The notes under the pieces: generated by a model
Database searches by the model: none
Told to the model about the DNA's origin: nothing
What the model saw: the letters and a program-made list of their open reading frames with translations, nothing else
Part shown: in pieces, positions 1 through 32,611 of the stretch
Layout: every line of letters begins with the position of its first letter
Position numbering within the stretch: the stretch's first letter is position 1
Translations under genes and position numbers: made by a program
NCBI GenBank assembly: GCA_903938735.1
Contig: CAJAEK010000123.1
Coordinates: 1 to 32,611, forward strand
Source of the DNA: an uncultured Actinomycetes bacterium
Lineage (GTDB): Bacteria; Actinomycetota; Actinomycetes; Nanopelagicales; Nanopelagicaceae
DNA: 32,611 nt
Reading direction: 5' to 3'

Positions 1-219
1 ACCTTGAGCAAAGCGTTAGGAAATCCCTTGCTCTCGAACGACGATGTAGAGCGCGTTCGTTCCATCATTACAGAATCTGGTGCTCTTAATGAACTCGAGC
101 AGCTCATCACTGATTTAACGGATCAAGCGGTTGCGGCGCTCAATGCCCCAGTTCTGCATTCTGATGCTCGTGAAATTTTGACCGAACTAGCCACCGTTGT
201 TACACGTCGTAAGAGTTAG
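1..219 (+). CDS. crtE: Polyprenyl (geranylgeranyl) diphosphate synthase, C-terminal fragment, truncated by window start
   Basis: Open from base 1 in frame 1 (TLSKALGNPLLSNDDVERVRSIITESGALNELEQLITDLTDQAVAALNA...), which resembles the C-terminal helices of polyprenyl synthases; directly upstream of crtI. Confidence 0.65.
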   Translation, partial: TLSKALGNPLLSNDDVERVRSIITESGALNELEQLITDLTDQAVAALNAPVLHSDAREILTELATVVTRRKS

Positions 220-225
220 GAACTC

Positions 226-1707
226 ATGAAGCGAGTAAAGGGTCCTACAGACCACGTAGTAATTGTTGGTGCCGGACTAGGCGGACTGAGCGCTGCGCTC
301 CGATTGGCTGGCGCAGGTCGTAAAGTCACGGTTGTTGAACGCGAAAGTGTTCCTGGTGGACGTAACGGATTGCTCAATAAAGATGGCTATGCCTTCGATA
401 CCGGCCCAACGGTTTTAACGATGCCTAACTTGATTCAAGATGCGCTCTCTTGCGTGGGTGAAGATATTAAGGATTGGTTAGAGCTGGTTCCGCTTGATCC
501 GCTCTATCGCGCCTTCTATCACGACGGTTCCACGCTCGATGTCCACGCCGATACCGGCCGCATGCAAGAAGAGATCCGAACCGTGATTGGCGCTGAAGAA
601 GCGGCGGGGTACGGTCGTTACGTCGATTTCGTCACCAAGCTCTACAAGTACGAAATGAACGATTTCATCGACCGCAATATCGATTCACCACTCAATCTTT
701 TGACGCCTAACCTGGCCAAACTCGTGGCACTCGGCGGCTTTCGACGCCTCGCGCCAAAGGTCAACGACTATCTGAAGGACCCACGCACCCAGAAGGTCTA
801 CTCGTTCCAGGCAATGTATGCCGGGGTCAGCCCACAACAAGCGCTCGCCATCTACGCAATCATCGCTTACATGGATTCGGTCAACGGCGTCTTCTTCCCT
901 AAGGGCGGAATGCACGCGGTTCCCCGCGCTCTCGCTGGCGCTGCTGCAAAACATGGCGTTGAATTTAAATACAACAGCACGGTCACATCAGTAGAACATT
1001 CCAACGGTCGGGCGACCGCGGTCATGACCGAAAATGGTGAACGCATCGAATGCGATGCGGTAATTCTCAACCCTGATCTGCCTGTGGCGTGGCGCGATTT
1101 GCTCGGCAAGACGCCTGCTTCAGTAAAGCGCCTTAATTACTCACCATCGTGTGCAACGCTATTGGTTGGCTCCTCCAAGAGTTACCCACGTTTAGCTCAT
1201 CACAACATTCACTTTGGCGAGTCATGGGATGGCGTCTTCGATGAGCTCATCAACAAGAAGACGTTGATGACCGACCCCAGCTTGCTAGTCACTGTCCCGA
1301 CGCATGACGACCCATCATTAGCACCCGCGGGCAAGAGTTCGTATTACGTTCTCTTCCCTACCCCAAATCTCACCGCGGATATCGACTGGAAAGTCGAAGG
1401 ACCGAAATACCGCGATCAGATGATTCGCACAATGGAAGCGCGTGGTTATGAAGGCTTTGGTGATTCGATTGAAGTCGAACACTTGACCACACCACTGGAT
1501 TGGCAAGCACAAGGCATGGAACAAGGCGCACCCTTTGCGGCCGCACACACCTTCTTCCAGACGGGTCCATTCCGATCAAAGAACATGGCAAAGGGATATG
1601 AGAATGTGGTCTTTGCTGGATCCGGAACGCAGCCAGGTGTTGGTGTTCCAATGGTATTGATTTCGGGTCGTTTAGCCGCGGAGCGAATCGTTGGTCCGGT
1701 TAGCTAA
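226..1707 (+). CDS. crtI: Phytoene desaturase (CrtI family)
   Basis: N-terminal dinucleotide-binding motif VVIVGAGLGGLSAALRLAGAGRKVTVVERE and C-terminal NVVFAGSGTQPGVGVPMVLISGRLAAERI, typical of CrtI. Confidence 0.93.
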   Translation: MKRVKGPTDHVVIVGAGLGGLSAALRLAGAGRKVTVVERESVPGGRNGLLNKDGYAFDTGPTVLTMPNLIQDALSCVGEDIKDWLELVPLDPLYRAFYHDGSTLDVHADTGRMQEEIRTVIGAEEAAGYGRYVDFVTKLYKYEMNDFIDRNIDSPLNLLTPNLAKLVALGGFRRLAPKVNDYLKDPRTQKVYSFQAMYAGVSPQQALAIYAIIAYMDSVNGVFFPKGGMHAVPRALAGAAAKHGVEFKYNSTVTSVEHSNGRATAVMTENGERIECDAVILNPDLPVAWRDLLGKTPASVKRLNYSPSCATLLVGSSKSYPRLAHHNIHFGESWDGVFDELINKKTLMTDPSLLVTVPTHDDPSLAPAGKSSYYVLFPTPNLTADIDWKVEGPKYRDQMIRTMEARGYEGFGDSIEVEHLTTPLDWQAQGMEQGAPFAAAHTFFQTGPFRSKNMAKGYENVVFAGSGTQPGVGVPMVLISGRLAAERIVGPVS

Positions 1708-1710
1708 CTG

Positions 1711-2157
1711 CTAGACCCCAATATCCTCGTTCCACACTTCCGGCTTCTCGGCGATAAATTTTGCCATCAAGTCTTTACATTCTTGCGAATTTAAATTGAT
1801 GACTTCAACGCCATTGGCGCGTAGTAGATCTTCCGCTCCCATAAAGGTCTCATTTTCACCGAGCACCACTCGTGGAATTCCATAGAGCAATATCGCACCG
1901 GTACACATGTTGCAGGGCGACAAGGTGGTATACATAGTTGCTTTTTGGTAAACCGACGCAGGTAACCGACCAATATTTTCTAGGCAGTCAGTTTCACCAT
2001 GGCGAATTGCACTACCCAGTTGAACGCGCTTGTTGTATCCAGTGCCCAACACCTTGCCATCCACGACTAACGCGCCGCCAATCGGCACGCCACCTTGCGA
2101 ACCACCTTCACGCGCAGCCGCTATTGCATACTCCAAAAATTCTTGATCGGTACTCAT
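1711..2157 (-). CDS. Cytosine/nucleoside deaminase, yeast Fcy1-like
   Basis: HGE...SPCNMCTGAILLYGIPRVVLGEN zinc-deaminase signature; the tail ...KFIAEKPEVWNEDIGV closely matches yeast cytosine deaminase as recalled. Start taken at MSTDQ (ATG at 2157), not the longer ORF. Confidence 0.85.
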   Translation of the reverse strand: MSTDQEFLEYAIAAAREGGSQGGVPIGGALVVDGKVLGTGYNKRVQLGSAIRHGETDCLENIGRLPASVYQKATMYTTLSPCNMCTGAILLYGIPRVVLGENETFMGAEDLLRANGVEVINLNSQECKDLMAKFIAEKPEVWNEDIGV

Positions 2158-2191
2158 GATTCTCTTCTTTCTATATCTGGTGACGAAACGA

Positions 2192-2227
2192 CGAAAGCCA
2201 GCTGGCACAAAGGCTAGCTGGCTTTCG
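2192..2227. repeat. Perfect 12-bp inverted repeat (CGAAAGCCAGCT-N12-AGCTGGCTTTCG)
   Basis: Both arms read directly from the sequence; lies between the permease stop (2242) and the deaminase start (2157). Confidence 0.9.
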
Positions 2228-2241
2228 GTTAAATCGGGGTA

Positions 2242-3621
2242 TTACTTCTCTGCTGAAACCTTCTTCTTTGCAGCGACGTAATAAATTACAAAGGCAAGCA
2301 CGAAGCCAACCAAGAATGCGATATCGCCAATTCCTGGATGGTGCTTAACAAAGTAACCGGAATAATACGACTGGTTCGAGAAGCCCCAGATTGCAATAAA
2401 CCCTGCAACCACAAAGGCAATTGGACCAGCAATATTCTCTCGCTTGGCGAAGAGCAGCTTCTCAATGGATGCGCCCTTGCGGATGACCTTGTCGGCAATC
2501 AAAACGCCTAGCCATGGCCCAATCCAGTAGGACATAACCAACAAGAAGTTCTCGTAGTTGTTCGCTGGATTGTTGAGCGCAGCATGAGCCAAGAGGAATC
2601 CGAGAATTCCAAAAATGATTGCAGAGATTGCACGACGCTGCTTACTACCGACCTTGAAGCCGATTGCCAAGAACGACAGTGCGCCTGAATAAATGTTCAG
2701 CACGTTTGCGCAGATTGATCCGCCGACAATGCCGAGCAAGACAAGTTTGCCAAGCCATGAAGGCATCAAGTGTGTGAAGTCACCGGTTGGGTTGGTATTC
2801 GCACCATAGCCGTGCATGCCAGCTGTTACAGCGGCTGCTCCGACAATCTGAAGAATGGTTGAGGAAACGAAGATTCCAAAACCAGCTGCACGACCCGCTG
2901 CCTTGCCATCTGTTGATGCAGGTAGGTAACGAGCGAAGTCAGATGAGAATGGGTTCCAGCCGGCGGCGTATCCGTAGACAGCGCCAACCAACAACAAGAA
3001 TCCACCAGGGGTATGGCCACCAGCGTGTGCGCTGAGGTGTCCCTTGCTCAGTGCGTAGATTGCTGCGGCACCGAAGACGACTACGAGATATGGGAAGAGG
3101 TACTTCTCCACATTCTGGACCAAGTTGTGACCGATGAATGCGATCGCAACCTGAATCAACACAACGATGATGAGTGCGGTGAGCACCTTCATCTTGGTGA
3201 GGTCTGCAAGCGCGAACGCGCCGGAGACGCTATTCACTGCGAACCAACCGATACCTGCTGCGCCAGCGTTCAACACTGAAGGAATGATGTTGCCGAGCTT
3301 GCCGAAGGCAGAGCGGCTTACGATCATTTGTGGGACGCCGTACTTAGGGCCGTCTTGAGTTAGGACATACTGACCGGCTGCGCCGAGTGCGTTACCGATA
3401 ACAATGCCGAGAACGGCTTGCCAGAAAGTAAGGCCGAAAAATAGAACGCCGAGAGCGCCAACATAAATTGTTGCGAACTCAAGGTTAGGGCTGGTCCAGG
3501 TCGCAAATAGATTGCGCGCCTTGCCGTGTCGATCTTTTGAGGGAATTGATTCGATACCGCCTGGCTCTACCGCGAGAACCTTCTCGCCGTATTCGCCTTC
3601 TCTCATCTCTAGGTTAGACAT
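2242..3621 (-). CDS. NCS1-family cytosine/purine permease
   Basis: 459 aa polytopic protein; WTSPNLEFATIYVGALGV and GPKYGVPQMIVSRSAFGKLGN resemble Fcy2-like NCS1 members; AGGAG-like RBS upstream of ATG. Confidence 0.85.
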   Translation of the reverse strand: MSNLEMREGEYGEKVLAVEPGGIESIPSKDRHGKARNLFATWTSPNLEFATIYVGALGVLFFGLTFWQAVLGIVIGNALGAAGQYVLTQDGPKYGVPQMIVSRSAFGKLGNIIPSVLNAGAAGIGWFAVNSVSGAFALADLTKMKVLTALIIVVLIQVAIAFIGHNLVQNVEKYLFPYLVVVFGAAAIYALSKGHLSAHAGGHTPGGFLLLVGAVYGYAAGWNPFSSDFARYLPASTDGKAAGRAAGFGIFVSSTILQIVGAAAVTAGMHGYGANTNPTGDFTHLMPSWLGKLVLLGIVGGSICANVLNIYSGALSFLAIGFKVGSKQRRAISAIIFGILGFLLAHAALNNPANNYENFLLVMSYWIGPWLGVLIADKVIRKGASIEKLLFAKRENIAGPIAFVVAGFIAIWGFSNQSYYSGYFVKHHPGIGDIAFLVGFVLAFVIYYVAAKKKVSAEK

Positions 3622-3640
3622 ATCTCTCCTGATTTTGTTA

Positions 3641-3662
3641 TCGGGGGTGTTTGCGACCCCGA
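3641..3662 (-). promoter_or_regulatory. Hairpin in the 5' leader of the NCS1 permease
   Basis: TCGGGG(G)T...ACCCCGA inverted repeat with a one-nt bulge, just upstream of the AGGAGAG RBS on the minus strand. Confidence 0.4.
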
Positions 3663-3772
3663 GTGAAATGACGGCTCACTGGGCCGAGGGAATGCAAGGA
3701 AAATACCCGTCTCCCGCCACTACTCAGGGGTTCGCCACGCGGGTGAGAGCTCGCCCCGCGCCATCCCCCGTC

Positions 3773-3778
3773 TAGGAT
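3773..3778 (+). promoter_or_regulatory. -10 element TAGGAT, 6 nt before crtB ATG
   Basis: TAGGAT-TCCCGC-ATG; no Shine-Dalgarno between them. Confidence 0.55.
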
Positions 3779-3784
3779 TCCCGC

Positions 3785-4687
3785 ATGAACGAACTCGACG
3801 CGGCCGGCATAACCGACCCAGCCCTTCGAGCCTCGTACGCCGAGTGCAAGCGACTGAATTCGCTCCACGGCAAGACCTATTACTTGGCCACCTTGCTACT
3901 CCCGCCCGCCAAGCGACCACACGTCCATGCCCTCTACGGCTTTGCGCGTTACGCCGATGAAATCGTGGACGATTTGGAGTCAACTCTGACTCAGGAAGAG
4001 AAAGCAGAAGCGCTTTCGAGTTGGGGAAATGGCGTCCTTGCTGACCTGCGTGCTGGCGTTAGCCATGACCATATCGGTGCGGCGCTGGTCGATACCGTCA
4101 ATCGATTTGATATTCCAATCGCGCACTTCGAGGCTTTCTTGCACTCCATGACCATGGATTTAACGGTGAGCGAGTATCAGAGCTACGGCGACCTGATGGA
4201 GTACGTCTACGGCTCCGCCTCAGTAATCGGTCTGCAGATGGTTCCCATCTTGGGGGTACTTGATCCAGCGGCGTATGCAGCTGCCGAAAAATTAGGAACT
4301 GCCTTTCAATTAGCGAACTTCATTCGCGATGTGGGAGAAGATTTAGAACGCGGTCGGGTCTATCTTCCGATTGACGAATTAACCGCCGCTGGCGTCACAT
4401 CAGAGATGTTGGAAGAACGTGTACTGACTCCTGAAATTCGTAACGCGCTGAAGTTTCAGATTGAGCGTGTTCGTCGATTGCAACGCGAAGCCACGCCGGG
4501 TATCCAGATGCTCGCCGCAGAAAGTCGCGCCTGCATCGAAGCTGCGGGTGAGCTGTATTGCGGCATCGTCGATGAGGTCGAAAAAATCGATTACCAAATC
4601 TTCGAGAAGCGGGCCGTCACTTCTACATGGCGCCGCATCAAGGTTGCTTTGCCTGCGTTGATCAGAGCGCGCAGAGCGCGTAGGTAG
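3785..4687 (+). CDS. crtB: Phytoene/squalene synthase
   Basis: YGFARYADEIVDDL and FQLANFIRDVGEDLERGRVYLP, the two Asp-rich motifs of phytoene synthase. Confidence 0.93.
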   Translation: MNELDAAGITDPALRASYAECKRLNSLHGKTYYLATLLLPPAKRPHVHALYGFARYADEIVDDLESTLTQEEKAEALSSWGNGVLADLRAGVSHDHIGAALVDTVNRFDIPIAHFEAFLHSMTMDLTVSEYQSYGDLMEYVYGSASVIGLQMVPILGVLDPAAYAAAEKLGTAFQLANFIRDVGEDLERGRVYLPIDELTAAGVTSEMLEERVLTPEIRNALKFQIERVRRLQREATPGIQMLAAESRACIEAAGELYCGIVDEVEKIDYQIFEKRAVTSTWRRIKVALPALIRARRARR

Positions 4688-4703
4688 CAAATAACTGCTA
4701 GCC

Positions 4704-4795
4704 TTTTTACCAACGGGAGCCGAGGAATTGGCTGAGAGGATCCGATAGCCGGATCGACCGTAGGACCAGTTCGGTAATGCGAATTGGAAAGGGGT
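4704..4795 (+). promoter_or_regulatory. TPP riboswitch (THI element)
   Basis: CGGGAGCC...GGCTGAGAGG (THI-box CUGAGA core at 4732-4737), then GACCGTAGGACCAGTTCGGTAATGCGAATTGG; P1 pairing CCAA (4710-4713) with TTGG (4784-4787). Confidence 0.9.
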
Positions 4796-4800
4796 TCATC

Positions 4801-5430
4801 ATGCATATCCATTTAATGGCGGTTTTTTTCACGGCGTGGGGTTATCAACTCACCTACCTGGAGTTTGTTGCATTCGTTACATCAGTTGTGGGCGTTGCTC
4901 TCGGCGTATTCGGACCTCGTCAAACCTGGCCGTGGTGGAATATCTCGTCACTTCTTTACGCAGGACTCTTCTATGAGCAGAAGTACTACGCGAGCGCTGC
5001 CTTGCAATTCGTCTTTGTGGCGGGCGGAATCTGGGGTTGGTTTGGCTGGGGTCCCAAGGGCGCAAAGCCTGCACGACTAACCGCGAAGGCGAAGGCAGGC
5101 TGGGGTGCACTGATGCTGATCGGCTGGTTTGCGCTTTATCCAGTGCTCAAGAAAATTGGTGCGGCAGCTTCTCTTACAGATGCATTTGGCTTTGTCGGCA
5201 GCTGTATTGCACAAGTGCTGATGGTGGTCGAGAAATACGAAAGCTGGCCGCTCTGGTTTGTCGTGGATGGCGTCTACACCTATCAGTTCTGGCACGGCGG
5301 CAGCTATCTAACCGCTATCTTGTACTTCATCTTCGTTCTCATCGCCGTTGGCGGTTGGAAGCGCTGGTTACGTGAATCCCGAGCCGAGGCGGTTATTGCA
5401 CATCATGCAGATTCCAGTAAATCTTCTTGA
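4801..5430 (+). CDS. pnuT: PnuC/PnuT-family vitamin (probably thiamine) transporter
   Basis: Trp-rich polytopic protein (FGPRQTWPWWNISSLLYAGLFYEQKYYASAALQFVFVAGGIWGWFGW) typical of PnuC family; downstream of TPP riboswitch. Start at 4801; the ORF-track start at 4777 lies inside the aptamer. Confidence 0.87.
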   Translation: MHIHLMAVFFTAWGYQLTYLEFVAFVTSVVGVALGVFGPRQTWPWWNISSLLYAGLFYEQKYYASAALQFVFVAGGIWGWFGWGPKGAKPARLTAKAKAGWGALMLIGWFALYPVLKKIGAAASLTDAFGFVGSCIAQVLMVVEKYESWPLWFVVDGVYTYQFWHGGSYLTAILYFIFVLIAVGGWKRWLRESRAEAVIAHHADSSKSS

Positions 5431-5968
5431 CCATATTCAGAACGCAGAAGCCAAGTGTGGCCCGGCAGTTCTGATCACGATCGATGGACCAGCAGGTGCG
5501 GGCAAGACCACGCTTGCTGAAACACTTCGCGAAAAATTAGCCGAGCTTGGGCGTTCCGTCACCGTGCTCCATATGGATGATGCCTATGAAGGATGGGAGA
5601 ATGCGCTCGGCGGTTCACTTTCATCCCGATTGCGCAACGAAATCGTGCCGGCGCTGGCAAGCGGCAAGGCATATACCTTTCCGCGCTTTGACTGGCTCAT
5701 AAATAAATGGGACGAACCCACTCGTCATGAACCAACCGACGTCATCATTCTCGAAGGTGTCGGCGCGGGTCAGCGAGCGACTCGATCGGTCACATCCCTC
5801 GCTATCTGGATTGATATCTCGCCCAAAGAGGGAATGAATCGCGTTTTAGAACGCGACGGTTTTGCTATCGAACGCGAGATGAAGCACTTTAAAAAGCAGG
5901 AACTCGTTCACTTTGCGGCCGAGGGAACGGCGAGCGCTGCGGATTACTCGCTCGATGGTGCGTCCTAG
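5405..5968 (+). CDS. P-loop kinase (uridine-kinase-like AAA NTPase)
   Basis: Walker A GPAGAGKTT, HMDDAYEGW, DVIILEGVGAG; probable ATG at 5405 overlaps the end of pnuT by 26 nt. Confidence 0.8.
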   Translation: MQIPVNLLDHIQNAEAKCGPAVLITIDGPAGAGKTTLAETLREKLAELGRSVTVLHMDDAYEGWENALGGSLSSRLRNEIVPALASGKAYTFPRFDWLINKWDEPTRHEPTDVIILEGVGAGQRATRSVTSLAIWIDISPKEGMNRVLERDGFAIEREMKHFKKQELVHFAAEGTASAADYSLDGAS

Positions 5969-5992
5969 CCAGCCCTAGCGGGGTTTCCTCTC

Positions 5993-5998
5993 TAAGAT
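5993..5998 (+). promoter_or_regulatory. -10 element TAAGAT, 6 nt before GTG of the PASTA kinase
   Basis: TAAGAT-TTTGCC-GTG. Confidence 0.5.
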
Positions 5999-6004
5999 TT
6001 TGCC

Positions 6005-7972
6005 GTGTCAGACCTATCGGGCCAACTCATTGATGGCCGCTACCAATTGCAGCATCTCATTGCCGCTGGTGGCATGGCGAGCATTTACGCCGCTTTTGAC
6101 ACTCGACTCGATCGCAAGGTCGCGGTCAAAATTATGCACCCACACCTCGCCAACGACGAAGAGTTCGTCAATAGATTTATCCGGGAAGCTAAGGCGACTG
6201 CATCACTGTCGCATCCCAATATCGTTGCGATTCAGGATCAGGGATGGAACGAAGGTGGAGCGCCAGCGATCTTCTTGGTGATGGAATTTATCGAGGGCTT
6301 CACCTTGCGCGAATTACTTCATGAGCAAGGCGCGCTCGCTGCGGATGTGGCGCTTCGATATCTCGCACCGGTCGTCAGCGCTTTGGTCGCGGCCCACAAA
6401 CAAGGAATCATCCATCGCGATTTAAAACCTGAAAATATTTTGATTGCCAAAGACGGAAGAGTAAAGATTGCGGACTTTGGCTTGGCCCGCGGCGCAAGCC
6501 TCGGCACGACCATGACCGTCGAGTCCAGCGTTGTGCTGGGCAGCGTCTCGTACCTCGCGCCTGAACAGGTGCAGCGTGGTGTAAGCGATGCACGAAGTGA
6601 TATTTACTCCTTAGGCATCATGCTCTTTGAAATGGTGGTCGGAAAGCGTCCTTTCGATGGCGACTCCCCTATTGCCATTGCCTATAAGCACGTCAACGAA
6701 CGTGTTCCTGCACCGTCCACAATCAAAGCGGGGTTGCCGGTATTGCTGGACGAGATAGTTCTCAAGGCAACTGATCCAAATCCAGATAAGCGATATAGAG
6801 ATGCCGCGGCAATGGAGTTGGATATTCAAAAGCTACAACAAGAACTTGATCCAGCTCGACGTCAGCTCACGCTTGAACTAGATGTTGCGCCGCTGATCGC
6901 TAAACCAACGAAGAGCGCGAAGAAAAAGTCGCAATCAGAAAAGCTCGCACGACCTGGACTTCGATTTGGATCGGTCCCGGTCACGAATCCAATTACGAGA
7001 ACCTCAACCGCATCAGCAGCCCGAGAGAGTGAACCCATGCGCGAAGCAACAAACTCCACCGCCGAAATCCGACGCCGCAAACTCTCGCGCCGGGTAAAGC
7101 GTAATCGATTTGTAGCCGCGGTTATTCTTGTTGGCGCGCTTGGCTTTGGTTGGTATCACTTTTTAGGCGCAGGTAGCGGTGTCAGCATCCCATCGGTCGC
7201 CGGGTTATCTCAGGCGCAAGCAAATTCAATGTTGCAGCCGCTCGGTCTAAGCGCCGACGTTGCGGCAACTGTGCCCAGTGAAGAAATTCCGGCTGGTGTC
7301 ATCATCTCCTCTTCGCCGGGCGGTGGTGGTCACGTCAAAAAAGGCGGCACCGTTCACCTCACTATCTCGCAAGGTCCAGCGCAGATTGCAGTCCCGTTGC
7401 TTGTCGGACTATCGCCAGCCGATGCCAACAAGGCAATTGCAGCTGCTGGTCTACAAATCGGAACAACGACGCCGGCCTATAGCGAGACCGTGACGGCAGG
7501 TGCCGTGATTGACGGAGTACCAGCAGCGGGCACGCAAGTAAGGAAAAATACCCAAATTGATTTGTTGGTGAGCCAAGGCCCAGCTCCTGCAGGCGCACAG
7601 TCGTACATCGGTCTTTCAAGCGATCAGGCGTTGAACGAACTAACCGCCGCCGGCTACAAAGTACTCAGCAAGTACGGGTACAGCGACACCATCCCAGCTG
7701 GTTCAGTCATCACACAATCACCGCCCGCCAATACTCCACTCCCTAAGGGTTCGAACATCACGATTGTGATTTCGTCCGGCAGCGCAAAGGCTGCGGTCCC
7801 CAACGTTCTTAAGCAATCTACAAACTCCGCGACCGCTAACTTGGAGAATGCCGGCTTTGTCGTGAAGGTGAAGAGCTCGGGCACGCGCAAGAGCAAGGTA
7901 GTTGTCGCAATCTCTCCCAAGGCGGGAACCAAACTCAAGCGTGGCGGGACGGTAACAATCACCGTCAGATAG
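6005..7972 (+). CDS. Ser/Thr protein kinase with four PASTA repeats (PknB/PknL-type)
   Basis: HRDLKPENI, DFGLARG, YLAPEQ; single TM segment (FVAAVILVGALGFGWYHFL); four extracellular PASTA-like repeats. Confidence 0.95.
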   Translation: MSDLSGQLIDGRYQLQHLIAAGGMASIYAAFDTRLDRKVAVKIMHPHLANDEEFVNRFIREAKATASLSHPNIVAIQDQGWNEGGAPAIFLVMEFIEGFTLRELLHEQGALAADVALRYLAPVVSALVAAHKQGIIHRDLKPENILIAKDGRVKIADFGLARGASLGTTMTVESSVVLGSVSYLAPEQVQRGVSDARSDIYSLGIMLFEMVVGKRPFDGDSPIAIAYKHVNERVPAPSTIKAGLPVLLDEIVLKATDPNPDKRYRDAAAMELDIQKLQQELDPARRQLTLELDVAPLIAKPTKSAKKKSQSEKLARPGLRFGSVPVTNPITRTSTASAARESEPMREATNSTAEIRRRKLSRRVKRNRFVAAVILVGALGFGWYHFLGAGSGVSIPSVAGLSQAQANSMLQPLGLSADVAATVPSEEIPAGVIISSSPGGGGHVKKGGTVHLTISQGPAQIAVPLLVGLSPADANKAIAAAGLQIGTTTPAYSETVTAGAVIDGVPAAGTQVRKNTQIDLLVSQGPAPAGAQSYIGLSSDQALNELTAAGYKVLSKYGYSDTIPAGSVITQSPPANTPLPKGSNITIVISSGSAKAAVPNVLKQSTNSATANLENAGFVVKVKSSGTRKSKVVVAISPKAGTKLKRGGTVTITVR

Positions 7973-7981
7973 GGTTGCCGA

Positions 7982-8857
7982 ATGGCCACTACTAAATCCA
8001 CGCTGCCCCGTCTTGGCGCTCATACGCCCACATCTGGCGGCATGGCCAAGCGATCCATTGCCTACGCGCAAGAAATTGGTGCGGAAGCTATTCAAGTCTT
8101 TGCATCGAATCCTCGCGGCTGGGCAATGCCTGAAGCCAACCCCGAGGCAGATAAAGCATTTCGCGATAAAGCGCTTGAGCTCGATATCGAAACCTATGTT
8201 CATGCGCCCTTCTTAATCAATCTAGGTTCTCCTACGCCCAGCACCTATGAAAATTCGGTTGCATCGACCGCGTACTCTCTCAAGCGCGGTAGAGAAATTG
8301 GTAGTCAGGGCGTTGTCATTCACACTGGCTCTGCGGTCGATGAAAATCACGTTGATAAAGCGTGGAAACAAATCAATAAGGGCATGATGCCCGTCCTTAA
8401 GAAACTGACCGACGAAGACCCATGGCTATTGCTCGAGCCAACCGCAGGTCAAGGCCAATCACTAGTGAAAAAGTTAGACGACTTAACTAAATATTTCGAC
8501 GCGTTGGAGTGGCACCCCAAAGTTGGTGTCTGTCTCGACACCTGCCACGTCTTCGCCGCTGGTCATGACATCGCCAAAAAGGGTGGGATGACCGAGACGC
8601 TCGATCTGCTCGTAAGCTTGGTCGGTATTGAGCGCATCCAGTTGATTCATGCCAATGATTCGATGGATGTCTGTGGCGCTCTCAAGGATCGCCATCAAAA
8701 CCTTGGTGATGGCGAAATCGGGATCAAGCCATTCGAAGAGCTACTCGCCCACCCGGCCGTTAAAACCGCTCCCCTCATCCTCGAAACGCCAGGTATGGAA
8801 CCGGAGCACGGCAAAGAAGTGGCACTGCTCAAGAAAATGCGTAGCAAGATTAAGTGA
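7982..8857 (+). CDS. nfo: Deoxyribonuclease IV (AP endonuclease family 2)
   Basis: RLGAHTPTSGGM, YVHAPFLINLGS, LLEPTAGQG, CLDTCHVFAAGHD, HANDSMDVCGALKDRHQNLGDGEIG motifs. Confidence 0.94.
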   Translation: MATTKSTLPRLGAHTPTSGGMAKRSIAYAQEIGAEAIQVFASNPRGWAMPEANPEADKAFRDKALELDIETYVHAPFLINLGSPTPSTYENSVASTAYSLKRGREIGSQGVVIHTGSAVDENHVDKAWKQINKGMMPVLKKLTDEDPWLLLEPTAGQGQSLVKKLDDLTKYFDALEWHPKVGVCLDTCHVFAAGHDIAKKGGMTETLDLLVSLVGIERIQLIHANDSMDVCGALKDRHQNLGDGEIGIKPFEELLAHPAVKTAPLILETPGMEPEHGKEVALLKKMRSKIK

Positions 8858-9735
8858 GAGTTGCTCGAAAAGAAGTAATTTTTGCGGCGCTGCTTCTTGG
8901 CGTTGCTGCAATCTGGGGTGGCGCCTTCGTCGTCATGAAAGACACCTTGCGCCGCTTGGATGTGAATTCCTTCTTAGCGTGGCGTTTCATTATTGCCACG
9001 GCGATCCTGATCGCGATTCGCCCCGCCGCCCTGAAGTTGATTGACAAGAAATTCCTTCTCAAAGGTGCGCTGATCGGATCATTCCTTGGTGCTGGTTTTA
9101 TTCTGCAATCTTTTGGTTTAACAATGACATCGGTGGCAAAGACTGGATTCATTACCGGTCTCTATGTCGTTTTCACGCCGTTACTTGGCGCAGTGATTCT
9201 GCGGCAACGAACCCACATCTGGCAATGGATATCGGTAGCGATTGCCACAGTGGGCTTGGCGCTACTGTCTTACAACGGCGTGAATATTTCGACCGGTGAT
9301 TTCCTGGTCTTTCTTTCCGCTCTGGCTTTCGCCTCCCATATCTCCGCACTAGGGCAATGGAGTTCAGCGATGGATGTCTATGCCCTAACGATTGTCCAAC
9401 TGGGAACCTGCGCCGTCATCACGACAATTGCAAGCCTGAAGAGTGGTTTTCATATGCCGCCCGACCGTGGCGTCTGGTGGGCAATTATTTATACCGCCGT
9501 CTTCGCCACAGCAATCGCATTCATCTTTCAAACGTGGGCACAATCGTTCATGCCCGCTACGACCGTCGCAGTAGTCCTGACCATGGAGGTCGTATTCGCC
9601 GCCTGGTTTGGCGTTTGGTTCGGACACGAGACGATGACAGCGAAGATTCTCTTCGGGGGCTTGCTCGTCGTGACCGCCATGTATTTAATTATCCTGACCG
9701 AGAACATCAAGCCGAAGGCGGTAGAGACTGCATGA
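8854..9735 (+). CDS. DMT/EamA-family transporter
   Basis: Duplicated EamA-type membrane domain ([18 protein letters not shown]...); GTG start overlaps nfo stop (GTGA). Confidence 0.88.
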
Positions 9736-10775
9736 TTGATTTACGTTCTGATACCGTCACTAAACCCAGCCAAGCGATGCGCGAAGCAATGTTCGCTGCT
9801 CCAGTCGGCGATGATGTGTATGGCGATGATGCGACTGCAAATTCATTAGAAGAGAGTGTCGCGCATTTGCTGGGCAAGGAAGCTGGCTTATTCACGCCTT
9901 CTGGTTCACTTGCCAATCAGCTGGCGATTCGAATGTTGGTCAAGCCCGGCGAGGAACTTCTTTCGGAAACTCATTCGCATATTGTCCGAGCCGAACTCGG
10001 TGCAGCCGCGGTCTTTAGTGGAATCACCACCCGCACGTGGTTAGCAGATCGCGGCATACTTAAAGCAAGCGATGTGCTGGAAATCGCTCGGCCAGATTCC
10101 GGTCCGTACCTGGTTTCAACCACCGCGATTGCCGTGGAAAACACTCATAATTTTGGTGGCGGATCCATCCAGCCGCTGAACGAGATTGCAGAATTGCGAC
10201 GAGAATCTCAAGCGCTCGGTATCGCCATGCATTTGGATGGCGCTCGGTTGTGGAACGCTCACGTGGCGACCGGAATCGCTTTAAAAGATTATGCCCAACA
10301 TTTTGACACTGTTTCGGTCTGTCTCTCCAAGGGTTTGGGTGCTCCAGTCGGCTCGGTCATGGTGGGTTCGAAGGAACTCGTGGCGACTGCACGCCAATGG
10401 CGTAAACGTTACGGCGCTGGCATGCGCCAGATTGGAATGCTGGCGGCGGCCGGTCATTTCGCGCTGGATAACAACATTGCTCGGCTATCCGAGGATCATC
10501 GACGTGCGCAATTAATTGCCACGGCAGCGCATTCAATCTCGCCAACATTTGTCGATCCAACAACCGTTGATACCAATATCGTCGCGTTAGATTTACGAGC
10601 GATAAAGGCGACAGCTAGCGAAGTAAATGCTTCGTTAAAGGCAGAAGGAATTCTTGCAAGTGCTTTGGGACCTAAATTCCTACGCCTCGTCACGCATCTA
10701 GATGTTAACGATGGTGATATTGAGGCTACTTGCGTGGCGCTTAAGAAAGTTCTAAGCAACGCCCTCGTGGCGTAG
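9732..10775 (+). CDS. ltaE: Low-specificity L-threonine aldolase
   Basis: [20 protein letters not shown]...GDDVYGDD..., [30 protein letters not shown] at 9732 overlaps preceding stop (ATGA), in frame within the longer ORF 9357-10775. Confidence 0.93.
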
Positions 10776-11243
10776 CAACCAGTCTTTTACTTCAAGTCCA
10801 TAACCGTAATTTCCGAGTGCTCCACCGGTCTTGACGACTCGATGGCACGGGATGATCGGTGCAATTAAATTACGAGCACATGCACTACCGGCGGCACGTA
10901 CGGCGTCGGGTGATCCTGCTCGCTTTGCCAGATCGGCATACGACCAGACCTTGCCAGCTGGAATTTTGCGCATCGCTTTCCAGGCGGCCTGTGAAAATGC
11001 TGCGCCGGGTTGACGAGTCTGAATCGAATTAAAGGCGCTCAAATCACCATCAAAATAATCGCTCACCAGATCGCTGATGATGGGTATCGACTTTACGCGC
11101 GAGTGTTGTTGCGACGAGTCGGTCGGATCCATGCGCTCTAACAAATCATCAAAACTGCGAAAGCCGGCGCCGAGCAACACATGCTCGTTGCTAATGAGAT
11201 AGAGGGTCCCGACCGGAGTTTTGGTCGATGTCAGCGAGAGCAT
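10752..11243 (-). CDS. ogt: Methylated-DNA--protein-cysteine S-methyltransferase
   Basis: [30 protein letters not shown] active-site motif; IPAGKVWSYADLAKRAGSPDAVRAAGSA. Confidence 0.94.
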   Translation of the reverse strand: MLSLTSTKTPVGTLYLISNEHVLLGAGFRSFDDLLERMDPTDSSQQHSRVKSIPIISDLVSDYFDGDLSAFNSIQTRQPGAAFSQAAWKAMRKIPAGKVWSYADLAKRAGSPDAVRAAGSACARNLIAPIIPCHRVVKTGGALGNYGYGLEVKDWLLRHEGVA

Positions 11244-11281
11244 TTCTCAAGTGTAGGTCAGATTATTTAGCGGCGAAAGGT

Positions 11282-12625
11282 CTAGCGATCCCGCAACATC
11301 TCGGCTACCAAGAAGGCCAGCTCGAGTGATTGGGAGTGATTTAACCGTGGATCACAAGCGGTCTCGTATCGAGTCGCAAGGTCCTCGTGTGAAATCTGTT
11401 CGCCACCGCCTACGCACTCGGTCACATCATCACCAGTCAGTTCGATATGAATTCCGCCTGGGTGCGTGCCCTGTGCTTTATGGACCTCGAAGAAACCACG
11501 GACTTCATCGGTGACATCTTCAAATTTACGAGTCTTGTAACCGCTCGGAGCTTCATACGTATTTCCGTGCATAGGATCGCAGACCCAGAGAACTTTGGCG
11601 CCCGACTCAGTGATTGCCTTGACCAACGGCGGCAACTTCTCACGAATCAAGCCCGCGCCCATACGAGTAATCAAGGTCAAGCGGCCAGGCTCGTTAGTTG
11701 GGTTGAGCTTGGCAATCATCGCTAGCGCATCTTCTGGTGTTGTCTTTGGTCCCAGCTTGATGCCAATTGGGTTTTGAATCTTCGCTGCAAAGTCCATGTG
11801 TGCGCCGTCGAGTTGGCGAGTGCGCTCGCCAATCCAGACAAAGTGTGCGGAGACGTCGTATGGCAGATCAGTTCGAGAATCGATTCGAGTCAGCGCCTTC
11901 TCGTATTCAAGAATGAGCGCCTCGTGGCTCGAGTAAAAATCTACGGTCTTGAAGGCTTCGGGGTCCACACCGGCAGAAGCCATGAAATCCAAAGCGCGAC
12001 CGAGCTCGGTAGCCATCTGCTCATATCGAGCACCGAAACGTGGATCGCTGACAAAGCCCTTGTTCCATTCGTGCACCTGGCGAAGATCAGCAAAGCCGCC
12101 TTGCGTAAAGGCACGAACCAGATTGAGTGTGGCTGATGATGTGTTGTACACCTGCACGAGTCGCTGCGGATCTGGTCGGCGAGCTTCTTCAGTAAATTCA
12201 ATATCGTTAACAGCGTCGCCGCGATATGCAGGAAGCGTGACATCACCACGGGTCTCATCATTGTTGCTTCGTGGCTTAGCAAATTGTCCAGCCATGCGTC
12301 CGACCTTGATGACCGGCAAGCTAGCGAAATACTGCAAAACCGCAGCCATCTGCAAAATTGTTTTGATGCGATTACGAATCGAGTCGGCGGTAGCGGCGGC
12401 AAAAGTTTCGGCGCAATCTCCACCTTGAAGCCAAAACGCTTTTCCTTCGGCGGCTTCAGCGATACGAGCCTTGAGGTTGTCACATTCGCCGGCGAAGACC
12501 AGCGGTGGCAACTTCTTGAGTGTTTCAACAGCAGCGCGGACTTCAGCGCCATCTGGACCGCCGGGCCATTGTGGCTGTTGAGCAGCCACAAGACCTGGCG
12601 TGAAGAGTGAATCTAAATTAGCCAA
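11282..12625 (-). CDS. aroG: Class II 3-deoxy-7-phosphoheptulonate synthase
   Basis: QQPQWPGG, FWLQGGDCAETF, WIGERTRQLDGAHMDF, GIHIELTGDDVTECVGG motifs. Best start is TTG at 12625 (LANLDSLF); the ORF-track start at 12751 runs antisense-free into pfkA. Confidence 0.92.
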   Translation of the reverse strand: MANLDSLFTPGLVAAQQPQWPGGPDGAEVRAAVETLKKLPPLVFAGECDNLKARIAEAAEGKAFWLQGGDCAETFAAATADSIRNRIKTILQMAAVLQYFASLPVIKVGRMAGQFAKPRSNNDETRGDVTLPAYRGDAVNDIEFTEEARRPDPQRLVQVYNTSSATLNLVRAFTQGGFADLRQVHEWNKGFVSDPRFGARYEQMATELGRALDFMASAGVDPEAFKTVDFYSSHEALILEYEKALTRIDSRTDLPYDVSAHFVWIGERTRQLDGAHMDFAAKIQNPIGIKLGPKTTPEDALAMIAKLNPTNEPGRLTLITRMGAGLIREKLPPLVKAITESGAKVLWVCDPMHGNTYEAPSGYKTRKFEDVTDEVRGFFEVHKAQGTHPGGIHIELTGDDVTECVGGGEQISHEDLATRYETACDPRLNHSQSLELAFLVAEMLRDR

Positions 12626-13643
12626 AGAAAACTTCCGCTTCAGCGTAGAGCTCTGGGCGAACGAGCTTGAGCTCGGTTGTAGCGGATGCCAATGGAACAC
12701 GGGCGATGGTGGTTCCGTGGAGCGCAACCATCTTTCCAAAATCGCCTTCATGGATTGCGGTGATTGCGTTTACGCCAAAGCGAGTAGATAGAACCCGGTC
12801 AAATGCGGTTGGTGAACCACCGCGTTGAATATGTCCGAGTACGACCGTGCGAGTCTCCTTGCCGGTCTTCTCTTCGATCTGTTGTGACAGCCACTCGCCA
12901 ATTCCTGACAACTTCACATGGCCGAATGAATCAAGGGTTTGATCCTTCACCATCATGTCGCCATCTTGCGGAATAGCGCCTTCAGCAATAACAATGATGG
13001 GCGCAAAGCCATCGGCAAAGCGACTCTCTACCCACTTGGCGACCTTGTCGACCGAGAACTTCACTTCTGGAATCAAAATTGCGGTTGCGCCACCGGCAAT
13101 ACCAGCGTGCAATGCGATCCAGCCAGCGTGACGACCCATAACTTCAACCACGAGCGCGCGGTGATGCGATTCTGCTGTGGTGTGGAGGCGATCAATTGCT
13201 TCCATCGCGATATTGACCGATGTATCAAAGCCAAATGTGTAATCCGTGTTATTCAAATCGTTATCGATGGTCTTAGGAACGCCGACAACCTTGACGCCCA
13301 ATGAATCGAGCTTGGTTGCGACACCCAAGGTATCTTCGCCGCCGATGGCGACAAGTGCATCCACGCCCATCTTTGCCAAATTCTCTTTGATGCGCTCAAC
13401 GCCATTTTCGATTTTGAATGGGTTGGTGCGCGAAGAACCAAGAATTGTTCCACCCTTAGGCAAAATGCCACGAGTGGTCTCCAGGTTCAAAGGCATGGTC
13501 AGGCCCTCGAGTGGACCCTTCCAACCGTCGCGGAATCCGACGAACTCGTAGCCATATTCCTTAACACCCTTGCGAACGACGCCGCGAATAACTCCATTAA
13601 GGCCGGGGCAATCTCCGCCACCAGTAAGGACACCAATACGCAT
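12618..13643 (-). CDS. pfkA: 6-phosphofructokinase, predicted pyrophosphate-dependent
   Basis: GVLTGGGDCPGLNGVIRGVV; GGEDTLG and PKTIDNDL signature; EVMGRHAGWIAL; GHIQRGGSPTAFDRVL. Confidence 0.93.
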   Translation of the reverse strand: MRIGVLTGGGDCPGLNGVIRGVVRKGVKEYGYEFVGFRDGWKGPLEGLTMPLNLETTRGILPKGGTILGSSRTNPFKIENGVERIKENLAKMGVDALVAIGGEDTLGVATKLDSLGVKVVGVPKTIDNDLNNTDYTFGFDTSVNIAMEAIDRLHTTAESHHRALVVEVMGRHAGWIALHAGIAGGATAILIPEVKFSVDKVAKWVESRFADGFAPIIVIAEGAIPQDGDMMVKDQTLDSFGHVKLSGIGEWLSQQIEEKTGKETRTVVLGHIQRGGSPTAFDRVLSTRFGVNAITAIHEGDFGKMVALHGTTIARVPLASATTELKLVRPELYAEAEVFFG

Positions 13644-13708
13644 TTCAAACTCCAGATCGGATGAAAAAAAGTTAGCCGTCGACAGTGACCTGACAAGTCT
13701 ACCCTCAG

Positions 13709-13714
13709 TAGGCT
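13709..13714 (+). promoter_or_regulatory. -10 element TAGGCT, 7 nt before xylB ATG
   Basis: TAGGCT-CTGTGCC-ATG; no SD. Confidence 0.5.
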
Positions 13715-13721
13715 CTGTGCC

Positions 13722-15155
13722 ATGCCGAATAATTCTGAGCCCAGCACATCCGCACAGACGCTGGTCGCGGGCGTCGATTCATCGACCCAGTCCGTGAAGG
13801 TCGTCATTCGAGATGCCCATACCGGGCGGCTGATTCGCGAAGGTCGTGCCAGCCATCCCGATGGCACCGAAGTGGACCCATCGCACTGGTGGTCGGCGCT
13901 AAACACGGCGATTGAAAGCGCTGGCGGTCTGGCCGATGTTCAGGCGATTTCGGTTGGCGGCCAACAACATGGCATGGTCGCACTAGATTCTGATGGACAG
14001 GTCATTCGCCCAGCGTTGTTATGGAATGACACTCGATCTGCATCAACCGCAAACAATCTCAACAACGAAATCGGTGGATCGCCGGCAATGGCAGAGGCTG
14101 TCGGTTCCTCGCTCGTTGCATCCTTTACTGCGAGCAAAGTCCGCTGGTTAGCTGATAACGAACCTGATAATGCCGCACGTGTAGCAGCAGTCGCACTCCC
14201 CCACGATTGGTTGTCGTGGAAATTATCTGGGTCAACCGATATCAATGATTTATTCACCGACCGGTCAGACGCATCCGGCACCGGGTATTTCGATTCGGTA
14301 AGTTCGAGCTATCGCCGAGATATTTTTGCACGCGCTCTGAAAAGTGATCGCGCGGTTGTGCTTCCGCGAATTGTTGGGCCAAATGAATTCGGCGCAATGA
14401 CATCAGCCGGATTAAAGATTGCCGCTGGTGCCGGTGATAACGCTGCCGCCGCGCTCGGTGTCGGGGCACAACCTGGCGATGTTGTGGTTTCACTCGGTAC
14501 AAGCGGTACCGCCTTTGCAGTTTCAGAAACACCAACACACGAAGGCACGGGAACGGTCGCTGGATTTGCTGATGCCACCGGTCGTTTCTTGCCCTTGGTC
14601 TGCACGCTCAACGCCGCCCGAATCATGGATGCTGCGACTCGAATTCTTGGCGTTGATTTTGATCGGCTCGGCCAATTGGCACTTGCGGCGCAATCGGGCG
14701 CAAACGGTCTAACACTGCTCCCGTATTTCGAAGGCGAGCGAACTCCCAACCACCCGAATGCCACTGGCGTTTTTGCCGGAATGGATTTAGCTAATTCGAA
14801 TCAACAAGATATTGCCCGCGCAATGATTGAGGGCATGCTCTGTGGATTGGCGGATGCGATAGAAGCCCTCGTTGAACTTGGTGTGGATGTTAAGCGAGTT
14901 CTACTTGTTGGCGGAGCCGCGAAAAATCCTGCGGTTGCACCAATTGCATCTGCACTTTTTGGGCGCGAAGTCTTGTTGCCTCCTGCTGGTGAATACGTAG
15001 CGGATGGCGCAGCGAAACAAGCCGCCTGGGCTTTGCTCGGTGGCGCAACCCCGCCGCAATGGAATCTCGGCGAAGTTGAAAAGTTCTCCTCGCCCGCAAC
15101 GCCAGAAGTTTTGGCACGCTATCGTCAATTGCGCGATCGAACCGAAGGTTGGTAA
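13722..15155 (+). CDS. xylB: Xylulokinase (FGGY family)
   Basis: [58 protein letters not shown]. Confidence 0.92.
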
Positions 15156-15158
15156 GTC

Positions 15159-16088
15159 GTGACTCTTAAATCAGAGATACAGGCATATGTAGATTCCATG
15201 GCTGCATCAGGTTTACCGGCACAATGGGAAGCTCCAGTATCAGTGTTGCGCGCCAACACCGAGGGGCGTCCCACTCTCTCTGGCACACCTGAGAATATTT
15301 TTAACGTGGAACACCGGTTCATTCCTGGCCCAACCGCGGATTTACCGGTGCGAATTTATCGCCCACATGCCAAGACAACTTTGCCGGCGCTTATTTTCTT
15401 TCATGGCGGCGGGTGGGTGCTGAGCAATCTTGGCGTGTATGAACAATCGCTCCGTTCGCTAGCTAACCACGGTCAGTTCGTCGTCATCGCAGTGAATTAT
15501 CAAAAAGCACCCGAGCATCCATTTCCTACTCCATTTGATGATTGTTATGCCACGCTTGAATGGGTTCATAAGAATGCACAAACATTAGGTATTGAGCCGG
15601 CGATGATTGGGGTTGCTGGCGATAGTGCCGGTGGCAATCTCGCAGCGGGTGTTGCAATAAAGGCGCGTGACAACCAGCTACCTCTAGCATTTCAAGGGTT
15701 GATTTACCCATGCATTGAACCAGCGCTGACAACGGAATCTGCCAAAGCAAACGCAGCGGGATTTGGGTTGACTACTCGCGGAATGAAATGGTTCTGGGAG
15801 CAATACCTTCAGAATTCTCGGGATCATAAAAACCCCTATGCCGTGCCATCGACCGCAAAGACGCTAACAGGTGTCGCGCCGGCCATTGTTGTCACAGCTG
15901 AATATGACCCATTGCTGGATGACGGATATGGATACGCCGATATGCTGAAGCGTGATGGCGTTACCACCGTCTACCGTGAGTACGAAGGTCAGATACATGG
16001 CTTTTTCAGTTTGGCGGCGGTGACTAATGCTGCACTGGAACTGCAACACTTCTTGGCCGATGAAATAAACGCCCTACTAGGCAGGTAG
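15159..16088 (+). CDS. Alpha/beta hydrolase, hormone-sensitive-lipase-like esterase
   Basis: FFHGGGWVLSNL oxyanion motif, GVAGDSAGGNLAAG nucleophile elbow, catalytic D/H region EYDPLLDDGYGYA...GQIHGFF; GTG start. Confidence 0.9.
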   Translation: MTLKSEIQAYVDSMAASGLPAQWEAPVSVLRANTEGRPTLSGTPENIFNVEHRFIPGPTADLPVRIYRPHAKTTLPALIFFHGGGWVLSNLGVYEQSLRSLANHGQFVVIAVNYQKAPEHPFPTPFDDCYATLEWVHKNAQTLGIEPAMIGVAGDSAGGNLAAGVAIKARDNQLPLAFQGLIYPCIEPALTTESAKANAAGFGLTTRGMKWFWEQYLQNSRDHKNPYAVPSTAKTLTGVAPAIVVTAEYDPLLDDGYGYADMLKRDGVTTVYREYEGQIHGFFSLAAVTNAALELQHFLADEINALLGR

Positions 16089-16091
16089 TGT
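16086..16091 (+). promoter_or_regulatory. -10 element TAGTGT overlapping the hydrolase stop, 7 nt before EamA ATG
   Basis: TAGTGT-TCGGCAA-ATG. Confidence 0.35.
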
Positions 16092-16098
16092 TCGGCAA

Positions 16099-16968
16099 AT
16101 GTCACGACGCAATTGGGTGCTTTTCTTTCTGGTCGGCCTGCTCTGGGGTATTCCGTATCTCTTGATGAAGGTGGCGGTCCGCGAACTCTCACCCGCACTC
16201 ATCGTTTTTGACCGCGTATTTATTGGCTCGCTGGTTTTAATCCCAATAGCTATCAAACGTAAGACGCTTTCTCCAGCTTTCGCACACATGAAATACATTG
16301 CGATCTACGCCGTGGGCGAGATGGTCTTGCCATGGATCTTGATTACATCCGCAGAGAAAAAGGTGAGCTCTGGCCTTGCGGGACTTCTCGTCTCTACCGT
16401 TCCGATTTGGTCAACGATTATGGCTTCGTTCAATGGAGATAAATCGGTCTGGCATCACAAGCGACTCTTTGGTCTGATCCTTGGCTTTGTTGGACTGGTT
16501 TTGGTCGTGGGTATTGAAAGCTTCTCGGGCAATCAAAGTCTGTGGGCGATTGGCATGATTCTCCTTGCCTCGGTTGGCTACGCCGCTTCAACCATCATGG
16601 TCAATGCAAAGATTCCACACGTCGACGGGATAGCCATTAATGGCATTGCCATGGTCATTACTGCAATTGTGTATTTGCCGTTTGCAATCATCAATTGGCC
16701 ATCACGCGTTCCATCGGGCGAGGCAACACTCTCGTTGATCGCGCTTGGTCTCTTCCCAACCGCAATGGCATTTATCTATTTCTTCCAGCTCATGAAATCA
16801 ATCGGACCTGCTCGCAGCTCGCTGGTTACCTATCTCAATACAGCTTTCGCAGTGTTGTTGGGAGTGATTTTGTTACATGAGCCTTTGACAGTTGGAATCA
16901 TGGTGGGCTTGCCGCTAGTCCTTGTCGGTTCCTACTTCGCTAGCCGTAAATCCTCACCAGCGTCTTAA
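16099..16968 (+). CDS. DMT/EamA-family transporter
   Basis: Ten hydrophobic segments, LLWGIPYLLMKVAVRELSPALIVFDRVFIGS, typical EamA. Confidence 0.88.
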   Translation: MSRRNWVLFFLVGLLWGIPYLLMKVAVRELSPALIVFDRVFIGSLVLIPIAIKRKTLSPAFAHMKYIAIYAVGEMVLPWILITSAEKKVSSGLAGLLVSTVPIWSTIMASFNGDKSVWHHKRLFGLILGFVGLVLVVGIESFSGNQSLWAIGMILLASVGYAASTIMVNAKIPHVDGIAINGIAMVITAIVYLPFAIINWPSRVPSGEATLSLIALGLFPTAMAFIYFFQLMKSIGPARSSLVTYLNTAFAVLLGVILLHEPLTVGIMVGLPLVLVGSYFASRKSSPAS

Positions 16969-16974
16969 ATCTAT

Positions 16975-16999
16975 TTCTCTGATTTTATTTCTCAGAGAA
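16975..16999. terminator. Possible bidirectional terminator hairpin at convergent EamA/era ends
   Basis: TTCTCTGA-TTTTATTTC-TCAGAGAA, 8-bp stem overlapping the era stop codon; no strong U-tract. Confidence 0.35.
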
Positions 17000-17905
17000 G
17001 CCTAATCGCGCCAAAAGTTTAGGGTCGCGTTGCCATTCCTTTGATACTTTCACATGCAAGCCCAAGTAAATTTTGGCACCCAAGAAGGTCTCGATATTTC
17101 CACGCGCCCGAGTACCAATCGCCTTTAGTCGTGAGCCTTGTGGGCCGATGATGATTGCCTTCTGGCTATCGCGCTCCACATGCAGGGTGGCATGAATATC
17201 GTAAAAATTCTTCCCTTCGCGCAGGGACATCTCATCGATGGATATAACAACCGAGTGGGGCAACTCTTCATACAAATCTTCAATCGCTACTTCGCGGATT
17301 AGTTCTGTAATCGTCATCTCGACCGCTTGGTCGGTGGTGATGTCCTCGGGATACAAGCTTGGTGATTCAGGAAGCGCCTTAGAGAGCAGCTCGAGCAGTA
17401 AATCCATCTGCTGATCATGCTTTGCGCTGATCGGCACAATCTCTTTCGGCGTGATCCCTAGCTTGTTTGCAAAGTCCGCGACGTTTTGCAGATGAGCCAT
17501 CAACTCTTCTGGTTTCACTCGATCAATCTTGGTGATGGCCAAATAGATATTGCGCTGGCTGGCGATAGAACGAGCGATAAATTCATCGCCGGCACCGATT
17601 GCTTCATCGGCAGGCAAACAGAGGACGGCGGCATCTACTGATTCAAGGTTTTCCGTCACCATCTCGTTAAGACGAGCACCCAGCAACGTCTTGGGTTTGT
17701 GCACACCAGGCGTGTCGACCACGATCATCTGAAAACCAGGACGGGAAATGATTCCGCGGATGGGATTACGCGTCGTGTTGGGATGGTGCGATGTGATTGC
17801 AATCTTCTCGCCGACGAGAGCATTAATCAGTGTGCTCTTACCTACGTTCGGTCGTCCGACAATCGCGACAAAGCCAGCTGTGTGCGGCTTTGTTGATGAT
17901 GTCAT
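16985..17905 (-). CDS. era: GTPase Era
   Basis: GRPNVGKSTLINALVGEKIAITS, DTPGVHKP, KIDR, C-terminal KH domain (IIIGPQGSRLKAIGTRAR). Confidence 0.95.
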   Translation of the reverse strand: MTSSTKPHTAGFVAIVGRPNVGKSTLINALVGEKIAITSHHPNTTRNPIRGIISRPGFQMIVVDTPGVHKPKTLLGARLNEMVTENLESVDAAVLCLPADEAIGAGDEFIARSIASQRNIYLAITKIDRVKPEELMAHLQNVADFANKLGITPKEIVPISAKHDQQMDLLLELLSKALPESPSLYPEDITTDQAVEMTITELIREVAIEDLYEELPHSVVISIDEMSLREGKNFYDIHATLHVERDSQKAIIIGPQGSRLKAIGTRARGNIETFLGAKIYLGLHVKVSKEWQRDPKLLARLGFSEK

Positions 17906-17917
17906 ACTCGTATTCTC

Positions 17918-18805
17918 TCACTCGGTGGCCATCGGCATTACCAATTCCAGAATATCGGGCACCGATGTAACAAGCTCGGCCAATCTCTCGCCCACTAATC
18001 GGTGGCATCCCTCGCTGGTGGGCGAATTAATGGGTCCGGGCACCGCCATTACCGGTCTAAATATCTCGGCCGCATCACGCGCCGTCCGTAGCGAACCACT
18101 TCGAAAAGCCGCCTCCACAACAACTGTGCCCTTGGACAAAGCCGCGATGATTCGATTACGCGTTAAAAACCTCACTGGAATCGCAGGCACTTGTGGCATG
18201 ACCTCGCTGATCAAGATTCCATCATGAGTAATTTCTTCAAAGAGTCGCTCGTGCCCGGATGGATAATTTTTAGATATTCCGCCAGCCAGCACCGCGCACG
18301 TCACGCCCTCGGCGAGCAACGCTCCGCGATGCGCAGCGGCATCGATTCCATATGCTCCCCCGCTAATAACAGCCCAATCTCGATCAACAAAACCAGCGGC
18401 AAAATCTGAAGCAATGGTCGCCCCGTAATTCGTTGGATTTCGAGTGCCGACGATGGAGATTGATTGGGTGAGATATTGAACGTTTTCGCGATGACCACGA
18501 ATAATCAAGCCAATCGGAATCGCCGCCAAATCATTGAGTGGCTCTGGCCAATCCGATGATTCGGGCGTAATAAATTCGCCGTGAGCGCGTTCTATTTCTG
18601 CCAGGACTTCCTCGCCCAGCAATGAAAGCAGCCGCTCGGATATCCGCACCGACGAATGTTTCGCATCGGTGTAGACGCCAGCACGAAGCCGATCCCGCAC
18701 CTCGATAGGTCCGTGAATATCGATTTCGTTCGACCAATATTTAGAACCACCCTCGATGGCGGCGAAAAGCTCAAGCCGGGCAGTTAATTCAGGTGCGAGT
18801 GTCAC
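17918..18805 (-). CDS. dprA: DNA-processing protein DprA
   Basis: ISIVGTRNPTNYG, VISGGAYGIDAAAHRGAL, AVLAGGISKNYPSGHERL, GTVVVEAAFRSGSLRTARDA, VPGPINSPTSEGCHRLV. Confidence 0.94.
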   Translation of the reverse strand: MTLAPELTARLELFAAIEGGSKYWSNEIDIHGPIEVRDRLRAGVYTDAKHSSVRISERLLSLLGEEVLAEIERAHGEFITPESSDWPEPLNDLAAIPIGLIIRGHRENVQYLTQSISIVGTRNPTNYGATIASDFAAGFVDRDWAVISGGAYGIDAAAHRGALLAEGVTCAVLAGGISKNYPSGHERLFEEITHDGILISEVMPQVPAIPVRFLTRNRIIAALSKGTVVVEAAFRSGSLRTARDAAEIFRPVMAVPGPINSPTSEGCHRLVGERLAELVTSVPDILELVMPMATE

Positions 18806-20325
18806 AAATAGTTCTCCAACCCTGTGCGAAATGCGTATGCGGCCGTCACGTCGTCAAGCGTCGGGATTTCATGCCCTTCACGATCTGCAATGCTCCAAGC
18901 AACGCGCAACACCCGATGAAACCCACGAGCGTTTAATCGCTCTGTTTCGATCTCGCCATGCAGCATCCGCATCGCGGACTTTTCAGCGGCATAACCTCGG
19001 TGCAATGCGCTGCTTGGAATCTGGGCGTTCCGACTCCACTTCTCATCGCTAAACCTGGCGCGGGCACGTTCGCTCGCAGCGATGACGCGATGGCGCATCG
19101 CCGCGCTTGATTCGCGCGGCGTCTCGTCTACCAGATCGAGCCGCGATGGCGGCGGCACTGGAATCCGAATATCGATGCGATCGAGCAGCGGTCCCGAGAG
19201 TCGCTGAAAATATCGAGCACGAGCAACCGCGCTGCACGTGCAAGCACGACCTCGACCAAAGAATTTGCCACACGGGCACGGATTTGCAGCCAATACCAAC
19301 ATAAATTGCGCCGGATAAGTAACGCTTCCCACCGCGCGAGAGATGGTGATACTTCCGGATTCCAACGGTTGGCGTAAAGATTCGAGGACGACCCGGTTGC
19401 ATTCAGGCGCTTCGTCGATAAAGAGAACACCAAGATGAGCTAGCGAGCATGCACCCGGCCTAATGTGCTTGTTCCCACCGCCAATCATGGAGACCGCGGT
19501 TGCGCTGTGATGCGGGGCGAGAAATGGTGGCTCGTTGCGATGGAATTTTTCAGAGTTGTAATAACCAGCTATCGAATGGACGGAAAGAACATCAAGCACA
19601 TCACCATCACTCAGCGGAGGCATGATTGTGGGAATCCGCTCGGCCATCATCGATTTTCCAGTACCCGGTGGCCCAACCATCAAGACGTGATGTCCACCAA
19701 TAGCGGCGATCTCGAGCGCCAACTTCGCGTCGCGTTGCCCGGCGACATCCGAGTAATCGATAAACGAAGGTGAGAGTTGATCTGCCTCTGCTTCGTGAAC
19801 CGAAGGCAGGACGCCACTTCTATAAAATTCAAGAATTTCCGAGAGCGATTGCACGCCGATAACCAATATCTCTTTGACGCGCTTTGCTTCCCAAATATTT
19901 GCAATCGGCACAATCGCGACGGTGAAACCGCTCTTCTTTGCCGAAAGGACAAGCGGCAAGATTCCTGGCACCGAACGAACATCGCCATTTAGGCCAAGCT
20001 CCCCTAGGACCACGGATCCAACTGTTGCCTCTGCGGAGACCAAACCCTGAGCAACCATGAGTGCGACGGCAATCGGCGCATCAAAGGCCGACCCACTTTT
20101 CGGAACCCACGCAGGCGAGAGCGAGACTGTTACCTTTCGGTTGGGCCAACTACCTCCAGAATTAATGATGGCGGAGCGAACCCGTTCTTTTGATTCACCG
20201 AGCGCAGCATCGGGCAGACCCAGCAAGGTGTAGCCAGGTAACCCATCAGCAATATCTACTTCGATCTCAATCGGTAGCCCCTCAAGACCCAAAAGCGTGA
20301 ATGTCGAAATTTGAGAGAGCGTCAT
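18802..20325 (-). CDS. comM: ComM/YifB-family Mg-chelatase-like ATPase
   Basis: MVGPPGTGKSMMAERI, GVLFIDEAPECNR, VLAANPCPCG, DRIDIRIPVP; start at ATG 20325 overlapping the yraN stop. Confidence 0.94.
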   Translation of the reverse strand: MTLSQISTFTLLGLEGLPIEIEVDIADGLPGYTLLGLPDAALGESKERVRSAIINSGGSWPNRKVTVSLSPAWVPKSGSAFDAPIAVALMVAQGLVSAEATVGSVVLGELGLNGDVRSVPGILPLVLSAKKSGFTVAIVPIANIWEAKRVKEILVIGVQSLSEILEFYRSGVLPSVHEAEADQLSPSFIDYSDVAGQRDAKLALEIAAIGGHHVLMVGPPGTGKSMMAERIPTIMPPLSDGDVLDVLSVHSIAGYYNSEKFHRNEPPFLAPHHSATAVSMIGGGNKHIRPGACSLAHLGVLFIDEAPECNRVVLESLRQPLESGSITISRAVGSVTYPAQFMLVLAANPCPCGKFFGRGRACTCSAVARARYFQRLSGPLLDRIDIRIPVPPPSRLDLVDETPRESSAAMRHRVIAASERARARFSDEKWSRNAQIPSSALHRGYAAEKSAMRMLHGEIETERLNARGFHRVLRVAWSIADREGHEIPTLDDVTAAYAFRTGLENYL

Positions 20326-20696
20326 TGAACGAGTCCGACCCGATAATCGATCGCACAATCGTTCAAGCCATCGCCCAATACGCTGGCATAGTCCAACCGA
20401 AAGTTTCTACGGCGCATGGCTGAATTATTGGTTTCACGGCGCCACGCACGAGCTAAGAGTTCGAGGCGCGTCTCTTTCGCCCGATTGATTGCCTCAAGTG
20501 GCTCGCCAAATCGAGTGGAGCTGCGAGTTTTCACCTCAACAAAGACAACTGTTCCATCTGGGCTGAGCGCAATCAGGTCGAGCTCACCCAGCTTGTGACA
20601 CCAATTTCTATCGAGGATTGTGAATCCTTTGTGCGCAAGATATTCAGCGATTTGTTGCTCGCCCCAAGCACCAAGTTCAATGTTTCGCTGTGACAT
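20322..20696 (-). CDS. yraN: UPF0102/YraN-family putative endonuclease
   Basis: GAWGEQQIAEYLAHKGFTILDRNWCHKLGELDLIALSPDGTVVFVEVKTRSSTRFG. Confidence 0.92.
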   Translation of the reverse strand: MSQRNIELGAWGEQQIAEYLAHKGFTILDRNWCHKLGELDLIALSPDGTVVFVEVKTRSSTRFGEPLEAINRAKETRLELLARAWRRETNNSAMRRRNFRLDYASVLGDGLNDCAIDYRVGLVQ

Positions 20697-20770
20697 CTGG
20701 CAAAGGTAGAGCGGTGACGCGTCGCAGAATCACCTGCGTCGGCTGGATGTGCAGAACTTGGTGTTGTGGA

Positions 20771-21376
20771 CTACAAAAGCTCCGCTACATTCGCAAATGA
20801 CTTTCGGTGGTGCTTGGTCAAGCCATGCTTACGCAGCGCTGCCATGTGTGAGGCAGATGAATAGCCTTTGTGGCCAGCGAAGCCATACTCCGGGAACTCT
20901 GCATCGAGCTGAATCATGATCCGATCTCGATAGACCTTCGCCAGGATTGAAGCTGCACTGATACTGATGGCGACTTGATCGCCTTTCCAAACCGCGAGAT
21001 TGGGCGTCGCCAGTCCGGGAATGGCGTAGCCATCGGTTAAAACATATTCGGGCTCCGGCTTCAAGTCCGCTACCGCGCGGCGCATACCCTCAATATTGGA
21101 TTTATGGAGACCGAAAGAATCAATCTCTTCTACGGAAATCTCAATGATGGAAAGCGCTTCCGCGCAATCGATGATTACATCGAAGAGCTCTTCTCGCACC
21201 TTTTCGGATAATTTCTTAGAGTCCTGCACTTTGGCCAGCGCCTTGTCAAAGGGATCTTTCAAAATAACGGCAGCGACAACAAGCGGTCCTGCACACGACC
21301 CGCGGCCCGCTTCGTCGACGCCCGCGATTCTGGTTAAACCAGAGTCACGTAACGTCTGTTCAATGCTTGACTGCAA
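20771..21376 (-). CDS. rnhB: Ribonuclease HII
   Basis: IAGVDEAGRGSCAGPLVVAAVIL, DSKKLSEKVREEL, YGFAGHKGYSSASHMAAL. Confidence 0.95.
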   Translation of the reverse strand: MQSSIEQTLRDSGLTRIAGVDEAGRGSCAGPLVVAAVILKDPFDKALAKVQDSKKLSEKVREELFDVIIDCAEALSIIEISVEEIDSFGLHKSNIEGMRRAVADLKPEPEYVLTDGYAIPGLATPNLAVWKGDQVAISISAASILAKVYRDRIMIQLDAEFPEYGFAGHKGYSSASHMAALRKHGLTKHHRKSFANVAELL

Positions 21377-22037
21377 CCTTCGATAAATCGTGACCGACGC
21401 TTAAGAAAGTCATGTGATTGAAAGGCCACACGACGAACTCTGCGCGCCCGACGACATCGCTCAACGGAACCATGCCTTTATGAACATCATCAGTATGAAA
21501 CCGTGAATCCGCACTTGCGCCACGGTGATCGCCCATCACCCAGATGAAACCCTGTGGGACGGTGACGTTGAATGCTGAATCACTCGGCTTGTTGCCGGCA
21601 AAGATATATGGCTCGTTAATCGATGTGCCGTTCACCTGCAGATGGCCGGCGGTGTCACAACACACGACATGATCGCCGCTGACGCCAATCACGCGCTTAA
21701 TCAAATACTGCTTTGCTGGATCTGGCAGAACCCCAACATCAACCAAGCCGGTCTTAATCCATTCGGCTGGGCCTGTTGTGGTGTTAACCGGAGCCGCACC
21801 AAGCCAGTTTGCGGGATCGCGGAAGACGACAACTTCACCGCGCTTGATATCGCTGAAGAAGTTTGCGAACTTGTTAACAGCGATGCGATCACCAATTTGC
21901 AGGGTGTTCTGCATCGAGCCAGAAGGAATATAGAAGAAATGAATAAAGAAGGTCTTAACGACAACAGAGACTACGAGCGCCGCCACGACAATGATGGGGA
22001 CTTCTCGAAGCAGCGACCCCTTTTTAGGTAGACGCAT
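21360..22037 (-). CDS. lepB: Signal peptidase I
   Basis: N-terminal TM, IPSGSMQNTLQIGDRI, KRVIGVSGDHV, VMGDHRGASADSR. Confidence 0.95.
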   Translation of the reverse strand: MRLPKKGSLLREVPIIVVAALVVSVVVKTFFIHFFYIPSGSMQNTLQIGDRIAVNKFANFFSDIKRGEVVVFRDPANWLGAAPVNTTTGPAEWIKTGLVDVGVLPDPAKQYLIKRVIGVSGDHVVCCDTAGHLQVNGTSINEPYIFAGNKPSDSAFNVTVPQGFIWVMGDHRGASADSRFHTDDVHKGMVPLSDVVGRAEFVVWPFNHMTFLSVGHDLSKVAVKH

Positions 22038-22052
22038 GAAGGCGAAGCGAAC

Positions 22053-22586
22053 TTATTCTTGTGTTGCTTCTGGAGCAGCCTCAGCTGCAGCTGTCTCTTC
22101 AACGACTGCCTCAGCTACGGTTTCTACGACCGGTGTCTCAACGACTGGTGTCTCAACAACTGCTTCTTCGACTACAGCTTCAACAACTGGAGCGGCCTTT
22201 GGAGCGGCGACTGGTGTCTCTTCAACGATGAACTCGTTGTTAGCGCCACGGCGTTCCTTAATCTTTGATGCCTTACCGCGAAGCTCGCGGAGGTAGTACA
22301 ACTTTGCGCGACGGACATCACCGCGGCGAACCATCTCGAACTTCTCGATGACTGGTGTGTGTACTGGGAATGTGCGCTCTACGCCGATTCCGTAAGAAAG
22401 CTTGCGAATGGTGAAGGTCTCACGAACGCCAGAACCCTGACGACGGATGACTACGCCTTGGAAGACCTGGATACGGCTCTTGTTACCTTCGATAACACGA
22501 ACGTGGACTTTGATCTCGTCTCCGGAACGGAAGTTGATAACGTCGGTACGGAGTGAGGCAGCATCTACTGCGTCTAACACGTTCAT
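22053..22586 (-). CDS. rplS: 50S ribosomal protein L19 with long acidic C-terminal extension
   Basis: [58 protein letters not shown]...[25 protein letters not shown] at 22586 preceded by AGGAAA. Confidence 0.94.
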
Positions 22587-22715
22587 AAGGTTTCCTAACA
22601 TCTCATAAGGCTTCTCGTCAGGCTGAGGTCGCATCGCCATCTAACTGGCTTGGACCTTGCCCATCACGAATAGAGGGCTATCTTGCCACAGCGGGCGGTG
22701 CGGGGCGAAATTGGC

Positions 22716-23486
22716 TCAGCCGACCAGGGCATTCAGGCTGGGATAGAGGGCTGGGCCAGCCGCCACGACTGTCTCCCCCGCGTGAATATCGCCGGTGACG
22801 AGCGCGCCGGCCTCGGCGGCGATTAACCCGCCGGCTGCCAGATCCCATTCCTTCAGGCCGAATTCAAAGTAGCCATCGAGCGCGCCCATCGCGACATAAC
22901 AGAGGTCAACCGCCGCGGCGCCGGCGCGACGAATATCGCGGCAGTTGGGAATTATTTTCTCGACGATGCTGGCCTGATATTTGCGGCGCTCGCGATCGTA
23001 GGCAAAGCCGGTTCCCAACAATGCCATATCCAATTCGACCGGGTTGTTACAACGAATTGCCTCTCCGTTAAAGGTCGCTCCACCGCCACGGGTTGCGGTC
23101 CATAAGGAATTCGTCGATGGCGAATAAACGACGCCGATGCAAACGCCGCTTGCATCTTTCGCGGCAATGCTGACGTTCCAACCAGGCAAGCCATAAAAAT
23201 AATTAACAGTGCCATCCAGTGGATCAATGACCCAGGTGATGCCCGATGTCGAGTCCCGTGCTGCACCTTCTTCGCCGATAATGCCGTCCGCAGGTCGAGC
23301 CGCAAGCAGCGATTCCACGATCAATTTTTCACTCGCAATATCCATCTGGGTTGCGAAATCCACGGCCGAGGTTTTCTCCGACAATGCGAAGGTCGCTGGG
23401 CGATTAGCCAGCAGCTCGCCTGCGGCAAGCGCGACTGACTCGGCGAGCTCTAACAGGGCGGCGAAATCGTGTTCGGATGAAGGCAT
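22716..23486 (-). CDS. suhB: Inositol monophosphatase family protein
   Basis: GIIGEEGAARDSTSGITWVIDPLDGTVNYFYGLPGWNVSIA, EWDLAAGGLIAAEAGALVTG. Confidence 0.93.
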   Translation of the reverse strand: MPSSEHDFAALLELAESVALAAGELLANRPATFALSEKTSAVDFATQMDIASEKLIVESLLAARPADGIIGEEGAARDSTSGITWVIDPLDGTVNYFYGLPGWNVSIAAKDASGVCIGVVYSPSTNSLWTATRGGGATFNGEAIRCNNPVELDMALLGTGFAYDRERRKYQASIVEKIIPNCRDIRRAGAAAVDLCYVAMGALDGYFEFGLKEWDLAAGGLIAAEAGALVTGDIHAGETVVAAGPALYPSLNALVG

Positions 23487-23492
23487 GTGCCT

Positions 23493-23498
23493 ACTCTA
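23493..23498 (-). promoter_or_regulatory. -10 element TAGAGT, 6 nt before suhB ATG
   Basis: Minus strand TAGAGT-AGGCAC-ATG. Confidence 0.5.
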
Positions 23499-23555
23499 AT
23501 CTCAAAGTTGCGTGAGGTAGCTGAAAAAGTAGACCCGCTGTGGCACTCTTGCCTC

Positions 23556-24419
23556 GTGAGCAACCACCAAGATGACGAGGTCGTAGACCTTCGCCTCGTC
23601 GGCCGCTCTGACGATGGCAATCACATCGAATTTACCGATATTCACAATCGTCGCCTCCAGGCCCGCCTCAGTGATTCGCTACGCGCCGCGGTCAACCAAC
23701 CTCGGTTAGCAGCCATCAAAGTTGAATCCGATGAGCCAACAACGACGGTTAAAGAAGTTCAGTCGCGCTTGCGGGCGGGCGAGAGCATGGATGCCATTTC
23801 ACGCACCACCGATTGGTCGCTGGAAAAGATTGAGAAATTTGCCGGACCTATTTTGCAAGAACGCGCATTTGTCATCGCACAGGCTTTGAAGTCGCCGACT
23901 CGTCGCGATGCATCATCGCCAACTTTGAACGAAGCGATGACTAATCAGTTGACTACCCATGGCGTGGATCTTGAAGAAGTTGAGTGGAACACCCATCGTC
24001 GTCGTGATGGCTTGTGGGATATCGCGTTGTATTACCCCAACCGTGATGGCCAAGCAGATGCACACTGGTCTTTTAATACCGCGACCGGAACTTTGATCGC
24101 GGAAGATGATTCATCGAAATGGATCGTTGGCGAAGCTAAAGAAGCCCGACCACGCACACCTGCACAAGGCTTGGTCTATCCATCAACCAACACTGGTCCA
24201 GCTCCACGACTCGTCTCAGTAAAGGAAGAGACCGTCAGCATAGAAGTTTCAGAGACCTTTGAATTTCACGATGAAAATGACGATGAGAACCAAGATGCCG
24301 GATTTGAAAGCGATGCCGTGGAAGACGATGCCGTGGAAGATGGCGTCGTAAAGCGAGTAAAGCTTCCGTCATGGGATGACATCATGTTCGGCGGCAAAAA
24401 AGATTCGAACGACGAGTAA
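23556..24419 (+). CDS. sepH: Septation protein SepH (DUF3071)
   Basis: DLRLVGRSDDGNHIEF, VKEVQSRLRAGESMDAISRTTDWSLEKIEKFAGPILQERAFV, conserved C-terminus KLPSWDDIMFGG; GTG start at 23556 preferred over ORF-track 23487. Confidence 0.88.
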   Translation: MSNHQDDEVVDLRLVGRSDDGNHIEFTDIHNRRLQARLSDSLRAAVNQPRLAAIKVESDEPTTTVKEVQSRLRAGESMDAISRTTDWSLEKIEKFAGPILQERAFVIAQALKSPTRRDASSPTLNEAMTNQLTTHGVDLEEVEWNTHRRRDGLWDIALYYPNRDGQADAHWSFNTATGTLIAEDDSSKWIVGEAKEARPRTPAQGLVYPSTNTGPAPRLVSVKEETVSIEVSETFEFHDENDDENQDAGFESDAVEDDAVEDGVVKRVKLPSWDDIMFGGKKDSNDE

Positions 24420-24427
24420 AGCTGGAC

Positions 24428-25534
24428 TTACTTAGACGTTATTAACAGTGGTACTTGAGTTTCAATGCTTGTAAGTCCACCGTGGTGCCCGACCATGCCA
24501 CTCTCCTGCTTTGCCCGCTCTGGATCAATCAAAATTAAGTCGTCATGCGGGATGACAATCAAATCACCCATCCGGTCTTCGCTATCCATCGAAACGGTGC
24601 TACCAAATAACCCCGCGGCAATCGCTTCCGTCTTTGTGTGAACAGTTGCTTGATTTCCCAGTGTCTCGCGCCAGAGTGCAGCAGCATCCGACAGCGCTCC
24701 TTCGCGTACATACATGTGGCGCGCTCGAGGTTCGCCGCCAACAAGCGTGATGTTCTCCATGAGGTTGTTCTCAACGCCCAACACAATGTTATTTTCTGAA
24801 TTCACCATGCCATGGTCAGACGTCATCCAGATTCGACTACCGGCAGGAAGCGCGTTTCGCAATCCGACTAATAAGTCCGAAACAACTTTCAAAGCTTCGA
24901 GCCATTTCTCAGATCCGACACCTGCATCATGACCGGCTGCGTCAAGATTATTGATATAAACGTATGCGAACGAGCGAGGCTTCGAGAGCGCCCGCACTGC
25001 CTCGGCAATCATGTCTGGCAGATGATTTGCGCCCATGTATGAAGCTCCGCGTAGTGCAGCTTGTGTGAATCCCGATCCTTCGTAGCGCTTGGCGGCGACG
25101 TGACCCACGTGAATTCCATCGGCCACTGCGCGCTCAAATAACGTGGGCGTTGATTGCCACACAATCGGGTCGACTCGATCGTCCCATTTAAGCGAATTAA
25201 GAAGTCGACCAGGTTCACCACTGCGCGGAACCCGAACCGTGTAGCCGAGCATGCCGTGCACGCCAGGAAGAACGCCGGTTCCAAAGGACGAAAGATTGGT
25301 CGCCGTCGTCGAAGGAAAATGTGAGGTCAATGGATCTCGCGATTGCATCTCAGCAAATATCGGAAATTCGTCTCCGTATTTCTTCAACGCATCCGAACCA
25401 AAGCCATCAATCAGTACGAAGCACTCGCGCTGGCCGGCACTCTGGTCAATGCCAAGCGGATTGGTTGCGGTGGCGAGTCCCAATGAGGCGAATATCGAAT
25501 TCGAGAGCCCCGCTAAATTGCTCATCGATTCCAT
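24428..25534 (-). CDS. Alkaline-phosphatase-superfamily nucleotide pyrophosphatase/phosphodiesterase-like protein
   Basis: CFVLIDGFGSDALKKYG, FPSTTATNLSSFGTGVLPGVHGMLGY, YINNLDAAGHDAG, MTSDHGMV, VGHHGGLT metal-binding motifs; ATG at 25534 (MESMSN) preferred to the TTG at 25555. Confidence 0.87.
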   Translation of the reverse strand: MESMSNLAGLSNSIFASLGLATATNPLGIDQSAGQRECFVLIDGFGSDALKKYGDEFPIFAEMQSRDPLTSHFPSTTATNLSSFGTGVLPGVHGMLGYTVRVPRSGEPGRLLNSLKWDDRVDPIVWQSTPTLFERAVADGIHVGHVAAKRYEGSGFTQAALRGASYMGANHLPDMIAEAVRALSKPRSFAYVYINNLDAAGHDAGVGSEKWLEALKVVSDLLVGLRNALPAGSRIWMTSDHGMVNSENNIVLGVENNLMENITLVGGEPRARHMYVREGALSDAAALWRETLGNQATVHTKTEAIAAGLFGSTVSMDSEDRMGDLIVIPHDDLILIDPERAKQESGMVGHHGGLTSIETQVPLLITSK

Positions 25535-25545
25535 GTGCTTATCCT

Positions 25546-25572
25546 GCCCTATCAAGTCTGGCCCTATCGAGT
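25546..25572. repeat. Tandem direct repeat GCCCTATC(A/G)AGT, period 15 nt
   Basis: GCCCTATCAAGT at 25546-25557 and GCCCTATCGAGT at 25561-25572. Confidence 0.8.
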
Positions 25573-25576
25573 GAGG

Positions 25577-25582
25577 TAACCT
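25577..25582 (+). promoter_or_regulatory. -10 element TAACCT, 6 nt before psuG GTG, inside palindrome GAGGTAACCTC (25573-25583)
   Basis: TAACCT-CGGAGC-GTG. Confidence 0.5.
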
Positions 25583-25588
25583 CGGAGC

Positions 25589-26479
25589 GTGATTAAGTAT
25601 TCAGCAGAAGTCAGCGCCGCCCGTTCGGCCGGCAAGCCCATCGTCGCACTCGAATCCACGATTATCAGCCATGGATTGCCGCGGCCAAAGAATTTAGAAG
25701 TAGCACGCGAAGTCGAAGAGATTGTTCGCTCTGCCGGTGCGGTTCCCGCCACCATCGCACTAATTGACGGCGTGATTCACGTGGGTCTTGAGGAAGATCA
25801 ACTCATTCGGATCGCCACCGACGATTCCGTCGTCAAGGCATCGACTCGCGATTTAGCAATCATCGAAATGACGAAGCAATCTGCAGCGACCACCGTTGCG
25901 GCAACTGCACACATTGCCAAGTTGGCCGGCGTTGATGTCTTCGCGACCGGCGGATTGGGCGGAGTACACCGCGGCCATTCGTATGACGAATCTGCAGATC
26001 TGACCGCGCTATCTCAACTGGAAATCATCATTGTCTGCGCCGGTGTGAAATCTATTTTGGATGTTGCGGGCACGCTGGAGCGGCTAGAAACGTATTCGGT
26101 TCCCGTCCTTGGCTACAAGACAAATAAGTTCCCCGGTTTTTATCTCACTGATTCCGGTTTTGAAATCGAGCACCGAGTTGATTCGCCTGCGGAGATTGCC
26201 GCCATCTGGAAAAACCGTGCCGACCTCAAGACAAATGACCGTGCGATTGTTGTCACCAATCCAGTCGCGAACCAGATGAATCCAGCGTTGCACGATGAAA
26301 TTTTGAATTCAGGTCTGGCTGCTGCAGCCGCGAATCACATCGTGGGCAAAGCGGTTACGCCATTTTTACTCGAGCATTTTCATACCGCCAGCAAAGGCGA
26401 ATCGTTGCGCGTGAATATCGACATCATTAAGTCGAATTCACAGCTCGCTGCCGAAATCGCAGTAGCGCTTAAGAAGTAA
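25589..26479 (+). CDS. psuG: Pseudouridine-5'-phosphate glycosidase
   Basis: PIVALESTIISHGLPRPKN, DGVIHVGL, FATGGLGGVHRG, NPVANQMNPALHDEIL. Confidence 0.95.
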   Translation: MIKYSAEVSAARSAGKPIVALESTIISHGLPRPKNLEVAREVEEIVRSAGAVPATIALIDGVIHVGLEEDQLIRIATDDSVVKASTRDLAIIEMTKQSAATTVAATAHIAKLAGVDVFATGGLGGVHRGHSYDESADLTALSQLEIIIVCAGVKSILDVAGTLERLETYSVPVLGYKTNKFPGFYLTDSGFEIEHRVDSPAEIAAIWKNRADLKTNDRAIVVTNPVANQMNPALHDEILNSGLAAAAANHIVGKAVTPFLLEHFHTASKGESLRVNIDIIKSNSQLAAEIAVALKK

Positions 26480-26491
26480 TAGGCGTCCCCC

Positions 26492-27391
26492 ATGAGCAAA
26501 GTCCTCTGCATCGGCGACATCATGTTGGATGTCACTGCCGTTACGGGACGCGAGCTCGAACAAGGCGTTGAAACCAGAGCACATATCTCCACCCAGGGCG
26601 GCGGCGCTGCTGCAAATGTGGCCTCCTGGTTGGCTTCAAACGGTACGCCCACCTATCTGGTGACGCGCGTCGGTGACGATGCGGCCGGTCGGACATTGCT
26701 CGATGAGCTCGATCAATACGGTGTTGAACACTCGACCACTGTCGTTGATGGTCTCAGCACCGGTGTTGTAATTGTCATTGTCGATGCACTCGGCGAGCGG
26801 ACGATGTTTCCTGATTCTGGCGCGAATGCCGGTTTGGGTTTAGCTGACCTGCCAGACCTTTCCGATTACACCACTTTGTATTTGTCCGGATATCCGCTTA
26901 TCAATCCGATTTCACGCCCGGGCGTTCTGCAAATCATCGAGAAGGCGAAAAGCGTCGGACTGCCTATCGTTTTTGACCCTGCAACGGTCGGCGTGCTCCG
27001 CGAAGTAGGTATTCCTACCGTGCGCGAGTGGTTGAAGAATATGGATGTATTGATTCTCAACGAAGAAGAGGCGCACTTCTTATCTGGCATCGGAAATCCC
27101 ATCGAAGCCGCGTCCGCACTTCTTGAATTGGTTCCAACCGTCGTAATCAAGCGCGGCGGCGCGGGCGCACTCGCTCAATCGCGAGAACATTCACTTGTTC
27201 AAGTCCCAGCAATTTCAACTACCGTCATCAACACAACTGGCGCTGGGGATGCTTTTGCGGCCGGATTCATACAGGTGTGGGTTGAGACCAAGGATTCTTC
27301 GAGACTCGAGGCCGCAATTAGTCGTGGTGCAGAACTTGGGGGCCAATGTGTCGCACATATCGGCGCCCGCCCGCTTGTCGCTCCCCGATAA
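26492..27391 (+). CDS. psuK: PfkB-family carbohydrate kinase, probable pseudouridine kinase
   Basis: [38 protein letters not shown]; directly downstream of psuG. Confidence 0.85.
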
Positions 27392-27405
27392 ATCAGCATT
27401 CATTG

Positions 27406-27417
27406 GGCAAGATAGCC
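27406..27417 (+). promoter_or_regulatory. GGCAAGATAGCC promoter-like motif before parC
   Basis: CAAGAT is 7 nt before ATG; the same 12-mer occurs upstream of rplS and parE. Confidence 0.5.
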
Positions 27418-27420
27418 CCC

Positions 27421-28920
27421 ATGGCAAAAACACCTAAAGCCGTTCTCCCGAAACCTGGCGAGAACCCTGGTCGCATCGTCGACATCGACGTCTCACAAGA
27501 GATGTCCGAATCATTCTTGGAATATGCGTATTCGGTTATTTATTCTCGCGCGTTGCCCGATGCTCGCGATGGCTTGAAGCCCGTACAGCGTCGCATCCTT
27601 CATCAGATGTCCGATATGGGCTTGCGCCCCGATCGCGGTCACGTGAAGTGCGCTCGTGTTGTTGGCGAAGTTATGGGTAAGTTGCACCCGCACGGCGATG
27701 GCGCGATTTATGACGCCATGGTTCGTATGGCGCAACCATTCTCTATGCGCTTGCCGCTAATTGATGGTCACGGAAACTTTGGTTCGCTTGATGCCGGGCC
27801 GGCCGCGATGCGTTACACCGAATCGCGTCTCGCTACGCCAGCAATGGCGATGGTGGATGAGTCCGATGAGAACACCGTGGATTTCGGCGGAAACTATGAC
27901 GGTCAGCTTTTGGAGCCGCTCGTCTTGCCTGCAGCATTCCCCAACCTGCTTGTTAATGGCGCGACCGGTATTGCGGTGGGTATGGCGACCAATATGGCGC
28001 CCCACAACTTGGGCGAAGTCATCGCCGCTACTAAGCATTTGATCGAAAATCCCAAGGCGACTTTGAAGCAGTTGATGAAGTTCGTCCCTGGCCCGGATTT
28101 CCCTACCGGTGGCGAATTAGTCGCAACCGACGGTATCGCCGAGGCATATGCATCGGGTCGCGGTTCATTCAAGGTTCGCGCAACTGCGGTTATCGAGAAG
28201 GTCACCGCTCGCAAGATGGGCATCGTGATTACCGAGTTCCCATACAACATCGGCCCCGAGAAGGTTGTCGAAAAGATCGCTGACCTCGTCAAGGCGAAGA
28301 AGATTCAGGGCATCTCAGACATCATCGACCTCTCCGACGGTCAACAGGGCACCAAGGTTGTTGTGGAAATTAAGAATGGCTACGAGCCAGAAGATATTCT
28401 CGCCAACCTTTATAAGTTAACCCCGATGGAGGATCAATTCTCTATCAACGCGGTTGCGCTGGTTAATGGCAAGCCGTTGACGCTCGGTCTCAAGGAATTG
28501 CTCCAAGTCTTCATCGACCACCGGATTGAAGTCGTTCGCCGTCGCTCTGAGTTCCGCTTGGGCAAAGCTCAGGCCCGCCTTAACTTGGTGGATGGTTTGC
28601 TTAAGGCGATTATCGATATCGATAAGGTCATCAAGATTATCCGCGCGAGCGAAGACGCTGCTGCAGCAAAGGATGCGCTGATTAAGGGCTTCAAGCTGAG
28701 CGATGAACAAGCCACCTACATCTTGGATATGCCGCTTCGTCGATTGACCAAGATGAGCAAGTTGGAGCTTGAGAGCGAACAAGCTGAACTCAAGAAGACG
28801 ATTGCAGCGCTCAAGAAGTTGCTCTCCTCCGACGAGACCATCAAGGCTCAGGTCGCAGAAGAGTTGACCGAAGTCGGCAAGAATTTCGCGACTCCTCGTC
28901 GCACTCGCCTCTCGGCATAA
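27421..28920 (+). CDS. parC: Type IIA topoisomerase A subunit (ParC-like), no C-terminal pinwheel domain
   Basis: [50 protein letters not shown], catalytic Tyr in [33 protein letters not shown]; 499 aa, ends after the coiled-coil region. Confidence 0.93.
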
Positions 28921-28927
28921 CACCCTT

Positions 28928-28933
28928 TAAACT
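28928..28933 (+). promoter_or_regulatory. -10 element TAAACT, 6 nt before frnE ATG
   Basis: TAAACT-CCAGAC-ATG. Confidence 0.45.
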
Positions 28934-28939
28934 CCAGAC

Positions 28940-29578
28940 ATGATTGTTGATGTCTGGTCTGATGTGGTCTGCCCGTGGTGCTTTATCGGCCGTCGTCGCC
29001 TACAGAAGGCGTTGCAAGCAGTCGCTGGCTCTGAGAAGGTCGTCGTGCGCCACCGCGCCTTTCAGCTGCAACCTGACGCCGCTGGCGTCATGCCCACCAA
29101 AGAATTACTCGCCAAGAAATACAACCTCAACCCCGATCAAGTTGAATCTTCACAGGCCAATGTCTGTTCCATCGCGGATGGTGAAGGACTTTGTTACGAC
29201 CTATCGAACACGATGTCGGGCAACACCGGCAACGCTCATCGCCTACTGAAATGGGCTGAAACTCAAGGCAAAGAGGCTGAGTTACTCGAGGCAATGTATT
29301 CCGGCTATTTCGAAAAGTCGCAAGGCGTCTTTAGCGACGACGAATTGCTCGGCTTCGTTGCTCAGGTTGGTCTTGATCAGACGCAGGCCAAAGAGATTCT
29401 CGACTCTAAAGAATATGCCGATGATGTTCTTCAGGATCAGCACTTGGCCCAACAACTAGGAGCAAACGGAGTGCCATTCTTTGTCTTCGATATGAAGTAC
29501 GGCATTTCTGGTGCCCAGCCCCAAGAGGTGTTTAACACCACGCTCGAGAAAGCACTAGAAGAGAGCGTTACCGCTTAA
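28940..29578 (+). CDS. DsbA-family oxidoreductase (FrnE-like)
   Basis: DVWSDVVCPWCFIGRRRLQKAL; GVPFFVFDMKYGISGAQPQEVF. Confidence 0.93.
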   Translation: MIVDVWSDVVCPWCFIGRRRLQKALQAVAGSEKVVVRHRAFQLQPDAAGVMPTKELLAKKYNLNPDQVESSQANVCSIADGEGLCYDLSNTMSGNTGNAHRLLKWAETQGKEAELLEAMYSGYFEKSQGVFSDDELLGFVAQVGLDQTQAKEILDSKEYADDVLQDQHLAQQLGANGVPFFVFDMKYGISGAQPQEVFNTTLEKALEESVTA

Positions 29579-29586
29579 AGGTGCGG

Positions 29587-29659
29587 AACTGGCGACGGGA
29601 ATCGAACCCGCCCCGGCAACTTGGTAAGAGTTGCTATGCAACCAAAACACCTCGCCAGC
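29587..29659 (-). tRNA. tRNA or tRNA-like gene, isotype uncertain (loop CTTACCA would give anticodon UAC, Val)
   Basis: Minus strand GCTGGCG...CGCCAGT acceptor (G1:U72), T-arm GCGGG-TTCGATT-CCCGT, anticodon hairpin GCAACT-CTTACCA-AGTTGC, D-arm GTGT-TTTGGTT-GCAT; 73 nt. Confidence 0.65.
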
Positions 29660-29735
29660 CCGCTTCGCGAGCATCGTCTCTTTATTCGCTCTTCAGTCGC
29701 GGCAAAGGCCTTGGTGTGGATTTGCAACCGCTGTG

Positions 29736-29767
29736 GAAAAGAAAAGAACCTCGATTTCTCGAGGTTC
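29736..29767 (-). terminator. Rho-independent terminator downstream of parE
   Basis: Perfect 9-bp stem GAACCTCGA/TCGAGGTTC with 4-nt loop; on the minus strand it is followed by TTTTCTTTTCC. Confidence 0.8.
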
Positions 29768-29890
29768 CAATGTCGCCAGCTCCAGGGCTGAGAATTTTGT
29801 CAATTGGCTTACCAAGCCGATTCGCAACCGCTTTCTTACCAAAGTAAGACAAGACGAGTATTACACAAAATCGAATTACTCGGAGTAAAA

Positions 29891-31963
29891 CTAAGCGTCG
29901 ATGCGCTCGCGATCGATTTCAGCGTTTGAGATGAACTCCTTGCGCGGAGCCACCTCGTTGCCCATCAAAAGCTCGAAGACTGCCTCCGCGGCTACCGCGT
30001 CCTTCATAGTCACGCGACGTAGCGTGCGCTTCTCGGGATCCATGGTGGTTTCGCGGAGCTGATCAGCATCCATTTCGCCCAAGCCTTTGTAGCGCTGGAT
30101 TGGTTCCTTCCAACGCTTTCCGGCCTTTGTTAAATCTGCAGTGACCTTACGCATCTCGTCATCTGAATACGTGTAGTGGACTTCCCCGCGCTTTCCACCA
30201 ATCACATCGATGCGATGTAGTGGAGGAATTGCAGCAAAGACTCGGCCATCTTCGATAAGTGGGCGCATATAGCGATAAAGCAAAGTGAGTAGCAAGCAGC
30301 GGATGTGAGCGCCGTCGACGTCAGCATCAGACATCAAGATGACGCGGCCATAGCGAGCATCATCCAATGTGAACGAGCGACCAGAGCCAGCTCCGATAAC
30401 CTGAATAATCGATGCGCATTCGTTGTTCTCGAGCATCTGCGAGAGCGAAGCCTTCTGAACGTTCAGAATCTTTCCGCGAATAGGCAAGATTGCCTGAAAT
30501 TCAGAGTTACGTGCGGCCTTCGTGGTGCCCAGCGCCGAGTCGCCCTCAACAATGAAGAGCTCGGTGCGCGCGGTGTCATCCGAGCGGCAATCCGAAAGCT
30601 TTGTAGGGAGCGATGAATTCTCAAGTGCGTTCTTGCGGCGCTGCAGATCTTTGTGCGCGCGAGCGGAAATACGTGTGCGCGAAGCTTGTGCAACCTTCTC
30701 CATCACGGCCTTGCCGGTTGCCTTTTCGATGCGCTTGGTGGTCGAGAAGAAGGCCTTCATCTGATCGGCAACAACCGCGGTCACAATCTTTGTGGCGGCA
30801 GCGGTTCCCAACACTTCTTTAGTCTGACCTTCGAACTGTGGCTCAGACATACGTACTGTCACAACAGCTGTGAGACCTTCGAGCACGTCATCCTTGATGA
30901 CATCAGCTTCGTTGTTCTTCAACGTCTTGGTGGCGCGCAGCGCGTCGTTAAATGCCTTGGTGATTGAACGCTCGAATCCTTGAACGTGTGTTCCGCCCTT
31001 TGGCGTAGAAATAATGTTCACGAACGAAGCCATGGTGGTGTCGTAGCCATTGCCCCATTGCATCGCGATGTCGACGCCCATTTCGCGCGCGACTTCGGTC
31101 GGCATCATGTGGCCCTTGTCGTCCAAGACAGGAACAGTCTCTGTGTATTCGCCAGTGCCAGACAAACGAATAACTTCACCGATTGGTTCATCGGGGCGAA
31201 GGAAAGTACAGAATTCTGCGATTCCACCCTTGTGGAAGAAAGTCTCGGATGTCTTCGCCTTGGTGCGGTTGTCGTTGACGACCAGCGTGAGCCCAGGGAC
31301 CAAGTATGAGGTTTGACGAGCGCGAGCGTAAATATCTTCGATCGAAAGCTCGGCTTCCTTCAGGAAGATTTGCCGATCTGCCCAGTACTTAATACGGGTA
31401 CCAGTGACCTTTGCGGCAACCTTGCCGATGATGCGCAGGCCAGAGGATTCAGTGAATGGCGCCTTTGGTCCGTCGCCATCGAAAATGCCCGCGTTACCGC
31501 GCTGGAATGACATCCAGTAAATCTTGCCGTTGCGGTCGACTTCAACATCGAGGCGAGATGAAAGTGCGTTCACAACAGAAGCACCAACACCGTGCAAACC
31601 GCCCGAGGCTGCGTATGAGCCGCCGCCGAATTTTCCACCAGCGTGCAATTTGGTCATTACAACTTCAACACCAGTCAGACCTGTCTTCGGTTCCTTATCA
31701 ACTGGGATGCCGCGGCCATCATCATGGACTTCAACCGAGCCATCAGCTTCTAGGTTGATCTCAATTTTCTTGCAATGTCCGGCGAGCGCTTCATCTACTG
31801 AGTTGTCGATAATTTCCCAGAGACAGTGCATCAAGCCGCGTGAATCGGTTGTACCGATGTACATACCCGGGCGCTTGCGAACGGCGTCGAGACCTTCGAG
31901 AACTGCTAAGTCCTTAGCGGAGTAGCCATTCTCTGTTGTTGATTCTTTATCGTCTTTCGCCAC
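29891..31963 (-). CDS. parE: Type IIA topoisomerase B subunit (ParE-like)
   Basis: RKRPGMYIGTT, IIDNSVDEALAGHC, VHDDGRGIPV, GGLHGVGASVVNALS, EGDSALGTTKAARNSEFQAILPIRGKILNV, MSDADVDGAHI; GTG start. Confidence 0.94.
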   Translation of the reverse strand: MAKDDKESTTENGYSAKDLAVLEGLDAVRKRPGMYIGTTDSRGLMHCLWEIIDNSVDEALAGHCKKIEINLEADGSVEVHDDGRGIPVDKEPKTGLTGVEVVMTKLHAGGKFGGGSYAASGGLHGVGASVVNALSSRLDVEVDRNGKIYWMSFQRGNAGIFDGDGPKAPFTESSGLRIIGKVAAKVTGTRIKYWADRQIFLKEAELSIEDIYARARQTSYLVPGLTLVVNDNRTKAKTSETFFHKGGIAEFCTFLRPDEPIGEVIRLSGTGEYTETVPVLDDKGHMMPTEVAREMGVDIAMQWGNGYDTTMASFVNIISTPKGGTHVQGFERSITKAFNDALRATKTLKNNEADVIKDDVLEGLTAVVTVRMSEPQFEGQTKEVLGTAAATKIVTAVVADQMKAFFSTTKRIEKATGKAVMEKVAQASRTRISARAHKDLQRRKNALENSSLPTKLSDCRSDDTARTELFIVEGDSALGTTKAARNSEFQAILPIRGKILNVQKASLSQMLENNECASIIQVIGAGSGRSFTLDDARYGRVILMSDADVDGAHIRCLLLTLLYRYMRPLIEDGRVFAAIPPLHRIDVIGGKRGEVHYTYSDDEMRKVTADLTKAGKRWKEPIQRYKGLGEMDADQLRETTMDPEKRTLRRVTMKDAVAAEAVFELLMGNEVAPRKEFISNAEIDRERIDA

Positions 31964-32078
31964 GGTGGGACAGGCTATCTTGCCAAGGGTGCAAATCTCG
32001 GTAATTGAGAGCTACTTGCAAAGAGAAATTCACAACGGCCTTTTTTCTCACCAAATATCGAGATATTTAGCGTTAGAT

Positions 32079-32107
32079 ATGACACGCCCGAGCGTAAAAA
32101 GTAGGAT
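32079..32107 (+). promoter_or_regulatory. Sigma-70-type promoter ATGACA-N17-TAGGAT
   Basis: Hexamers at 32079-32084 and 32102-32107, spacer 17 nt, upstream of the DUF7455 gene. Confidence 0.55.
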
Positions 32108-32118
32108 TTAACCCTGCA

Positions 32119-32149
32119 GGGAATAAACCAACCATGGTTTGATGTTCCC
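32119..32149 (+). promoter_or_regulatory. Structured 5' leader hairpin
   Basis: GGGAA-T-AAACCA-ACCA-TGGTTT-GATG-TTCCC, two-tier stem in an approximately 90-nt leader. Confidence 0.5.
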
Positions 32150-32204
32150 CTGAGTGACCGAGAGGCAACCGCTTCTACGGAGAGTAAGGCCGAAAGGGAG
32201 CGAC

Positions 32205-32426
32205 ATGACCGAGCAGTTAGTACTCGAAACCACACCGCTCAATGCTGTTGACCGTTGTGATCGCTGCGGCGCCCAGGCCTATGTCCGTGCAGTCTTGCTC
32301 AATGGCGGAGAGCTACTTTTCTGTGGCCACCACGCCAACGAATATGCCGAGGGCCTCAAGCCACTCGTTAAGCAGATTCAAGATGAGACAGACCGTCTCG
32401 TTGAATCACCAGCTTCTGCTGAATAG
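32205..32426 (+). CDS. DUF7455-like small zinc-ribbon actinobacterial protein
   Basis: LNAVDRCDRCGAQAYVRAVLLNGGELLFCGHHANEY; ATG at 32205 with AAAGGGAG RBS. Confidence 0.85.
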   Translation: MTEQLVLETTPLNAVDRCDRCGAQAYVRAVLLNGGELLFCGHHANEYAEGLKPLVKQIQDETDRLVESPASAE

Positions 32427-32449
32427 TTTCTCCAGCTAGCAACTACCTC

Positions 32450-32611
32450 TTATGCGATCCGGCGGCTCGTGCTGCCACCAAAACTCGTAATGAGCTCGTC
32501 GTGATTGCTGACGGCAATGCGCTCGGCGCATACGAAACGCTCAAGTTGATGTAAGCGATTTGTGCTGGAATCCAGTTGCATGTCACGGACGTAGCTGTCG
32601 TTGGAATGTTC
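32450..32611 (-). CDS. Possible C-terminal fragment of an unidentified protein, truncated by window end
   Basis: Minus strand open from window edge to TAA (...RFVCAERIAVSNHDELITSFGGSTSRRIA*); no family recognised. Confidence 0.3.
   Translation of the reverse strand, partial: EHSNDSYVRDMQLDSSTNRLHQLERFVCAERIAVSNHDELITSFGGSTSRRIA

Follow-up and report, generated by a model that had tools for sequence, protein, structure and literature searches.

A TPP riboswitch-controlled operon pairs a PnuT-family transporter with a candidate thiamine kinase in an acI-like actinobacterium

Introduction

Actinobacteria of the acI lineage, which reportedly outnumber all other bacteria in most freshwater lakes, need thiamine, and the accessible sections of Kang et al. 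(2017, PMC5301498) describe them as thiamine auxotrophs that miss nearly all enzymes of de novo synthesis and salvage and have no recognisable salvage enzyme. Which enzyme, then, phosphorylates the vitamin B1 that these bacteria import, and could it be the P-loop kinase encoded directly behind a putative thiamine transporter? We addressed this question for a window of 32,611 nucleotides, which is contig C123 of a 1.28 Mb assembly (85% complete) of a streamlined Nanopelagicales-type (acI-like) actinobacterium; the named relatives of the locus come from freshwater actinobacterial and Nanopelagicales MAGs. The features of the locus, all on the plus strand, are as follows.

3785..4687 (+), phytoene synthase gene (crtB-like; psy), conserved flank of the thiamine slot on its left side, outside the function of the operon (conserved synteny)
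4703..4806 (+), TPP riboswitch aptamer (RF00059), 41.9 bits, with covariation in 14 relatives
4790..4794 (+), AGGGG, probable Shine-Dalgarno sequence of pnuT that also forms the 3' strand of stem P1 in the aptamer (read from the sequence and the cmscan structure line)
4801..5430 (+), pnuT, putative PnuC/PnuT-family thiamine transporter (PF04973; TPP aptamer upstream here and in relatives)
5405..5430 (+), overlap of pnuT (stop at 5430) and the kinase gene, exactly 26 nt (sequence)
5405..5968 (+), P-loop kinase with a uridine-kinase-like fold (PRK06547-like), proposed thiamine kinase (profile searches, alignment, linkage, co-occurrence, structural model)
6005..7972 (+), gene for a PknB-like Ser/Thr kinase with PASTA repeats, conserved flank of the thiamine slot on its right side, outside the function of the operon (conserved synteny)

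Comparative genomics points to the P-loop kinase as the best candidate for the missing enzyme. We interpret pnuT and the kinase gene as a two-gene thiamine-salvage operon in which the kinase would convert thiamine to thiamine monophosphate (TMP), and assign to this reading, drawn from sequence comparison, a probability of about 0.75.

Results

A TPP riboswitch precedes pnuT

A default Rfam scan of the window lists no TPP riboswitch because the aptamer scores below the Rfam gathering score of 54.3, which is a curated threshold rather than a biological feature. The covariance-model search with a lowered threshold yielded E-values of 1.8e-6 for the 1.4 kb searched and 3.8e-7 for the whole genome, where this aptamer is the sole TPP match. 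The RF00059 model is matched at full length (1-105), and the aptamer contains both invariant blocks, CUGAGA and GGUAAUGCG. Across 14 relatives, changes on both sides were detected in 8 of the 27 aptamer pairs, 89% of the cells pair, helix P3 pairs in 100% of the cells, and the covariation score was reached by none of 500 shuffles. The lowered threshold and the covariation settled the presence of the riboswitch that the gathering-level scan had missed: the aptamer, with its conserved core and covarying helices, is real notwithstanding its score, in agreement with the preliminary description of this DNA, which had placed a TPP riboswitch before pnuT. All pnuT aptamers detected in the family also score below the gathering threshold.

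The mechanical open reading frame of pnuT begins at 4777, within the aptamer, and the actual start is likely the ATG at 4801, six bases after AGGGG. Because the 3' strand of P1 is located at this distance from the start codon, TPP binding probably masks the ribosome site of pnuT directly, a regulatory mechanism that we infer from the sequence. An upstream promoter scan found no sigma-70-like site. PnuT belongs to the NMN_transporter/PnuC family (PF04973, E = 6.6e-34), and its putative substrate, thiamine, is suggested by the riboswitch and by the literature on PnuT. The kinase gene extends from the ATG at 5405 to the stop at 5968, with homologues aligning from the methionine at 5405; the 26-nt overlap with pnuT reported initially was thus confirmed, and translational coupling of the two genes at the overlap is probable.

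Further upstream in the window, a weak PreQ1-I riboswitch-like match (3623-3666, minus strand; 24.5 bits against a gathering score of 39) lies directly before an NCS1 permease gene of the cytosine/purine/thiamine family (2242-3621, minus strand). The genes for this permease in L087, L088 and L090 gave no such match upstream.

The kinase gene is linked to thiamine import

The kinase is present in 54 of the 61 family genomes. The pairing with pnuT noted in the preliminary description recurs throughout this set: 47 of the 54 kinase genes immediately follow pnuT in the same orientation, with a match-to-match gap of -23 to +103 nt, and such an adjacency is not due to chance. In two further genomes, contig ends separate the two genes. 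Strict filters placed a TPP aptamer directly upstream of pnuT in 38 of 50 genomes, and permissive ones raised this number to at least 41. In another Nanopelagicales genome (L111), a TPP-pnuT-kinase arrangement (aptamer of 26.5 bits, E = 0.002) is flanked by a carboxypeptidase-like gene on one side and an SDR-kgd pair on the other; the pairing of pnuT with the kinase gene thus occurs at two unrelated loci. In the related L110, the kinase gene is found alone at the corresponding locus. A tRNA gene adjoins the kinase gene at this second locus (L110:4714-4786, L111:4087-4159) and may explain the mobility of the neighbouring genes.

Five genomes that encode the kinase lack PnuT (G005, G029, G037, G046 and G057). 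In all five, the kinase gene stays at the old locus, and a TPP riboswitch elsewhere in the genome precedes a ThiB homologue (L103, L104, L105, L164, L170). Three of the ThiB proteins were compared with TIGR01254 (cut-off 93) and gave 198-239 bits, the remaining ones were detected by tblastn, and a ThiP-type permease adjoins ThiB in four of the five genomes, the ThiB gene of G046 being at a contig edge. Given that all PnuT-less kinase genomes have a TPP-controlled ThiB(P), the kinase goes with thiamine import generally and not with PnuT in particular.

Across the family, the evolutionary rate of the kinase is about three times that of PnuT (median end branch 0.65 vs 0.20). Such divergence is unusual for an essential, specific enzyme and counts against a thiamine kinase.

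Many relatives encode a distant second PnuC-like protein (about 30% identity; for example, G058:C1:40593, G033:C20:104884 and G014:C136:2202), which may transport riboflavin or nicotinamide riboside.

The kinase has a predicted uridine-kinase-like fold

The uridine, pantothenate and phosphoribulokinase superfamily phosphorylates hydroxyls of small molecules. Matches of the kinase in Pfam and NCBIfam are generic P-loop ones (PRK/uridine kinase, AAA_18, MeaB); the best family match is PRK06547/NF005115, annotated as 'hypothetical protein', at 97.9 bits, below the family cut-off of 173 bits. The P-loop, the HMDDxYxGW motif, W97, EGVG and RDG are conserved across the kinase family, in which Y61, W64 and W97 vary little or not at all. 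An AlphaFold2 model (pLDDT 95.5) most closely matches uridine-cytidine kinases in the PDB (E = 6e-10, TM 0.6-0.7), followed by phosphoribulokinases and pantothenate kinases, and predicts a uridine-kinase-like P-loop fold. The kinase matches neither the APH/choline kinase domain in Pfam, which represents the fold of ThiK, nor the TPK domains (TIGR01378, Pfam TPK) of ThiN; these results, along with the P-loop fold, uphold the earlier proposal that the kinase is unrelated to both. A plasmid protein search with the kinase returned only distant homologues.

The closest solved folds, uridine-cytidine kinases, would suit a nucleoside kinase that acts on uridine and cytidine or on nicotinamide riboside and whose place in the locus is incidental; nicotinamide riboside is the classical cargo of PnuC-type transporters, and the matches of the kinase profile extend to nicotinamide riboside kinase 1 (E = 1.8e-6). 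However, the kinase scores 38.5 bits against Udk (TIGR00235), far below the cut-off of 220 bits, the kinase profile has a gap where uridine kinases carry the nucleoside-binding NxDHPDAFD stretch, and a second protein with a better Udk score is encoded in many genomes of the same genus. A nucleoside kinase would also leave unexplained the TPP control, the transporter swap and the replacement of a thiamine operon described below, and we consider this explanation unlikely. A canonical Udk scoring over the cut-off was not found in 60 genomes.

The kinase would fill a single gap in the thiamine pathway

ThiE and ThiC are absent from nearly all family genomes, including the single-contig, 99-100% complete G027, G035, G041, G043, G052 and G054, and ThiL (TMP kinase) scores over the cut-off in nearly all of them; ThiL was not found in the 85% complete assembly that contains the window. 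A canonical thiN elsewhere in the genome, which the preliminary description had named as an observation that would speak against the kinase, did not turn up, as no ThiN over the cut-off was detected in this genome or in 100 relatives. The pathway has exactly one hole: imported thiamine reaches ThiL only if something makes TMP. An HMP or thiazole kinase was considered and rejected because ThiE, needed for using either product, is absent.

The linkage to pnuT, the transporter swap and the lack of ThiN in the family would equally suit a thiamine diphosphokinase, a non-homologous counterpart of ThiN that makes TPP in one step. Against this stands the retention of ThiL, useless without TMP, across a streamlined ThiE-less family, and the nearest folds are those of monophosphokinases; a diphosphokinase is thus quite improbable. 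Because ThiL is useful only if TMP is made, its retention narrows the original suggestion of a thiamine kinase or diphosphokinase to a candidate thiamine monophosphokinase. Proteins of the APH fold, which is that of E. coli ThiK, are likewise encoded in nearly all relatives, and one of them might be the actual thiamine kinase or a second one. Loose APH-family matches were obtained in 59 of 60 genomes, the exception being G007; some of them, those in G033 and G034, were very weak.

At the order level, a true ThiE is encoded in 7 of 251 genomes, and the kinase is present in 235 of the 244 ThiE-less ones, the nine without it being 70-86% complete. Among the 108 good-quality genomes of the order, all 103 that lack ThiE encode the kinase, and only three have no kinase, all of them with ThiE. 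Of the seven genomes with ThiE, five, which belong to genera g6 and g15, lack the kinase, and two (G029 and G127) keep it. The naive p of 5e-5 overstates this anticorrelation of ThiE and the kinase because the losses in g6 and g15 represent one or two evolutionary events.

The operon occupies an old thiamine locus

In g6 and g15, the slot between psy and pknB holds thiE facing TPP-thiO-thiG and no kinase gene (L167, L168, L197, L199, L201), and the same arrangement, again without the kinase, occupies the corresponding carotenoid-pknB slot in the outgroup families f2 and f14 (L204-L206). The slot is therefore an old thiamine locus in which pnuT and the kinase gene took the place of genes for synthesis. 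Genomes of g6 have another TPP riboswitch, located before the gene of a CytX-like HMP transporter. That the kinase works with PknB or the carotenoid genes, pnuT being merely inserted upstream, is very improbable: psy and pknB do flank the kinase gene in nearly every family genome, even in those without pnuT, but the kinase-less slots of g6, g15, f2 and f14 imply that these neighbours do not need the kinase, and at the second locus (L110, L111) its gene has neither of them.

As the same slots hold thiE, thiO and thiG, synteny of psy and pknB alone was also rejected as the reason for the conserved position.

Homologues outside the order

Outside the order, homologues share about 24-37% identity with the kinase and are encoded away from thiamine genes. 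The preliminary description had counted such a location against a role in thiamine metabolism; the objection stands outside the order and fails within it, where the kinase gene is on TPP-pnuT or coexists with TPP-thiB. The Cellulomonadaceae homologue is encoded in an argG-argH-kinase-mpg-tyrS array, with the neighbours identified by reading translations. A homologue in the argH-tyrS region is seen in both Cellulomonadaceae and Jonesiaceae (L114, L116). In a class-level sample, the kinase is absent in 7 ThiE-less genomes and present in 11 genomes with ThiE and does not track ThiE loss. Generalisation beyond the order is uncertain because the outside homologues sit elsewhere and do not follow the loss of ThiE.

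Discussion

The thiamine kinase candidate is supported by the presence of ThiL and the absence of ThiE and ThiN, by the retention of the kinase when ThiB(P) replaces PnuT and its loss where ThiE is kept, and by its position in a slot that elsewhere holds a thiamine synthesis operon. In the proposed scheme, the aptamer would leave the ribosome site of pnuT open when TPP is low, and PnuT would let thiamine into the cell. The P-loop kinase, translationally coupled to PnuT, would phosphorylate the thiamine hydroxyl, and the resulting TMP would trap the vitamin in the cell. ThiL, encoded elsewhere, would then turn TMP into TPP, which would close the riboswitch.

We further find it reasonably probable, taking the three parts jointly, that a third, non-homologous family of thiamine kinases, with a uridine-kinase-like P-loop fold, fills the gap in acI vitamin B1 salvage, that it entered an existing TPP-controlled slot through a swap of synthesis genes for uptake genes, and that the same family of 'hypothetical proteins' may provide many other Actinobacteria with a thiamine kinase that has gone unrecognised. 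If so, the kinase would close the acI thiamine pathway gap and represent another independent origin of thiamine kinase, a widespread 'hypothetical' family would receive a name, and vitamin B1 dependence in lake plankton would become predictable from one gene.

Comparison with known systems

The kinase shares its fold, Walker A motif and catalytic Asp region with uridine-cytidine kinases (PF00485), from which it differs in the missing nucleoside-binding stretch and the score far below the Udk cut-off. PRK06547, matched over almost the whole length of the kinase but below the cut-off, is a family without an assigned function, and the literature searched, of which coverage is incomplete, yielded no assignment of a uridine-kinase-like protein as a thiamine kinase. 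The proposed reaction, thiamine + ATP -> TMP, feeding ThiL, is that of E. coli ThiK, whereas the fold and the sequence family differ, ThiK having the APH/choline-kinase fold and the kinase described here a P-loop.

Gut Bacteroidetes pair pnuT with tnr3 (PMC5613172) and, as proposed here, combine a TPP riboswitch, PnuT and a downstream thiamine-phosphorylating enzyme in one operon; Tnr3, however, is a thiamine pyrophosphokinase, whereas the protein encoded here is an unrelated uridine-kinase-like one in a lineage with ThiL. The TPP riboswitch-pnuT arrangement of acI Actinobacteria was published in 2017 (Kang et al. 2017, PMC5301498), and both the arrangement and the lineage are the same as here; no kinase is named in the accessible sections of that paper, and the downstream kinase is the addition made by the present analysis.
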